Under the pieces are notes generated by a model. The model saw only the letters and a list, made by a program, of their open reading frames with translations. It made no database searches and was not told the origin of the DNA. A stretch of 64,000 nucleotides of DNA, from positions 62,001 through 126,000 of the forward strand of contig NZ_JABEQF010000008.1 of NCBI RefSeq assembly GCF_014174355.1, written 5' to 3'. Shown piece after piece: positions 1-64,000 of this stretch (its first letter is position 1; every line of letters starts with the position of its first letter). Both the position numbers and the translations under genes were made by a program. The stretch comes from Gluconacetobacter azotocaptans. GTDB taxonomy: Bacteria; Pseudomonadota; Alphaproteobacteria; Acetobacterales; Acetobacteraceae.

Positions 1-721
1 TGCAATGGTTTCCGGCGAAGACCAGCCGCAGGGGTTCGCCGGTCGGCAGGATGTCGTGCACCCGTTCGCCCAGCCGGGGGAGGTAGAGATGCGGGACCAG
101 GCGCGTGCGCGCGTCGGCGTCGATCAGTTGCCGCACCGTCGAGCGTCCGTCGCCGATCAGCACCGGCGCTTCCTTGTAGGTCAGTGACGTGATGCGCCCC
201 TGCGCCTCGTCGGGATGGCGGATGTAGAAGACGCCGGCCTCATGCTCGAAGGGAATCAGCCGTTGCAGGACCAGGCGTATGCCGCGCGGATACTGGTCCA
301 GCGTCAGGGCCAGGTCGTCGGGGCTTTCGATCAGCTTCACCCCGGTGCCGTTGCAGCCGATATCGGGCTTCAGGACGACGGGCAGGGACAGGCCGGCATG
401 CTCCAGCGCCATGCGCGCCGCCCGGGCGTCGTCGGTCGATCCGGTGACGATGGTGGTGTAGGGGGCGATCCAGCGCCGGGCTTCGTCTCCGGCCATGTCG
501 AGGATCGAGGTCTTGCTCTCCCCGCACAGGCCGCCCGTCTCGATGCGCGGATTCGCCGCCGTCGGCAGGCTGAAATCCCGGTGACGCAGGCCCATCAGGA
601 TCCAGTAGAGCACGACCGGGGTATAGAATACCCAGCCCGGCCAGAATTCGAACAGCGACAGCGGCGAGGGCTGGCGTGTCTTGCCGGCGGCCGGCGTCGC
701 GGCGGTCGAGGCCTGGTTCAT
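1..721 (-). CDS. ATP-grasp family carboxylate-amine ligase-like protein (3' end beyond window)
   Basis: About 240 residues are visible and the frame is open at the left edge, so the C-terminus is missing. After an N-terminal hydrophobic stretch (FYTPVVLYWILMG, about residues 32-44) comes an ATP-grasp-like fold: the lysine-containing strand VVLKPDIGCNGTGVK (about 120-134), then LVLQRLIPFEHEAGVFYIR and a LTYKEAPVLIGDGRSTV block like that of D-Ala-D-Ala ligase and cyanophycin-synthetase relatives. Its ATG overlaps the stop of the DedA gene (ATGA at 718-721), so the two are probably translated together. The substrate cannot be told from sequence; a ligase acting on an envelope precursor is only an inference from the DedA neighbour. 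Confidence 0.75.
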   Translation of the reverse strand, partial: MNQASTAATPAAGKTRQPSPLSLFEFWPGWVFYTPVVLYWILMGLRHRDFSLPTAANPRIETGGLCGESKTSILDMAGDEARRWIAPYTTIVTGSTDDARAARMALEHAGLSLPVVLKPDIGCNGTGVKLIESPDDLALTLDQYPRGIRLVLQRLIPFEHEAGVFYIRHPDEAQGRITSLTYKEAPVLIGDGRSTVRQLIDADARTRLVPHLYLPRLGERVHDILPTGEPLRLVFAGNHC

Positions 722-1305
722 CGGGACGGACTCCGCACGGTGGCCACGATCCGGCCGACAAGAATGATGGTCAGGACGAATCCCGCCATGCCCAGCCATT
801 TCCATGCGCCCAGATGGTCGATCAGGAACTGGCCGATGCGTAGCGAAACAGCGAACAGCAGCGATGTCCAGATCAGCGTCGCCAGGATCGCCGCGCCGGC
901 GAAGCGGCCGATGCTGGCCCGGAAGAACCCGCAGGCGGTATAAAGCGGCAGGCGCGCGCCGGGGATGAAGCGGCTGATGAAGACGATGCGAAAGACATTC
1001 CGGCCGAACCAGCCCTGGCTGTCGGCGCCCTGCGGACCCGTGCCCGGGACGGCGACCCAGCGCCGCGCCGGCGGCCACAGGGCGGCCAGGCGCCCCAGGC
1101 CATACAGGCCCAGGTCGCCGACCACGATGCCGATATAGAGGGCTACGAGCGCGACCCCCAGCGAGACCTGGCCGGTCTGGACCTCCATCGCGGTCACGAT
1201 CGTGGCCGCGTCTTCCAGGATGAAGGTCCCGATGATGATCGCCAGCGCCTGGACGAACGGCGACGTGCCGGCACTGGCGAGCAGGGCGGAAAGGGACGGG
1301 AACAT
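718..1305 (-). CDS. DedA family membrane protein (SNARE-associated/VTT domain)
   Basis: A 195-residue polytopic inner-membrane protein with the DedA signature: an acidic reentrant segment (FILEDAATIVTA, about 28-39), then a glycine-rich GDLGLYGLGR and the basic-flanked FISRFIPGARLPLYTACG motif (about 109-126), typical of undecaprenyl-phosphate or phospholipid flippases of this superfamily. Two hydrophobic segments follow in the C-terminal half. Length is close to the usual 190-220 residues. The stop codon overlaps the start of the downstream ATP-grasp gene. DedA proteins support membrane homeostasis and lipid-carrier recycling; the substrate here is not determined. Confidence 0.88.
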   Translation of the reverse strand: MFPSLSALLASAGTSPFVQALAIIIGTFILEDAATIVTAMEVQTGQVSLGVALVALYIGIVVGDLGLYGLGRLAALWPPARRWVAVPGTGPQGADSQGWFGRNVFRIVFISRFIPGARLPLYTACGFFRASIGRFAGAAILATLIWTSLLFAVSLRIGQFLIDHLGAWKWLGMAGFVLTIILVGRIVATVRSPSR

Positions 1306-1611
1306 GACTGGGACGCGCTGGCGGTCAGCGCCGCAGCGGCGGGGGCGGTAGGGTCACATTCCTCACTTCATCAAGCCTCTTGCCCGTTGGACGGCGCGCC
1401 CCGATTCATCCGGCCACCGCGTCCAACTTCAATATTTCGACGCGGACCGGCGTGGCCCGCATCCTCGGCCCGGGCGCGATCTGCCCCGGGTCCGGAGAGG
1501 CGGTCCTTGTGGCATGCTTCGCCCCGGCCGACAAATCGCCCCAGTGTGGCAGCGATGATTACGGCAGCGAGGATTGAAAGGCCCCGGACAGATGTGGCAC
1601 AGCTATCCGTC

Positions 1612-2598
1612 ATGATCGGACGTCGCGCCTTCCTTTTTTCCGCCTCGGCAGCCTGTGCGAGCGGTGGCGCCCTGGTCGGCATGCCGGCCCGCGCCGCGCC
1701 TGCCACGTCGTATGCCGCCTTCCTGGCCGGCGTCCGGGCCGAGGCGCTGCGCAATGGCCTGTCGGCGTCGGTTGTGGGACGCGCGCTGGCGCTGCAGGCG
1801 CCGAACGACAAGGTACTGCAACTCGACCGTCATCAGCCGGAATTCACGCTGACCTGGGCCCAGTACCGCCAGCGGGTCCTGACCGAAAAGAAGATCGCCG
1901 ACGGACGCAGCGCCGCACAGGCGCGCCGCGCGCTGCTGGCGGCGGTGGGGCAGCGCTACGGCGTCGATGTGCAGCCGCTGATGGGGATCTGGGGGCTGGA
2001 ATCCGCATACGGGACCCGGATCGGCACGTTCCGCATCACCGATGCGCTGGCCACGCTGGCCTATGACGGGCGGCGGGCGTCGTTCTTCCGGTCCGAACTG
2101 ATGAACGCGCTGCGGATCCTCGACCATGGCGACGTCGAACCCGAGCGCATGATCGGCAGCTATGCGGGCGCGATGGGGCAGCCGCAATTCATGCCCAGCG
2201 CCTACCTGCGCTATGCCGTCGATTATACCGGGACCGGACGGCGTGACATCTGGACCAGCGAGCCCGACGTCTTCGCCTCCATCGCCAATTACCTGGGCAA
2301 ATGCGGATGGGTGGCGGGTGAGCCGTGGGGGCAGGCCGTGTCCGTTCCGGCCGGGCTGGCGCAGGAAAGGCTGGGGCGCGACCGGCGTATGACCCTGACC
2401 GACTGGATGGGGCTGGGGGTCCGTCGCCTGGACGGCACCGCCTTTTCGCGCGGGGACATCACCGGCGCGGTGATCCGGCCGGACGGGCCGGGGGGCGAAG
2501 CCTTCATGGTCTATCGCAATTTTTCGGTCATCCGCCGCTATAACCCGTCCGATTTCTACGCGCTGGCGGTCGGGCTGCTGGGTCGTGACGTGACGTGA
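1612..2598 (+). CDS. Lytic murein transglycosylase, MltB family
   Basis: A 328-residue periplasmic enzyme that cleaves the glycan strands of peptidoglycan, releasing 1,6-anhydro-muropeptides. The open frame extends upstream to 1387, but the ATG at 1612 begins a clear export signal with a twin-arginine-like start (GRRAFLF) and an Ala-rich cleavage region ending near residue 29 (ARAA). The MltB/SLT fold is shown by GIWGLESAYGTRIG with the probable catalytic Glu130, by SYAGAMGQPQFMPS, and by the NYLGKCGW segment. The stop overlaps the GTG start of the RlpA-like gene (GTGA at 2595-2598), so the two cell-wall proteins are coupled. Confidence 0.92.
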   Translation: MIGRRAFLFSASAACASGGALVGMPARAAPATSYAAFLAGVRAEALRNGLSASVVGRALALQAPNDKVLQLDRHQPEFTLTWAQYRQRVLTEKKIADGRSAAQARRALLAAVGQRYGVDVQPLMGIWGLESAYGTRIGTFRITDALATLAYDGRRASFFRSELMNALRILDHGDVEPERMIGSYAGAMGQPQFMPSAYLRYAVDYTGTGRRDIWTSEPDVFASIANYLGKCGWVAGEPWGQAVSVPAGLAQERLGRDRRMTLTDWMGLGVRRLDGTAFSRGDITGAVIRPDGPGGEAFMVYRNFSVIRRYNPSDFYALAVGLLGRDVT

Positions 2599-3458
2599 GG
2601 CGTGTCTGCGCCGTGCTGATGGTGGCGGGGGTAGCCGGCTGCCATCGGCCCGAGGAACCCTCGTTGCCACCGGCCTCGCCCCATTATGTCGTCGGCGCGC
2701 CCTACCGCATGGGCGGCGTCTGGCGCTACCCGCAAGAGGATTTTTCCTATCGGGCGACGGGGCTTGCCGTCGCCGATCCGGACCAGACGCCCTATGTGAC
2801 GACGGACGGCGAGCATTACGACAGCAATGCTATGACCGGCAGCCACGCCACCCTGCAATTGCCGGCGATCGTCACGGTCCGCAACCTGGAAAACGGGCGC
2901 GAAACCACGATTCGCCTGAATGATCGCGGTCCGGTTTCGGCGGGGCGGCTGGTTTCGCTGACGCCGCGGGTCGCCGCGCTGCTGGGGATCGGCGCCAACC
3001 CGGTCCGGGTGGCCGTCACGGGGATCGAGGGGCTGAACGAGCAACTGGCCGAAACCCTGCCGGGGGGGCAGCATCTGGATGTCAGCGCGGCCCCCGCCGG
3101 CCAGGTCCGCGCGGAATCGCTCGATCATCCGGGCACCGGCGGCACGATCGTCGCCGCGCCTTCCGGCGGCAGCGATGCGGTGGATGCGGTAACGGTGATG
3201 CGCGACCTGCCCGTGTCGGTGCGTCAGGGCTATGTCGAGGGGGGCCTGCTGTGGGTGGACGCCGGCACATTCTCGACACTTCGCTATGCTGAAATGACCG
3301 CCGCCAGAACCGGTGGCCGTGTTGTTCCGGTGCGTGATCGCGGCAAGGCGGCCTGGCGGGTACATGTCGGGCCGTTCATGACCCCCGCCGACGCGGACCG
3401 GGGACTGGACCAGGCCATGGGTGCCGGAGTAACCGGTGCCCGGATCGTCGTCGAATAG
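2595..3458 (+). CDS. rlpA: RlpA-like septal lipoprotein with double-psi beta-barrel and SPOR domain
   Basis: A 287-residue outer-membrane lipoprotein. The GTG start is fixed by the 4-base overlap with the transglycosylase. The signal peptide is very short (RRVCAVLMVAGVAGC), with lipobox Cys at about residue 16. A RlpA double-psi barrel spans about 55-145, including ATGLAV, the SNAMTGSHATLQLP loop and VRNLENGRETTIRLNDRGP. The C-terminal 70 residues (WVDAGTFS to GARIVVE) look like a SPOR domain that binds denuded septal glycan. RlpA proteins in other Gram-negatives are septal lytic transglycosylases or ring factors; activity here is inferred from the family. Confidence 0.88.
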   Translation: MRRVCAVLMVAGVAGCHRPEEPSLPPASPHYVVGAPYRMGGVWRYPQEDFSYRATGLAVADPDQTPYVTTDGEHYDSNAMTGSHATLQLPAIVTVRNLENGRETTIRLNDRGPVSAGRLVSLTPRVAALLGIGANPVRVAVTGIEGLNEQLAETLPGGQHLDVSAAPAGQVRAESLDHPGTGGTIVAAPSGGSDAVDAVTVMRDLPVSVRQGYVEGGLLWVDAGTFSTLRYAEMTAARTGGRVVPVRDRGKAAWRVHVGPFMTPADADRGLDQAMGAGVTGARIVVE

Positions 3459-3460
3459 GG

Positions 3461-4720
3461 ATGAACGTGCAGACCCGAAGGTTCCTTCTTGCCGGATCGG
3501 CTTCGCTGGCCGCTTCCGGCTCTCTTGCGTTCGCGGCGCCGCATCGGCACCGCGCCGCGTCGTCCCATGCCCACGCTCCGGCCCCCGCGTCGGACGATGC
3601 CGGGGGCGACGGCGATGCCTCGACCGCGCCGGTCGGACCGCCCGCGGTCACCCCGATCGGCCCGCTGGACACGGTGGCGCGCTGGGCCTGCATCGTCGAT
3701 TACACGACCGGTGCCGTGCTGCTGGAAAAGGCGGCGGACGAGCGGATGCCGCCGTCCTCACTGACCAAGATGATGACGGCCTACATCGTGTTCGGCATGC
3801 TGAAATCCGGCCGGTTGAAGCTGGACCAGCCCTTGCCGGTCAGCGAGAAAGCCTGGCGGATGCAGGGCTCGAAGATGTTCGTGCCCCTGGGCGAGAGCAT
3901 CCCGGTGCAGGACCTGATCCAGGGCATGGTCATCCAGTCGGGCAACGACGCCTGCATCGTGCTGGCCGAAGGCGTGTCCGGGTCCGAGGAGCAGTTCGTC
4001 GCCCTGATGAACGACCAGGCAGGGCGGCTGGGCATGACGAATTCCCATTTCATGAACGCCACAGGCTGGCCCGCCGACAATCACTACATGTCGGCGCGCG
4101 ACGTGGCGACGCTGGCGGTGCGCCTGATCCGCGACTTCCCCGAATATTACCATTTCTTTTCCGAGAAGGATTATCGCTTCAACAAGATCGCCCAGGGCAA
4201 TCGCAACGTCCTGGTGGACAAGGGACTGGCCGACGGACTGAAGACCGGGCACACCGATGCCGGCGGGTTCGGCCTGTGCGCCAGCGCCGATCGGGGCGGA
4301 AACCGCATCGTCCTGGCGTTGAACGGCATGCCGTCCACCAACGCCCGCGCGCACGAGGGCGAGCGCCTGCTGGAATGGTCCTTTGCCAATTTCGAAAACG
4401 CTGTCCTGTTTCGCCGCGGCGACGTCGTGGAACACGCTGCCGTCTGGCTGGGCACCGCGCCGACGGTGCCGCTGGTCGCCACCCGGGATATCGTGATGAC
4501 CCTGCCGCATGGCTGGCGGTCCCGCGCCCATATCGGCGTCGATTACCAGGCGCCCGTGCAGGCCCCGGTCGCGGCCGGGCAGGTGCTGGGCGAACTGGTG
4601 ATCGCCAATCCCGGTCTGGCCGACATCCGCATGAGCCTGGCCGCCGGCCAGGACGTGACGCGGCTGGGCCTGTTCGCCCGGGCGTCGGCAGTGCTGGGCC
4701 AGAAGCTGGGCCGGCACTGA
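3461..4720 (+). CDS. dacA: D-alanyl-D-alanine carboxypeptidase (penicillin-binding protein 5/6 family)
   Basis: A 419-residue periplasmic DD-carboxypeptidase that trims the terminal D-Ala of muropeptides. All three serine-peptidase S11 motifs are present: SSLTK with nucleophile Ser100 and Lys103, SGN at 160-162 and KTG at 261-263. The N-terminus TRRFLLAGSASLAASG has adjacent arginines and could use Tat or Sec. A His/Ala/Pro-rich linker (about 28-66) precedes the catalytic domain. A PBP5 C-terminal beta domain covers about 310-400. It starts 3 bases after the RlpA-like stop and 5 bases precede the tmk start, so it belongs to the same transcript. Confidence 0.94.
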   Translation: MNVQTRRFLLAGSASLAASGSLAFAAPHRHRAASSHAHAPAPASDDAGGDGDASTAPVGPPAVTPIGPLDTVARWACIVDYTTGAVLLEKAADERMPPSSLTKMMTAYIVFGMLKSGRLKLDQPLPVSEKAWRMQGSKMFVPLGESIPVQDLIQGMVIQSGNDACIVLAEGVSGSEEQFVALMNDQAGRLGMTNSHFMNATGWPADNHYMSARDVATLAVRLIRDFPEYYHFFSEKDYRFNKIAQGNRNVLVDKGLADGLKTGHTDAGGFGLCASADRGGNRIVLALNGMPSTNARAHEGERLLEWSFANFENAVLFRRGDVVEHAAVWLGTAPTVPLVATRDIVMTLPHGWRSRAHIGVDYQAPVQAPVAAGQVLGELVIANPGLADIRMSLAAGQDVTRLGLFARASAVLGQKLGRH

Positions 4721-4725
4721 AGGCG

Positions 4726-5382
4726 GTGCCCGGAGTGTTCATTACCTTCGAAGGCGGAGAGGGGGCCGGCAAATCGACGCAGGCGCAGCTTCTGGAGGTG
4801 CACCTGCGCGCGGCGGGGCACGATGTCGTGCGCACCCGCGAACCCGGTGGCACGCCGGGGGCCGAGGCTCTGCGCGATTTCGTGCTGTTCGGCGGGCATG
4901 ATCTGTCCCTGCGGGCCGAGGTCATGGTCCATTTCGCCGCGCGGTGCGACCATGTGGACCGCCTGATCCGGCCCGCGCTGGCTCGGGGGAAGATCGTGAT
5001 CTGCGACCGGTTCGTCGATTCCACCCTGGCCTATCAGGGGTATGGGCTCGGCCAGGGAGACCCGCAGATAGTGGACCTGATCCAGGCGTTGGGGACGCGG
5101 ATGGGGGTCGTGCCGGACATGACCTTCGTGCTGAGCCTGCCGCGCGCGCGCGCGCGGGCACGGCTGGCCGCGCGGGGCCAGCGTTCCGACCGCTACGAGG
5201 CCGCGGACGAAGCCTTCCACACGCGCGTCGCCGACGGGTTCGACGCCATCGCGCGCGCGGCCCCGGGGCGGTGCTTGCCCATTTCCGCCGACCGGCCGGC
5301 GGATGCGGTCGCGCACGATATCGCGGCGCGTGTCGATGCCTGCCTCGCCGCCCGTGCCGCCACCGACCCTGGGCCGGCGTGA
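4726..5382 (+). CDS. tmk: Thymidylate kinase
   Basis: A 218-residue enzyme phosphorylating dTMP to dTDP for DNA synthesis. The P-loop FEGGEGAGKSTQ lies at residues 8-19, the TREPGG substrate loop at about 38-43, the DRFVDSTLAYQG motif at about 92-103, and an Arg-rich LID (RARARARLAARGQRSDRY) near 142-159. The frame runs open far upstream inside dacA, but homology begins here. No ATG is available: GTG at 4726 or GTG at 4735 is the start, and I prefer 4726 because it sits closer to the dacA stop. The stop overlaps the GTG of holB. Confidence 0.92.
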   Translation: MPGVFITFEGGEGAGKSTQAQLLEVHLRAAGHDVVRTREPGGTPGAEALRDFVLFGGHDLSLRAEVMVHFAARCDHVDRLIRPALARGKIVICDRFVDSTLAYQGYGLGQGDPQIVDLIQALGTRMGVVPDMTFVLSLPRARARARLAARGQRSDRYEAADEAFHTRVADGFDAIARAAPGRCLPISADRPADAVAHDIAARVDACLAARAATDPGPA

Positions 5383-6341
5383 TCGTGGCGCCTGCGCCGC
5401 GCGAAAATGACCGCCTTGTGGGGCATCAGGCGGCGCAGGCCGCCTTTCTGGACGCCGTACGGGCCGGGCGGCTGCATCATGCCTGGCTGATCACCGGGCC
5501 GGAGGGAATCGGCAAGGCGACGTTCGCATTCTGGATGGCGCGGGTGCTGCTGAACGGGGAGGAGCCCGGGTCGGCCACCGCGCGGCGTATCGCCGCCGGC
5601 AGCCATGCCGACCTGCTGACCGTCGCGCGCGGAGTGGACGAAAAGCGGCAGAAGATGCGGGCCGAAATCGTGGCCGACGATGTGCGCCCGATCGGTCAGT
5701 TCATGCACCGCACGGCGGCCGAGGACGGCTGGCGCGTGGTGGTGGTGGACGGGGCGGAATACATGAACCGCAGCGCCGCCAACGCCATTCTGAAGATCCT
5801 GGAAGAACCGCCGCCGCGCGCGATCCTGATCCTGACGTGCGCGGCCCCGGGGCGGCTGCTGCCGACCATCCGCAGCCGCTGCCGCACCCTGTCGCTGGCC
5901 CCGCTGGCCGAGCGGGACATGCACGAGGCCATGGGATGGCTTGCCGGCGACATGCCCGGCGCGGATATCGCGCGGATCGTGCCGCTGGCCCAGGGCGCGC
6001 CCGGCCGCGCCCTGGCGTTGCTGGCGGGCGACGGGGCGGAACTGGGCGTGCTGGTGGACCGTATCCTGCGCGAACCGGTCGGGGCAGGGGCGATGTACGA
6101 CATCGCGGAAGCCGTTCTGAAGCGGGAGAATGGTTTTTCGGTCTTCTTCAATCTCCTGTGCGATGCCATATCGGTTCGGACGCGGGATGCGGTGCGCGGG
6201 CGGACGCCGTCCGGCGCATCGGCCGACCGCATGGTCGATCTGTGGCGTCGGCTGGTCCATCTGCGGGCTGAGACGGAACGCTTCAATCTGGATAAACATC
6301 AGGCCATCCTGACCGGCCTGACACTGGTGAGTGGAATATGA
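5379..6341 (+). CDS. holB: DNA polymerase III subunit delta' (clamp loader)
   Basis: A 320-residue AAA+ protein of the sliding-clamp loader. The P-loop region GPEGIGKAT (about 41-49) is close to canonical. The segment NRSAANAILKILEEPPPRAILIL and the sensor TIRSRCRTL (SRC motif) are diagnostic. The start is set by a GTGA overlap with the tmk stop; a second GTG follows two codons later. The four-cysteine zinc module between Walker A and B found in gamma/tau is absent, as usual for delta'. The tmk-holB-metG-tatD order is widely conserved in bacteria. Confidence 0.92.
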   Translation: MIVAPAPRENDRLVGHQAAQAAFLDAVRAGRLHHAWLITGPEGIGKATFAFWMARVLLNGEEPGSATARRIAAGSHADLLTVARGVDEKRQKMRAEIVADDVRPIGQFMHRTAAEDGWRVVVVDGAEYMNRSAANAILKILEEPPPRAILILTCAAPGRLLPTIRSRCRTLSLAPLAERDMHEAMGWLAGDMPGADIARIVPLAQGAPGRALALLAGDGAELGVLVDRILREPVGAGAMYDIAEAVLKRENGFSVFFNLLCDAISVRTRDAVRGRTPSGASADRMVDLWRRLVHLRAETERFNLDKHQAILTGLTLVSGI

Positions 6342-7873
6342 CAGGGCGCTACTACGTCACGACACCGATCTATTATGTGAACGGGGCGCCCCATATCGGC
6401 CACGCCTATACGTCGGTCGCCGCCGACGTGGTCGCGCGCTTCAAGCGACTGGCGGGATACGACGTCTTCTTCCTGACCGGCACCGACGAACACGGCCAGA
6501 AGGTGGAACAGGCGGCCCAGGCGGCGGGGCTGGAGCCGATCGCCTTCGCCGACCGCGTCTCGTCCGACTTCCGGGCGATGTACGACGCCATGAACGTTTC
6601 CTACGACGATTTCATCCGCACGACCGAACCGCGCCATATCGCCGGCGCCTCGGCCCTGTGGGAAAGGATCGCCGCGAACGGCCATATCTATCTGGGCGCC
6701 TACGAAGGCTGGTACGCCCTGCGCGACGAAAGCTTCTACAATGAGGACGAACTGGTCACGCGGCCCGACGGCACCCGCGTGGCGCCGACCGGGGCGCCGG
6801 TGGAATGGGTCCGCGAGCCGTCCTATTTCTTCCGCCTGTCGGCCTTCGGCGACAAACTGCTGGAACTGTATGAAACCCGGCCGGGCTTCGTCGAACCGTC
6901 ATCGCGCCGCAATGAGGTGGCCAGTTTCGTCCGGCAGGGCCTGCGCGACCTGTCCATCAGCCGCACCAGCTTCCGCTGGGGCATTCCCGTGCCGGGCGAC
7001 GCCGAGCATGTGATGTATGTATGGGTCGATGCGCTGGCCAATTACCTGTCGGCGGTGGGCTTTCCCGACACCGCCAACCCCCGCTGGGGCTACTGGCCGG
7101 CGAACCTGCATCTGGTCGGCAAGGATATCGTCCGTTTCCATGCGATCTACTGGCCGGCGCTGCTGATGGCGGCGGGGCTGGAATTACCCGACTGCGTCTT
7201 CTCCCACGGGTGGTGGACCATCGAGGGCGAGAAAATGAGCAAGTCGCTGGGCAATGTCGTCGATCCGCGCGACCTGGTCGGCGAATTCGGCCTCGATCCC
7301 GTGCGGTTCTTCCTGATGCGCGAAATGCCGTTCGGCGGTGACAGCGACCTGAACCGCAAGGCCATCATCACCCGGATGAATGTCGAACTGGCCAACGACC
7401 TGGGCAATCTGGCGCAGCGCACGCTGTCGCAGGTCGCGCGGAACTGCGGCGGGGTGCTGCCCGAACAGGGCGCGCGGACCGAGGACGACCTGGCCCTGCT
7501 GGCGCAGGCCGCCCTGCTGCCGACGGTGATGCATGGGCAGATCGACCGTCGCGCCCTGACCGATGCGCTGGAGGAAGTCTGGCGTGTGGTCCGGGCCTGC
7601 AACGCCTATATCGACCGACAGGCGCCTTGGGCGCTGAAGAAGACCGACCCCGAGCGCATGGCGGTGGTCCTGCGGGTGCTGGTCGATGCGCTGCGGGCGG
7701 TCGGCACGATGCTGCAACCCTACATGCCCGCCAGCATGGACGCGCTGCTGACGCAGGTCGGCGCCGGCGCGGACGAGCGGAGCTTCGCGGCGCTGGAAAC
7801 CCCGTTGCCGGCCGGGCGCGTGCTGCCCGCCCCCCAGGGCATCTTCCCCCGCTATGTGGAGCCCGAGGCGTGA
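6338..7873 (+). CDS. metG: Methionyl-tRNA synthetase
   Basis: A 511-residue class I synthetase charging tRNA-Met. HIGH is at residues 19-22 and KMSKS at about 299-303. The connective-peptide region (GWYALRDESFYNEDEL, followed by a TRPDGTRVAPTG stretch) has no CxxC zinc knuckles, so this is the knuckle-less MetG2 form. There is no C-terminal tRNA-binding (EMAP II-like) extension. The ATG overlaps the holB stop by four bases (ATGA), and its stop overlaps the tatD ATG by one base. Confidence 0.96.
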   Translation: MTGRYYVTTPIYYVNGAPHIGHAYTSVAADVVARFKRLAGYDVFFLTGTDEHGQKVEQAAQAAGLEPIAFADRVSSDFRAMYDAMNVSYDDFIRTTEPRHIAGASALWERIAANGHIYLGAYEGWYALRDESFYNEDELVTRPDGTRVAPTGAPVEWVREPSYFFRLSAFGDKLLELYETRPGFVEPSSRRNEVASFVRQGLRDLSISRTSFRWGIPVPGDAEHVMYVWVDALANYLSAVGFPDTANPRWGYWPANLHLVGKDIVRFHAIYWPALLMAAGLELPDCVFSHGWWTIEGEKMSKSLGNVVDPRDLVGEFGLDPVRFFLMREMPFGGDSDLNRKAIITRMNVELANDLGNLAQRTLSQVARNCGGVLPEQGARTEDDLALLAQAALLPTVMHGQIDRRALTDALEEVWRVVRACNAYIDRQAPWALKKTDPERMAVVLRVLVDALRAVGTMLQPYMPASMDALLTQVGAGADERSFAALETPLPAGRVLPAPQGIFPRYVEPEA

Positions 7874-8664
7874 TGACGGGGCTGATCGATTCGCACTGCC
7901 ATCTGGACCATTTCCCTGACGAGGCGATCCCCGACCTGCTGGACCGGGCGAAGCAGGCCGGGGTCGAGGGCATGGTGACGATCGGCACCCGCCTGTCGCG
8001 GGCGGCGCAGCAGAAGGACCTGACCCGCTTCGACCGGCCGGACCTGCGGGTGTGGTGCACCGTGGGCACGCACCCCGATCATGTCGACGAATGCGTGATT
8101 TCCGACCCCGCCGACATCGTGGCGCTGGCCGACGACCCGCGCGTGGTGGGCATTGGGGAAAGCGGGCTGGACTATTTCCATGGCGCGCCCGAAGTACGGC
8201 CGCTGCAACAGGCGCGTTTTCGCGCCCATATTGCGGCCGCGCGGCGGATGGATTTGCCGCTGGTCATCCATGCCCGCGACGCCGATTCGGACGTGGCCGA
8301 AATCCTGCGCGACGAGATCGCGGCCCATGGCCCGTTCCGCTTCCTGCTGCATTGCTTCGCCTCGGGGCCCGATCTGGCCCGGACAGGGCTGGAACTGGGC
8401 GGATATGTCAGTTTTTCCGGCATCCTGACCTTTCCCCGGTCGGACGCCCTGCGCGACATCGCCCTGTCCATCCCCGAGGATCGCCTGCTGGTCGAGACCG
8501 ACTCGCCCTATCTTGCCCCGGTGCCGCAGCGGGGAAAGAAGAACGAGCCCGCATTCGTCGCCCATACCGCGCGCAGGCTGGCGGAACTGCGGGAGGTGCC
8601 GCCCGAGCGGCTGGCGGAGGTGACGACCGCCAATTTCCATCACCTGTTCAGCCGGGCGTCATAA
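7873..8664 (+). CDS. tatD: TatD family metal-dependent hydrolase
   Basis: A 263-residue TIM-barrel hydrolase of the YcfH/TatD group, with nuclease activity in characterised members. The metal-binding motifs are in order: DSHCHLDHF (about 5-13), GESGLDYF (about 96-103), VIHARDADSDV, LLHCFASG and ETDSPYLAP. The frame is open upstream inside metG, but ATG 7873, sharing one base with the metG stop, starts the family homology. The gene sits in its conserved place after metG. Confidence 0.9.
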   Translation: MTGLIDSHCHLDHFPDEAIPDLLDRAKQAGVEGMVTIGTRLSRAAQQKDLTRFDRPDLRVWCTVGTHPDHVDECVISDPADIVALADDPRVVGIGESGLDYFHGAPEVRPLQQARFRAHIAAARRMDLPLVIHARDADSDVAEILRDEIAAHGPFRFLLHCFASGPDLARTGLELGGYVSFSGILTFPRSDALRDIALSIPEDRLLVETDSPYLAPVPQRGKKNEPAFVAHTARRLAELREVPPERLAEVTTANFHHLFSRAS

Positions 8665-8667
8665 ATC

Positions 8668-9459
8668 ATGGAACTGATCGTCCTGGGGTGCGGCGGATCC
8701 GCCGGGGTGCCGACGATCGGCGGCCCCGGCGGACGCGGCGACTGGGGCGTCTGCGATCCGGCGGAGCCCCGCAACCGCCGCACCCGTGCGTCGGTGCTGC
8801 TGCGCGGCGACGACGGGCGGGGGGTGCTGATCGACACCGGCCCCGACCTGCGCGACCAGTTGCTGGCGCAGGAAATCGACCGGTTCGACGCCATCGTGTA
8901 TACGCATGCCCATGCCGACCATATCGCGGGTCTGGATGAGGTTCGGGCCATCAATCGCGTCATAGATCGGCCGCTGCCGGTCTATGGGACGCCGCCGGTC
9001 CTGTCCGACCTGGAAAACCGCTTCAGCTACGCCTTCCGCCCCTGGTCGCCGCCCGGCTTCTATCGCCCGGTCGTGGTGCCGGAAATCGTCCATGCCGGCC
9101 AGACCTACGAGATTGCCGGGCTGACGCTGTCCTTGTTCGAGCAGTTGCACGGCCGCACGCTCTCGCTGGGGGTGCGTTGCGGGGCCCTGGCCTATTCGAC
9201 GGATGTGGTGGAACTGCCCGAGGACGCGTTTGCGGCCCTTGAGGGGGTCGACACCTGGGTAGTGGACTGCTTCCAGCGCGCGGCCGCCCACAGTGCGCAT
9301 GCCTGGCTGGAACGGGTGTTGCACTGGCGGGCGCGGATCCGTCCCCGCCGGGTGATCCTGACCCATATGGGCGGTGACATGGACTGGGCCTGGATGCAGG
9401 CCAACCTGCCCGAAGGGGTCGAGCCCGCCTTCGATGGCATGCGCCTGAAATTCAGTTAA
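8668..9459 (+). CDS. MBL-fold metallo-hydrolase, PhnP-like
   Basis: A 263-residue metallo-beta-lactamase-fold phosphodiesterase. The N-terminus LGCGGSAGVPTIGG, the metal motif THAHADH (residues 79-85) and LEGVDTWVVDCFQR place it among the PhnP / RNase Z-like cyclic phosphodiesterases that commonly follow tatD. A late ILTHMGGDMDW supplies a further metal-ligand region. It starts three bases after tatD and is the last gene of the operon. The natural substrate is unknown; phn genes are not nearby, so a role in phosphonate use is not supported by context. Confidence 0.86.
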   Translation: MELIVLGCGGSAGVPTIGGPGGRGDWGVCDPAEPRNRRTRASVLLRGDDGRGVLIDTGPDLRDQLLAQEIDRFDAIVYTHAHADHIAGLDEVRAINRVIDRPLPVYGTPPVLSDLENRFSYAFRPWSPPGFYRPVVVPEIVHAGQTYEIAGLTLSLFEQLHGRTLSLGVRCGALAYSTDVVELPEDAFAALEGVDTWVVDCFQRAAAHSAHAWLERVLHWRARIRPRRVILTHMGGDMDWAWMQANLPEGVEPAFDGMRLKFS

Positions 9460-9846
9460 TCCGGGCGGGCGCCGGCGGCGGACATGCGCCAGGCATTTGA
9501 AAAAAAACGTTGAGGCCGGAGGGAAGTGTTTACGCCCTCCACGCGATTTAGGTTGAATCGCGACAGTCCGCAGCGATACCCTTCGATCAGACGACCCTGA
9601 AAGTCCGGTGCCCCGCCATTTCACGATACAGCGATGCTGTCGTACGGGCCACGGACTGCGGCGTGCCTGCCCATGTGAAAGGGCCATCTGAAAAGGGGAC
9701 AAGCATTGGTATGGTAGAAATACGCGAACGCTAGTCTGACGTTTCTCCCCGGACGGGGAACGGTCTCCGCCCGGGAATTTTGTCCATGATGCATGGTCGC
9801 CCAGGGTTCATGACGGATCCCGGCGACGGATCGGAGACATCTGTCG
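9460..9846. other. 387-bp intergenic region upstream of prkA
   Basis: No gene is supported here. It holds one weak inverted repeat after the MBL gene, an A-tract (9502-9508) and the untranslated leader of prkA. The end of the leader carries GGAG at 9830-9833, a reasonable ribosome binding site for ATG 9847. I found no convincing sigma-70, sigma-32, sigma-54 or EcfG-type promoter by eye, although the prkA operon is expected to be stress-regulated. Confidence 0.5.
9518..9540. terminator. Weak hairpin downstream of the MBL hydrolase gene
   Basis: GGAGGG (9518-9523) and CCCTCC (9535-9540) form a 6-bp stem with an 11-base loop. There is no T-run after it on the + strand. An A-tract lies 10 bases before it, which would be a T-tract on the other strand. 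It may end the tmk-to-MBL transcript, but support is thin. Confidence 0.3.
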
Positions 9847-11796
9847 ATGGCTTCTTCTGATATCAACGTGTTTTCCCTGGCTACCGCGATGCGGGACGGG
9901 CGTCGCGAAGTTGAGATGAGCCTGTCCGACTATCTCGAATCCTGCCGGACGGACCCGTCGTGCTACGCGACGGCGGCAGAACGCATGCTCAAGGCGATCG
10001 GCGAGCCGCGCAGCGTCGATACCTCCCGCGATCCCCGCCTGTCGCGCATCTTCATGAACCGTACGTTGCGGATCTATCCGGCGTTCTCGGACTTCTTCGG
10101 CATGGAGGAGACGATCGAGCAGATCGTCGGCTTCTTCCGCCACGCCGCCCAGGGCCTGGAGGAGCGCAAGCAGATCCTCTACCTGCTCGGCCCCGTCGGC
10201 GGCGGCAAATCGTCGTTGGGCGAACGGCTGAAGGCCCTGATGGAAAAGGAGCCGATCTATGCCCTGAAGGCCGGGCGGCATATCAGTCCGGTGTTCGAAA
10301 GCCCGCTGGGGCTGTTCGATCCGGATCGCATGGCCGACGCCCTGGAAGGGCGTTACGGCATCCCCCGCCGCCTGCTGACCGGTATCGCAAGCCCCTGGGC
10401 GCTGAAGCGGCTGGAGGAGTTCGACGGCGACCTGTCGCGCTTCACGGTGGTCAAGCTTCATCCCTCGCGGCTGCGGCAGATCGCCATCGCCAAGACCGAA
10501 CCGGGCGACGACAACAACCAGGACGTCTCGGCACTGGTCGGCAAGGTCGATATCCGGCAGTTGGAGCATTACAGCCAGAACGATTCCGATGCCTACAGCT
10601 TCTCGGGCGGGTTGAACCGCGCGAACCAGGGGCTGCTGGAATTCGTCGAAATGTTCAAGGCGCCGATCAAGATGCTGCATCCGCTGCTGACGGCGACGCA
10701 GGAAGGCAATTACGTGGGCACCGAGAATATCGGCGGCATCCCGTTTACCGGCGTGATCCTGGCCCATTCCAACGAGGCCGAGTGGCAGACCTTCCGCAAC
10801 AACCGCACCAACGAGGCCTTCCTGGACCGCGTGTGCGTCATCAAGGTGCCGTACTGCCTGCGCGTGACCGAGGAGACCAAGATCTATGAGAAGCTGGTCC
10901 AGTCCTCCAGCCTGTCGGAGGCGCCGTGCGCCCCCAACACGCTGGAAATGCTGGCGCGCTTCGCCGTCCTGTCGCGGCTGAAGCCGCATCCGAACTCGAC
11001 GCAGTTCGCCAAGATGCGGGTCTATGACGGCGAGAATATCCGCGAGACCGACCCCAAGGCGCGAACCATGCAGGAATATCGCGACGCGGCCGGGGTGGAC
11101 GAGGGGATGGAAGGGATTTCCACCCGCTTTGCCTACAAGGTGCTGTCGGCGACCTTCAATCACGATTCGAACGAGATTTCGGCCGATCCCGTGCATTTGA
11201 TGTATGTGCTGGAGCACGCGATCCGGCGCGAGCAGTTCCCGCCCGAGGTCGAGGCCACATACCTGGCGACCCTGAAATCGGAACTGGCGGGGCGCTATGC
11301 CGAATACCTGGGGCACGAGATCCAGAAGGCCTATCTGGAGAGCTACAACGATTACGGCCAGAACCTGTTCGATCGCTATCTGGATTACGCCGACGCCTGG
11401 ATCGAGGACCAGGATTTCAAGGACCCCGATACCGGCCAGATGCTGAACCGGGAATTGCTGAATGCCGAGCTGACCAAGATCGAGAAGCCGGCCGGGATCG
11501 CCAACCCCAAGGATTTCCGCAACGAGGTCGTGAAGTTCTCGCTGCGCGCCCGGGCCGGCAATGGCGGGCGGAACCCGTCGTGGACGTCGTACGAGAAGAT
11601 CCGCGACGTCATCGAGAAACGGATGTTCAGCCAGGTCGAGGACCTGCTGCCGGTCATCAGCTTCGGGTCGAAGAAGGATGGCGAAACCGAACGCAAGCAC
11701 GACGAGTTCGTCGAGCGGATGGCGTCGCGCGGGTACACGGAACGACAGGTCCGCAGGCTCGTTGAATGGTACATGCGCGTGAAGCAGTCCGCCTGA
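9847..11796 (+). CDS. prkA: PrkA family serine protein kinase / AAA+ protein (YeaG)
   Basis: A 649-residue protein of the PrkA/YeaG family. The N-terminal AAA-like domain has a P-loop GPVGGGKSS at residues 115-123, followed by the long PrkA-specific segment (SGGLNRANQGLLEFVEMFK, then LLTATQEGNY). The C-terminal PrkA kinase domain covers roughly the last 250 residues. In enterobacteria YeaG works with YeaH in nutrient-stress survival; recent work on relatives suggests AAA+ protease activity rather than, or as well as, kinase activity. It is the first gene of a three-gene set with DUF444 and SpoVR. ATG 9847 is the only start with a nearby GGAG. Confidence 0.94.
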   Translation: MASSDINVFSLATAMRDGRREVEMSLSDYLESCRTDPSCYATAAERMLKAIGEPRSVDTSRDPRLSRIFMNRTLRIYPAFSDFFGMEETIEQIVGFFRHAAQGLEERKQILYLLGPVGGGKSSLGERLKALMEKEPIYALKAGRHISPVFESPLGLFDPDRMADALEGRYGIPRRLLTGIASPWALKRLEEFDGDLSRFTVVKLHPSRLRQIAIAKTEPGDDNNQDVSALVGKVDIRQLEHYSQNDSDAYSFSGGLNRANQGLLEFVEMFKAPIKMLHPLLTATQEGNYVGTENIGGIPFTGVILAHSNEAEWQTFRNNRTNEAFLDRVCVIKVPYCLRVTEETKIYEKLVQSSSLSEAPCAPNTLEMLARFAVLSRLKPHPNSTQFAKMRVYDGENIRETDPKARTMQEYRDAAGVDEGMEGISTRFAYKVLSATFNHDSNEISADPVHLMYVLEHAIRREQFPPEVEATYLATLKSELAGRYAEYLGHEIQKAYLESYNDYGQNLFDRYLDYADAWIEDQDFKDPDTGQMLNRELLNAELTKIEKPAGIANPKDFRNEVVKFSLRARAGNGGRNPSWTSYEKIRDVIEKRMFSQVEDLLPVISFGSKKDGETERKHDEFVERMASRGYTERQVRRLVEWYMRVKQSA

Positions 11797-11816
11797 AACG
11801 GGAATGGTGTCGCCCA

Positions 11817-13127
11817 GTGGATATTATCGACAGACGTCCCAATCCCCATGGGAAGAATATCGAGAACCGGCGCCGCGTGCTCGAAAGGGCGCGTGGCGCG
11901 GTGCAGAAGGCGGTGCGCGATTCGGTCGCGCGGGGCAAGATTCGCGAAATCGGGCAGGGCAACGCCGTCTCCGTGCCCTCCGACGCGCTGCATGAACCGA
12001 CATTCCATCGCATCTTCACCGAGGGCACGCGCGAAATCGTCCTGACCGGCAATCGCGAATTCTCGCGCGGCGACCGGTTGCAGCGCCCCCCCTCGACGGG
12101 CGGGCCGGGCAATGGCGGCGGCCCGGGGCAGGGGGGCGAGAAAGGAGGGGCCGAGGATTCATTCCGTTTCGTGCTGAGCCGGGATGAGTTCCTGGACCTG
12201 TTCTTCGACGATCTGGAACTGCCGGACCTGATCAAGCGCGAGATCTCGACGACCGAGAACAGCGTGCCCAGCCGCAGCGGCCTGAGTAACGAAGGGGCGC
12301 CGTCGCATCTCGACCTGGGCCGGACGATGCGCCGGTCGGTCGCGCGGCGCATCGGGCTGGGCCGCCCGAAACCCGACGATCTGCGCGAAATCGACGAGCG
12401 CATCGCGGAACTCGAGGCCCGGCGGCCGCTGGACGCCGAGGAGATCGAGGAACTGGAACGCCAGCGCGAGCGGCGGTCGATGATCCGCCAGCGCATGGCG
12501 CGCATCCCCTGGGTCGATCCGGTCGATCTGCGGTTTCGCCGCTATACGATGACGCCCCAGCCGTCGACCCGGGCGGTCATGTTCTGCATCATGGATGTCT
12601 CGGGCTCGATGACCGAACGGATGAAGGATCTGGCGAAGCAGTTCTTCCTGCTGCTGCACGTCTTTCTCGAACGGCGCTACAAGAAGGTCGACATCGTCTT
12701 CATCCGCCACGCCGAAAGCGCCGAGGAAGTGGACGAGGAGACGTTCTTCCACGATCCGCGCACTGGCGGCACCATCGTGTCGTCCGCGCTGGAACTGATG
12801 CGCGGCATCCAGCGCGAACGCTATCCATCGGGGAGCTGGAACATCTATGTCGCGCAGGCGTCGGACGGCGACAACGCATCGTCGGACACCCAGCGGACGG
12901 CGTCGCTGCTGCAGGACGATATCCTGCCGGTGGTCCAGTACTACGCCTATATCGAGGTCTCGGGATCGGGCGCGGTCATTCGCGGGGAAACCGACCTGTG
13001 GCGCAGCTATCGGACGATTGCCGAGCAGAACGGCCATCTTGCGATCCGCCAGGTGGGCGACCGCAAGGAGATCTTCCCCGTGTTTCGCGATCTGTTTTCC
13101 CGCCAGCATGACCATGCGGAGGCCTGA
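11817..13127 (+). CDS. yeaH: YeaH/DUF444 family protein with vWA-like domain
   Basis: A 436-residue partner of PrkA. GTG 11817 gives the conserved family N-terminus VDIIDRRPNPHGKN; the longer open frame from 11766 overlaps prkA. A Gly-rich linker near residues 95-120 precedes the family core. A von Willebrand A-like MIDAS motif DVSGSM starts at Asp260, with a later TGGTIVSSAL threonine site. The stop shares one base with the spoVR ATG. Role: stress and stationary-phase response together with PrkA (family knowledge); the molecular activity is not known. Confidence 0.92.
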   Translation: MDIIDRRPNPHGKNIENRRRVLERARGAVQKAVRDSVARGKIREIGQGNAVSVPSDALHEPTFHRIFTEGTREIVLTGNREFSRGDRLQRPPSTGGPGNGGGPGQGGEKGGAEDSFRFVLSRDEFLDLFFDDLELPDLIKREISTTENSVPSRSGLSNEGAPSHLDLGRTMRRSVARRIGLGRPKPDDLREIDERIAELEARRPLDAEEIEELERQRERRSMIRQRMARIPWVDPVDLRFRRYTMTPQPSTRAVMFCIMDVSGSMTERMKDLAKQFFLLLHVFLERRYKKVDIVFIRHAESAEEVDEETFFHDPRTGGTIVSSALELMRGIQRERYPSGSWNIYVAQASDGDNASSDTQRTASLLQDDILPVVQYYAYIEVSGSGAVIRGETDLWRSYRTIAEQNGHLAIRQVGDRKEIFPVFRDLFSRQHDHAEA

Positions 13128-14683
13128 TGGACCAGATTGTTCCGGGTGGGGCGTCCGCGACGCCGGGCGGCCTGCTCTATTCCGGTAATGACTGGAATTT
13201 CCAGATCATCCGGAACTGCTACGACGCAATCCAGGAGATCGCGGACAAGGAACTCGGCCTGGAGATCTATGCCAACCGGATCGAGATCATCACGTCCGAG
13301 CAGATGCTCGACGTCTACACCTCGCACGGCATGCCGCTGGGCTACAAACACTGGTCGTTCGGCAAGCGCTTCATCGGGCACGAAAGCGCCTATCGGCGCG
13401 GACTGATGGGGCTGGCGTACGAAGTCGTCATCAATTCCGACCCCTGCATCAGCTATCTGATGGAAGAAAATTCGGCGACGATGCAGGCGCTGGTCATCGC
13501 GCACGCGGCGTTCGGCCACAACCATTTCTTCCGCAACAACCGGCTGTTCCGGGAATGGACCGACCCGTCGCAGATCCTGGACTATCTGGAATTCGCCCGG
13601 GGCTTCATCGCGCGGTGCGAAGAACGACATGGACAGCGGGCGGTGGAACGCATCCTCGATGCTGCCCACGCCCTGCAGAACCAGGGGGTCCACCGTCATT
13701 CCGGCGCACGCAAGCTGGACCTCAAGGCCGAGCAGCAGCGGGCGCGCGCGCGCCGCGAATACGAAGACAGCATGTTCAACGATCTGTGGCGGACCCTGCC
13801 GTCCGACGTGGCAGGCGAGAAGGACGGCCTGCAGGATTCCGCGACCCGGCGGCGGTTGGGCCTGCCCGAGGAAAATCTGCTCTATTTCCTGGAAAAGAAC
13901 GCCCCCCGCCTGGCACCGTGGGAGCGGGAGATCATTCGCATCGTTCGGATGGTGGCGCAGTATTTCTACCCGCAGCCCCAGGTCAAGATGATGAACGAGG
14001 GCTGCGCCACCTGGGTCCATGCCTACATCATGCGCCGCCTGCACGAACTTGGGCGGATCGACGACGCCGCGTATCTGGAAGTCATCCATTCCACGTCGAA
14101 CGTCATCAACCAGCCCGGCTTCGAGGCGGGCGGCGGGCCATCCTTCAATCCCTACGCATTGGGCCATGCGATGATGACCGACATCGCCCGGATATGCGTG
14201 GAACCCTCCGATGAGGATCGGCGCTGGTTTCCCGACATTGCCGGCAATGGCGATCCGGTCGGCACCCTGCGGCACGCCTGGGCCGAGTATCGGGACGAGA
14301 GCTTCATCCAGCAATTCCTGTCGCCCAAGGTGATCCGGGATTTTCGCATGTTCCGGCTGCGTGACGACACCACCCAGCCCTATCTGCTGGTCGATGCCAT
14401 TCATGACGAGGCCGGTTACCGGGATATCCGTCGCAGCGTGGCCCTGACCTACGATCCGGGGACATTCTATACGGAAATCGAGATCGTCGATGTCGACCTG
14501 CTGGGCGACCGGACCCTGGTTCTGGAACATCGCAGCCGGAAGGGGCAGATGCTGCAACCCAGCGACGCCCGACAGACGTTGGATTACCTTGTGACATTAT
14601 GGGGTTACGGTGTGGTTTTGAAGGAAATCGACAGCCAGACCGGCGAAGTCGTCACCACGCATGCGGTCAATCCGCCCGGTTAG
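13127..14683 (+). CDS. spoVR: SpoVR family protein (YcgB)
   Basis: A 518-residue cytoplasmic protein of the SpoVR/YcgB family, with typical blocks YSGNDWNFQIIRNCYDA near the start, HAAFGHNHFFRNN (about 126-138) and NEGCATWVHAYIM near 290. In Bacillus SpoVR affects spore cortex formation, but in Proteobacteria it travels with prkA-yeaH and is linked to stationary-phase and stress programmes; biochemical function is unknown. It is translationally coupled to yeaH (one-base overlap) and ends the operon; two hairpins follow at 14706 and 14786. Confidence 0.93.
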   Translation: MDQIVPGGASATPGGLLYSGNDWNFQIIRNCYDAIQEIADKELGLEIYANRIEIITSEQMLDVYTSHGMPLGYKHWSFGKRFIGHESAYRRGLMGLAYEVVINSDPCISYLMEENSATMQALVIAHAAFGHNHFFRNNRLFREWTDPSQILDYLEFARGFIARCEERHGQRAVERILDAAHALQNQGVHRHSGARKLDLKAEQQRARARREYEDSMFNDLWRTLPSDVAGEKDGLQDSATRRRLGLPEENLLYFLEKNAPRLAPWEREIIRIVRMVAQYFYPQPQVKMMNEGCATWVHAYIMRRLHELGRIDDAAYLEVIHSTSNVINQPGFEAGGGPSFNPYALGHAMMTDIARICVEPSDEDRRWFPDIAGNGDPVGTLRHAWAEYRDESFIQQFLSPKVIRDFRMFRLRDDTTQPYLLVDAIHDEAGYRDIRRSVALTYDPGTFYTEIEIVDVDLLGDRTLVLEHRSRKGQMLQPSDARQTLDYLVTLWGYGVVLKEIDSQTGEVVTTHAVNPPG

Positions 14684-14705
14684 AACCGGTCGCGTTCGGA
14701 CGGCA

Positions 14706-14724
14706 GGGGCGATGACATCGTCCC
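14706..14724. terminator. Hairpin after spoVR
   Basis: GGGGCGA (14706-14712) pairs with TCGTCCC (14718-14724) through one G-U pair around a 5-base loop. A broken A/T tract starts four bases later (TAAAGATAATTTTAT). It is a plausible terminator for the prkA operon, without a clean U-run. Confidence 0.4.
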
Positions 14725-14785
14725 GTAAAGATAATTTTATAATCAACGTCCAAAGGCCCTTTCCCGATACCGCATAGCTGGGAAT

Positions 14786-14817
14786 TCGTCCTCTGGTCCC
14801 GCTTGACCAGAGGATGA
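14786..14817. repeat. Long inverted repeat between spoVR and the amine dehydrogenase genes
   Basis: TCCTCTGGTC (14789-14798) and GACCAGAGGA (14805-14814) are perfect 10-bp arms around a 6-base loop. With one G-T wobble the stem extends to 14786-14817. No T-run follows, so it may be a factor-dependent or processing hairpin, or an operator, rather than a simple intrinsic terminator. Confidence 0.6.
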
Positions 14818-14954
14818 CGTGGGCTGGTCACGTCCCGAAAAAATTTGTATCGAAAGATTATTGAATCCGGCCGATGCGGGGCGGGTCGACGTCCCGCGTG
14901 TGACGCTGCCACGCCGGACGAGTGATGGTTGGTGGAGCGAAAGATAAGGTAACA

Positions 14955-14973
14955 GGATGAATATATTATCCTA
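14955..14973. promoter_or_regulatory. AT-rich inverted repeat upstream of the amine dehydrogenase operon
   Basis: AGGAT (14955-14959) and ATCCT (14969-14973) flank the palindrome AATATATT (14961-14968). It stands out in a GC-rich background and ends 20 bases before the ATG of the large subunit. It could be a regulator binding site or part of the promoter. There is no regulator gene next to it, so the binding protein is unknown. Confidence 0.4.
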
Positions 14974-14993
14974 TCCTGGGGGCAGGCGGGCTC

Positions 14994-16202
14994 ATGGCGG
15001 TTGAACGACGTCGTGGCATGGCTCGCGCTCTGGCCGCTCCCCTGACGCTTCTGGGCGCCCTGTCCGTTCTTGCCGCCGGGCCGGTCCGCGCGGCGGATCC
15101 TATCCTGCAGACTGAAGAAAGCGACATCGTGAAGCTTCCGCCCGGCGGTCCGCATCGGATCCTGGTGGAAGATGCCGTATACCGTCACAACAAGGACGGG
15201 CGCGTCTATGTGGTCGATACCGACAGCGGCAAGCTGCTGGGCATGGTCCAGGCCGCCTATAACGCCAATGTCGCCGCCGACCCGTCCGGCCGGGCGTTCT
15301 ACGTCGCCGAAACGACGTGGGAGCGTGGCAATCGCGGCAAGCGGCATGACATGCTGGCGGCCTACGACCCCCAGACGCTCGAACCGACGATGGACATCGA
15401 CCTGCCAAGTCGTGCCCTGGTGACGCCCAAGAAGCCCGACCTGGCGGTCGGCGCCGACGGGCATTACGTCTATGTCTACGACACCAGCCCGACCAATTCG
15501 GTTCATGTGGTGGATACCGCGAAGAAGGCGGTGGTGCAGACCGTCGACGTTCCGGGCTGCGCGCTGATCTATCCGTGGGGGACATCGGGCTTTTCGTCGG
15601 TCTGCGGCGACGGTTCGCTGGCCAACGTCAGCCTCGACGCATCGGCCAAGCCCACCGTTACCCATTCCGCGCCGTTCTTCGTGCCTGACCAGGACCCGGT
15701 CTTCGAGCATAGTCCGGGCGTTGCGGCCAGCGGACATGTCTGGTTCGTCTCCTTCAGCGGCCTTGTCTACGACACGGTGCTGGACAGCGACGCGCGAATC
15801 AGCAAGCCCTGGTCCCTCCAGGAAGCCGCGGGCCTGAAGCCTGCGTCCGACGCCCATGCGCCGTTCGATGTCACCTGGCGTCCGGGCGGCTGGCAGCTGG
15901 CGGCGGTGCGTGCCCGGGATTCGCACCTGTTCATCCTGATGCACAACGGCACGTTCTGGACGCACAAGGAGCCGGGGACCGAGTTGTGGGAAGTCGACCT
16001 GACGACCCGCAAGCTGGTGCGCCGCATTCACCTGGCCACCCCCAGCACCATGGTCGGCGTCACCCAGGACGCGGCGTCGCGCATCTTCCTGACCGACGAG
16101 GCCGGCGATCTGAACGTCCTGGATGGTGCCACCGGCAAGATGGTGCGGCCGATCAGGAAACTGGGCGAATCGCTGATCTTCACGGTCGCGCCGGGGGAAT
16201 GA
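14994..16202 (+). CDS. TTQ-dependent amine dehydrogenase, large (heavy) subunit
   Basis: A 402-residue periplasmic beta-propeller subunit of the methylamine/aromatic amine dehydrogenase family (MauB/AauB-like). A signal peptide (RRRGMARALAAPLTLLGALS, cleavage near VRAAD) directs export. Repeated propeller blades are visible as YVVDTDSGKLLGMV, PHRILVEDAVY, VHVVDTAKKAVVQTV and ELWEVDLTTRKLV. The HAPFDVTWRPGGWQ and HNGTFWTHKEPGTE blocks match the family. It binds the TTQ-bearing small subunit encoded next. Sequence alone does not separate methylamine from aromatic amine specificity. RBS AGGCGGG is just upstream. Confidence 0.88.
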   Translation: MAVERRRGMARALAAPLTLLGALSVLAAGPVRAADPILQTEESDIVKLPPGGPHRILVEDAVYRHNKDGRVYVVDTDSGKLLGMVQAAYNANVAADPSGRAFYVAETTWERGNRGKRHDMLAAYDPQTLEPTMDIDLPSRALVTPKKPDLAVGADGHYVYVYDTSPTNSVHVVDTAKKAVVQTVDVPGCALIYPWGTSGFSSVCGDGSLANVSLDASAKPTVTHSAPFFVPDQDPVFEHSPGVAASGHVWFVSFSGLVYDTVLDSDARISKPWSLQEAAGLKPASDAHAPFDVTWRPGGWQLAAVRARDSHLFILMHNGTFWTHKEPGTELWEVDLTTRKLVRRIHLATPSTMVGVTQDAASRIFLTDEAGDLNVLDGATGKMVRPIRKLGESLIFTVAPGE

Positions 16203-16300
16203 TGGCGATGAGACGAAACATGACCGGCCGCCCGTCCCCCGCGACGGGCGTCGACCGCACCCTTGCCCGCATGATGGAGGCATTTCATGGCCAATCCTGA
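16199..16300 (+). CDS. Possible 33-residue coupling peptide between the two amine dehydrogenase subunit genes
   Basis: An ATG inside the large-subunit stop (ATGA at 16199-16202) opens a 33-codon frame (MMAMRRNMTGRPS at the start, EAFHGQS at the end). It ends 14 bases inside the small-subunit gene and fills the otherwise empty gap between the two subunit genes. It has no recognisable domain. It may be translated only to carry ribosomes across the gap, or may not be translated at all. In known mau/aau clusters this position holds mauE and mauD. Confidence 0.25.
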   Translation: MMAMRRNMTGRPSPATGVDRTLARMMEAFHGQS

Positions 16301-16883
16301 AAATGGGGCCAATCCTGAAACCGGACGAGGCGCGACGATGGGCCGCGATGGTCTTGACCGCATGGCCGAACGGCTGACCCGCCGCCTGGCCGGACGATCG
16401 TCGCGGCGCAGCGCGCTGGCGCGGCTGGGGGCGTGGGCGGCCGCGATCCCGGCTTTCCCGGTACTGCCCGTCTGGCGCGGCGATGCCCGCGCGGCCACCT
16501 CCACGGCCCGCGCCCCGTCACCCTTTTCCGCCAAGGCGCAGGTCAAGGACGACACCAAGTGCGATTACTGGCGGTATTGTGCGATCGACGGCAATCTGTG
16601 CACGACCTGCGGCGGTGGCGTTCATAGCTGTCCGCCGGGCACCCGGCCGTCGCCGACATCGTGGATCGGCACATGCTTCAACCCGCAGGATCGCCGATCG
16701 TACCTGATTGCCTATCGCGACTGCTGTGGACAGGATGCCTGCAACGAGCAGACCTGCCTGGGTACGGATGGCGATCTGCCGACCTACCGTCCGCAGGCCA
16801 ATAACGACATCATCTGGTGTTTCGGAACGGGCTCGCTTCTCTATAATTGTTCGACTGCCGTAATCGTAGGAACCGCCGAATGA
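16287..16883 (+). CDS. TTQ-dependent amine dehydrogenase, small (light) subunit
   Basis: A 198-residue precursor of the catalytic subunit (MauA/AauA-like). Trp126 (SPTSWIGTC) and Trp177 (NDIIWCFG) align with the two tryptophans that crosslink into the TTQ cofactor. Asp101 (CAIDG) and Asp145 (AYRDCC) align with Asp32 and Asp76 of the Paracoccus enzyme. The mature part has 12 cysteines, as needed for six disulfides. The long leader has a twin-arginine site (SSRRSALARLG, Arg40-Arg41). GGAGG lies 6 bases before ATG 16287, which settles the start. An 18-bp in-frame duplication encodes ANPENG/ANPETG in the leader. The stop overlaps the first cytochrome gene. Confidence 0.92.
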   Translation: MANPENGANPETGRGATMGRDGLDRMAERLTRRLAGRSSRRSALARLGAWAAAIPAFPVLPVWRGDARAATSTARAPSPFSAKAQVKDDTKCDYWRYCAIDGNLCTTCGGGVHSCPPGTRPSPTSWIGTCFNPQDRRSYLIAYRDCCGQDACNEQTCLGTDGDLPTYRPQANNDIIWCFGTGSLLYNCSTAVIVGTAE

Positions 16884-17335
16884 AGAAGATCCTGACCCTG
16901 GCCCTGTGTCTTGCCGGGGCAACGCCCGCCTTTGCCGCGCCTGACGGAATGGCCCTCTATGGCGCCAATTGCGGCATCTGCCATCAGGGCGGCGGCGTGG
17001 GCGCGCCGGGACAATTCCCGCCGCTGGCCAACCGTATCGACAAGATCGCGTCGACGCCGGAAGGCAAGAAGTATGTGACCCAGGTGCTGATCAACGGCCT
17101 GGCCGGGTCGATCCAGGCGGGGGGCGCGACCTATGTCGGCTTCATGCCCAGCTTCAAGAGCCTGCCCGACGATCAGATCGCGGCGATCCTGACCTATCTG
17201 TCGTCGCTGGGTTCGACCAAGCCGGCCCCGGTCTTCACGGCGGCCGACCTGGCTGCCTCGCGTGCGGCGCCGATGCCGTCGTCGGCCGTCGCCGCCGCCA
17301 GGAAGGCCCTGAATGCGGCACATCCGCTTCCCTAA
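16880..17335 (+). CDS. Small c-type cytochrome of the amine dehydrogenase operon (first)
   Basis: A 151-residue periplasmic monohaem cytochrome c. The signal peptide is MKKILTLALCLAGATPAFAA, the haem site CGICH is at about residues 32-36, and the GFMPSF segment supplies the probable axial methionine. The ATG overlaps the small-subunit stop (ATGA, 16880-16883), so it is made with the enzyme and is the likely electron acceptor for the reduced TTQ. This is inference from position: amicyanin or azurin does this job in known systems, and no cupredoxin gene is here. Confidence 0.85.
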   Translation: MKKILTLALCLAGATPAFAAPDGMALYGANCGICHQGGGVGAPGQFPPLANRIDKIASTPEGKKYVTQVLINGLAGSIQAGGATYVGFMPSFKSLPDDQIAAILTYLSSLGSTKPAPVFTAADLAASRAAPMPSSAVAAARKALNAAHPLP

Positions 17336-17810
17336 GGTCGCGCGGGCCGCAGGGTCGGCTGTCGTTCTTCTGGCGCTGGCCGGCCTCGTCGCATCGCCGC
17401 GGCCGGCCAGCGCCCTGGACGGAACGCGCACGACCTATCTGGTCAAATGCGGCGGATGCCACGGGATCGAGGGACTGTCCGGACAGACCTATATCCCGGT
17501 GCTGCGCGATCGCGTGGGCAGCCTGACGTGCACGCCGGAGGGCCGGTCCTATCTGGTCCAGGTACCGGGCGTGTCGATGTCGCTGATCCGCGATGACGCG
17601 GAGATGGCGCGGGTGCTGAACTTCGTCGTGTTCGACCTCGGTGGCTCAAGCACACCGAAGGGCACCCGTCCCTATACCGCCGAGGAGGTGCACGCCCTTC
17701 GCAGCCATCCGCTGCGGGCGACCGACCTGCCGGAGTTGCGGGCGGGGGTCTGGGGCCGCGCGCTTACGGCCTGCGCTGCGCAGGCCGGTCATGCGGCCGG
17801 CGCCTATTGA
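17313..17810 (+). CDS. Small c-type cytochrome of the amine dehydrogenase operon (second)
   Basis: A 165-residue periplasmic monohaem cytochrome c with a signal peptide (VARAAGSAVVLLALAGLVA) and haem site CGGCH (about residues 46-50). GVSMSL may provide the axial Met. Two further cysteines (in SLTCTPEG and LTACAAQ) could form a disulfide. It overlaps the first cytochrome gene by 23 bases in another frame, an arrangement that suggests coupled expression. Probably the next carrier towards the terminal oxidase, though it could be an alternative acceptor. Confidence 0.8.
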   Translation: MRHIRFPKVARAAGSAVVLLALAGLVASPRPASALDGTRTTYLVKCGGCHGIEGLSGQTYIPVLRDRVGSLTCTPEGRSYLVQVPGVSMSLIRDDAEMARVLNFVVFDLGGSSTPKGTRPYTAEEVHALRSHPLRATDLPELRAGVWGRALTACAAQAGHAAGAY

Positions 17811-17828
17811 ACGGCAGCGCGGCCGCAA

Positions 17829-17858
17829 ACGAAGGTCGGGATCTGCCCTTGCCTTCGT
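17829..17858. terminator. Hairpin between convergent cytochrome and deoxyribosyltransferase genes
   Basis: ACGAAGG (17829-17835) and CCTTCGT (17852-17858) form a 7-bp stem, with an inner GGG/CCC pairing. It lies at the meeting point of two convergent genes and could serve both; it begins just inside the 3' flank and overlaps none of the cytochrome gene. No T-run. Confidence 0.35.
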
Positions 17859-17859
17859 A

Positions 17860-18462
17860 TCAATCGGCCTGCAGGCGCGATGCCAGGTCGGTGATCGCCA
17901 GGTGGAAGGCCTCGTAGAAATCGTCATGCACGGCGATGACGCCGCCCGACAGGCGGATGAAGCCTTCGACCATTCCGTTTTGCAGCATGCCGTCCGAATG
18001 GGCCAGGATACCGTCGCCATCCTCGACCGCGCCCGACCCGACCGGCGCGTCGTAGGTGGTGCGCGGGCGCAGATCGTCCCCCCACGCCGCGCGGCGATAG
18101 GCCCGGACTTTTTCGGGATACAGCCGTCCGTCCGTCGTATAGCCGGCCAGGGGCTTGCCCTGCGCCATCATGTACCCGATTTCCACCGCCGTGCCGGGGT
18201 CCATATCGGCGGATCGGCGGAATGGGTCGATGCAGAAGATCCCGCCGTCACAGCGATCCATCAGGTCGCGATCGGCCTGGACGATCTTCAGCGTGGTCTC
18301 CAGCCCCTGCGGCAGGGATTCGATGCCGGCCTGGCCGTCGAACGGCGCCACGCCGGTAACGCCGGCCGCATCGCACAGGGCGCGCAGGCGATCGAAGATC
18401 GCGATCGCGCCGGGCCGAAACACCAGGTCGCCTGCCAGATAGACCGTTCCGCGCGTCGTCAT
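17860..18462 (-). CDS. Nucleoside 2-deoxyribosyltransferase family protein
   Basis: A 200-residue cytosolic protein. VYLAGDLVFRPGA at the start, CDGGIFCIDPFRRSADMDPGTAVEIGYMM (given here as the blocks GGIFCIDPFRRSADMDPG and TAVEIGYMMAQGKPLAGY) and DGGVI-type C-terminal strands match the nucleoside 2-deoxyribosyltransferase fold, with the conserved Asp and Glu of the active site. Such enzymes move deoxyribose between bases in nucleoside salvage. ATG 18462 has AGAGGG 9 bases upstream and is preferred over the ATG at 18468. It is divergent from guaB. Confidence 0.8.
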   Translation of the reverse strand: MTTRGTVYLAGDLVFRPGAIAIFDRLRALCDAAGVTGVAPFDGQAGIESLPQGLETTLKIVQADRDLMDRCDGGIFCIDPFRRSADMDPGTAVEIGYMMAQGKPLAGYTTDGRLYPEKVRAYRRAAWGDDLRPRTTYDAPVGSGAVEDGDGILAHSDGMLQNGMVEGFIRLSGGVIAVHDDFYEAFHLAITDLASRLQAD

Positions 18463-18548
18463 GTTCATTCACCCTCTGTCGCAACAGGGACCGGATAGGC
18501 CATCGACGGCCCCGGCCCCCAGGTTTTTCGGTGGCGCGCGTCTTTTTC

Positions 18549-18577
18549 TTGCCACGCTCCGATTCGCATCTTATGTG
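18549..18577 (+). promoter_or_regulatory. Candidate sigma-70 promoter of guaB
   Basis: TTGCCA (18549-18554) and TATGTG (18572-18577) are spaced by 17 bases, about 67 bases before the guaB ATG. The -35 is good and the -10 only moderate. Confidence 0.35.
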
Positions 18578-18628
18578 GAAGCGCCAACGGTCGGGTACCC
18601 GAGGCACAGGGACCCCTGCAACGGTTGA

Positions 18629-20146
<1,518 letters not shown>

Positions 20147-20175
20147 TCGGAGCCGCCACCGACCGCCGATATAAG

Positions 20176-20191
20176 GTCCCGGATCCGGGAC
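20176..20191. repeat. 16-bp perfect palindrome between guaB and the rRNA methyltransferase gene
   Basis: GTCCCGGA joined to its exact reverse complement TCCGGGAC. It lies 24-39 bases before the ATG at 20215. It could be an operator or part of a guaB terminator; a hairpin would have no loop unless inner pairs open. Confidence 0.45.
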
Positions 20192-20214
20192 GCTGGACGA
20201 CAGACAGGACGATC

Positions 20215-21507
20215 ATGACCCCCAGTGCGCGGCTCGCCGCCGCCATCGATCTGCTGACGGCGATGGAGGCCACGCCCCGTCGCCCGGCGGATGCCGTTGC
20301 CAATGCCTTCTTCCGCGAACGCCGCTATATCGGCGGGGGCGACCGCCGGGTCGTCTCGACACGGGTGTGGTCCGTGCTGCGCCAGTGGCGACATGTCGAA
20401 TGGTGGCTGGACCGCGCCGGCGTCCCCGCCACGCCGCGCAGCCGCATCATCGCGATGCTGGCCCTGTCCCCGCGACCGGGCGAGGCCCCGCAGGATCTGT
20501 TTGCCGGCGACCGCTACGCGGCGGCCCCGCTGTCGGCGGCCGAGCGCGACCTGGCCGCGCGGTTGCGGGGGCAGGACCTGATCCACCCCGACATGCCGCG
20601 CGCGGTAGCGCTGGAGGTTCCCGACTGGCTGCTGCCGCGGCTGGAGGCGATGTTCGGCGACGATCTGGCGCGGGAAATCGAGGCCCTGTCCGGCGAGGCG
20701 ACGCTTGATCTTCGCGTCAACCTGCTGAAGACCACGCGGGCCGAGGCGCGGCGATCGCTGGCCGCCGACGGCATCATGGCCGAAGACACCATGCTGTCCC
20801 CCTGGGGGCTGCGCGTTCCGGGCCGGCAGCCCGTCACCGCGACGGCGGCGTTCAAGGCCGGCCTGGTGGAAATCCAGGACGAAGGCAGCCAGGTGGTGGT
20901 GGCGGCGGCCGACGCCCGGCCGGGCATGCGGGTACTGGATTACTGCGCGGGTGCCGCGGGCAAGACGCTGGGCATGGCCATGACCATGCAGAATCGGGGC
21001 CATATCGTCGCCTGCGACGTGTCCGAGGCCCGGCTGGACGGCGCGGTCCGCAGGCTGCGGCGGGCGGGCGTGCACAATGCGGAACGCCATCTTCTGGTGC
21101 CCGGCGACCGCTGGGCCAAGCGGCGTGCGGGCAGTTTCGACCGGGTGCTGGTCGACGCGCCATGCACCGGGACGGGCACCTGGCGCCGGAACCCGGACGC
21201 GCGCCTGCGCCTGACGGAGCAGGACCTGGCCGAACTGACGGTCAAGCAGGCCGAAATCCTCGATACGGCGGCGACGCTGGTCCGGCCGGGCGGTCGGCTG
21301 GTGTATGCGACCTGTTCCATCCTGCGTGAGGAAAACCAGGACCGCATCGAAACCTTCATGCGTGCGTCGCCGCATTTTCGCCGGGCCGAACCCGACGCAG
21401 AATGCGGCCTGCCGGCGGGAGTGGCGCATGAGGGCATGATCGCGCTGTCGCCCTTGCGCGACCGGACCGACGGGTTCTTTGCCGCGATCCTGGAACGGAC
21501 GGCCTGA
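20215..21507 (+). CDS. rsmB: RsmB/NOP-type SAM-dependent rRNA (cytosine-5) methyltransferase
   Basis: A 430-residue RNA m5C methyltransferase. The SAM-binding motif is LDYCAGAAGKTLGMA (about 241-255). The two cysteines of the m5C mechanism are Cys317 in DAPCTGTGTWRRNPD and Cys367 in YATCSI. The N-terminal part (LAAAIDLLTAMEA to VWSVLRQW) is a shortened NusB-like RNA-binding region. RsmB (Fmu) methylates C967 of 16S rRNA; the exact target of this family member is inferred. ACAGGACG is the ribosome binding site. Confidence 0.88.
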   Translation: MTPSARLAAAIDLLTAMEATPRRPADAVANAFFRERRYIGGGDRRVVSTRVWSVLRQWRHVEWWLDRAGVPATPRSRIIAMLALSPRPGEAPQDLFAGDRYAAAPLSAAERDLAARLRGQDLIHPDMPRAVALEVPDWLLPRLEAMFGDDLAREIEALSGEATLDLRVNLLKTTRAEARRSLAADGIMAEDTMLSPWGLRVPGRQPVTATAAFKAGLVEIQDEGSQVVVAAADARPGMRVLDYCAGAAGKTLGMAMTMQNRGHIVACDVSEARLDGAVRRLRRAGVHNAERHLLVPGDRWAKRRAGSFDRVLVDAPCTGTGTWRRNPDARLRLTEQDLAELTVKQAEILDTAATLVRPGGRLVYATCSILREENQDRIETFMRASPHFRRAEPDAECGLPAGVAHEGMIALSPLRDRTDGFFAAILERTA

Positions 21508-21618
21508 AGGGCGCTTTTTTCTGGTTAACGGACTGGTTTCGCCCGATTATCGGTTTTGCCATCGTCATAGTATGATGGGGTTGCCCGAGCTGGCGGGCCA
21601 ACAGTCCGGGAAACAGGA

Positions 21619-23433
21619 ATGCAGGATAATCTGGCCATCGGGATCTTGTGCGTGCTGGGGGGCGGCATCGGCGCCCAATGGGTGGCCTGGCGTTTCCGGC
21701 TGCCGGCCATCGTCCTGCTGTTCGGGTTGGGTCTGATCTACGGTCCCGGTCTTGGCCTTCTGCATCCGTCGGCGGCGATCGGCCGCTATTTCCACCCGAT
21801 CGTCTCGCTTGCCGTTGCCTTCATCGTGTTCGAGGGCGGGCTGGCGCTGGATTTCCGGCAATGGCGCGCGTCGGGCGAGGGCGTGCTGCGCCTGACGGCG
21901 GTGGCCCTGCCGATCAACTGGGTCCTGGGCGCACTGGCCGCGCATTTCGTCGGCCATATGCACTGGGGGGCGTCGTGGCTGTTCGGCGCGATCATCGTCG
22001 TGACCGGCCCCACGGTCGTGCTGCCCCTGCTGCGCCATACCAAGCTGCGGCCGCGCGTGGCGGCGTTCCTGCGCTGGGAAGCCATCCTGAATGATCCCGT
22101 AGGGGCCATCCTTGCCACCCTGGTGCTGGAAATCCTGGTGATCCAGGGCAACCGCCATTCCGGCATGTTCATGGTCGAGATCGTGCCGCACCTGCTGTTC
22201 AGCACGATGATGGCCATCGGGTTCGGAATATTTCCCGCTATTCTGGTCCGCTTTCTGTCGGCTCGGGATCTGGTCCCGGAAATCCTGCGCATTCCCATCA
22301 TCCTGACCCTGGCGATGAGCGTCTTTTCGGTCTGCAACTTCATTATGGAAGGCGCCGGGCTGATGGCGGCGACCGTCTTCGGCATGGCGCTGACGAACAT
22401 GCATGTGACCGGCATGTCCGAATTGCGCCGTATCAAGGAATCGCTGGGGGTCCTTGTCGTGTCGTGCCTGTTCGTCATGCTGACCGCCGACCTGCATCGC
22501 GAGGTGCTGGAACGCCTGTCCCTGCCGATCGTCGCGATGACGCTGACGGTGCTGTTCGTGGTGCGGCCCGTCGGCATCCTGCTGTCGACCATCCGGTCGG
22601 ACCTGTCATGGCAGGAACGCCTGTTCGTCGGCTGGATCGCGCCGCGCGGCATCGTCGCCGCCGCCGTCGCGGGCGTCGCCGGCCTGCAACTGGGCGAGGC
22701 CGGCTACCCCAGCGCCGACTTGGTGACGCCGGGCGTGTTCGCCCTCATCGCGACCACCATGATCCTGCATGGATTTTCGCTTCGCCCCGTGGCGCGGGTC
22801 CTGCGCCTGACCCTGTCGGACGAGCCCGCCCTGGCGATCGTGGGCGCCAGCGGATGGTCGACCGACCTGGCCGGTGTCGTGCATCGCCTGGGTTGCCCGG
22901 TCGTGCTGGTCGATACCTATGCCGGCGCGCTGGCGCCGGCGGCCCGGGCCGGCATCCCGACGCTGAAGGCCGAACTGCTGTCCGACGAAGGGCTGGAAAG
23001 CCTGGAAGAACGCCCGGCGGACTATCTGATCGCCGCGACGCCGGATGCGATCTACAACGGACTGGTCTGCGCGCGCCTGGCGCCGGATTTCGGACGGCAG
23101 CGCGTGTTCCAGGTCAGTCCGGGGGTGGCGCGCCTGGACCTCTATCGGGGGCTCAGCCGCGATTCACGCGGCAAGGTGCTGGGTGATCCAGCCTGGAACT
23201 TCACCCTGATCGACACGCTGTTCGAACGCGGATGGCGCTTCAGGAGCCTGCCGTTCGGCGGTGGCGTGCAAGGCGATGGGGTCGCCCAGGAGGGAAACCG
23301 CCTGAACATCATGACGATCCGCAGGGGAACGGCGATATGGATCCGCTCGGTCGAGGACGAAGCCCCGATCGAGCCGATATCGGGCGATACCATCATCGCG
23401 ATGGTGTCGCCCGACGCCGCAATCGCCATGTAG
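21619..23433 (+). CDS. Cation:proton antiporter (CPA1/NhaP type) with C-terminal RCK-like domain
   Basis: A 604-residue inner-membrane protein. About 12 hydrophobic segments fill residues 1-395, including FEGGLALDFRQWR and VTGPTVVLPLLRHTKLRP with the EAILNDPVGAI helix that carries the ion-binding Asp of CPA1 exchangers. Residues about 405-520 form a TrkA-N/RCK-like nucleotide-binding domain (ALAIVGASGWSTDL, then PADYLIAATPDAIYN). It probably exchanges Na+ or K+ for H+, useful for pH homeostasis in an acid-producing bacterium. It is a single gene, convergent with the L,D-transpeptidase. Confidence 0.9.
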   Translation: MQDNLAIGILCVLGGGIGAQWVAWRFRLPAIVLLFGLGLIYGPGLGLLHPSAAIGRYFHPIVSLAVAFIVFEGGLALDFRQWRASGEGVLRLTAVALPINWVLGALAAHFVGHMHWGASWLFGAIIVVTGPTVVLPLLRHTKLRPRVAAFLRWEAILNDPVGAILATLVLEILVIQGNRHSGMFMVEIVPHLLFSTMMAIGFGIFPAILVRFLSARDLVPEILRIPIILTLAMSVFSVCNFIMEGAGLMAATVFGMALTNMHVTGMSELRRIKESLGVLVVSCLFVMLTADLHREVLERLSLPIVAMTLTVLFVVRPVGILLSTIRSDLSWQERLFVGWIAPRGIVAAAVAGVAGLQLGEAGYPSADLVTPGVFALIATTMILHGFSLRPVARVLRLTLSDEPALAIVGASGWSTDLAGVVHRLGCPVVLVDTYAGALAPAARAGIPTLKAELLSDEGLESLEERPADYLIAATPDAIYNGLVCARLAPDFGRQRVFQVSPGVARLDLYRGLSRDSRGKVLGDPAWNFTLIDTLFERGWRFRSLPFGGGVQGDGVAQEGNRLNIMTIRRGTAIWIRSVEDEAPIEPISGDTIIAMVSPDAAIAM

Positions 23434-23450
23434 GTCTGGGATGCGGCCTG

Positions 23451-23963
23451 TCAGGCTGGCGGCAGGATCTCGATTTCCGTCAGCCCGGCGGCCAGCAGAC
23501 GACGCAGGTCCGCTTCGCGCAGGGCGACGCATCCCTCCGTCGGGCGCCCGTCGGGCGATTGCAGATGCAGGAAGATGGCCGATCCACGCCCCGGAATCGG
23601 AGGGGCGTCATTATACCCCAGCTCTATCACGATATTGTAAACGTCATCGTCGCGCCACATCCTCTCGTGGCGGGCAGGGTGGGGCAGGGTGACGCGCCGG
23701 TTGTAATCGGCGTGGGAAGGGTCGTCGCACCATCCGTCGGCCGGCGCCAGGGGCTCCAGCGGCAGGGCGCAGACTGGGGCCGGGACGCGGTCGGCGCGGT
23801 ACATAACCCGTCGTAACGGCAGAATTCCGGTCGGCGTGGCGTGATCGCCTTCCTCCTTGACGCGCCGGACGCCCGCGGCCCCGATGATCGCAGGGATTTT
23901 CTGATCCATGCAATGCAGTTGTGCATCCGGGCCGGTATTCGTTCTCAAAACTGCGCGTATCAT
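23451..23963 (-). CDS. L,D-transpeptidase-like (YkuD domain) protein
   Basis: A 170-residue YkuD-type domain. The motif HLQSPDGRPTEGCVAL has the catalytic His and Cys in the usual H-x(n)-S/T-x-GC arrangement, although the residue two before the Cys is Thr. DDDVYNIVIELGYND and the KEEGDHATPTGILPL strand are typical. GGAGG lies 5 bases before ATG 23963; longer upstream frames are discarded. No signal peptide is evident, which is common in this short alphaproteobacterial subgroup, so export is uncertain. Divergent from the response regulator gene. Confidence 0.82.
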   Translation of the reverse strand: MIRAVLRTNTGPDAQLHCMDQKIPAIIGAAGVRRVKEEGDHATPTGILPLRRVMYRADRVPAPVCALPLEPLAPADGWCDDPSHADYNRRVTLPHPARHERMWRDDDVYNIVIELGYNDAPPIPGRGSAIFLHLQSPDGRPTEGCVALREADLRRLLAAGLTEIEILPPA

Positions 23964-24142
23964 GAAGGCCTCCAAACGGGTCGCCTTTTGCTGGGATTCG
24001 GGCTTAGACTGGACGATACCAGTACGGCCATGGGAAGAGGTCGTGTGCGGGCGAGTCCGGACGCTGCCGTTTCCGCTTCGGGAATGATATAGGATACCCA
24101 GCCCTGCACACGGGGTTGAGGTCAAAAAATAAAGAGGGTTCG

Positions 24143-24859
24143 ATGGCAGGTGCGCGTCCCATTCTGATAGTGGATGACGATCAGACGTTACGTCATATGC
24201 TCGTCGAACAATTGCAGCTCGAAGGGGAGTTCCTGGCGACCGAGGCGGAATCGGTCGCCGATGCCTGGGACAAGCTGAATGCGCCCGGCGCGCGCTTCGA
24301 TGCCATCATCCTCGACGTGACGCTGCCCGACGGTGATGGTCGTGATTTCTGTGCCGACCTGCGCCGCCAGGGCAAGCGCATCCCCATCATCATCCTGACG
24401 GGTTCGGACGATGAAACCGATGTGGTGCGGGGCCTGGATGCCGGGGCCAACGATTATGTCGCCAAGCCCTTTCGCATTGCCGAACTGCTGGCGCGCCTGC
24501 GCGCGCAGATGCGGATCTTCGAGAACAGCGAAGACGCGGTTTTTTCCATCGGGCCCTACGTCTTCCGGCCGTCGGCGAAGCTGTTGCAGGAACCCACGCG
24601 CAACCGCCGTATCCGGCTGACGGAAAAGGAGGCCGCGATCCTGAAATTCCTGTATCGGGCGGGCACCCGGCCGGTACCGCGCCAGGTCCTGCTGAACGAG
24701 GTCTGGGGCTACAACGCCGCCGTGACCACCCATACGCTGGAAACCCACATCTATCGCCTGCGGCAGAAGATCGAGCCCGATCCGACCAATGCGTCGCTGC
24801 TGGTGACCGAGGGCGGGGGCTATCGCCTCGACCCGGAAGGCGGATTGCGGGCCAGCTGA
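24143..24859 (+). CDS. OmpR/PhoB-family response regulator
   Basis: A 238-residue two-component regulator. The receiver domain (about 5-120) has acidic DDD near residue 11, phospho-acceptor Asp58 in ILDVTLPDG, TGSDD and the Lys of AKPF. A winged-helix output domain fills about 135-232 (LTEKEAAILKFLYRAG, then TTHTLETHIYRLRQKIE). AGAGGG 5 bases upstream fixes ATG 24143, over the TTG at 24116. No sensor kinase is adjacent. The divergent L,D-transpeptidase suggests an envelope role, as for the orphan alphaproteobacterial regulator CenR, but this is inference. Confidence 0.9.
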   Translation: MAGARPILIVDDDQTLRHMLVEQLQLEGEFLATEAESVADAWDKLNAPGARFDAIILDVTLPDGDGRDFCADLRRQGKRIPIIILTGSDDETDVVRGLDAGANDYVAKPFRIAELLARLRAQMRIFENSEDAVFSIGPYVFRPSAKLLQEPTRNRRIRLTEKEAAILKFLYRAGTRPVPRQVLLNEVWGYNAAVTTHTLETHIYRLRQKIEPDPTNASLLVTEGGGYRLDPEGGLRAS

Positions 24860-24899
24860 GACGGATTGCGCCCGGGCCTTCCGGCCTCAGGCGCCGTCG

Positions 24900-24921
24900 C
24901 CCCCTGGCTGTGATCAGGGGG
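24900..24921. terminator. Hairpin between convergent response regulator and xthA
   Basis: CCCCCTG (24900-24906) and CAGGGGG (24915-24921) are perfect 7-bp arms around an 8-base loop. It overlaps the xthA stop codon (24914-24916). It could end both convergent transcripts; no T-run follows on either strand. Confidence 0.45.
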
Positions 24922-25741
24922 CGAAATCGACCACCACGGGCACATGGTCCGATGTGGTCGGCCAATCCCGGGTTTCACGCAGCACCATCATGTCCTTCAG
25001 CGAGGTCGTCAGGTCGGGCGTCACCCAGACATGGTCCAGTCGGCGCCCGCGTGTCCATCGGTCCGGGTTGCTCTCGGTCCAGTTGCGGTTGCGATAGGAC
25101 CACCACGTATATAATTTCTCGTCCGCAGGGACGAAATGCCGCATGGCGTCGACGAAGCCGCAGGCCTGCCAGGCCAGCAGGCGGGCGGTCTCCGGCGGAG
25201 TATGGCTGACGACTTTCAGCAACTGCCTGTGATTCCAGACATCCTGTTCCAGCGGGGCGATATTCAGGTCGCCGACCAGGATCGCGCGGCGGTTGTCCCG
25301 GCCTGTGAACCAGGCATGGGCCTCGTCGACGAATGCCAGCTTGTGCGCGAATTTCGGATTGGCCTCCGGGTCGGGGATGTCCCCGCCGGCAGGGACATAG
25401 AAATTATGCAGTTCGACCGGCTGGCCGCCCATGTCGAATGACGCCGCGATATGGCGGCAGTCGCTGCGGGTGCACCAATCGGGCGTATCGTCCAGCGGGA
25501 TCAGCGCGACGCGGGACAGGATGGCGACGCCGTTATAGGATTTCATTCCCCGGTGGTGGATATGGGCGAAGCCCAGCTTGCGCACCGCATCGGCCGGGAA
25601 CAGATCGTCGGGCACCTTGGTTTCCTGCAGGCAGACGATATCGGGCTGCAGTTCCGCGCATAGCCGTGCCAGAAGCGGCAGCCGTAGGCGGAGCGAATTG
25701 ATATTCCATGTGACGATACGCATATGGGGGGCATTGCCCAT
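24914..25741 (-). CDS. xthA: Exodeoxyribonuclease III
   Basis: A 275-residue AP endonuclease/3' exonuclease of base excision repair. Motifs in order: VTWNINSLRLRLP, the metal-binding Glu of CLQETKVPDD, SYNGVAILSR, VGDLNIAP with Asp/Asn of the active site, and the C-terminal TSDHVPV with the catalytic Asp-His pair. AGGA lies about 8 bases before ATG 25741; the inner ATG at 25723 (MRIVTW) is the more family-like N-terminus and is an equally possible start. Confidence 0.94.
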   Translation of the reverse strand: MGNAPHMRIVTWNINSLRLRLPLLARLCAELQPDIVCLQETKVPDDLFPADAVRKLGFAHIHHRGMKSYNGVAILSRVALIPLDDTPDWCTRSDCRHIAASFDMGGQPVELHNFYVPAGGDIPDPEANPKFAHKLAFVDEAHAWFTGRDNRRAILVGDLNIAPLEQDVWNHRQLLKVVSHTPPETARLLAWQACGFVDAMRHFVPADEKLYTWWSYRNRNWTESNPDRWTRGRRLDHVWVTPDLTTSLKDMMVLRETRDWPTTSDHVPVVVDFAP

Positions 25742-26069
25742 CGCACGAATCCTGGCAAGGGGGATTCGGCTGGCGGGCGCCGATATGGAAATTAATCGAT
25801 ATCGTAACGACGAACAAAACAGGATCGAGTCGCCGGGAAGGGCAAAGGCGATTCGGGCGGATTTTGTCCACCTTTGGGATTGACTTCCTTATTTTCCAAA
25901 GGATTGCTGGAATTTCACAGGCATCCGCCCGGACAACTCCAATATAATTATTTAATATCAATAGGTTATTTGTTGTGCTTCTTTTTTGGGCAATTCAAGC
26001 GGGGAGCAGGGAAACTGCCAGCCGCACGATTCTGTCAGCGGCTGTTCCACAGACTTATCCACATGATCG
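25742..26069. other. 328-bp AT-rich intergenic region upstream of uvrC
   Basis: No gene is supported. The middle (about 25940-25990) is strikingly AT-rich for this genome. A perfect DnaA box sits at 26055-26063, and near-matches (7 of 9) occur at 25864 (TTGTCCACC) and 26043 (TGTTCCACA). Possible -10 element TATAAT at 25943 has no good -35. Confidence 0.5.
26055..26063 (+). promoter_or_regulatory. Perfect DnaA box
   Basis: TTATCCACA matches the 9-base DnaA consensus exactly, 7 bases before the uvrC GTG start. An adjacent near-match TGTTCCACA starts at 26043, 12 bases upstream and in the same orientation. See the corresponding finding. Confidence 0.55.
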
Positions 26070-27974
26070 GTGGATGAACGGATGGGGCCGCTGATGGACG
26101 GCGACATGCCGGCCGTGGTGGCGGTCAAGGGGGTCGCGGCCATCCAGCAGGCCTTGCAGACGATGCCGCTTGCCCCCGGCGTCTACAGGATGATCGGCGA
26201 AAGGGGGGAGGTACTGTACGTCGGCAAGGCCCGCATCCTGAAGCGGCGCGTGACGTCGTACACCCAGTTCGGGAAACTGCCGGAACGCCTGCGGCGCATG
26301 GTGTCGGAAACGGTCACGATGGAAATCGTGACGACCCATACCGAGGCCGAGGCCCTGCTGCTGGAAGCCAACTATATCAAGCGGATGAAGCCCCGTTTTA
26401 ACATCCTGCTGCGGGACGACAAAAGCTATCCGTGGATCATGATGACGGATGCCGACCTGTTTCCCCAGGTTACGAAACACCGTGGCAGACCGGCGAAGGG
26501 GGCGTCCTACTGGGGGCCGTTCGCCTCGGCCTGGGCGGTGAACCAGACCCTGAACCTGATCCAGAGGGTGTTCCTGCTGCGATCCTGTTCCGATTCCGTC
26601 TTTGCTTCGCGCACCCGTCCGTGCCTGCTGTTCCAGATCAAGCGGTGCTCGGCCCCCTGTGTCGAACGTATCGGCCAGGAGGATTACGCGCACCTGGTCG
26701 AACAGGCGCGCGCCTTCCTGTCGGGGCAGCGGACCGGTATTCGCGACGAACTGGTGCGGGAAATGGAAGCGGCGGCGGAGTCGCTGGAATTCGAACGCGC
26801 CGCGACGATCCGCGATCGCATTCGGGGCTTCGCGTCCATGCAGGATTCGTCGGTGATCAATCCCGCCTCGCTGGAGGACGCGGACGTGGTCGCGATCCGG
26901 CAGGCGGCCGGCCATTGCTGCATCCAGGTCTTCTTCATCCGCGGGGGCGGGAACAACGGCAATCGCGCCTTTTTCCCGGCCCACGCCAAGGATGAGGACG
27001 CCGCCGATATCCTGACGGCCTTCCTGGCGCAGTTCTACGACGACAAGCCGCCGCCGCCGCAGATCCTGCTGAACCACGAGATCGCGGAAAGCGAACTGGT
27101 GGCCGATGCACTGAGCATCCGCCGGGGCAAGAAGGTGGAAATCCTGGTCCCCAAGCGCGGCGAGAAGAAGGCGGTTGTGGACCATGCCGAAACCAACGCG
27201 CGCGAGGCCCTGGAGCGAAAGCTGGCCGAAAGTACGGCGCAGGCGCGCCTGCTGGACGGCATGGCCGACCTGTTCGGCCTGGATACGCCACCGAAGCGGA
27301 TCGAAATCTACGACAACAGCCATATCATGGGCAGCAATGCCTATGGCGTCATGGTCGTGGCCGGCCCGGAGGGCTTCGAGAGGCGCGCCTATCGCAAATT
27401 CTCGATCCGTGGCCCCGTCACGCCCGGCGACGACTTCGCGATGATGCGCGAAGTGCTGGAACGGCGATTCAGCCGCGCTCTGCGCGACCGCCAGGAACAG
27501 GTGAATCCCGGCGACTGGCCGGATGTCGTCCTGATCGATGGGGGCGCGGGCCAGTATTCGGCGGTCCGCGCAGTGCTGGATGGCCTGGGCGTGACGGACG
27601 TGACGCTGGTGGCCATCGCCAAGGGGCCGGACCGCGATGCGGGGCGGGAATGGTTTCATGTGGCGGACCGCCCGCCGTTCCAGTTGCCGCCGCGCGACCC
27701 GGTCCTGTACTACTTGCAGCGCCTGCGCGACGAGGCCCACCGATTCGCCATCACCACCCATCGGGCCGGCCGGTCGAAGGCGCTGGTCAAGTCGGAACTG
27801 GACGAGATCCCCGGTGTCGGCGCCGCGCGGAAGCGCGCGCTGCTGAACCAATTCGGCTCGGCGCGCGGCGTGAAGCAGGCGGGGCTGGCCGAGCTGGAGG
27901 CCACGTCGGGGATCAACCGGGAAACGGCGCGGATCGTCTACGGTCATTTCCACCCCGGCTGGTCCGGGGAATGA
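26070..27974 (+). CDS. uvrC: Excinuclease ABC subunit C
   Basis: A 634-residue nucleotide-excision repair nuclease that makes both incisions with UvrA/UvrB. The GIY-YIG domain is at about 36-75 ([18 protein letters not shown]), with a UVR motif near 225-260 ([15 protein letters not shown]). The RNase H-like domain has [11 protein letters not shown] and [14 protein letters not shown]. Two helix-hairpin-helix elements end the protein ([17 protein letters not shown], then [13 protein letters not shown]). Starts: GTG 26070, ATG 26082 and ATG 26094 are all possible; the usual family N-terminus fits any of them. Confidence 0.96.
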
Positions 27975-28050
27975 GCCGTGAGCAAATTCGTCATCAGACC
28001 GTCGTGATGAGGCGTTCCTGTTCCCTCTATCTTGTTGTATTCTGTGCGTG

Positions 28051-28650
28051 ATGCTGACCGACCTGCCCAATATCCTGACCTTGTCGCGGATTGTGGCGAT
28101 TCCCGTTCTGGTGGCGCTCGTGGCGATGGGGGCGCCCGGGACGGACTGCGCAGCCTGCGTGCTGTTCATCGCCGCGGCCATTACCGACTACCTGGACGGC
28201 AAGCTGGCCCGTGCGTGGCATCAATATTCCGACCTGGGACGGATGCTGGACCCCATTGCGGACAAGCTGCTGGTCGGCGCGTCGCTGATGGTCCTGGCGG
28301 GGTCCGATCGTCTGCCGTTCGGAGCGCTTTATCCGGCCATCATCATCCTCAGCCGGGAAATCCTGGTCAGTGGCCTGCGTGAATTCCTGGCCTCCACCCG
28401 GGTCAGCCTGCCGGTGACGCGCCTGGCGAAATGGAAGACCGGGTTCCAGATGACGGCCATCGGTTTCCTGCTGGCCGGCGACAGTACGGGGAAGCTGCTG
28501 CATCTCGACGGGCTGCCGGTCAGCATGCTGGGGGCGATCATGCTCTGGGTTGCCGCCATACTGACGATCGTCACGGGGTGGGATTATCTGGCGACGGGCC
28601 TGCGCCATGTCGGTCGCAACGGCGAGACGGCATCAAAAATCGCGTCCTGA
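28051..28650 (+). CDS. pgsA: CDP-diacylglycerol-glycerol-3-phosphate 3-phosphatidyltransferase
   Basis: A 199-residue inner-membrane enzyme making phosphatidylglycerophosphate, the precursor of phosphatidylglycerol and cardiolipin. The CDP-alcohol phosphotransferase motif is complete: DGKLAR, then GRMLDPIAD (about 51-74), with all acidic metal ligands. Several hydrophobic helices surround it. ATG 28051 directly follows a possible GTG start at 28048. Downstream come a lipoprotein gene and moaDE. Confidence 0.94.
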   Translation: MLTDLPNILTLSRIVAIPVLVALVAMGAPGTDCAACVLFIAAAITDYLDGKLARAWHQYSDLGRMLDPIADKLLVGASLMVLAGSDRLPFGALYPAIIILSREILVSGLREFLASTRVSLPVTRLAKWKTGFQMTAIGFLLAGDSTGKLLHLDGLPVSMLGAIMLWVAAILTIVTGWDYLATGLRHVGRNGETASKIAS

Positions 28651-28742
28651 TTGTGTCAGATCGTTTCACGCCACTTGAGGTTGCGTTCTCGGGCAGGCAC
28701 ACTCCGTTTCGGTGGCGGACGGTGTGGCCGGCCAGGAGAGGC

Positions 28743-29267
28743 ATGATGCGGAACGCGGCGCTGTTGTCGTCACTGGTCCTGATCAGCGGGTGCGCGGGTT
28801 TCGGTAAGCTGGCGGGCGACGGCATGGGGTTTCCGGGGGGTAATCCCAACGCGCCGGGTGGCGAGGCCGAAAATTTGCGCCGTGCGCGGGGCGAGGCAGC
28901 GGCAGAACTGCCGATCCTGCCCGCGGCGGGAAATCTGTGGCCCGGACCGCCGGCGCCATTGCCGACCCTGGGCGATGTATCGAAGGATCGCGGCCGGTTG
29001 GGCGATGCCCTGCCTGCCGATGCGGGCGGGACGGAATTGCCCGAGGGCGGCAGCATGAGCGCCGGCGAGCAGGCTGAGATCCGGGGCGGAATCCAGGATT
29101 TTTCCAGTGGCGGGCTGCCCTCCGTGGTACGGGACGACGCCGCGCATTATGGCGCGGGGCAGCGGGCCGCGACCATCGTCATTCCCAACGGGGATGGAAC
29201 CAGCACCGTCATCGCGCCCGATGGAACGGTCAAGACGGTTAAAGATTCGCCGACTACCCCCAGATAA
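28743..29267 (+). CDS. Small lipoprotein of unknown function
   Basis: A 174-residue protein that I do not recognise by function. MMRNAALLSSLVLISGCAGFG is best read as a lipoprotein signal with lipobox Cys at residue 17 (LISGC). The mature part is Gly/Pro/Ala-rich with low predicted order (GNLWPGPPAPLPTLGDVS). It ends with a short repeat-like strand pair (TIVIPNGDGTSTVIAPDGTV). AGGAG is 5 bases before ATG 28743; the longer open frame from 28431 belongs to pgsA in another frame. It lies between pgsA and moaD. Confidence 0.72.
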   Translation: MMRNAALLSSLVLISGCAGFGKLAGDGMGFPGGNPNAPGGEAENLRRARGEAAAELPILPAAGNLWPGPPAPLPTLGDVSKDRGRLGDALPADAGGTELPEGGSMSAGEQAEIRGGIQDFSSGGLPSVVRDDAAHYGAGQRAATIVIPNGDGTSTVIAPDGTVKTVKDSPTTPR

Positions 29268-29296
29268 GGGTAAGACCTGCCGGCTGAGGACACCGG

Positions 29297-29569
29297 ATGG
29301 AAGGCGTGCCTGTGATCACGATCCTGTACTTTGCCTGGCTGCGCGACCGGCTGGGGCGGTCGAGCGAATCGATGCCGTTGCCCGAGGGTGCATGGTACGT
29401 GGGCGACGTGATCCGCACCCTGGCGGAGCGGGATGGCGATTACCGGCTGGTTTTCGGGCCGCAGGGGGGCGCCATCCGCTGCGCGGTCAACCAGGAATTC
29501 GCGGGTCCGGACGACGGCGTGCGGGAAGGGGACGAGGTCGCGTTCTTTCCCCCTGTTACCGGGGGATAG
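29297..29569 (+). CDS. moaD: Molybdopterin synthase sulfur carrier subunit
   Basis: A 90-residue beta-grasp protein with the C-terminal Gly-Gly (PPVTGG) that is adenylated and thiocarboxylated before donating sulfur to cyclic pyranopterin monophosphate. ILYFAWLRDRLGRS and VREGDEVAFFPPV are the usual MoaD blocks. moaE follows after 6 bases. Confidence 0.93.
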   Translation: MEGVPVITILYFAWLRDRLGRSSESMPLPEGAWYVGDVIRTLAERDGDYRLVFGPQGGAIRCAVNQEFAGPDDGVREGDEVAFFPPVTGG

Positions 29570-29575
29570 GCCGCC

Positions 29576-30043
29576 GTGACGATTCGCGTCAGCGTACAGA
29601 CCGCCGCCTTCTCGATGGACGCGGAACGTGCCCGCCTGATGCAAGGCGCGCACGAAGCCGGGGGTGTCGGCGCCTTTCTGGGCGTCGTACGGGGCGGGGC
29701 AGGGCTGCGCGCCCTGACGCTGGAACATTATCCCGGCATGACCGAATCCATGATCGGGCGAATCGCGGCCGAGGCCCAGGCGCGATTCGGCCTGCTGGGC
29801 TGCACGATCATTCATCGTGTCGGACGCCTGGGGGTGGGCGAACCCATCGTGCTGGTCCTGTGCCTTGCCGCGCATCGCGCGGCGGCGCTGGACGCCACCG
29901 CGTTCGTCATGGACTGGCTCAAGACACGGGCGCCGTTCTGGAAGCGCGAGGAATTCGAGGACGGACGGACCGCCTGGGTCGACGCGCGCGAGGCGGACGA
30001 TGCCGCCGCAGCCCGCTGGGCACGGGACGGCCGGGCCGGCTGA
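29576..30043 (+). CDS. moaE: Molybdopterin synthase catalytic subunit
   Basis: A 155-residue partner of MoaD. It has the N-terminal GGVGAFLGVVRG segment, LEHYPGMTESMI, HRVGRLGVGEPIV and the C-terminal APFWKREEF with the catalytic lysines. The start is GTG 29576. Other moa or mog genes are not nearby, so the rest of the molybdenum cofactor pathway must lie elsewhere. Confidence 0.94.
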   Translation: MTIRVSVQTAAFSMDAERARLMQGAHEAGGVGAFLGVVRGGAGLRALTLEHYPGMTESMIGRIAAEAQARFGLLGCTIIHRVGRLGVGEPIVLVLCLAAHRAAALDATAFVMDWLKTRAPFWKREEFEDGRTAWVDAREADDAAAARWARDGRAG

Positions 30044-30174
30044 CCGGCGCGAGTCGGGCGAGGGGAATTCTGCGGCTGGTCATCCGGGTGAGAAAAAAAG
30101 ATTTTCCTTGATTTCCGAAAGCCGAGGAAACTCCTTCCCCGTCAACGGGATCGCGCTCTTGCTGTCTGCCGTGA

Positions 30175-30190
30175 TTCATATATCTAGTGC
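30175..30190. promoter_or_regulatory. NrdR-like box 1
   Basis: The 16-base site TTCATATATCTAGTGC matches the NrdR box consensus (acaCwAtATaTwGtgt) at about 10 positions, including the central ATAT. It starts 110 bases upstream of nrdA. Its partner starts exactly 31 bases downstream, the usual phasing of paired NrdR boxes. Confidence 0.6.
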
Positions 30191-30197
30191 GCTTCGA

Positions 30198-30227
30198 TTG
30201 CCCGGGCGCGATATATAGGGGCATAAT
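30198..30227 (+). promoter_or_regulatory. Candidate nrdAB promoter
   Basis: TTGCCC (30198-30203) and CATAAT (30222-30227) have an 18-base spacer. NrdR-like box 2 fills that spacer, so NrdR binding would block RNA polymerase directly. Confidence 0.45.
30206..30221. promoter_or_regulatory. NrdR-like box 2
   Basis: GCGCGATATATAGGGG matches about 11 of 16 consensus positions. It lies between the -35 and -10 of the candidate promoter and is 31 bases from box 1, start to start. NrdR with ATP/dATP represses nrd genes in most bacteria; that it does so here is inference. Confidence 0.6.
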
Positions 30228-30284
30228 CAGAATGTGGGGACAGCGAAGCGCAGCCCTGTCCCAGCGATTTCACGGAGATGATGG

Positions 30285-32228
30285 ATGAGCCTGGACGACG
30301 TATCCGGAACTGTGTCTGATCGTCCCGTCGACGACCGGGGTCCTTTTCAGGATCGCGATGTCGACCAGACCCCCGACATGTTCGACGACGTTGTCCAGCT
30401 TCCCGGCCATCATCCGGTCCGGGTGAACCGCTCACGCGATGCGCTGCTGACGCCGTTCGGCAAGGCGACGCTGGATAACCGCTATCTGCTGGAGGGCGAG
30501 AGCTACCAGGACCTGTTCGGCCGCGTGGCGTCCTATTATGGCGCCGATGCCGGCCATGCCCAGCGTCTGTACGACTATATTTCCCGCCACTGGTTCATGC
30601 CGGCGACGCCGGTCCTGTCGAATGGCGGGACGACGCGGGGCCTGCCCATCTCCTGCTTCCTGAACGAGGCGAACGACAGCCTGCGCGGCATCGTCGATCT
30701 CTGGAACGAGAATGTCTGGCTGGCGTCCAAGGGGGGCGGCATCGGTTCGTACTGGGGCAACCTGCGATCGATCGGCGAGAACGTGGGGCGCAACGGCAAG
30801 ACGTCGGGCGTCATTCCCTTCATCCGCGTCATGGACAGCCTGACCCTGGCCATCAGCCAGGGCTCGCTGCGTCGCGGGTCCGCCGCCGTCTATCTGCCGG
30901 TCTGGCATCCGGAAATCGAGGAATTCATCGAGATCCGGCGCCCCACCGGCGGCGATCCGAACCGCAAGGCCCTGAACCTGCATCATGGCGTGCTGGTGTC
31001 CGACGCCTTTATGCGCGCGGTCGCTGAGGACGCCGAATGGGCGCTGCTGTCGCCCAAGGACGGCGCGCATGTCCGCAAGATTTCGGCCCGGTCGCTGTGG
31101 ATCCGCATTCTGACTGCCCGGATGGAGCAGGGCGAGCCCTACATCATCTATTCGGACCATGTGAACAACGCCCGGCCCGAGCATCACAAGATGGCGGGGC
31201 TGGAGGTCAAGACCTCGAACCTGTGCGCCGAGATCACCCTGCCGACCGGCATGGACCATCATGGCAAGGAACGTACGGCGGTCTGCTGCCTGTCGTCCCT
31301 GAATCTCGAGACCTGGGACGATTGGAAGGACGATCCGCTCTTCATCCAGGACGTGATGCTGTTCCTCGACAACGTGCTGCAGGATTTCATCGACCGCGCC
31401 CCTGACGACATGGAGCGCGCGAAATATGCCGCCGCCCGCGAACGGTCGGTGGGCTTGGGGGTCATGGGCTTCCATTCCTTCCTGCAGGCGAAGGAGATTC
31501 CCTTCGAAAGCGTGATCGCGAAGGTGTGGAACAAGCGGATTTTCAAGCATATTCGTGAACAGGCCGATGCAGCCTCGCGCACGCTGGCGGAACTGCGCGG
31601 AGCGTGCCCGGATGCCGCCGAATACGGCATCATGGAGCGCTTTTCCAACAAGCTGGCCATCGCGCCCACGGCGTCGATCTCGATCATCGCGGGCAATGCC
31701 AGCCCGGGGATCGAGCCGATCGCGGCGAATGTCTTCCTGCAGAAAACCCTGTCCGGATCCTTTACCGTCCGCAACCGGCATCTGTTGAAGCTGCTGATCG
31801 ACAAGGGCAGGAACACGGACGAGGTCTGGTCGTCGATCACCCTGACCAAGGGCAGCGTCCAGCATCTCGACTTCCTGACGCAGCAGGAAAAGGACGTGTT
31901 CAAGACCGCCTTCGAACTGGATCAGCGCTGGGTGGTCGAACATGCGGCCGATCGCGCCCCGTTCATCTGCCAGGCCCAGTCGATCAACCTGTTCCTGCCG
32001 GCGGACGTGCATAAGCGCGATCTGCACCAGATCCATTACCTGGCGTGGAAGCGGGGGGTGAAATCCCTGTACTACTGCCGTTCGCTCTCGATCCAGCGGG
32101 CGGACACGGTCAGCAATATCCTGGGCAAGAGCGACGTCATGGAACAGGAAGGTACGCCCGCCGCGCCGGCCAGCGTACCGGCGACGTCGTCCTCGACCGA
32201 CTATGACGAATGCCTGGCCTGCCAGTAA
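30285..32228 (+). CDS. nrdA: Ribonucleoside-diphosphate reductase, large (alpha) subunit
   Basis: A 647-residue class I ribonucleotide reductase catalytic subunit. Redox-active cysteine in LPISCFLNEANDS, thiyl-radical region NLCAEITLP, CCLSSLNL, and the C-terminal CxxC tail (DECLACQ) that re-reduces the active site are all present. It is about 100 residues shorter than E. coli NrdA: the N-terminus starts near the catalytic core and I see no ATP-cone, so dATP feedback through that domain may be missing. GGAG precedes ATG 30285. nrdB follows, and NrdR-like boxes precede it. Confidence 0.94.
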   Translation: MSLDDVSGTVSDRPVDDRGPFQDRDVDQTPDMFDDVVQLPGHHPVRVNRSRDALLTPFGKATLDNRYLLEGESYQDLFGRVASYYGADAGHAQRLYDYISRHWFMPATPVLSNGGTTRGLPISCFLNEANDSLRGIVDLWNENVWLASKGGGIGSYWGNLRSIGENVGRNGKTSGVIPFIRVMDSLTLAISQGSLRRGSAAVYLPVWHPEIEEFIEIRRPTGGDPNRKALNLHHGVLVSDAFMRAVAEDAEWALLSPKDGAHVRKISARSLWIRILTARMEQGEPYIIYSDHVNNARPEHHKMAGLEVKTSNLCAEITLPTGMDHHGKERTAVCCLSSLNLETWDDWKDDPLFIQDVMLFLDNVLQDFIDRAPDDMERAKYAAARERSVGLGVMGFHSFLQAKEIPFESVIAKVWNKRIFKHIREQADAASRTLAELRGACPDAAEYGIMERFSNKLAIAPTASISIIAGNASPGIEPIAANVFLQKTLSGSFTVRNRHLLKLLIDKGRNTDEVWSSITLTKGSVQHLDFLTQQEKDVFKTAFELDQRWVVEHAADRAPFICQAQSINLFLPADVHKRDLHQIHYLAWKRGVKSLYYCRSLSIQRADTVSNILGKSDVMEQEGTPAAPASVPATSSSTDYDECLACQ

Positions 32229-32330
32229 CGGCCCACGGGTCCGGCGCCGTTCCGTCCTGAACGGGACGTGCGCCTGGGCCACGCCCGATCGGGCGCGTAC
32301 CGGCGCCTTCCGCCTCCCGGAGAATACGAC

Positions 32331-33350
32331 ATGAGCGAAACTTCACAGCAGCCCCAATCCGGGGCCGAGCCGCATTTCGACCTGTTGACCGCCAATCCGG
32401 TCTACAAGCCGTTCCGCTATCCGTGGGCCTATGATGCGTGGCTGACCCAGCAGCGTGTGCACTGGCTGCCCGAGGAAGTGCCCCTGGCCGACGACGTGAA
32501 GGACTGGCACCGTACGCTGACTGAAAGCGAGCGCCACCTGGTCACGCAGATCTTTCGCTTCTTCACGCAGTCCGACGTGGAAGTGAACAACTGCTACATG
32601 AAGCATTACAGCCGGATCTTCAAACCGACTGAAGTGCTGATGATGCTGTCGGCCTTCTCGAACATCGAGACAATTCATATCGCCGCCTACAGTCATCTGC
32701 TCGATACCATCGGCATGCCCGAGAGCGAATATTCGGCTTTCCTTAAATATAAGGAAATGAAGGATAAATATGACTATATGCAGAGCTTCTCGGTCGACAG
32801 CAAATACGAGATCGCCCGGACTCTGGCGGCGTTCGGCGCCTTTACCGAAGGGCTGCAGCTGTTCGCATCCTTCGCCATCCTGCTGAACTTCCCGCGCTTC
32901 AACAAGCTGAAGGGCATGGGGCAGATCGTCTCGTGGTCGGTGCGGGACGAGACCCTGCACTGCCTGTCGATGGCGCGCCTGTTCCGCGTCTTCATCCAGG
33001 AGAACCCGGAGATCTGGACCGAGGCCCTGCAGGAGGACATCCGCCAGATCTGCCGCGACATCGTCGAGCACGAGGACGCCTTCATCGATCTGTCGTTCGA
33101 AATGGGGCCTGTCGAGGGGCTGGATGCGGCCACGGTCAAGACCTACATCCGCTTCGTCGCCGACCGGCGCCTGAATCAGTTGGGGCTGGACGCGCTGTAT
33201 AATGTGCCCAGCAATCCGCTGCCCTGGCTGGACGATATGCTCAACGCCGTCGAGCACACCAATTTCTTCGAAAACCGCTCGACCGAATACAGCCGGGCGT
33301 CCACGTCCGGTTCGTGGGAAGAGGCGTTCGAGGAAAGCGTCTTCCAGTAA
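32331..33350 (+). CDS. nrdB: Ribonucleoside-diphosphate reductase, small (beta) subunit
   Basis: A 339-residue ferritin-like radical-generating subunit. Iron-ligand motifs include the EVNNCYMKHYSRIF helix, NIETIHIAAYSHLL (ExxH) and the later RDETLHC and EHEDAFIDLSFE helices. GGAGA lies 8 bases before ATG 32331; the frame is open farther upstream but without homology. It ends the nrdAB operon and is followed by a strong hairpin at 33360. Confidence 0.94.
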   Translation: MSETSQQPQSGAEPHFDLLTANPVYKPFRYPWAYDAWLTQQRVHWLPEEVPLADDVKDWHRTLTESERHLVTQIFRFFTQSDVEVNNCYMKHYSRIFKPTEVLMMLSAFSNIETIHIAAYSHLLDTIGMPESEYSAFLKYKEMKDKYDYMQSFSVDSKYEIARTLAAFGAFTEGLQLFASFAILLNFPRFNKLKGMGQIVSWSVRDETLHCLSMARLFRVFIQENPEIWTEALQEDIRQICRDIVEHEDAFIDLSFEMGPVEGLDAATVKTYIRFVADRRLNQLGLDALYNVPSNPLPWLDDMLNAVEHTNFFENRSTEYSRASTSGSWEEAFEESVFQ

Positions 33351-33359
33351 ACACCCGCG

Positions 33360-33381
33360 GGCAAGGGCCAAGGCCCTTGCC
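33360..33381. terminator. Strong hairpin between convergent nrdB and methyltransferase genes
   Basis: GGCAAGGGCC (33360-33369) and GGCCCTTGCC (33372-33381) are perfect 10-bp arms with AA between. It sits 10 bases after nrdB and 18 bases past the stop of the opposing gene. No T-run; could terminate in both directions. Confidence 0.5.
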
Positions 33382-33398
33382 TTCGCCGAGGCCGGCCT

Positions 33399-34232
33399 TC
33401 AGGCAAGGGTACTTCCATCGCGCAGGACCGATGTCGCGCGCGGGGTAAAGCGTCCGTCCTCCTCGTGCAGCACCAGGCCGGGCAGGATGGCGGCGTCCCC
33501 TTTCGATCCGATTCTCCCTTGCACCAGTACGATCCGGGCCGGCCGCCCGACCTTGGGCCAGAACGGGAAAATGGAGATTGCGCCGATCCCGTGGTCGCGC
33601 ATGGACGCGACCGCCACGTCATGAAGGGCGGCCGGCAGGGCGAGCGTCAGCGTACCGCGACGGCGGACCTGCCGCCCCAGGCTGCCGACCCAGGCGGCAA
33701 TGGTCTCGGCCGATGCGAGACGGCGTGCCAGATCCCGCCGTGCGTCGGGCGAGGCGGTGGCGTCGTGGCGATGCCATGGCGGATTGGCGAAAGCGTGGTC
33801 GAACCATCCCCCCTCGGGCGGAAACATGGCGCTAGCGGGCAGGGCGGGCAGGGTGGTCTGCGCGACATTCAGGCGGTCGAACCCGTTATCGGCGAAATTG
33901 GCCTGCGCCAGGCAGGCGGTCCGCGCATCGTGCTCAAGGCCCAGCCCCGTCACGTCCGCGACCCGATGGGCAAGGCACATCAGACCCGCGCCGGCGCCGC
34001 ATCCGCCTTCCAGAACCCGGTCCCCCGGGCGCGCGGGCACATGCGCCGCCATCAGGACGGGTTCCAGGCCGGTGCGGTATCCCTGCCGGAACTGCCGGTA
34101 GCGAATACGGCCGTCCAGCAGGTTTCCCGCCGTGGTCGCGTCGCACTCCGGGTTGTCCGCCGGGCATGCCTGATCCGGCGGGATCTCATCTATCGTGCCC
34201 TTCGGCTTGACCGTCATTCCTGCGCCGCTCAT
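33399..34232 (-). CDS. TrmN6-like SAM-dependent methyltransferase
   Basis: A 277-residue class I methyltransferase resembling tRNA1(Val) (adenine-37-N6)-methyltransferase (YfiC). Motif I is VLEGGCGAGAGLMCLA, with EGG in place of the more common DLG. The N6-adenine signature is FANPPWHRH. The first 40 residues are Pro/Cys-rich and family-specific (DQACPADNPEC). Family members modify a base next to the tRNA-Val anticodon; target here is inferred. It is divergent from the polyprenyl synthase gene. Confidence 0.82.
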   Translation of the reverse strand: MSGAGMTVKPKGTIDEIPPDQACPADNPECDATTAGNLLDGRIRYRQFRQGYRTGLEPVLMAAHVPARPGDRVLEGGCGAGAGLMCLAHRVADVTGLGLEHDARTACLAQANFADNGFDRLNVAQTTLPALPASAMFPPEGGWFDHAFANPPWHRHDATASPDARRDLARRLASAETIAAWVGSLGRQVRRRGTLTLALPAALHDVAVASMRDHGIGAISIFPFWPKVGRPARIVLVQGRIGSKGDAAILPGLVLHEEDGRFTPRATSVLRDGSTLA

Positions 34233-34347
34233 ATGTTCAGCAGACCAACCCTACGGAGCCGGGGAGTTTAACCTTTTGGGCGTTGCAGTCACCCTGCCGG
34301 AATCCGAACGAACGGCAAGCGCGAAAGACAGAGGAGCGACCAATCCG

Positions 34348-35352
34348 ATGGCGGACGGAACGGAAGCGGCGCTGCGGGAGCTGTCGGATTATCTTGGCGA
34401 CGACATGGCGGCCTGCAACCGCGCGATCGTCGAACGGATGGACAGTCCGGTGGCCCTGATCCCGCAGCTTGCCGCCCATCTGGTCGCGGCGGGTGGGAAG
34501 CGCCTGCGCCCGCTATTGACCCTGGCGTCGGCACGCCTGTGCGGATACGAGCCCGGACCGGCCCGCCAGCGTCATGTCTCCTTGGCTGCGTGTGTGGAAT
34601 TCATTCATACGGCGACCCTGTTGCACGACGACGTGGTCGACGACAGCCTGCTGCGGCGCGGGCTGGCCAGCGCCAATGCGGTGTTCGGCAACAAGGCGTC
34701 GGTCCTGGTGGGCGATTTCCTGTTCGCCCGTTCGTTCCAGCTGATGACGGACGACGGGTCGTTGAAAGTCATGGCCATCCTGTCCTCGGCGTCCGCGACG
34801 ATCGCCGAGGGCGAGGTTCTGCAGATGTCCACCCAGAACGATCTGTCGACGTCGGTCGAACAGTATCTGGAGGTCATTCACGGCAAGACCGCGGCATTGT
34901 TCGCCGCCGCGTGCCGCGTTGGCGCGGTCGTCGCGGACCGGCCCGAGGCCGAGGAACTGGCGCTGGAATCCTACGGCACCAATCTGGGCATGGCCTTCCA
35001 GCTGGTCGATGACGCGCTGGATTACGCCGCCGACCAGGCGATCCTGGGCAAGACGGTCGGGGACGATTTCCGCGAAGGCAAGATCACCCTGCCGATCCTG
35101 GCGGCCTATGCCGCCGGCAGCGACGAGGACCGCATCTTCTGGCGCCGCGTCATCGAGGACAGCGAGCAGAGCCCGGAAGACCTGGATCGGGCCCTGTCGC
35201 TGATCGAATCTACCGATGCGATCGAGACCACGCTGAACCGTGCCGCCGTCTATGCGCAGGCGGCACGCGACGCGCTGGAGATCTTCCCCGAAAGCCGCCT
35301 GCGCCGCCTGTTGCAGGATACCGCCGGCTATACCGTCAGCCGCGCCCGGTAA
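34348..35352 (+). CDS. ispB: Polyprenyl diphosphate synthase (ubiquinone side chain)
   Basis: A 334-residue trans-isoprenyl diphosphate synthase, giving the long side chain of ubiquinone, the quinone of acetic acid bacterial respiration. The two aspartate motifs are LLHDDVVDD (first) and LVDDALDYAAD (second). GGKRLRP is the third conserved block. ATG 34348 has GAGGAG upstream. A TTG at 34276 with GGGGAG 10 bases before it would add 24 residues and match the longer N-terminus of some relatives. Chain length (C40-C50) cannot be told by eye. Confidence 0.92.
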   Translation: MADGTEAALRELSDYLGDDMAACNRAIVERMDSPVALIPQLAAHLVAAGGKRLRPLLTLASARLCGYEPGPARQRHVSLAACVEFIHTATLLHDDVVDDSLLRRGLASANAVFGNKASVLVGDFLFARSFQLMTDDGSLKVMAILSSASATIAEGEVLQMSTQNDLSTSVEQYLEVIHGKTAALFAAACRVGAVVADRPEAEELALESYGTNLGMAFQLVDDALDYAADQAILGKTVGDDFREGKITLPILAAYAAGSDEDRIFWRRVIEDSEQSPEDLDRALSLIESTDAIETTLNRAAVYAQAARDALEIFPESRLRRLLQDTAGYTVSRAR

Positions 35353-35377
35353 GGCGCGCCGGTCCCCAGGCCCGATC

Positions 35378-36175
35378 ATGGGTGATCGTCGTCCTATCCT
35401 CTTTTTCGATTCGGGCGTCGGGGGGCTGTCGGTCCTTGCCCCCACGCGCGCGCTGCTGCCCCGCGCGCCCATTGTCTATGTGGCCGACAACGCTTTCTTC
35501 CCTTACGGCCTGAAATCCGAGGCCGAAATTGCCGGCCGCGTTCCCGCCCTGCTGGGCAGGCTGGCGGCGCATTATCGCCCCCGTCTGATCGTCAATGCCT
35601 GCAACACCGCCTGCACCATCGCGCTGGCGACGATGCGGGCGGTGCTGGACCTGCCCGTGGTGGGTACCGTGCCTGCGATCCGTCCCGCGGCGCAGGTCTC
35701 CCGCACCCGTGTGATCGGCGTGCTGGGCACCGACGCCACGGTGCGCCAGCCCTATGTGGACCGGCTGAGTGCCGATTATGCCGCCGATTGCGTGGTCCTG
35801 CGCCATGGCTCGGCGCGACTGGTCGAACTGGCCGAAGCCCATCTTCGCGGCGAGGCCACGCCGGACGACGCCTATCGCGAGGTCCTGGCGGGCCTGCTGG
35901 GCCAGCCCGGCGGCACGTCCCTCGACACGATCGTCCTGGCCTGCACCCATTTTCCATTGGTCGCCGATCGCCTGGCGGCCGTCGCCCCGCGACCGCTTGC
36001 CTTCGTCGACGGGGGCGCCGGCATCGCACGTCGCGTGGCCCATCTGACCGAGGGGCAGTCCTGGCCCGATGCCCCCCCGCCAGGGATTGCCGTTTTTACC
36101 GGACCTTTTGATCCGACACCCGCCTTTCGGGGGAGCCTGGCGCGTTTTGGGCTGGATGCGTTCGAACAGTTTTGA
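35378..36175 (+). CDS. murI: Glutamate racemase
   Basis: A 265-residue enzyme making D-glutamate for peptidoglycan. The first catalytic Cys is in VNACNTACT (about 73-81) and the second in ACTHFPL (about 188-194). FFDSGVGGLSV gives the N-terminal Asp-Ser pair. ATG 35378 is preferred; the frame is open upstream without homology. Two hairpins follow, at 36180 and 36205, between this gene and convergent pyrE. Confidence 0.93.
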   Translation: MGDRRPILFFDSGVGGLSVLAPTRALLPRAPIVYVADNAFFPYGLKSEAEIAGRVPALLGRLAAHYRPRLIVNACNTACTIALATMRAVLDLPVVGTVPAIRPAAQVSRTRVIGVLGTDATVRQPYVDRLSADYAADCVVLRHGSARLVELAEAHLRGEATPDDAYREVLAGLLGQPGGTSLDTIVLACTHFPLVADRLAAVAPRPLAFVDGGAGIARRVAHLTEGQSWPDAPPPGIAVFTGPFDPTPAFRGSLARFGLDAFEQF

Positions 36176-36179
36176 AGCC

Positions 36180-36197
36180 CAAGGGGCGTGGCCCTTG
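36180..36197. terminator. Hairpin downstream of murI
   Basis: CAAGGG (36180-36185) pairs with CCCTTG (36192-36197) around a 6-base loop. It starts 5 bases after the murI stop. Together with the palindrome at 36205 it probably separates murI and pyrE transcripts. Confidence 0.45.
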
Positions 36198-36204
36198 AAC
36201 CCCA

Positions 36205-36222
36205 TCAAAGGCGCGCCTTTGA
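36205..36222. repeat. 18-bp perfect palindrome between murI and pyrE
   Basis: TCAAAGGCG joined to CGCCTTTGA without a gap. The segment CGCCTTTGAA is found again 42-51 bases farther on, within the pyrE 3' end. It may be part of a bidirectional terminator. Confidence 0.5.
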
Positions 36223-36241
36223 ATCCAGCCGTTGAAGCGGA

Positions 36242-37000
36242 TCAGCCCTGGGCTTGCACGCCTTTGAACGCAAGGGCCTCTTCGGCGCTGCCGACGCCAC
36301 CGTGGCGCGCGGACCATGCGCAGGGGTCTTCCAGGAAGCGCCGCACTTCGGCCGCGGCTTTTTCCGAGAAATAGGGCCGCCCCGCACAGGCTTCCAGCAC
36401 GTCCCACCATGTGCACAGGGCATGCAGCGAGATGTTCATGTCCGCAAGGGTGCGATGCGCGCCGGGGAACACGCCGTAGAAGAAGACTACGAACGTATGG
36501 TCCACGATCGCGCCGGCATCGCGCAGCGCCTTGGCGAATCGGACCTTCGACGACCCATCCGTCGTCAGGTCCTCGACCAGCAGGGTGCGCATGCCTTCGG
36601 GCACGTCGCCCTCGATCTGGGCGTTGCGGCCGAAACCCTTGGGCTTCTTGCGGACATAGGCCATGGGCGCCATCATCCGGTCGGCGATCCAGGCGGCAAA
36701 GGGAATGCCGGCGGTTTCGCCGCCGACCACCGCGTCGATGCTTTCATAGCCCACATGACGCCCGATCTTCTCGACGCCCAGTTCGACGATCTTGGCGCGG
36801 GCACGGGGGAAGAAGATGATGCGCCGGCAATCGATATAGACCGGCGATTTCCACCCCGACGTCAGGGTATACGGGTCCTCGGGCCGGAAATTGACGGCCT
36901 TGATTTCCAGCAGCAACTTTGCCGTCGTCAGGGCGGCATCCCGGTCCCAGGCTGTGGAGCCCGTCGAGAGACCCGCCCCGTTTCCTGTCATGTCGCTCAT
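36242..37000 (-). CDS. pyrE: Orotate phosphoribosyltransferase
   Basis: A 252-residue enzyme joining orotate and PRPP to give OMP in pyrimidine synthesis. PRPP-binding motif LLVEDLTTDGSSK, the PYTLTSGWKSPVYIDCR substrate loop and VVGGETAGIPFAAWIA are clear. The PRPP motif has TDG where ITAG or TTG is most usual, consistent with the longer alphaproteobacterial subgroup; the C-terminal 50 residues are also extra compared with the 213-residue E. coli enzyme. An inner ATG at 36991 is an alternative start. Confidence 0.93.
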   Translation of the reverse strand: MSDMTGNGAGLSTGSTAWDRDAALTTAKLLLEIKAVNFRPEDPYTLTSGWKSPVYIDCRRIIFFPRARAKIVELGVEKIGRHVGYESIDAVVGGETAGIPFAAWIADRMMAPMAYVRKKPKGFGRNAQIEGDVPEGMRTLLVEDLTTDGSSKVRFAKALRDAGAIVDHTFVVFFYGVFPGAHRTLADMNISLHALCTWWDVLEACAGRPYFSEKAAAEVRRFLEDPCAWSARHGGVGSAEEALAFKGVQAQG

Positions 37001-37219
37001 GCCGCCTGTGTCTCCGGATTGTTACGTACCTGGTGGGTGAGGCTTAGCGGGAACAGGCCGGAAAATCCATGCTCGGGAAAAGGTCGGGCAGGGGACGCTG
37101 CTCATCCTACGGCGAATGTCAGGGGCGCGTTCCAGCGGCAGGGGTTTTTCTTGCCTGCCCATGATGAAGACGCTATCATTACGTAAATGCAAATCGTTCG
37201 CAAGTAGGGGTTTAAGCTA

Positions 37220-37459
37220 GTGGGTGTCGAAACCGGCAGGATTGCGCGGAATTGCGAGCGCGCGGTGGTGACCGCCTATCAGGAGCTGCGCGACGTTGGG
37301 ACCGGCGACATGTCGGCATTCCATGCGTGCACGACCCTGTATCGCATCCACCATCCCGAAGCCTCGTTGAACGAGGCGCGGCGTCTGGTGTCCGAATGGA
37401 TCGACCATCATGTCGTACGCCGCGACCAAGGGCCGACGGCCGGATGCCTGTGCGACTGA
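37220..37459 (+). CDS. Small conserved-looking protein of unknown function
   Basis: A 79-residue soluble protein I do not recognise. It begins at GTG with AGGGG upstream and reads VETGRIARNCERAVVTAY, helical, with HHP and WIDHHVV segments. Charge is balanced and no signal or membrane segment is visible. It faces the small membrane protein at 37495 (convergent). Codon use fits the surrounding genes, which supports it as real, but a chance frame cannot be excluded. Confidence 0.55.
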   Translation: MGVETGRIARNCERAVVTAYQELRDVGTGDMSAFHACTTLYRIHHPEASLNEARRLVSEWIDHHVVRRDQGPTAGCLCD

Positions 37460-37494
37460 TTCGGGCGCGCTTTACGCCCTGAACGTGACTTGCT

Positions 37495-37728
37495 CTACAA
37501 ACCGCGCCAGCGCCATTCACCGTCCGTTTTGGCGTAAACCAGGGCCACAAAGCCCGCCAGCAGGACGCCATCGGCAATCCATTGCCCCAAGCCACGAAGG
37601 CTAAGCGTCGCGGCGATAAAAACGACGACGAAAATCGCCGTTGCAAGCCATCCCTGCCATGAAGCAGGAGATGCGCCGAACCCGAATGTCTTGGGCTTGA
37701 ACCAGGCCCGGTTCGAAATTTTCCCCAT
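37495..37728 (-). CDS. Small two-helix membrane protein
   Basis: A 77-residue inner-membrane protein of a widespread uncharacterised type. The basic, aromatic N-terminus (WFKPKTFGFGASPASWQGW) precedes two transmembrane helices (about 28-46 and 50-65), and the protein ends with KTDGEWRWRGL. AGGGGC is well placed before ATG 37728. No function is known. Confidence 0.75.
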   Translation of the reverse strand: MGKISNRAWFKPKTFGFGASPASWQGWLATAIFVVVFIAATLSLRGLGQWIADGVLLAGFVALVYAKTDGEWRWRGL

Positions 37729-37800
37729 GTTCTGCCCCTGTTCGGATCATTGGCGTCGACCGCCGACATTCTGCCGCTTACCCCCATCTATCGGGTAGAT

Positions 37801-37830
37801 AAAAAAAGCCGGCCCCCGAAGGTGCCGGCT
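37801..37830 (-). terminator. Intrinsic terminator of citrate synthase gene
   Basis: On the minus strand AGCCGGC and GCCGGCT (arms 37824-37830 and 37807-37813) form a 7-bp stem with a 10-base loop, followed by T7. It lies 53 bases after the citrate synthase stop: a classic intrinsic terminator, the best in the window. Confidence 0.88.
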
Positions 37831-37883
37831 CTTCTGCCGAAGGGGCGGCCTCGCCACCGGCCCCTCCGGGTTGGCATTCGCGC

Positions 37884-39182
37884 TCAGCCGCGCTGGTCGA
37901 AAGACGGGAAGTCGCGCTGGGGCGATCCGGTGTAAAGCTGGCGCGGACGGCCGATGCGCTGGCCGGGTTCCTCGATCATCTCCTTCCACTGGCTGATCCA
38001 GCCGACAGTGCGGGCGACGGCGAACAGCACGGTGAACATGCTGGTCGGGATGCCCATCGCCTTCAGGATGATGCCCGAATAGAAATCGACGTTCGGATAC
38101 AGGCTGCGCTTGACGAAATATTCGTCGTGGATGGCGATTTTTTCCAGTTCGACCGCCAGATCCAGCAGCGGGTCGTCCTTGATGCCGAGTTCGCCCAGGA
38201 CTTCGTGGCAGGTCGCCTGCATGATCTTCGCGCGCGGGTCGAAGTTCTTGTAGACGCGGTGGCCGAATCCCATCAGGCGCACGCCGCTGTTCTTGTCCTT
38301 CACCTTGGCGATGAAGTCCGGAATATTGTCCTTGCTGCCGATTTCGGCCAGCATCTTCAGCACCGCTTCGTTGGCGCCGCCGTGGGCGGGCCCCCACAGG
38401 GCGGCGATGCCGGCCGCGATACAGGCGAACGGATTGGCGCCGGTCGAACCCGCCAGACGCACCGTCGAGGTCGAGGCGTTCTGTTCGTGGTCGGCGTGCA
38501 GGATCAGGATCCGGTCCATCGCGCGCGCCAGGACGGGATTGACCACGTAGGGCTCGGACGGATGCGCGAACATCATCGACAGGAAGTTTTCGGCGTAGTT
38601 CAGGTCGTTGCGCGGATATACGAACGCTTCGCCCTGCGTGTATTTATAGGCCCAGGCTGCAATCGTCGGCAGCTTGGCGATCAGGCGCATGGCCGACAGG
38701 TTGCGGCTGGTGGCGTTCGAGATGTCGGTGCCTTCGTGATAGAAGGCCGACAGGGCGCCGACGGTGCCGCACAGGATCGCCATCGGATGGGCGTCGCGGC
38801 GGAAGCCGTTGAAGAAATTCCGGATCTGCTCGTGCAGCAGCGTATGCGACTTGATGGTGGCGACGAACGCATCGTTCTGCGCCCGGGTCGGCAGTTCCCC
38901 GTTCAGCAGCAGGTGCGCGACCTCCATGAACGTCGCCTGTTCGGCAAGCTGCGAGATCGGATATCCGCGATGCAGCAGCACGCCCTTGCCGCCATCGATG
39001 AATGTGATCTTGCTCTCGCACGATGCCGTTTCGCCGTAGCCGGGATCGAACGTGAAGACACCCAGGTCGGCAGCGATCTTGCGGATGTCCAGGACGTCAG
39101 GCCCCAGCACTCCGGACAGGACCGGCAGACTGGCGGTTTTGCCTTCTAGCGAGACGGTGGCCACTTTTCCTGACTCGGTCAT
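37884..39182 (-). CDS. gltA: Citrate synthase (AarA type)
   Basis: A 432-residue type II citrate synthase condensing oxaloacetate and acetyl-CoA. Catalytic blocks: [25 protein letters not shown] and the C-terminal FPSVDFYSG-like [16 protein letters not shown] with the third catalytic Asp. In Acetobacter this enzyme is AarA and, with AarC, is needed for acetate resistance. AGGAG lies 6 bases before ATG 39182; TTG 39185 is less likely. The gene has its own terminator at 37801 and no close operon partner. Confidence 0.95.
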
Positions 39183-39378
39183 CAAACTCTCCTCTTGGTC
39201 GTTCGCCGCCCTGTGGTGCGACAGATCTCATCCCAAACCTGCGGGCACCCCTGTCCTCTATGTGACAGTTCGCGCGTGGCCCATTGCTGCATCCCCGCTT
39301 CGGGACGGCAGGCATGCGCCGAGATAAGGACGAAACGACAAATGTGGCAACTCCGCCGACGCGGGGTCCGTCATGCCG

Positions 39379-39936
39379 TCAGGCGCATAGCACCAGGGAA
39401 AGAACTGCCCGTCTGGCCGTCAGTTCGTGCCACGGACCGTCGATGCGGAAGCAGGCGAGGGACGCGGTGGGAAAGCCCCGGCTCAGAATGGATTTGTCCG
39501 GGTCGTCGATTGCCCGTCCCGCCAGGTCCAGAACCAGGTGATACAGGTCCGGATTGTGGCCTATAACTATGATATTATTGAATATATCTGGCGTCAGCCG
39601 AATGATGTCGAGAAGAGTGTCCGGGCCGGATTCATAAAGGCCGGCCTCCTGCACCACGGTGGGGGCCGGGGCGGCGGGAAAGGGGCCGAGGGCCGTATAG
39701 GTCTCGCTGGAACGGATGGCCGGGCTGACCAGGACCAGGTCGGGATGGAAGCCGATCTCGCGCAGTTGTGTTCCCCGCTGCCCCGCCCTGCGGCGTCCCG
39801 ATGGCGTCAGGGGGCGGGACAGGTCGCTGGCCCGGCCCAGATCGCCATGCGGGGCGTGGAAGGCCTCGGCATGCCGCATCAGGACCAGCATGCGAGCATC
39901 CGGCGACGGGTCGTGGTGTTTCGGCATATCCTGCAT
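39379..39936 (-). CDS. SixA-like histidine phosphatase
   Basis: A 185-residue RHG-type phosphatase. LMRHAEA holds the nucleophilic His, SSETYTAL-like positions and IGHNPDLYHLV the second catalytic His. SixA removes phosphate from histidine of HPt domains in E. coli; the substrate here is not known. The ATG shares one base with the stop of the chorismate mutase gene. A second ATG lies three codons in (39927). Confidence 0.88.
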   Translation of the reverse strand: MQDMPKHHDPSPDARMLVLMRHAEAFHAPHGDLGRASDLSRPLTPSGRRRAGQRGTQLREIGFHPDLVLVSPAIRSSETYTALGPFPAAPAPTVVQEAGLYESGPDTLLDIIRLTPDIFNNIIVIGHNPDLYHLVLDLAGRAIDDPDKSILSRGFPTASLACFRIDGPWHELTARRAVLSLVLCA

Positions 39937-40289
39937 CAGGAGGCGCCGTTGCCGGCGGTCTTGCGGGCGATCGCCTCGTGATGGCGGATGACTTCCTTGA
40001 TGATGAAGGCCAGGAACTTCTCGGCGAAGTCGGGATCGAGCTGCGCCGCCGCCGCGAGGTCGCGCAGCCTTCGGACCTGTCGCGCCTCACGCTCGGTATC
40101 GGCGGCCGGCATGGCGTGGCGGGCCTTCAGTTCGCCCACGGCCTGGGTATGGCGGAATCGTTCCGCCAGCATGTAGATCAGTGCGGCGTCGATATTGTCG
40201 ATGCTCCGGCGCAGAGCCAGCAGGGTTTCCCGCGCGCCGTCCTGTACCGGTGGCGAGACTGTCGTATCGATGGCCGTGCTGTCGCTCAC
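39936..40289 (-). CDS. Chorismate mutase (AroQ class)
   Basis: A 117-residue all-helical chorismate mutase turning chorismate into prephenate for Phe/Tyr synthesis. LLALRRSIDNIDAALIYML and RHTQAVGELKARHAMPA carry the active-site Arg and Lys residues. AGGAGC 8 bases upstream favours GTG 40289; ATG 40322 would add 11 residues. It has no fused prephenate dehydratase domain. One-base overlap with the SixA-like gene. Confidence 0.88.
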   Translation of the reverse strand: MSDSTAIDTTVSPPVQDGARETLLALRRSIDNIDAALIYMLAERFRHTQAVGELKARHAMPAADTEREARQVRRLRDLAAAAQLDPDFAEKFLAFIIKEVIRHHEAIARKTAGNGAS

Positions 40290-40341
40290 GTGAACATGCT
40301 CCTGAATGTTGATCGGCAACATCATATCATCATACAGGTTT

Positions 40342-41199
40342 TCAGGCGTCGTCGGGCAGGTCGATCCATGCCAGATGCCCGCCTTTGCCAGCGCCCGTAT
40401 CGGTAAAGACCGAACTGCCCCCCGCGCGGCCCACGCGAACCCACGGGCGTCCATCCGTCGACCGCCGGTCATGCCCGCAATAGACCGTGTACCCCGCCGG
40501 AATATGGTCGACCCAGTTCAGGCGGCGTTCGGGATAGCCGTCCTTCTGTATGCGTCCCGTCGTTTCGCCGAACAGGGCCCGCGACAGGATGGGGGTGACC
40601 AGGCCCAGCCCGGATGAGGGCAGTTCGGTCAGCATGCGGGAATGAAAGCCGCCATGCACGAAGATCCGCCGTCCAAGCACCAGCCAGGGCGGGGCCTGGG
40701 CGATGTCGCGCCACGCCCTGCGGCGCACGTCCTCGTTCTCGGGCGCCTGGAACTGCCGCAGTGTTTCCGTCAACGGCGCGTCGCGGCGCAGCTTGTGGCC
40801 CGCCAGCGCACGGGCCAGCTTGCGATCGTGGTTGCCAAGGATGAACAATCCGCGTCCCTCGTCCAGCAGGCGCTGCATGAGGCGGAACGTTCCCACGCTG
40901 TCAGGCCCGTGATCCACAAGGTCGCCTAGCTGGATCACGAAACGGTCGGTGGCCACCGCATGGCGAAAGGCGCGCAGGTCGCCATGGACGTCGCCCACCA
41001 CCCGAATCGGGCGTCCCGCGATCAGGCGTTCGACGATGGCGTTGTCATAAGTTGCCGACACCGGATCATGCGGCGCGAAAGGCGGCATGCCGGGCGACCG
41101 AAGATCGTCGGCGGCATAGGGCGGCGCGGGTCCGGAAGGCTGACTGCGGTCCAATCGAATGTCCGTTTCTGGTGACAGAGGGGCGACGCTATGGTCCAT
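40342..41199 (-). CDS. Metallophosphoesterase (PPP-like serine/threonine phosphatase)
   Basis: A 285-residue calcineurin-like phosphatase. Metal-binding motifs in order: VVGDVHGDLRAF (about 68-79), GDLVDHGPDS, LGNHDRKLAR, HGGFH and YCGHDRRS. This is the bacterial PrpE/PrpA or ApaH-like arrangement; protein phosphatase and diadenosine-tetraphosphatase activities are both possible. The first 50 residues are Pro-rich and unrelated to the catalytic domain. Confidence 0.86.
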   Translation of the reverse strand: MDHSVAPLSPETDIRLDRSQPSGPAPPYAADDLRSPGMPPFAPHDPVSATYDNAIVERLIAGRPIRVVGDVHGDLRAFRHAVATDRFVIQLGDLVDHGPDSVGTFRLMQRLLDEGRGLFILGNHDRKLARALAGHKLRRDAPLTETLRQFQAPENEDVRRRAWRDIAQAPPWLVLGRRIFVHGGFHSRMLTELPSSGLGLVTPILSRALFGETTGRIQKDGYPERRLNWVDHIPAGYTVYCGHDRRSTDGRPWVRVGRAGGSSVFTDTGAGKGGHLAWIDLPDDA

Positions 41200-41355
41200 C
41201 CCATGACATTGGTATGGACATCCCCCTTTGCCATGTCCGGGCCCTCAAATGGTGGAGGAAGCGGAAAGGGGCGTGGTCCGGGATGATGGGAACAGAGTGC
41301 CGCGTCACCTCGTCGATGGACAGAAAAATAGAAACGGGTTTTGCATGTCTGCCAT

Positions 41356-41679
41356 TCATTTTTGGTTGGGCAGGCCCATCCAGCCGGGATGGTTCTGTTC
41401 GATATAGACCAGTCCCCGGTCCACGCTGCGACGCAGGACCGCGATGTCCTCGGACAGCAGCAACAGCCCCAGCGGCAGCATCCAAAGCCCCAGAAACGGT
41501 AGAATGAACAGGAAACCACCCAGAATCAGCAGCCCACCCGACAGCAGGCGCCAGTGCCGGCGCGAGGGCACCCGCAGCCATGCCACCGCCCGGCGCAGGC
41601 GGTCCGGCGCCCGCCCCAGAAGCAGGGCGATCCGGCGCTCGCGTTCGGTCACGGCAGTCAAAACGACGGAACAGGTCAT
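41356..41679 (-). CDS. Small membrane protein of unknown function
   Basis: A 107-residue protein with one long hydrophobic hairpin (SGGLLILGGFLFILPFLGLW, then MLPLGLLLLSEDIAVLRR). The C-terminal VYIEQNHPGWMGLPNQK is typical of an uncharacterised alphaproteobacterial family. I start it at ATG 41679; the frame is open to 41739 but the added residues are low-complexity. It is divergent from aarC. Confidence 0.65.
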   Translation of the reverse strand: MTCSVVLTAVTERERRIALLLGRAPDRLRRAVAWLRVPSRRHWRLLSGGLLILGGFLFILPFLGLWMLPLGLLLLSEDIAVLRRSVDRGLVYIEQNHPGWMGLPNQK

Positions 41680-41860
41680 CGCTGTAACACTCTTTTGTTG
41701 TGACGGGCTGCTCGGGAAAGAGAAGAGATTGTGCGTCATAAAAGGAACGAGCGGGTTGGGGCCGCCAGTCAGAGACTACCGGTTGGATGAGGACCGGAAC
41801 AGGCGTTGCCGCCGAACGTGGGACAAGGGATTTCTACATTCTACCCACGGCATAAAATGA

Positions 41861-43402
<1,542 letters not shown>

Positions 43403-43413
43403 CGGATGGCGTT

Positions 43414-43437
43414 CCCCCGACCCATGCGGGTCGGGGG
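43414..43437 (+). terminator. Hairpin 1 downstream of aarC
   Basis: CCCCCGACCC (43414-43423) and GGGTCGGGGG (43428-43437) form a perfect 10-bp stem with the tetraloop ATGC. It is followed only by TT. Strong hairpin 12 bases after the aarC stop. Confidence 0.65.
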
Positions 43438-43449
43438 TTGATCCGGGGG

Positions 43450-43479
43450 GCCAGGGCCTCAGGCCCCTGGCGGCTTTTT
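43450..43479 (+). terminator. Intrinsic terminator 2 of aarC
   Basis: GCCAGGG (43450-43456) and CCCTGGC (43465-43471) with inner CC/GG pairing, followed by GGC and T5 (43475-43479). The T-run overlaps the stop codon of convergent smc (43478-43480). Confidence 0.75.
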
Positions 43480-46400
43480 ACGCCGGGGCGTCGGCCCGGG
43501 CCTGTCCGGCCATGGTCGAGGCGTGTTCCAGATCGACCGACAGAACACGGCTGACTCCGCGTTCCTGCATCGTCACGCCATAGAGCCGGTCCATGTGCGC
43601 CATCGTCAGCTGATGGTGCGTGACGACCAGGAAGCGCGTGCCGGCCTCGGCCACCATATCGCCCAGCAGGGCGCAGAACCGGCCCACGTTGGCGTCGTCC
43701 AGCGGCGCATCCACTTCGTCCAGGACGCAGATCGGCGCGGGATTGCAGCGGAACACCGCGAAAATCAGCGACAGGGCGGTCAATGCCTGCTCGCCGCCCG
43801 ACAACAGCGAGAGGGTCGCCAGCTTCTTGCCGGGTGGCTGGGCATAGATTTCCAGCCCCGCCTGCAACGGGTCGTCGTTGCCCACCATGCCCAGATGCGC
43901 GCGGCCGCCATTGAACATGCGGGCGAACAGGGCCTGGAAATGCTGGTCCACCTCGGTGAACACCGCCAGCAGCCGCTCACGTCCCTCGCGGTTCAGGGCG
44001 CCGATCGACCCGCGCAGGCGGGCGATGGCGGTTTCCAGCTCGTCCTTTTCGTTCTGGATAACGGCGATGCGGGTTTCGGCCTCGTTGGCTTCCAGTTCGG
44101 CGCGCAGATTGACTGGCCCCATGTCCTCGCGTTCGCGCGTCAGGCGGGCGATTTTCCGACGCAGGCTGCTTTCGGCCGCTTCCGTCAGGTCGGGCGGCAC
44201 GACGCCTGGCGGTTCGGGCGTCTCGGTCAGAAGCTGGGCCAGGATGGCTTCGGCCTGTTCGTGCCGTCCTTCGGCGCGCAGCAGGCCCTCGCGGGCGGTC
44301 GCCAGGGCCGCGTCGGCGTCCCGCCGGCCCGCCTGCGCCTGGGACAGGGCGGTCTCGGCCGCCGCAAGCGCGCCGGTGGCCGCCTCATGGGCGGCCTCGG
44401 CCCGCAGCAGGGCCTCGCGCGTCGTCTCGCGCGTGCGGACGACTTCGTCGGGCAGGGCCGACAGGCGCGCATGTTCGGCACGGGTGGCATCCAGCCGGGT
44501 GGCGCTTTGCCCGGCCTCGGCGGCGGCGGCGTCGAGCCGGGCGGACCAGTCCGCGATGGCGTCCCGCAGGCCGGCAAGGCGCGCCTGCGCCGTCTGGTCC
44601 TCGCCGGCCAGGGCGGCGCGGCGTTCGCGGGCGGCATCCTCGGCCTGGCGGGCCGCCGCCAGCCCCTCGCGCAGGGTCCGGATCTGTTCGGCGATCGCAT
44701 CCGGGTCGGGCAGGGTCGCCTGTTCCGCGACGATCCGCGCCAGGGTCTGGGCCGCGTCGTCCCGCTCCTCGGCCAGCGTGGCCAGCCGCGGCGCCTGGGC
44801 CTCGATCGCGCTGCGGGTTTCGATCAGCGTGGTCTGAAGGGTGGATTGGGCGGATTGCGCCTGTTCCAGCGCCTGCTCCGCGTCCAGCCGGCGTTGTCGC
44901 GCGGCATCCAGCGCCTGCGTCGTCTGCGCCACCAGCGACTGGGCGGCCGTCAGTGCGGTTTCGGCGCCCTGGACCGGAGGCAGGCCGGACAGCGCCTGCT
45001 CAGCCGCCTGCCGGGCGGCTTCGGCCTGCTCGGCCTCGTGGACGATGCGTTGCAGTTCGGGGGCGATCGTGGCCAGGCGGGTTTCGGCCTCGTCATGGCG
45101 GGCGGTGGCCTCCCCCGCGTCGCGCCGTGCGGACTCCAGCCCTGTCTCGGCCTGACGACGGGCAGCACGGGTCGCGCTTTCCGCAGCCTGCGCCGCCTGT
45201 TCCCGCTGGCGCGTCGCCTCATGGTCGTGCCGCAACCGGGCTTCGTCCGGAAGGTCGGATAGGGCCTGTCGCGCGGCGGCCAGCGCGGCCTCGGCCTCGG
45301 TCCTGGCCTGGACGGCCTGTTCATGCTGCGGCAGCACGGTGTCCAGCCGCGCGCGGACGGTGGCGTCCAGCCGGCTGATCTCGGCTTCGTCGGCGCGGGT
45401 CTGGCGCAGGATGGCCTCGATCCGCGTGCGATCGGCGCGGGCCTGCGTTACGGCCTCGGCGGCCTGTGCGCGGGCGGATTCGGTCGCGGCCTGATCGGCC
45501 TGCGCCGCCGGCAGGTCGGCGCGACGGGCCGCCAGTGCCGCCGTGGTTTCGCGCAGGCGGTTGCGCTGTTGCAGCAGCAGCGCCGCGCGGCTGGGCAGGC
45601 CCGGCGCCAGGCGATAGCCGTCCCAGCGCCAGAACGCGCCATCGCGGCGCACCAGGCTCTGACCGGGGTGCAACTGCACCTGCAACGCGGCGCCATCCAC
45701 CCCGTCCGCCAGCAATCCGACGGCCTCCAGCGCCCGGGCCAGCGCCGGCGGGGCCGTGACCAGCGTGGAGAGCGGGACGGTGTCGTGGCCCGGAGGCACC
45801 TGCGTTGCCAGGTCGGGCAGGCGATGCCACAGGCGCGGGGCATCCGGCTGGATCGAGGCATCCAGCCCGTCGGCCAGGGCGGCGGCCAGGGCGGTTTCCA
45901 GCCCGTCCGGCACCGTGATGTCGTCCACGACCCCACGAATACCGGCATCGCCGTCGTCGGCTGTCAGCGCCTGTGTCAGCCCGTCGGCCTGGGCCTCGAG
46001 CCGCGACAGGTCGGCTTTCAGGTCCGACAGGCGCTGCGCCGCCATGTCGCGTGCGGTCGTGCGGGCGGCCAGATCGGTCTCGGCGGTGTCCAGAGCCTGT
46101 CCGGAGCGGGCGACGTCCTGTTCGGCCTGCTCGCGGGCGACGCGTGCGGCCGCCAGCCTGTCAGGATCGACCGCTCCGGCACGGGCCTGCGCCAGATCAC
46201 GGTCCAGCGCCTGGAACCGCGTCACGGCGCGGGCATGTGCCGATTCGGCGCTTTGCAGGGCGGAAGCCAGGCCGGCGCGCCGGGTTCCGGCCTCCTGCAC
46301 ACGGGCACGGGCCTCGATCTGCGCGGCCGAGGCGGCCTGGCGTTCCAGTTCCGCCTGCTCCAGGTCAGTGCGGGCCGTTGCCAGGGCCGTTTCGGCCGCA

Positions 46401-48016
46401 GTCAGCCTGTCGCGCAGGGCGTCGCGCCGATCCTGCGCCACGTGCTGCGACAGCGCTTCGGCCTGGCGGCGCTGCAAGGCCTCCTGCTGCTTGTGCAGGG
46501 CGGTCGCGCGTTCCGCTGTCTGGACCAGGCGCTGTCGCGCGTCGTCCTGCTGGCGCCGAGCCTCGGCGGCGGCGTTGCGGGCCAGGTCGGCCGCCAGCAC
46601 GGCGTCAGCCTGCGCCTGAGTGGCCTGTTCCAGCCCGGCGCGCGCCAGCGCCAGTGTTTCGGCCGCTTCGGCCAGCGCCGAGGCGTGGGCGTCCAGCGTG
46701 TCCTGGTGGGGAAGGGCCTGGTGCAGCGTGTCCAGTTGCGCCGCCAGTTGGCCGTACTGTGCCTCCAGGCGCTGATGGCGGGCCAGGGCGTCCCGGTGGG
46801 CCTCGGCGGTCTGGCGGATGCGGCTGTGCGTGGTGCCGGCGTCGGCGGTGGCGCGTTCCAGCGTGTCTTCGGCGCTGCGGACGCTTGCCGTCGCCGCCTG
46901 CAATGCCGCATCGGCGTCGGCGATGTCGGCCGGCAGGGCGGCCAGCCGCGTCTCGAGGGCGTGACGTTCCGCCTGAAGGCGCGACACATTGTCCTGCGCG
47001 TCGGCCTGCCGGGCCTGGGCGGCCTGATGATCGCTTTCGCCCTGGTGGAGGCGTTTGGCGGCGGCGGAGGCTGCCTCGGCGGCGCGGTGTTCTTCCTGCG
47101 CGATGCCTTCGGCGATCAGTTTCTGGCGTTCCAGCACCGTACGGCTTTCGTCCGTTCGGGTCCGCAGGGCGGGAATGTCGCGATTGGCCTCGAATTCCGC
47201 GATGACGGCGCTTTCGGCCGTTTCCTCGGCCTGTGTCAGGGCCTGACGGGCCTGACGGGCCGTCGCTCCCGCACGTTCGACCGCCAGCCGGGCGCGGGCG
47301 TGCAGCAGGGCCAGCAGGGTGGTTTCGGCTTCGCGCAGGCCGGAGGATATCTCGCGATAGCGGCGAGCCTGCTGCGACTGGTCGCGCAGATTGTCCAGAT
47401 GGCCTTCCAACTGCACGCGCAGATCGTCGGCGCGCGACAGATTGGTTTCGGTGGCGCGCAGCTTCAGTTCCGCCTCGTGCCGGCGGGCATGCAGGCCGGT
47501 AATGCCGGCGGCTTCCTCCAGGATCGAACGCCGTTCCTCGGGCCGGGCATTGACCAGGGCCGACACGCGCCCCTGGCTGACCATGGCCGAGGACCGCGCG
47601 CCGGACGCCAGGTCGGCGAACAGGGTCTGCACGTCACGCGCGCGGATGGGCTTGCTGTTGACGCGGTAGTCGCTGCCAGCCCCGCGTTCGGCGCGCCGGC
47701 TGATCTGCAATTCGTCCTGATCGTGCAGCGGCGGCGGGGCGATGCCGGTCGTGCCTTCCAGCGTCAGCGTGACTTCGGCCAGGTTGCGCGCCGCACGGGC
47801 CGCCGTCCCGGCGAAGATCAGGTCGTCCATTTCCCCGCCGCGCAGCGACCGGGCGGAGGATTCGCCCATCGCCCAGCGCAGGGCCTCGACGACGTTCGAC
47901 TTGCCGCACCCGTTCGGGCCGACGATGCCTGTCAGCCCCGGCAGGATTTCGACCGAAACCGGGTCGGCGAAGCTTTTGAACCCGACGATACGCAGGCGGA
48001 CGAAACGGGCAGTCAT
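43478..48016 (-). CDS. smc: Chromosome segregation protein SMC
   Basis: A 1512-residue SMC ATPase that compacts and segregates DNA with ScpA/ScpB. N-terminal Walker A GPNGCGKSN (about 32-40), Q-loop EALRWAMGE, C-terminal signature LLSGGEQALTALSL and Walker B CVLDEVDAPLDDAN are intact. The hinge lies at about 685-805. The arms are Ala/Gln/Glu/Arg coiled coils of about 530 residues, so the protein is some 300 residues longer than typical bacterial SMC. ATG 48016 (MTARFVRLRI) is the family start; the frame is open to 48070. scpA/scpB are not here. Confidence 0.95.
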   Translation of the reverse strand: MTARFVRLRIVGFKSFADPVSVEILPGLTGIVGPNGCGKSNVVEALRWAMGESSARSLRGGEMDDLIFAGTAARAARNLAEVTLTLEGTTGIAPPPLHDQDELQISRRAERGAGSDYRVNSKPIRARDVQTLFADLASGARSSAMVSQGRVSALVNARPEERRSILEEAAGITGLHARRHEAELKLRATETNLSRADDLRVQLEGHLDNLRDQSQQARRYREISSGLREAETTLLALLHARARLAVERAGATARQARQALTQAEETAESAVIAEFEANRDIPALRTRTDESRTVLERQKLIAEGIAQEEHRAAEAASAAAKRLHQGESDHQAAQARQADAQDNVSRLQAERHALETRLAALPADIADADAALQAATASVRSAEDTLERATADAGTTHSRIRQTAEAHRDALARHQRLEAQYGQLAAQLDTLHQALPHQDTLDAHASALAEAAETLALARAGLEQATQAQADAVLAADLARNAAAEARRQQDDARQRLVQTAERATALHKQQEALQRRQAEALSQHVAQDRRDALRDRLTAAETALATARTDLEQAELERQAASAAQIEARARVQEAGTRRAGLASALQSAESAHARAVTRFQALDRDLAQARAGAVDPDRLAAARVAREQAEQDVARSGQALDTAETDLAARTTARDMAAQRLSDLKADLSRLEAQADGLTQALTADDGDAGIRGVVDDITVPDGLETALAAALADGLDASIQPDAPRLWHRLPDLATQVPPGHDTVPLSTLVTAPPALARALEAVGLLADGVDGAALQVQLHPGQSLVRRDGAFWRWDGYRLAPGLPSRAALLLQQRNRLRETTAALAARRADLPAAQADQAATESARAQAAEAVTQARADRTRIEAILRQTRADEAEISRLDATVRARLDTVLPQHEQAVQARTEAEAALAAARQALSDLPDEARLRHDHEATRQREQAAQAAESATRAARRQAETGLESARRDAGEATARHDEAETRLATIAPELQRIVHEAEQAEAARQAAEQALSGLPPVQGAETALTAAQSLVAQTTQALDAARQRRLDAEQALEQAQSAQSTLQTTLIETRSAIEAQAPRLATLAEERDDAAQTLARIVAEQATLPDPDAIAEQIRTLREGLAAARQAEDAARERRAALAGEDQTAQARLAGLRDAIADWSARLDAAAAEAGQSATRLDATRAEHARLSALPDEVVRTRETTREALLRAEAAHEAATGALAAAETALSQAQAGRRDADAALATAREGLLRAEGRHEQAEAILAQLLTETPEPPGVVPPDLTEAAESSLRRKIARLTREREDMGPVNLRAELEANEAETRIAVIQNEKDELETAIARLRGSIGALNREGRERLLAVFTEVDQHFQALFARMFNGGRAHLGMVGNDDPLQAGLEIYAQPPGKKLATLSLLSGGEQALTALSLIFAVFRCNPAPICVLDEVDAPLDDANVGRFCALLGDMVAEAGTRFLVVTHHQLTMAHMDRLYGVTMQERGVSRVLSVDLEHASTMAGQARADAPA

Positions 48017-48032
48017 GGAGCCAGGAGCCGGA

Positions 48033-48653
48033 TCAGGTGGCCGAGGCGACCTGTTGGGCGAAGGCGTCATAGGTCATTTCCTGCCCGATCTGAACCTTGT
48101 CGTTGAAGCGGAAGGTCGGCGTGCCCTCGATCTTGTAGAGCGCCTGTGCGCGGTTTTCCTCGTCCATGATGGCCTGGCGCAGCGTGTCGTCGGCGACCGT
48201 TTTCTGGAACAGGTCGGCCGGCATGCCGGCCAGAGCAGCCATTTTCTGCAATTCGTCCTGCGGATTGATGTCGTGCGCGAAGGCCCAGCGATCCTGGCTG
48301 GACAGCAGCGACAGCACGAAGGGCTCGTACCGTTCCGGCGGCAGGGTGCGGGCGACCATGGCGGCCATCAGGGCGATCTGGTCGAGGGGGAAGTCGCGGA
48401 AGATGTAATAGACCTTCCCGGTGTCGATCAGCTTGGTCCGGACCTCGGGGAAGACTTCGGACGCAAAGCGCGCGCAATGGGTGCAGGTCAGGGAAAACCA
48501 TTCCTCGACATGAACGCGGGCGGCGGGGTTGCCGGCGGCACGGACCGACATGCGCGGATCGGTGGCCGCCCGGGCTGTGCCGGCGACCAGCTGCGGCCCG
48601 AACAGCAGGGCAGGGGTCGCGGTTGCAAGCAGGGTACGGCGCGTAACGGACAT
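48033..48653 (-). CDS. DsbA-family thiol:disulfide protein
   Basis: A 206-residue periplasmic thioredoxin-fold protein. The leader SVTRRTLLATATPALLFG carries an RR pair; cleavage near TARAA. Active site is CTHC (about 57-60), with cis-Pro in EGTPTFRFN. It resembles the DsbA/DsbG-like thioredoxin-4 proteins found beside smc in Acetobacteraceae-type genomes. It may oxidise exported proteins; a role for the 12-cysteine amine dehydrogenase subunit is conceivable but not shown. 16 bases upstream of smc. Confidence 0.88.
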   Translation of the reverse strand: MSVTRRTLLATATPALLFGPQLVAGTARAATDPRMSVRAAGNPAARVHVEEWFSLTCTHCARFASEVFPEVRTKLIDTGKVYYIFRDFPLDQIALMAAMVARTLPPERYEPFVLSLLSSQDRWAFAHDINPQDELQKMAALAGMPADLFQKTVADDTLRQAIMDEENRAQALYKIEGTPTFRFNDKVQIGQEMTYDAFAQQVASAT

Positions 48654-48727
48654 GGCTGAACGGTCTCCGGTAGGCTGGGACGAAGGGGTCGCGTGAAAGG
48701 CGACAGAGCCCACAAAGCGCGTGAACG

Positions 48728-49711
48728 TCAAGGTGCGCGCGTAACGGCGGCCGGCGACGGCGCGGCGTCACCGGTCGGCCGTCCGGCCCACCATGCCGAC
48801 AGGACGGAGCCCGAGATATTGTGCCACACCGAAAAGATCGCCCCCGGTAACGCGGCGAGCGGGCCGAAATACAGGCGTCCCAGGGTGGCGGCGAGGCCTG
48901 AATTCTGCATGCCGACCTCGATCGCCAATGTCCGGCAGGTGCTTTCGTCCAGACGCAGCAGACGGCCGCCCCAATAACCGCCCAGCAGACCGATGCCGTT
49001 GTGCAGCACCACGGCCAGCAGGACCACCGGCCCGGCGAAGGCCAGCGCCGGGCGCGTCGCAGCGACGATGGACCCGATGATCGTCATGATCGCCACCATG
49101 GCGACCAGCGGCAGGGCGGGTTCGACGCGCCGGACCAGGCGGCCGGCGAAGGCGTTGACCGCGACGCCGCCGATGACGGGCAGGGCGACCAGTTCGACGA
49201 TGCTGCGCAGCAGGCCCCAGACATTCACCGCGACGTCGGTCGAGACATAGAGGCGGGTCAGGAACGGGGTGGCGACGATGCCCACCAGGGTCGAGAGCGT
49301 GCTGATGCTGACCGACAGCGCGACATCCCCCCGGGCCAGATAGATCATGACGTTCGACGCGGTCCCGCTGGAGACGCTGCCGACCAGGATCATGCCGACG
49401 CGGAGGGCGGGCGGCATGTCCAGCAGCCACGACACCAGCCATGCCGCCAGCGGCATGACGGTGTAATGCAGCCCGATCCCGGCCAGGACCGGCGCGGGGC
49501 GCACGGCGATGCGGCGGAAATCCGCCGCCGTCAGCGTGACACCCATCGTGAACATGACGAAGGCCAGCAGCGGCGTGATCGCGGGCGACAGGGCCAGGAA
49601 CGGCTCCGGCACGCCGATCGCGGCGGCCGAGACCAGGATCGCCCACAGGGGAAACAGGCGGGTGAGGATCTGCAAGAATGAAGGGTCCGCGTGCGGCGGC
49701 CGGCCGGGCAT
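48728..49711 (-). CDS. Bile acid:sodium symporter (BASS/SBF) family transporter
   Basis: A polytopic inner-membrane protein of 327 residues from ATG 49711. [34 protein letters not shown] and [15 protein letters not shown] are the SBF motifs that bind Na+ and substrate. Family members carry organic anions such as pantothenate or pyruvate; the substrate here is unknown. The ATG lies in a 13-bp-stem hairpin (49698-49726), so TTG 49675 (before [12 protein letters not shown]) is a credible real start. Confidence 0.88.
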
Positions 49712-49726
49712 GCTGCCCGGCCGGCC
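49698..49726 (-). terminator. GC-rich hairpin after corC, covering the annotated BASS start
   Basis: Perfect 13-bp arms (49698-49710 and 49714-49726, GGCCGGCCGGGCA and its complement) around a 3-base loop. It lies 8 bases beyond the corC stop. It has no T-run, but is long enough to pause or stop RNA polymerase or to hide a start codon. Confidence 0.6.
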
Positions 49727-49734
49727 ATAAGGGG

Positions 49735-50673
49735 TCAGGGGGACGGGGCGGGCGTGGGAAGCCGGACGCGCACCTTGCGGATATGCAGCGAATCGGCATC
49801 CAGCACCCGGAAGACCAGGCCGCTGCCATGGGTCAGCACTTCGCCGCGCGTCGGCACGTGTCCCGCCAGGAAGAAGACAAGTCCGCCGACCGTCTCGATC
49901 TCGGCCTCGCGTTCGGCTTCGGTCAGGATCGGGCCCATGCGGGCCTCGAACTGCGCCACCGGCATCCGGGCATCGACGTCGAACGTGCCGTCCGGCCGTT
50001 CCTGTATCAGTACGGCGGTGGGTTCGTCATGTTCGTCGGAAATGTCGCCGACGATGGTCTCCACCAGATCCTCGATCGTCACCAGACCATCGACGCCGCC
50101 ATATTCATCGATGACCAGCGCCAGATGGACGCGCCGCTGGCGCATCTGCAACAGCAGGTCCAGCACCGGAATCTGCGGCGCCACCATCAGGGGCTGGCGC
50201 AACAGGGATTCGACATTGAAGGCTTCGCTGGTGCCGGCGTAGGCGATCAGATCCTTCACGTGGATCATGCCCACGATGTCGTCCAGCTGTTCGCGGTAGA
50301 CAGGCATGCGGGAATGATTTTCCCGCCGCATCAGCGCCAGCGCATCGTCCAGGCTCAGGGCCACCGGCATCGCCACGATGTCGGCGCGCGGGATCATCAC
50401 GTCGTCAGCGGTGATCCCGCGCAGGCGCAGGACATTGGCGATCAGCGCGCGTTCCTGACGGTCCAGCTCCGAGGCCTCGCCGTTGCCGTCGCCTTCAGCC
50501 TCGTCGGCTTCCTGCACCAGGGCGGCTATCGAATGGCGCAGCCCCTGTTCGACCCGCCGTCGCCCGAACAGCGCGCGCAGGCCGCGGCTGCGCGGTCTGG
50601 CGGCCGGGGGGGGCTCGTCGGCCCGGGCCGACCCGTTCTCGGGTGGCGCCGGGTCGGGTGAAGGGCGGCTCAT
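49735..50673 (-). CDS. corC: HlyC/CorC family protein (CBS-pair, YbeX type)
   Basis: A 312-residue cytosolic protein, not a haemolysin. [13 protein letters not shown] near the start, two CBS motifs (about 90-210: [20 protein letters not shown], then [20 protein letters not shown]) and a C-terminal CorC/HlyC domain ([15 protein letters not shown] to [12 protein letters not shown]). In E. coli YbeX works with YbeY in rRNA maturation and is tied to Mg2+/Co2+ tolerance. ATGA overlap with ybeY (50670-50673) shows coupling. The first 30 residues are Pro/Arg-rich. Confidence 0.92.
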
Positions 50674-51242
50674 TGGTCGCCTCCGGCCATGCCGGTCCGG
50701 TTTTTCCATGGATTCGGGACGGCGAGACGTCCGAGAATCCGGGATTCCTCCATTTCCATCTGTCGCGCCTCGCCGGCCTGGTGATGGTCATGGCCGCGCA
50801 GATGCAAGATCCCGTGGACCACAAGATGCATCAGATGGTGGCGGATCGGGCGGCCGGCGGCCCGGGCCTCGCGCCGGACGGTGTCCAGCGCGATCATGAC
50901 GTCGCCCCCCGGCTGGCCGGCCGGGTATTCGAACGTCAGCACATTGGTCGGCTTGTTCTTGTTCCGGTGCCGGGCGTTCAGCCGACGGATGGTGCGATCG
51001 CTGTCCAGCACGATGGTGATGGGGGCCTGTCCGCTGGCCTCCCATGCCGCCCGGGCGGCACGCTGGACAAGCGCCCCCACCCGGGGGACGGCGCCATGCC
51101 AGCGCGGATCGGCCACGATCACGTCGACTTCCGCCTCGTCACGAGGCAAAGGGGAGGAAAGGCCGACGGCCGGACCGGCCATCGGCGATATTTCCGGGAC
51201 TCCGTCAGGACGGGCGGAGTTCTGGCTACTTCGAGGTTCCAT
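50670..51242 (-). CDS. ybeY: rRNA maturation endonuclease YbeY
   Basis: A 190-residue single-strand-specific metallo-RNase needed for 16S rRNA 3'-end maturation and ribosome quality control. Zinc motif HGILHLRGHDH, plus NKPTNVLTFEYP. ATG 51242 (MEPRSSQN) lies within the 3' end of phoH (17-base overlap); the frame is open farther upstream but homology starts near residue 35. The tail (about 178-190) is a short basic extension. Confidence 0.92.
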   Translation of the reverse strand: MEPRSSQNSARPDGVPEISPMAGPAVGLSSPLPRDEAEVDVIVADPRWHGAVPRVGALVQRAARAAWEASGQAPITIVLDSDRTIRRLNARHRNKNKPTNVLTFEYPAGQPGGDVMIALDTVRREARAAGRPIRHHLMHLVVHGILHLRGHDHHQAGEARQMEMEESRILGRLAVPNPWKNRTGMAGGDQ

Positions 51243-52374
51243 TGTTCTCCCGGCGCGCCCTGCTGCGGGACATGTCCCTTTCGGCCGCCGCCCGCTGATC
51301 ATAGGCGTCCACGATGCGCGCGACCAGCGGGTGCCGCACGACGTCGCGGGATTCGAAGCGCGTGATGCCGATTCCCGGCAGGCCCTCCAGCGTATCCACC
51401 GCATCGCGCAGGCCCGACGGCACCCCATGGGGCAGGTCCACCTGGCTGAGGTCGCCGGTCACCACCATGTGCGTGCCCGTGCCCATGCGGGTCAGGAACA
51501 TCTTCATCTGCGCCGAGGTGGTGTTCTGCGCCTCGTCGAGGATGACGAAGGAATGCGCCAGGGTGCGCCCGCGCATGAAGGCCAGCGGCGCAACCTCGAT
51601 TTCGCCGGTGCCCATGCGGCGCACGACCTGGTCGCCCGGCATCATGTCGTGCAGGGCGTCGTACAGCGGGCGCAGATACGGGTCGATCTTGTCCTTCATA
51701 TCGCCGGGCAGGAAGCCCAGCCGTTCGCCGGCCTCGACGGCGGGACGGGACAGCACGATCCGGTCGACCTGCCCGGCCTGGAGCATCGCCACCGCCTGGG
51801 CCACCGCCAGATAGGTCTTGCCGGTGCCGGCCGGCCCGATGCCGAACACCATTTCGGTCTGGGCCAGCATTTCCATGTAGGCGGCCTGGCCGGCCGAGCG
51901 CGGGGCGATGGCGCCGCGCCGCGTGCGAATCGCGGGAAGATTGGAGAGGGACAGCAGGTTCGTGCCTTCGGGGGACATGCTCGGCCTTCCTTCCGTCGCC
52001 GGATGGGACACAGGAGAACGGGAGGGGGTGGCCATGCGGATGGCGGCCTCGATTTCGGCGGTATCCAGCCTGGTCCCGGATTCCAGCTTGCGATAGAGGC
52101 CGGTCAGGGCCAGGCGGGTACTCTCGACACGTCCGGCCTCGCCGTTGATGGCGATGCGGTTGCCGCGGCAGGACAGCCGCACGCCGAATCCGCGTTCGAG
52201 AAGAAGAAGATGACGGTCATGATCCCCGACGAGCATCGCCAGCAGGGCGTTGTCGTCGAACTGAAGGGTAATCGTCCGCATGGCGTCGGCACCATGGCGT
52301 GACGGATCCTGAGGGAGGGGGGTGCCTGTCGGGCGCTGGCCGGACAGGACCGGTGATACCGTCTGTTCTCTCAA
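51226..52374 (-). CDS. phoH: PhoH-like P-loop ATPase
   Basis: A 382-residue ATPase of the PhoH/YbeZ family. P-loop [15 protein letters not shown] (about 179-193), Walker [10 protein letters not shown] and [10 protein letters not shown] are clear. PhoH/YbeZ is an RNA helicase-like partner of YbeY. The 5' end is uncertain: TTG 52374 forms a TTGA overlap with miaB's stop, and ATG 52281 ([10 protein letters not shown]) matches many relatives. A KH-like N-terminal region with [19 protein letters not shown] precedes the ATPase. Confidence 0.94.
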
Positions 52375-53780
52375 GCGAAGGCTCTCTCCTGCACGAGTGT
52401 TCCACTCAGTGAATTGGTCAATCTTTCAGCGATCTCCACGTCTGTGATCTGGCCGATCAGGCTGTCCGGTCCGTCGACGTGAACGGCTTGCAGATAAGGC
52501 GAGCGGCCGGAAATCTGACCCGGCTTGCGTCCGCGTCCCGTGAACAGGACCGGAAGGGTGCGCCCCACCGTCGCGTCGTTGAAGGCGTCCTGCTGCGTGC
52601 GCAGCAGGGCCTGCAGGGCCTGCAGGCGCGCATCCTTCACCGGCTCGGGCACCTGAAGGGCGGCGCCGGCGGCCGGCGTGCCCGGACGGGGGGAGTATTT
52701 GAACGAGAACGCCTGCGCGAATCCGACATCGCGGATCAACTGCATGGTCGCCTCGAAATCCGCATCGGTCTCGCCGGGATGGCCGACGATGAAGTCCGAC
52801 GACAGGGCGATATCCGGCCGGGCTTCGCGCAGGCGGTGCACCAGTTCCAGATACTGCGCGGCTGTATGGCCCCGGTTCATCGCATCGAGGATCCGGTCGG
52901 AGCCGGACTGCACGGGCAGGTGCAGGAACGGCATCAGCGCCGGCAGGTCGCGATGGGCCGCGATCAGCGCGTCGTCCATGTCGCGCGGGTGCGAGGTGGT
53001 GTAGCGGATGCGCGCCAGCCCCGGGATGGCCGACAGGGCCTCGGCCAGCCGGGCCAGGCCCCACACGCGCCCGTCCGGCGCCGCGCCGTGATAGGCGTTG
53101 ACGTTCTGGCCCAGCAGCGTGATTTCGCGGGCGCCGGCATCGACCATGCGCCGGGCCTCGGCCAGGACCGACGCCACGGGGCGGCTGGCTTCGGCCCCGC
53201 GCGTGTAAGGCACGACGCAGAACGAGCAGAATTTGTCGCACCCTTCCTGGATCGTCAGGAAGGAGGTGACGCCGCCGGGCGTCTGCGGGGCCTGGGTGTC
53301 GGGCAGGAAGTCGAATTTCTGTTCAGCCGGGAAGTCGGTGTCGATCACGGCCCCGGCCGCACGCGACGCCCGCGCCACCATTTCCGGTAGGCGGTGATAG
53401 GTCTGCGGCCCCAGGACGATATCGACAAACGGGGCACGCGCCAGAATTTCGCGGCCTTCGGCCTGCGCCACGCATCCGGCGACGGCCAGGACGGTCCTGC
53501 GTCCCTGGGTCGCGCGCGCATCCTTGACCACGCGCAGCCGGCCGAGTTCGGAAAACACCTTTTCCGCCGCGCGGTCGCGGATATGGCAGGTGTTGAGAAT
53601 GACCATGTCCGCCGCATCGGGCGTGTCCACCGGGCGGTAGCCCAGCGGCCGCAGGACATCGGTCATGCGGGCGCTGTCATAGACATTCATCTGGCAGCCC
53701 CACGTGATGACATGGAGGCCCTTGCGCATGTCCCCGGGGGCGGCATCCATGGTGGGGGGGCAGTCAGAACGATCGGTCAC
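52371..53780 (-). CDS. miaB: tRNA-2-methylthio-N6-dimethylallyladenosine synthase
   Basis: A 469-residue radical-SAM methylthiotransferase modifying A37 of tRNAs. UPF0004 domain: [20 protein letters not shown] and [10 protein letters not shown] carry three cysteines of the auxiliary cluster. Radical-SAM motif [15 protein letters not shown] has CxxxCxxC. A TRAM domain ends the protein (LPVLFTGRG to TDVEIAERL). GTG 53780 is the likely start, with ATG 53753 or 53729 as alternatives. It heads the miaB-phoH-ybeY-corC operon. Confidence 0.95.
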
Positions 53781-54231
53781 GGCTGAAACTTTCTCGGCGC
53801 ACCGCCGGACCATCCCGCGCGGTCGCGGGAACACATCATATGCACGGGGGTCCGGGTCAAGGCCCGGCACCTGCAAGGCCGGAAGCAGCCAGACCGGGAT
53901 ATGACAGGATCATCGCGTGGCGGACCTCCATCAGGCGATGCCGGTGGCCGCAGCATCCTTGTTCATAATCTGGCAAAAGAAGCCCTGCCTTTGTCAAGGT
54001 AACTCTCCGAGTCCTGTTCTAAAAAACATCCGGCCGGGGGCGGGTGTTTGCGTTGCTCCGGACCCGTCGTGCGGTCTTCGGCCTGCCGGGCAACAATTTT
54101 TTATCGTCTTGTCAAATGGCTGCCGTATAAACAAGGCAGGAAGGCCGTCGCGGGGGCGCCCCCGCGACGGTAAACGATCGGTCGGCCGGGTCGTTCACCG
54201 TCGGAAAGCATAAAGGCAGGGCTCGGACACA
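53781..54231. other. 451-bp intergenic region between miaB and tamA
   Basis: The two flanking genes diverge. No CDS is convincing; a 98-codon frame at 53917 is low-complexity and unsupported. It holds a 26-bp perfect palindrome (54145-54170), a 12-bp inverted repeat 220 bases apart (53981-53992 and 54212-54223), and an SRP-RNA-like fragment near 53869 that does not fit the SRP domain (see rejected list). Confidence 0.5.
54145..54170. repeat. 26-bp perfect palindrome upstream of tamA
   Basis: CCGTCGCGGGGGC joined to its exact reverse complement, both 13 bases, with no spacer. Located 61 bases upstream of the tamA start. No gene or T-run accompanies it. It could be a cruciform-forming site, an operator or a REP-type element. 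Confidence 0.7.
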
Positions 54232-56229
54232 TTGGCAGCGTCACGGTACCCCAAGGCGATTTCACGGGAAAACGCGGCAGGGGCAGGCGATGCCGATCAG
54301 GGGCGGCGGCGGCGCACGGGCCTGTGGGCCACCGGGATCGCGATGTCGGTCTTGTCGGTCTGGATGACCGTCGCCGCGCGGGGGGCCGACCCGCAAGCCT
54401 ATGTCACGACGATTCGCGCGACGGGCGAAGGCGATCTGGATGCCGCGATCAGTTCATCCTCCGACCTTCTGGCCCTGCAGAAGACCCAGGCCGTCAGCCC
54501 CTTCGCGCTGGCGGGGCGAATCCGCAACGAGTACGACCGCATTCGCACCGCCCTGGAAAGCTTCGGCTACTATGCGCCGATCGTCCGGATCGAAGTGGGG
54601 ATGCGACCCGGCAAGGGGGCGCCGGCCGGTCCCATGTTTGACGGCCGCGACCCGCGCCTGCCGGAGTGGCTGCTGTCGGTCCCGAAGGGGCAGAACGTGC
54701 AGATCATCGTCACGCCCATGCGCGGCGAGATGTTTCGGCTGGGGCGCCTGACCCTGCAACGCGCCCCGCAGGACGGGCCCGGGGAGGTCGTCCTGAACAC
54801 TCCGGAAGCCACGGCACTGGGGCTGCGCGTCGGCCAGCCGGCCGTCGCATCGGACGTGCTGGCGGCCGCCACGCACCTGCAGGCCGAACTGAAGGAGGAA
54901 GGCTACGCCCTGGGCGCGGTCGCGCCGCCCAAGGCCTGGCTGCGCCCGGAGACGCATACGCTCGACCTGGTGTTCACCGTGCGGCGCGGACCGGTCGTCG
55001 ATATCGGCGCCATCACGCTGACCGGGCTTAAGCGGGTACACCCGTCGTATATCGCGCGCAGGCTGACGATTCGTCCGGGCATGCTCTATCAGCCCTCGCG
55101 CATCGAGGCGGCGCGGCAGGATCTGGCGTCGCTGGGGGTGTTTTCCGACGTGCAGGTGCGCGACGTTCCACCGCTGACGGCGGGCGACAGCATGCCGCTC
55201 GATTTCGGGTTCACCGAGGGCAAGCGCCGGATGGTGGAAGTGCAAGGCGGCTATTCCACCGACCTGGGCGGCCGGGGCGGCGTCAGCTGGACGCACAACA
55301 ATATCTTCGGCAATGCCGAAAAACTGCGGCTGACGGCGCTGGTAACCGGTCTGGGCGGGTCCGCGCAGCAAGGGCTGGGCTATGACGTCTATGCCGATCT
55401 GATGAAGCCGGATTTCGGGTCCCGCAACCAGAACCTCAGCGTGCGCGTCGAAGGCATCCGTCAGTTGCTCTATTCCTATCGCCAGACCGCGCTGCTGGTC
55501 CGGGCCGGGCTGGTCCGGCGGCTGGGCCGGCGCTGGACCGTGTCGTACGGGGGCCAGGCGGAACAGGAACAGATCGACCAGATGGGCCGGACGAACGATT
55601 ACACGATCGTCTCGATCCCGCTGGCGGCGACCTATGACGGCACGGGGGTCAGCAACCCCATCGACCCCGCGACCCATGGCGTGCGCCTGGCGCTGAGCGC
55701 CACGCCGTCGGCCTCGCTGGTCAACGGGACGTCCTTCTTCACCATCCTGCAGGCCAACGCCTCGACCTATTTCGACCTGACGCATCTGGGGCTGTCGCGC
55801 CCCGGACGCAGCGTCCTGGCGTTTCGCGGCATCATCGGCAATGTGCAGGGGGCCTCGACCTTCGATATTCCGCCGGATCAGCGCCTCTATGCAGGTGGCA
55901 GCGCCACCGTGCGGGGATTCCGCTACCAGGGTGTGGGTCCGCAATTCCCCGACAGCAAATATGCGATCGGCGGAACGTCGATGGATGCCGGATCGTTCGA
56001 ATTCCGCCAGCGCCTGTTCCGCAGTTTCGGCGCGGCGCTGTTCGCCGACGCAGGCCAGGTCGGCACCAGCAGCCGCCCGTTCGAGGGCACGCTGCGGGTC
56101 GGCGCCGGGGCCGGCGTGCGGTACTATACCCCGATCGGCCCGGTGCGGGTGGACGTCGCGGTGCCGCTCAACCGCCCGGCACGCGGTGACACGTGGGAGC
56201 TTTATATCGGTCTGGGGGAGACGTTCTGA
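54232..56229 (+). CDS. tamA: TamA: Omp85-family outer-membrane assembly protein
   Basis: A 665-residue outer-membrane protein with POTRA domains (about 60-300; for example the GAITLTGLKRVHPSYI block) and a C-terminal Omp85 beta-barrel (MVEVQGGYSTDLGGRGG onwards, with VRGFRYQGVG, YAIGGTSMDAGSFEFRQ and VDVAVPLNRPARGD). TTG 54232 is the only start that keeps the positive n-region RRRRTG ahead of the hydrophobic signal; ATG 54343 would give a leader without basic residues. Stop shares one base with tamB. TamA-TamB move proteins or lipids between the membranes. Confidence 0.92.
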   Translation: MAASRYPKAISRENAAGAGDADQGRRRRTGLWATGIAMSVLSVWMTVAARGADPQAYVTTIRATGEGDLDAAISSSSDLLALQKTQAVSPFALAGRIRNEYDRIRTALESFGYYAPIVRIEVGMRPGKGAPAGPMFDGRDPRLPEWLLSVPKGQNVQIIVTPMRGEMFRLGRLTLQRAPQDGPGEVVLNTPEATALGLRVGQPAVASDVLAAATHLQAELKEEGYALGAVAPPKAWLRPETHTLDLVFTVRRGPVVDIGAITLTGLKRVHPSYIARRLTIRPGMLYQPSRIEAARQDLASLGVFSDVQVRDVPPLTAGDSMPLDFGFTEGKRRMVEVQGGYSTDLGGRGGVSWTHNNIFGNAEKLRLTALVTGLGGSAQQGLGYDVYADLMKPDFGSRNQNLSVRVEGIRQLLYSYRQTALLVRAGLVRRLGRRWTVSYGGQAEQEQIDQMGRTNDYTIVSIPLAATYDGTGVSNPIDPATHGVRLALSATPSASLVNGTSFFTILQANASTYFDLTHLGLSRPGRSVLAFRGIIGNVQGASTFDIPPDQRLYAGGSATVRGFRYQGVGPQFPDSKYAIGGTSMDAGSFEFRQRLFRSFGAALFADAGQVGTSSRPFEGTLRVGAGAGVRYYTPIGPVRVDVAVPLNRPARGDTWELYIGLGETF

Positions 56230-59200
56230 TGACGCCGGACCCACGCAACCCCGACCCGCGCAATCCCGTCCCCCAGGCGCCGACCGGGCGGCGCTGGCCC
56301 AGGATCGCGCTGTGGACGGCTGGCCTGATGGTGGGCGTGCCGGTGGGCCTGGTCCTGCTGGCCGTGATCGGTATCCTGATTGCCGCCAATACCGGGCCGG
56401 GCCGTCACTTCATCGAACGGCAGACCGCCGCCCTGACGGACGGGACCGTCCAGGTGCAAGGGGTTTCGGGCCGCTTTCCCGATGCGCTGCTGATCCGCCA
56501 TATCGCCCTGACCGACACCAAGGGCACCTGGCTTTCGATTGACGGCCTGTCGCTGGACTGGCGCCCCACGCACCTGCTGTTTCGGACCGCGCGGGTAGAC
56601 CGCATCGCGATGGACCGCCTGTCGATCCCCCGCCTGCCGGCCGGCCAGACGGACAATTCGGGCAAATCGTCGTCGCAGGGAGGAGGGCTGGATCTCGGCG
56701 TCGACATCCGCGCCATCCATGTCGGGCGGATCGATGTCGGGCCTGACATCGCCGGTACCGCGGCCTCGTTCGCCCTCGATGGGCAGGCGCGGCTGGCCCA
56801 TATCGCGCCGGTGCTGAAGGGGGTCAGCGTCGCCACATTGCCCGACGCCGCCATCACGCTCGGCCTGAAACGCCTGGATCGCGACGGCGCCCTGGCCTTG
56901 CATACGGCAGTGTCGCGGGGGCGGCTGGGCCTGCATCTGACGGCCGACGAAAAGGCGGGCGGGTTTGCGACGGTCGCCGGCCTGGCGCCGCTGGACCCGC
57001 TTCAGTTGACCCTGGACCTTGAGGGGCCACGCGATGCGAACCGTCTGAATTTTGCACTGAAGGCAGGAGAAATTTCCTCTAATATAAACGGTGTCGTCAA
57101 TTTTCTTAATGGAAAGACACAACTGGTCCTGACGGCGCACGCGCCCGAAATGGTGGTGCGTGACGGCATCGGCTGGCACGAGGTCGCGCTCGACGCCCAC
57201 GTCTCGGGCGACCTGCATCGTCCGGTGGGGAACGGGCAACTGATTGTGGACCGGCTGTCGTCGGCCGGTACCGACGCCAGCCGGATCGCCGTGACTTTCG
57301 ACGGGCATGAGGCATCGGCGGGCCAACCGGCCTTGGCGCACCTGCGCGCCACACTCGACGGGCTGACGATACCCGGGCCGCGCCCGACGCTGTTCGCTGC
57401 GGCGCCGATCACGCTGGACCTGCTTCTGCATCCCGACGACGCGGACGCGCCGCTGGACGTCGATCTCTCTCATGCCCTGCTCCATCTGGTCGGCCGGGTA
57501 GCGACCGCCACCCCCGCACACGGCACGTTCGACCTGACGGTGCCACAACTGGCGCCTTTGGCGGCCATCGGCTCGGTCGCGCTGACGGGGCAGGCCGGGC
57601 TGCACGGGGCGTTTGCCCTGCCGGCGCATCCCAGTGGCGACACGTCGCTGGCGCTTGACGGTGTCGTCGGGTTGACCGGGGGCCAGCCACAGGCGGTGGG
57701 CCTGATCGGGCCGGACGGACGTCTGGCGCTGCGCGTCAGGATGGGCCCCGCGCAAGGGGCGGCAGGGGGGCGGGCGATCCGGATCGACAGCCTGAAAGTT
57801 GACGGACAGGCGATGCATCTGGCCCTGTCCGGCAGCCAGACGGGCGGAAACGTGCTGGACGCCCGCCTGAAGCTGGCCATGGACGATTTGCGGCGCGTCC
57901 TGCCTGCCTTGCGCGGACGCAGCGACCTCGACCTGGCGGTAGCCGGGCCGATGGGCGATTTGTCGGCGACGGCGCATCTGGACGGACAGTTGGGGACCAG
58001 CGGCATGCCCGCCGGGCCGGTCATGCTGGACGCAGTCTTTCACCATCTGCCGACGACGCCGCAGGGCACGATCATGGCGCAGGGCACCGTGGACGGCGCG
58101 CCGCTGTCCATCGCAGCGGACCTGGAGCAGGACGCCCAGGGCACGCGGACGCTGGATCTGGGCCATCTCGACTGGAAAAGCGCGTCCGGCAAGGGGCACC
58201 TGACGCTGGCCGCGGGCAAGGCAATACCGCTGGGAACCCTCGATTTCCAGATGACGCGTTTGGCCGACCTGTCCTCTGTTCTGGGCCAGGCGATCTCGGG
58301 CGCGGTCGTGGCGTCGGTTCGGACATCGGATAGCGCGAATGCCGCCGTTCCCTCCACCGTGACGCTGCATCTGAACGGTAACGTCTCCACCAGCGCGGCC
58401 AGCGTTCGCCATGTCGCCCTGGACGGCAGTATCGCCGATCCGGCGGGGGCGGCGCGATCGGATCTGACGCTGGCGATCGACGGGGTGGCCGCGCGCGGGG
58501 TGACCGGCAACGCCCGCGTCACCGCTCGCGGCCCCCAGGCCGCACTGGCCGTCACGGCGACATCGGCGTTGCAGAACCTGGCCGGCGCGCCGGCCGCGCT
58601 GTCGACGGCGTTCGTCCTGGATCTGCCCGGCCGGGCCATGGCCCTTCGCACATTGCAGGCGAACGCGAAGGGCGAGACGGTTCGTCTGCTGGCGCCGGCC
58701 CGAATCGGCTTCGGCGCCGCGATCGGTGTCGACCGGCTGCGGGCGACGGTGGCGCCGCCGGGTGTCGGCCCGGCGCAGATCGACATCGCCGGCAGCGTCA
58801 AGCCCGCCTTGTCGCTGAACGTCGCGATCGACAACCTGACGCCGGCCATTGCCCGGCCGTTCATGCCCTCTTTGGATGCCAGCGGCGTGATCTCGGCGCG
58901 GGCAAAGCTGTCCGGGACGCTGGCCAGCCCGCAGGGCACCGTGACGCTGACCGCCCGCGACATGAAATATCATACCGATTTCAGCGGGGCGCTGCCCGCG
59001 GCCAGTCTGGATGCCAAAGCGCAACTGGCAGGCACGCAGGCACGCCTCGACGCCACCGCCCATGCCGGGTCGATGCTGGACCTGGCGGTGCGGGGAACCG
59101 TGCCCACCGGCGCGGCCGGCAGCATGGCCTTGCAGGCCGATGGGAAAATCGACCTGTCGGCGGCCAACGCCTATCTGGGCGCGCAAGGGCGCCAGGCGGA

Positions 59201-60446
59201 AGGCATGGCCCGGTTCGCCCTGGCGCTGACGGGTCCGCTGTCGGCACCGCGCGCCAACGGGACCGTGACCCTGGCCAACGGGCAAATCCATGATTTCGCG
59301 CAGGGAATCCAGCTTTCGAACATAAACGGTTCGATCGTGGCCCATGACGACCGGTTGACGATCGACCACCTGACCGCCGCCGCGGGGCCGGGGCAGATCA
59401 CGGTCAGCGGGAGTGTCGGCGCATTCCAGCCCGGGCTGCCGATCGACCTGCGGATCGTGGCGGCCAAGGCGCGGCCGCTGGCCAGCGACCTGGTGACGGC
59501 GACGATCGACAGCGACCTGACCGTCCGGGGGCTTCTGGCTTCGCGCATCGACGTTGCGGGGTCGGTCGCGATTCCGAATGCCGAAATCAACATTCCCAGT
59601 TCCCTGCCGACTTCCGTCGCGCGGCTGGATGTCATCCGTCCGGGTGATGACACCAAGGCGGCGGCGGATGCGGGCGGCGGCATGGTCGTGGGGCTGGATG
59701 TCACGGCGTCCTCGCCGGGGCAGATGTTCATTCGCGGACATGGGCTGGATGCCGAAATGCGCGGACGCCTGCATGTCGGCGGCACGTCGGATGCGCCGCT
59801 GGTCACCGGCGGATTCACCATGCGACGCGGCAGCTTCAATCTGGCGGGGATCTCGCTCGATTTCACCAAGGGGCGCGTGGCGTTCAACGGTACCGGCGTG
59901 ACGCAGGCGATCGACCCGACCCTGGATTTCGAGGCCGAACGCGGCACCAACGCGGGGACGGCGCGCCTGACGGTCAGCGGATATGCCAGCGCGCCCAAGA
60001 TCAGCTTTTCGTCCTCGCCGCCTCTCTCGCAGGATCAGATCATGGCGATGCTGCTGTTCGGCACCGATGCCCAGTCACTGTCGCCGACGCAGATGGCCGA
60101 AATCGCGGCGGCCGTCGCGACCCTGACGGGCGGCAACGGGTTCGATCCCATCGGCACGGTGCGCAACACGTTGGGCCTGGACCGCCTGCAATTGGCGGGC
60201 GGCTCCGGGGTGGGCAATGGCAGCGGCACCAGTGTCGAGGCCGGGAAATACGTCATGCGCGGCGTCTATGTCGGGGCCAAGCAGGCGACGTCGGGTTCCG
60301 GGACGCAGGCCCAGGTCCAGGTCGACCTGACGCGGCGGCTGAAACTGAACACGACGGTCGGCACCGGGGGCAACGTCACCGGCTTCACCACGCCCGAAAA
60401 CGATCCGGGCAGCAGCGTCGGCCTGTCCTATCAGTTCCAGTACTGA
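56229..60446 (+). CDS. tamB: TamB: translocation and assembly module, AsmA-like
   Basis: A 1405-residue inner-membrane-anchored periplasm-spanning protein. One N-terminal helix (ALWTAGLMVGVPVGLVLLAV, about 27-46) follows a Pro/Arg-rich start. The long middle is a beta-rich series of AsmA/TamB repeats with little tryptophan or cysteine. The DUF490 C-terminal region starts near 1100 and has GTGVTQAIDPTLDFEAERGT, then MAMLLFGTDAQSL. The protein ends YQFQY. It forms a complex with TamA and is now thought to carry phospholipid as well as to assist outer-membrane proteins. Confidence 0.93.
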   Translation: MTPDPRNPDPRNPVPQAPTGRRWPRIALWTAGLMVGVPVGLVLLAVIGILIAANTGPGRHFIERQTAALTDGTVQVQGVSGRFPDALLIRHIALTDTKGTWLSIDGLSLDWRPTHLLFRTARVDRIAMDRLSIPRLPAGQTDNSGKSSSQGGGLDLGVDIRAIHVGRIDVGPDIAGTAASFALDGQARLAHIAPVLKGVSVATLPDAAITLGLKRLDRDGALALHTAVSRGRLGLHLTADEKAGGFATVAGLAPLDPLQLTLDLEGPRDANRLNFALKAGEISSNINGVVNFLNGKTQLVLTAHAPEMVVRDGIGWHEVALDAHVSGDLHRPVGNGQLIVDRLSSAGTDASRIAVTFDGHEASAGQPALAHLRATLDGLTIPGPRPTLFAAAPITLDLLLHPDDADAPLDVDLSHALLHLVGRVATATPAHGTFDLTVPQLAPLAAIGSVALTGQAGLHGAFALPAHPSGDTSLALDGVVGLTGGQPQAVGLIGPDGRLALRVRMGPAQGAAGGRAIRIDSLKVDGQAMHLALSGSQTGGNVLDARLKLAMDDLRRVLPALRGRSDLDLAVAGPMGDLSATAHLDGQLGTSGMPAGPVMLDAVFHHLPTTPQGTIMAQGTVDGAPLSIAADLEQDAQGTRTLDLGHLDWKSASGKGHLTLAAGKAIPLGTLDFQMTRLADLSSVLGQAISGAVVASVRTSDSANAAVPSTVTLHLNGNVSTSAASVRHVALDGSIADPAGAARSDLTLAIDGVAARGVTGNARVTARGPQAALAVTATSALQNLAGAPAALSTAFVLDLPGRAMALRTLQANAKGETVRLLAPARIGFGAAIGVDRLRATVAPPGVGPAQIDIAGSVKPALSLNVAIDNLTPAIARPFMPSLDASGVISARAKLSGTLASPQGTVTLTARDMKYHTDFSGALPAASLDAKAQLAGTQARLDATAHAGSMLDLAVRGTVPTGAAGSMALQADGKIDLSAANAYLGAQGRQAEGMARFALALTGPLSAPRANGTVTLANGQIHDFAQGIQLSNINGSIVAHDDRLTIDHLTAAAGPGQITVSGSVGAFQPGLPIDLRIVAAKARPLASDLVTATIDSDLTVRGLLASRIDVAGSVAIPNAEINIPSSLPTSVARLDVIRPGDDTKAAADAGGGMVVGLDVTASSPGQMFIRGHGLDAEMRGRLHVGGTSDAPLVTGGFTMRRGSFNLAGISLDFTKGRVAFNGTGVTQAIDPTLDFEAERGTNAGTARLTVSGYASAPKISFSSSPPLSQDQIMAMLLFGTDAQSLSPTQMAEIAAAVATLTGGNGFDPIGTVRNTLGLDRLQLAGGSGVGNGSGTSVEAGKYVMRGVYVGAKQATSGSGTQAQVQVDLTRRLKLNTTVGTGGNVTGFTTPENDPGSSVGLSYQFQY

Positions 60447-60454
60447 GGCTGTCG

Positions 60455-60501
60455 CCCGAAGGGCGCGGGCGATCAGATCCCCGAAGGGCGCGGGCGGTCA
60501 G
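60455..60501. repeat. Tandem 25-bp repeat between tamB and the TPR gene
   Basis: Two copies of CCCGAAGGGCGCGGGCG followed by ATCAG (60455-60476) and GTCAG (60480-60501): 21 of 22 bases identical, period 25. Each copy has a small GCCC-GAA-GGGC hairpin (the second loses one base), and the second includes the stop codon of the minus-strand TPR gene (60498-60500). It lies between convergent genes, so it may work in termination. Confidence 0.5.
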
Positions 60502-62105
60502 GCCGGCCGCTGTTCCGCCATGTCACCCAGGATGGCGGCCGCGCGGCGGACGACGTCGTTCCAATCCCGGGGCCGGGTCTGTCGGACGATCCGCAGCGAC
60601 GGATACCACGGGCTGTCGTCGCGTCCGGACAGCCAGCGCCAGCAATTTTCGTAGCGGTCCATCAGGATGGTCGGGCACCCCAGGGCCCCGGCCAGATGCA
60701 CGATCGACGTATCGACCGAAACGACGACATCCAGGCCGGCGATCAGCGCGGCCGTGTCGTGCATGTCCCGGACGTCGTCCATCGGGTCGTACAGGCGCAT
60801 GCCCTCGGGCATGGCGGACATCTGTTCGGCGGCGGGGCCTTTCTGAAGACTGACCAGATTGATCCCGGCAATCCGGGCAAGGGGCGCCAGGGCGGCCAGT
60901 CTCATCGAGCGTTTCTGGTCGATGATGTGGGCGTTGGTAACGTCGGGCCGGGGGGCGCCCCCCCAGACAAGGCCGGCATTCAACCGGCCGTTGGCGGGTA
61001 TATGCGCGGCCCAATGCCGGATCAGGTCCGGTGCGGCTGTCAGGTAAGGGGCGGCATCCCCCATGGTGTCGGCCGTCGCCGAAAACACTCGCGGCAGGCT
61101 GATGAACGGACAGTGCCAGTCGTGCGCCGGGACCGCGTGATGGTCGCTGATGACCCTGTGGAGGCCCGGCATGCGACGGACCAGGCCGGCCAGGGCGTCC
61201 GGCACCTGGACGGTCACGCGCGCGCCGCGACGGACCAGGGCGGGCAGGAAGCGCAGATACATCAGCGTATCGCCCAACCCTTCTTCCTGGCTAACCAGGA
61301 TCCGCTTGCCGGCGATGTCCATCCCCGGTGTGATCGAGGGCATCAATGTCGCCGGCAGTGGGTTGGCATGGCCGGGAAGCCGGAACCGCCATTCATGCTC
61401 GGCCCAGCCCTGGGTATAGCGGCCGGCCTTGAGCAGGGCGATCGAGTGATTGAGCCTGACACGGGCATTGTCGGGCTTCAGCGCGATGGATGCCCGGAAG
61501 TGGTCCAGAGCCTCTTCCACCCGGTTTTCCACCGACAGCAGCGTGGCGCGGTTGGCATGGGTCACGGGACAATCCGGGTGGGCGTCCAGCACCTGGCGGA
61601 GCAGGGCGTCGGCCTCGGCGATCCGCCCCTGTTCCGCCAGCGCGGCCGCGAGAAGGTGGCTGGCCGAGAGGCTGTCGGGGCGCAGGTGCAGTGCCGATCG
61701 CAGCGCGGCCTCGGCCTCGGTGAATCGGGTAAGCTGGATCAACAGGTCGCCCAGCGATTCATGGGCGCGGGCGTCCTCCGGCGTCAGGGCCACGACGGCC
61801 CGCAGGACGGGCTCGGCATCCGCGCGGCGGTCCTGCGCCACCAGCAGTCCGATCGTCTCATGCGCCGGATGAAGGGCCGAGGGGTATCTGCCGGCCAGGC
61901 GGCAGAACAGGACCGCCGCCCCTGCGGGATCGTGACATCCGGCCCGGGCGTGCGCCAGCAGCAGGTCGATCCGTTCGTCCACGCAGTGCTGCAGCGGCGT
62001 CATCAGGTCCAGCGCTTCGGCGAACCGTCCGGCCTTGATCCGCTCCAGCGCCTGCCGCAGGACATTGTCCAGGACCGAGCCGGACGGAGGGGGATCGATG
62101 GTCAT
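60498..62105 (-). CDS. TPR-repeat protein with glycosyltransferase-like C-terminal domain
   Basis: A 535-residue protein. The first 270 residues are tetratricopeptide repeats (for example EALDLMTPLQHCV, AEAALRSALHLRPDS, EEALDHFRASIALKPDN). The C-terminal half resembles GT9/GT41-like glycosyltransferases (KRILVSQEEGLGDTLMYLRF, VWGGAPRPDVTNAH, VSVDTSIVHLAGALGCPTILM). Such proteins transfer sugars to proteins or flagellar and surface polymers; donor and acceptor are unknown here. ATG 62105 follows GTG 62108. No signal peptide, so cytosolic. Confidence 0.85.
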   Translation of the reverse strand: MTIDPPPSGSVLDNVLRQALERIKAGRFAEALDLMTPLQHCVDERIDLLLAHARAGCHDPAGAAVLFCRLAGRYPSALHPAHETIGLLVAQDRRADAEPVLRAVVALTPEDARAHESLGDLLIQLTRFTEAEAALRSALHLRPDSLSASHLLAAALAEQGRIAEADALLRQVLDAHPDCPVTHANRATLLSVENRVEEALDHFRASIALKPDNARVRLNHSIALLKAGRYTQGWAEHEWRFRLPGHANPLPATLMPSITPGMDIAGKRILVSQEEGLGDTLMYLRFLPALVRRGARVTVQVPDALAGLVRRMPGLHRVISDHHAVPAHDWHCPFISLPRVFSATADTMGDAAPYLTAAPDLIRHWAAHIPANGRLNAGLVWGGAPRPDVTNAHIIDQKRSMRLAALAPLARIAGINLVSLQKGPAAEQMSAMPEGMRLYDPMDDVRDMHDTAALIAGLDVVVSVDTSIVHLAGALGCPTILMDRYENCWRWLSGRDDSPWYPSLRIVRQTRPRDWNDVVRRAAAILGDMAEQRPA

Positions 62106-62168
62106 CACGCAAGCTCGTCCGGTTGGAAGCTGAACGCCCGGCAGGCCGGCATCGGCAGCGGCCGATGC

Positions 62169-62543
62169 TCAATCCTGTCCCAGAATGGACCGGATCCGCT
62201 CCAGGACAGCCGAGGGCTCGTAGGGCTTGGCGATATAGCTATCGCGCTTTCCCTCGAGGGTCGACCCGCCGGGCGCCATTACACGGCCGCTGATATAGAT
62301 CACCGGCAGCTCCGGCCATTTCCGCCGCGCCTGCGCCGCGATTTCCAAGCCGTCCAGCCCGCCGGGCAGCCGCAGGTCGGTCAGCAGGATCGCGATGTCG
62401 TCCTGCCCCTCCAGGGCGGCGAGGGCGTCGGGGGCGGTTTCGGACTCGATGACCGTGAAGCCGCCGCGCAGGCGCAGATAGTCCGCGAGCGCAGTGCGTA
62501 TGAGGAATTCGTCCTCGACCAGCAGAAGGGGGGCTATAGTCAT
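62169..62543 (-). CDS. Stand-alone response-regulator receiver protein
   Basis: A 124-residue CheY-like receiver domain. Acidic pair in LLVEDEFLI, phospho-Asp in LLTDLRLPGG, and the conserved Lys in IAKPYEPS are all present; a Ser/Thr switch is supplied by ISGRV. There is no output domain. Such FixJ/CheY-type receivers relay signals to kinases in alphaproteobacteria, but no partner is nearby. A start at 62573 is possible, but the first 10 residues would be unrelated. Confidence 0.85.
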   Translation of the reverse strand: MTIAPLLLVEDEFLIRTALADYLRLRGGFTVIESETAPDALAALEGQDDIAILLTDLRLPGGLDGLEIAAQARRKWPELPVIYISGRVMAPGGSTLEGKRDSYIAKPYEPSAVLERIRSILGQD

Positions 62544-62723
62544 GGAACAGGAATCAGGCGCGTGTGAAGGCACTGGCAGGGGAACTTGCGCATATCCTGT
62601 TCAACGCAGGGCGCAGCCGGAGGTTCACCTATCGGGATATGCCAAGGACAGGCTGATGCGGCCCGTCCCGGTACGATATGGTCTCGCGTCGCGCCCCGCA
62701 CGACCCACGACAGGAAGGCCGGA

Positions 62724-63701
62724 ATGATCGACCCGTTTACATGGCTTGCCGGATGGATCCAGGAGAACTGGCTGATTCCGGTCCTCTATCGATTCGGATG
62801 GATGGAGTGGGAGGACACGTCGTTCCTATGGGCGATGTTCGCGATCTACGGCGTGTTGCAGGTGGTCCTGAACCTGGCGATCTGCGTTCCGCTGGAACGT
62901 TTCCGGCCGCTGCAGAAATGGGACAGCCGCGACAATGTGACGATGGATGTCGTCTATACCATCGTCGCGCGAATCGGCCTGTTCCCGTTGGTGACGTTTT
63001 TCGGATTCTATGAAATCCAGACCTGGATGAACGGCTTCCTGACCGACCGGGGCTATATCCCGCCGACGCTCGAAAGCCTGTTCCCCACGCTGATGGACTG
63101 GCCGGTCCTGACCTTCTTCATCTATGCCGTGATTCTCGATTTCGCCGATTACTGGCGGCATCGGCTGTCGCATGTCTTTGGGTGGTGGTACGGCCTTCAT
63201 GCCCTGCATCATGCCCAGACCCAGATGACATTCTGGTCGGACGACCGCAACCATCTGCTCGACGATGTCATGTCCTATGTCTGGGCCATCGCGGTCGGCC
63301 TGCTGATCGGGGTGCCGCCGCTGCAGTTCCCGCTGCTGATCCTGCTGCTGCGCCTGGTCGAAAGCCTGTCGCATGCCAATACGACGGTCGGATTCGGCTG
63401 GCTGGGCGAGCGTCTGCTGGTGTCGCCGCAATTCCATCGGGTGCATCACGGCCTGCGGTCGGCGGGGCGGAGTTCCTGCAATTACGGGGCGGTGTTTCCG
63501 TGGTGGGACATGATGCTGCGGACGGCCAATTTTTCGCACAAGGTGGTGGAAACCGGCGATCCCAAGGCCGAGCCCGCGCTGGTCAGCGGGGGGTGGCGGG
63601 CCCAGCAGGCCGCCGGGCTGCGCCTGTCCTGGCGCCTGGCGACGCGTCGGTGGCGGCGTTCGTCTTCCTCGACTAACGGGTCCCGCCCGATGGCACGCTA
63701 G
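62724..63701 (+). CDS. Sterol desaturase / fatty acid hydroxylase superfamily membrane protein
   Basis: A 325-residue integral-membrane di-iron oxygenase-like protein. Histidine clusters: HRLSH (about 157-161), HALHH (about 170-174) and the later HRVHH (about 236-240), which together provide the eight-histidine site. Four or more hydrophobic segments surround them. The substrate could be a fatty acid, hopanoid precursor or similar lipid; Acetobacteraceae make hopanoids, but no hopanoid gene is adjacent. AGGAAGG is the ribosome binding site for ATG 62724. Confidence 0.85.
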   Translation: MIDPFTWLAGWIQENWLIPVLYRFGWMEWEDTSFLWAMFAIYGVLQVVLNLAICVPLERFRPLQKWDSRDNVTMDVVYTIVARIGLFPLVTFFGFYEIQTWMNGFLTDRGYIPPTLESLFPTLMDWPVLTFFIYAVILDFADYWRHRLSHVFGWWYGLHALHHAQTQMTFWSDDRNHLLDDVMSYVWAIAVGLLIGVPPLQFPLLILLLRLVESLSHANTTVGFGWLGERLLVSPQFHRVHHGLRSAGRSSCNYGAVFPWWDMMLRTANFSHKVVETGDPKAEPALVSGGWRAQQAAGLRLSWRLATRRWRRSSSSTNGSRPMAR

Positions 63702-63704
63702 GGG

Positions 63705-64000
63705 ATGCGCACGACGGCGGACAGGATCCGCTACACGGTCATGTTCGAAGCGCTGGGGCTGGCGATGGTGCTGCCGGGCGGCCGGCTGTTGCTGGGCATC
63801 CGACTGGTCGACATGGGGGTCATCGGCGCGGGGTCGTCCGTGGTCGCGGTGCTGTGGAACTATGCGTTCAACCGCATGTTCGACCGGTTCGTGCTGTGGC
63901 GGCGGGGATCGGCCCGCAAGGTCCTGATCGACCGGGTCGTGCATGCGGTGCTGTTTCAGGTCGGCCTGATCGTGCTGCTTGTGCCGGCGATCGCGCTGTA
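63705..64000 (+). CDS. PACE-family efflux transporter (3' end beyond window)
   Basis: 98 residues visible, cut by the right edge. The two-helix BTP unit MFEALGLAMVLPGGRLLLGI, then WNYAFNRMFDRFVLWRR, then DRVVHAVLFQVGLIVLL, is the first repeat of PACE proteins (chlorhexidine/acriflavine efflux, about 140-150 residues). Family members are proton-driven exporters in the inner membrane. ATG 63705 has AGGGG just upstream and follows the desaturase-family gene by 3 bases, so the two may be co-transcribed. Confidence 0.85.
   Translation, partial: MRTTADRIRYTVMFEALGLAMVLPGGRLLLGIRLVDMGVIGAGSSVVAVLWNYAFNRMFDRFVLWRRGSARKVLIDRVVHAVLFQVGLIVLLVPAIAL

Follow-up and report, generated by a model that had tools for sequence, protein, structure and literature searches.

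In the mau clusters of Paracoccus denitrificans (L114) and Methylobacterium (L122), the genes for the large (MauB) and small (MauA) subunits of methylamine dehydrogenase (MADH), an enzyme with a tryptophan tryptophylquinone (TTQ) cofactor, are linked to mauF, mauJ, mauG, mauM and mauN, and amicyanin is encoded after mauA. The proteins MauE and MauD act in disulfide formation in the small subunit. The aau operon, annotated on a P. aeruginosa plasmid record (L115) as aauB-mauE-mauD-aauA followed by two cytochrome genes, contains none of mauF, mauG, mauJ, mauM and mauN, and the aau operon of Alcaligenes faecalis (2001) reportedly has no mauG. In the searched literature, which was available in part and included few subscription journals, MauG was tied to MADH and no maturase was named for aromatic amine dehydrogenase (AADH).

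We examined an amine dehydrogenase locus in a 64-kb stretch of Gluconacetobacter azotocaptans DNA (the window). As the original prediction held, the open reading frames of both subunits are intact and lead directly into two monohaem cytochrome frames (Table 1), of which the first overlaps the mauA stop with its start codon (ATGA at 16880-16883) and the second begins within the first. A profile scan of the whole window (ORFs of at least 60 aa, E 1e-5) identified mauB, mauA and the two cytochromes only and none of mauE, mauD, mauF, mauG, mauJ, mauM and mauN, in agreement with the predicted absence of maturation genes nearby. No remnant of mauE or mauD was seen in the gap between mauB and mauA, the interval that these two genes occupy in the orthologous loci of Ameyamaea, Asaia, Komagataeibacter, Acetobacter and Gluconobacter. 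A promoter and terminator scan gave nothing above shuffled sequences.

Table 1. Features of the amine dehydrogenase locus, in window positions.
Feature	Position	Strand	Evidence or remark
mauB-like large subunit of TTQ amine dehydrogenase	14994..16202	+	PF06433, 157.6 bits
84-bp mauB-mauA gap	16203..16286	+	site of mauE and mauD in orthologous loci
mauA-like small subunit	16287..16883	+	PF02975, 172.2 bits; alignment; PDB matches
cyt1, class-I-like monohaem cytochrome c with Met-Pro loop	16880..17335	+	PF00034, 42.3 bits, obtained on a longer frame beginning at 16847
cyt2, monohaem cytochrome	17313..17810	+	c552-like, distal loop deleted; accompanies mauA in mauG-less loci

The locus resembles the aau operon in its two subunits, in the cytochromes after mauA and in the absence of mauF, mauG, mauJ, mauM and mauN, but differs from it in lacking mauE and mauD and hence the order mauB-mauE-mauD-mauA; both genes are present in the orthologous loci of other genera. 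The expectation that aau clusters also hold mauG was not borne out by the annotated aau-type loci that we fetched, which are without it. With the mau clusters the locus shares homologous MauB and MauA and the same TTQ residues, whereas it has cytochrome genes in the place of amicyanin and no linked mauF, mauJ, mauG, mauM or mauN in the 64 kb. The small subunit, which starts with a twin-arginine-like leader, is closer to MADH than to AADH among PDB matches (4.5e-53 vs 8.5e-35) and scored just under the MADH cut-off of TIGR02659 (193.9 vs 196.85), while the large subunit remained far under that of TIGR02658 (170.5 vs 454 bits).

The two crosslink Trp and both active-site Asp of MauA are conserved, as predicted for the Trp and for the catalytic Asp, with D101, W126, D145 and W177 aligning with the residues that we take to be D32, W57, D76 and W108 of P. 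denitrificans MauA. The predicted number of 12 Cys was also right, but these are not the same 12, as only 10 of them align with one of the 12 Cys of P. denitrificans MauA. There are 10 Cys in P. aeruginosa AauA.

The distribution of mauG and cyt2 was compared for 121 mauA genes in 116 stretches, of which 113 had cyt2 without a nearby mauG, eight had mauG without cyt2 and none had both. MADH loci are under-sampled in this count (8/121, all on plasmid records, so that plasmids and not host genomes are covered), given that 80 loci were retrieved with a mauG-less-type query. Three further Komagataeibacter mauBA pairs (L207-L209), stripped loci that were identified subsequently and are not part of the 121, have neither gene, which makes 3/124 when they are counted. 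The numbers of mauA and cyt2 were equal in 44/47 genomes, the exceptions being three Komagataeibacter with three mauA and two cyt2; Gluconacetobacter diazotrophicus has two cyt2 copies. When same-strand genes from 40 stretches were clustered, mauA was found in all 40, as was one merged cluster (mauD and, by our reading, the cytochromes), whereas mauB was found in 39, mauE in 38 and the next family, a TonB receptor, in 11; some clusters were uninformative because of frame-shadow ORFs and merging. Judged from gene content, operons of this type normally have no mauG. A cyt1-like gene was present downstream of mauA in only 44/112 cases (A1 score 40-90), and cyt2 is therefore often the sole linked cytochrome.

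The cyt2 protein has about 165 residues and one haem (one CxxCH), and no match to any Pfam or NCBIfam family, PF03150 included, at E 0.001, which sets it apart from the dihaem MauG superfamily; it is also a c-type haem protein linked to mauA, and a functional analogy with MauG can only be proposed. By profile it is similar to Thermus thermophilus cytochrome c552 (1c52, 2fwl; E 2e-26 in two collinear pieces), and its predicted structure (pLDDT 89.4) gave 1dt1/1c52 as best Foldseek matches with TM about 0.5-0.6, although E was only 0.01 and rmsd over 5. Residues 52-73 of c552, which presumably hold the axial Met, have almost no counterpart in cyt2. This distal loop is shortened in all 110 proteins compared (113 ORFs less L031, L034 and L121, which have no in-frame CxxCH), as the R-to-N spacing is 24-25 in 110/110 vs 42-43 in those cyt1-like ORFs (9/59) in which the search pattern could measure it. 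In the diverse cyt2 set A1 no Met, His, Lys or Tyr after CxxCH was invariant. Met or His occupies position 89 in 70/110 proteins, position 80 has Tyr in 101 of them and Phe in the other nine, and Met89 of the window protein could be a haem ligand.

Among linked genes cyt2 is the best candidate for a MauG substitute and the leading suspect for TTQ building. The chief competing view is that it simply receives electrons. Under that explanation cyt2 would be no more than an acceptor of the dehydrogenase, and TTQ would arise by autocatalysis or through an unlinked non-MauG enzyme such as a flavoprotein monooxygenase, the kind of enzyme (QhpG/LodB) that serves cysteine tryptophylquinone; we give it somewhat less than an even chance. 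With a cyt1-like gene at so few mauA loci, cyt2 may carry the electrons where it is the sole linked cytochrome, the residue at position 89 could ligate the haem where it is Met or His, Tyr80 is at times Phe, and three mauBA pairs have no adjoining cyt2. In other tryptophylquinone systems, related reactions are carried out by flavoproteins (PMC7876137). On the other hand, no other family recurs at the loci to the same degree, the TonB receptor being next, and the lack of an invariant distal ligand in set A1 is unusual for a pure electron carrier. A bolder proposal is that TTQ is built by two unrelated haem enzymes, MauG and cyt2, the latter derived from a single-haem c552 by removal of the distal-ligand loop, which would leave the haem open to oxygen or peroxide. 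In the majority of amine dehydrogenase operons cyt2 would then stand in for the dihaem enzyme, and MauG would be restricted to the MADH branch; we consider this conceivable but rather unlikely.

A MauG acting from another site was also considered. The best TIGR03791 (MauG) score in the source genome was 166 bits vs a cut-off of 444, but this model is a weak test given that it scores P. denitrificans MauG itself at only 97 bits and Indioceanicola MauG at 399, both below the cut-off, and finds no match at 1e-40 on the P. denitrificans plasmid. It was therefore replaced by PF03150 as a test for the MauG superfamily, which detects three control MauGs. PF03150 identified four dihaem peroxidase-like proteins in the source genome, two of which (L012 and L013) have a Tyr at what we take to be the Tyr294 column of MauG, and L012 shares about 35% identity with the MauG of P. 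denitrificans. It is improbable, though worth keeping in mind, that one of these two builds TTQ in trans. Some PF03150 protein is present in 50/58 genomes with the mauG-less operon type, and a report on Methylacidiphilum describes a mauBEDA-cytochrome operon in a genome that encodes a MauG homologue at a different site (PMC2474590). Against this, no PF03150 protein was found in the other 8/58 genomes (two of them single-contig; completeness given for 3/8), L012 and L013 adjoin phosphoesterase-like ORFs, by our reading of the neighbourhood, and not mau genes, and a Tyr is likewise predicted as haem ligand in BthA and BthB of Burkholderia (PMC6405878). L012 and L013 were demoted as candidates rather than dismissed. 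In this branch TTQ formation therefore probably does not depend on MauG, a conclusion carried by the eight genomes since the other 50 have some PF03150 protein. The earlier suggestion of another maturation system thus gains support for the TTQ-building step from other genomes and not from this one.

The source genome, a 57-contig draft with completeness given as 100, has three mauA genes, and the two sister loci (C16 and C2) each contain mauB, mauE, mauD, mauA and one cytochrome, with mauE at most about 1.5 kb from mauA and mauD next to mauA at both loci. The absence of maturation genes claimed in the original prediction is thus true of the locus and window but not of the genome, and its alternative that they lie elsewhere is correct for MauE and MauD. 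The helper genes probably work from these two sister copies, a supply in trans that is read from gene distribution. With 14 Cys, the MauA proteins of the sister loci exceed the window copy by two (14 vs 12), and the window enzyme might therefore need different help. PpiC and HupE/UreJ genes beside C16 were rejected as maturation genes, since tblastn (E 1e-4) found neither at the 80 loci.

The reduced locus recurs with the same synteny in 10/10 Gluconacetobacter species fetched, each with one or two further mauA genes that have mauE within 1.5 kb, and a separate reduced lineage exists in Komagataeibacter/Acetobacter, where some Komagataeibacter loci consist of mauB-mauA alone. All host genomes of these Komagataeibacter/Acetobacter loci also have a complete locus, and three Komagataeibacter genomes have three mauA but one mauE each. 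In single-mauA genomes mauE and mauD are kept at the locus in 26/26, and Ameyamaea, with the same downstream genes as the Gluconacetobacter loci, yet retains both. Of 20 mauA rows without mauE, three at contig ends (L033, L077 and L084) and a decayed plasmid copy (L121) were set aside, leaving 16 truly reduced; in L036 and L039 the second locus leaves the fetched stretch past mauB, with a single mauE per genome, at the complete locus. Two weak PF02975 matches were excluded from the 12 mauA genomes, G216 (23 positions) and G241 (four internal stops). In the tree, where the position of MADH depends on long branches and is uncertain, the window groups with 10 Gluconacetobacter rows in a single clade (100/99), nested in a 23-row clade (100/99) in which complete loci also occur. 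The reduced state requires two changes, which indicates few losses, and the species are therefore not independent cases.

Compared with four Gluconacetobacter orthologues, dN/dS was 0.11-0.17 for mauA and 0.12-0.25 for mauB, and for all four operon genes it was 0.06-0.38; by this measure the operon is under purifying selection. That the locus is a decaying relic without an active enzyme product, as the loss of mauE and mauD and the third Komagataeibacter loci reduced to mauB and mauA might suggest, is very improbable given the low dN/dS values, the TTQ residues retained in MauA and the presence of the locus in all 10 Gluconacetobacter species.

We favour, at roughly 75% probability, the view that the window carries a functional satellite operon whose product is the third amine dehydrogenase of TTQ type in the genome, with mauE and mauD lost and supplied in trans, a MauG-independent TTQ and cyt2 as the likeliest linked component. 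The ancestral operon would have been a complete mauB-mauE-mauD-mauA-cyt1-cyt2, from which mauE and mauD may have been lost in the Gluconacetobacter ancestor because the two paralogous loci supply their products. MauE and MauD from these loci would form the small-subunit disulfides, TTQ would then form by a route without MauG that is normal for the whole operon type, with cyt2 its likeliest linked participant, and the electrons of the finished enzyme would probably exit through cyt1, its probable acceptor.

The locus itself is a pared-down amine dehydrogenase operon, and most relatives compared have no linked gene for MauG, the one known TTQ builder. The comparison yielded a sharp split, mauG or cyt2 and never both among the 121 mauA genes, as well as genomes without a MauG-superfamily match and natural satellite operons stripped of helper genes. 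If cyt2 were indeed the maturase, one haem would do a job thought to need two.

The amine dehydrogenase of the window is a known kind of enzyme, and its operon, on contig C8 of a 57-contig host genome of 4.13 Mb, is a reduced variant lacking mauE and mauD. An alignment, in which sites were placed by the P. denitrificans MauA numbering, showed that MauA retains both TTQ tryptophans and both active-site aspartates. Profiles built from sister and annotated loci detected no mauE, mauD, mauF, mauG, mauJ, mauM or mauN in the 64-kb window, confirming the original prediction of an amine dehydrogenase locus without any TTQ-maturation gene. Purifying selection acts on the genes of the locus. The small subunit is closer to that of methylamine dehydrogenase (MADH) than to that of aromatic amine dehydrogenase, whereas the operon is aau-like. 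The PrkA, DUF444 and SpoVR genes upstream are conserved at 10/10 Gluconacetobacter loci.

Features of the window locus and of related stretches
Feature	Location	Strand	Remark
mauB	window 14994-16202	+	
mauA	window 16287-16883	+	
cyt1	window 16880-17335	+	Met-Pro-loop cytochrome
cyt2	window 17313-17810	+	companion monohaem cytochrome
PrkA-DUF444-SpoVR genes	window 9847-14683		directly upstream of mauB
nucleoside 2-deoxyribosyltransferase gene		opposite	downstream of window locus
rotamase (PF13145), HupE/UreJ (PF13795) genes	L004:7262-9119		behind C16 locus
MauD-like paralogue	L005:9204-9800		one Cys lost
mauD-like gene	L029:11872-12477		not directly before mauA
Komagataeibacter mauB-mauA only	L207:6387-8145		no mauE, mauD or cyt2 in 13 kb
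Komagataeibacter mauB-mauA only	L208:4854-6613		no mauE, mauD or cyt2 in 13 kb
Komagataeibacter mauB-mauA only	L209:5022-6789		no mauE, mauD or cyt2 in 13 kb
MauG-like dihaem protein	L012:1363-2634		
MauG-like dihaem protein	L013:940-2490		
TonB-dependent receptor gene	L005:4698-7874		
mauA-like ORF, cytochrome genes	L121:8926-10049		Sphaerotilus plasmid

Two further mauA genes were found in the same genome, on contig C16 (mauB-mauE-mauD-mauA-cyt2, then the rotamase and HupE/UreJ genes) and on contig C2 (mauB-mauD-mauA-cyt2-mauE-mauD). The only two strong MauE (PF07291) matches in the genome lie at these loci (82.7 and 74 bits); of two weak ones outside them, one scores 21.8 bits and the other 27 bits, level with the cut-off. 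The suggestion that maturation genes might lie elsewhere held for MauE and MauD. The C16 small subunit scores above the MADH cut-off (212.2 vs 196.85), yet no mauG adjoins it. A second MauD-like paralogue has lost one Cys; CPIS or CPVS replaces CPxC in it and in 32/34 mauD-like genes not directly before mauA. Such a monothiol MauD may act as a helper in its own right.

The same reduction recurs in other Acetobacteraceae. When the best 80 of 161 relatives, from species genomes, were compared, mauE and mauD were missing between mauB and mauA in all ten Gluconacetobacter loci. With ORFs taken at their longest, mauB and mauA are -4 to 84 bp apart there, and no remnant was seen in the gap. Both genes are present in Ameyamaea, whose downstream genes are in common with the Gluconacetobacter loci, and in Asaia, Acetobacter, Gluconobacter and Komagataeibacter loci. 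A MauA tree built on 64 of 121 mauA rows placed the window with the ten Gluconacetobacter rows in a single clade (100/99), nested in a 23-row clade (100/99) that includes complete loci. The reduced state requires two changes on this tree; five Komagataeibacter and Acetobacter loci of the C2 type make up the second group. Every reduced locus of the two groups sits in a genome also holding a complete locus. All ten Gluconacetobacter genomes have 2-3 mauA, and a mauA other than that of the reduced locus has mauE no more than about 1.5 kb away; in the five Komagataeibacter/Acetobacter genomes, three mauA stand against only 1-2 mauE. Single-mauA genomes kept mauE and mauD at the locus in 26/26 cases (21 Acetobacteraceae, 5 sphingomonads). 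Three Komagataeibacter genomes carry an extra mauB-mauA pair with zero helper genes in 13 kb. This distribution is what trans complementation predicts, and we infer that MauE and MauD are supplied in trans.

The MauG model TIGR03791, which also misses P. denitrificans MauG itself (97 bits), gave nothing above cut-off in the host genome, across 397 phylum genomes or in 47 that carry the mauG-less operon type; sub-cut-off matches at 1e-60 occurred in 38 of the 397, including G234 (213 bits), which belongs to the 12 genomes with mauA. PF03150 (MauG superfamily), which recovers three control MauGs at 153-189 bits, matched some dihaem peroxidase-like protein in 50/58 genomes of the mauG-less operon type and none in 8/58 (G213, G058 and G167, 100% complete, the latter two single contigs; G436, G438, G440, G442 and G443, completeness figure not given). 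The host genome holds four such proteins, L010-L013, with Met (L010, L011) or Tyr (L012, L013) at the column of MauG Tyr294. BthA and BthB also carry the Tyr (PMC6405878), and it is therefore not specific to TTQ building. L012 and L013 adjoin ORFs read as phosphoesterase-like. The A. faecalis aau operon (2001) reportedly lacks mauG. A 2008 report describes a Methylacidiphilum mauBEDA-cytochrome operon without linked mauG, a MauG homologue lying elsewhere (PMC2474590). Given these two cases, mauG-less operons were already known; as far as the literature searched shows, what is new is that genomes with them can lack the entire MauG superfamily. No maturase proposal for non-MADH TTQ enzymes was found in that literature, most subscription journals lying outside it.

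A full mauA occurs in 12 of the 397 phylum genomes, and strong cyt2 matches (113-185 bits, against 50 for the next best) were confined to precisely these 12, all of which have one; five of them had supplied sequences to the cyt2 profile A1. Together they hold 16 mauA and 16 cyt2, and every cyt2 follows its mauA on the same strand at a distance of no more than about 1.1 kb. Among 121 mauA genes (116 stretches), 113 had cyt2 without mauG, eight mauG without cyt2, and none both or neither (cyt2, 90 bits within 2.5 kb; mauG, 100 bits within 6 kb). Counts of mauA and cyt2 were equal in 44/47 whole genomes; the exceptions are the three Komagataeibacter genomes mentioned earlier, whose third mauBA pairs have neither cyt2 nor mauG. 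At 1e-20, cyt2 was found in 0/8 MADH-type plasmid records. A TonB-dependent receptor gene lies near amine dehydrogenase loci in 11/40 stretches. On the Sphaerotilus plasmid, neither mauB nor mauE accompanies the mauA-like ORF, and mauD is matched only weakly.

Window cyt2 matched no Pfam or NCBIfam family at E 0.001 (best Pfam E 0.15); some relatives match PF00034, one (on a P. aeruginosa plasmid, L115) above cut-off. The match of A1 to Thermus c552 (E 2e-26) falls into two pieces and skips c552 residues 52-73, which contain the Met ligand of c552. The R-to-N spacing is 24-25 in 110/110 cyt2 and 42-43 in 9 of 59 cyt1-like ORFs, those measurable by the pattern used. For the AlphaFold model (pLDDT 89.4), Foldseek placed c552 first, yet only at E 0.01. 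After CxxCH, A1 has no invariant Met, His, Lys or Tyr. Position 89 is mostly Met or His (M 49, H 21, N 8, R 7, F 6, S 5; n=110) and residue 80 is nearly always Tyr (Y 101, F 9), which argues against a bare haem; from its position, Met89 of window cyt2 could be a haem ligand. That cyt2 is the TTQ maturase itself is possible but less likely than not.

Gene content, conservation and distribution are established here, and we infer a route in which the MauA precursor would be exported via a twin-arginine-like leader, its disulfides would be formed by MauE/MauD from the sister loci, TTQ would be built without MauG, cyt2 would participate as oxidising haem or as carrier, and cyt1, which retains its Met-Pro loop, would take the electrons. 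Trans supply of MauE/MauD together with MauG-independent TTQ formation is the reading we favour, at a probability of roughly three in four.
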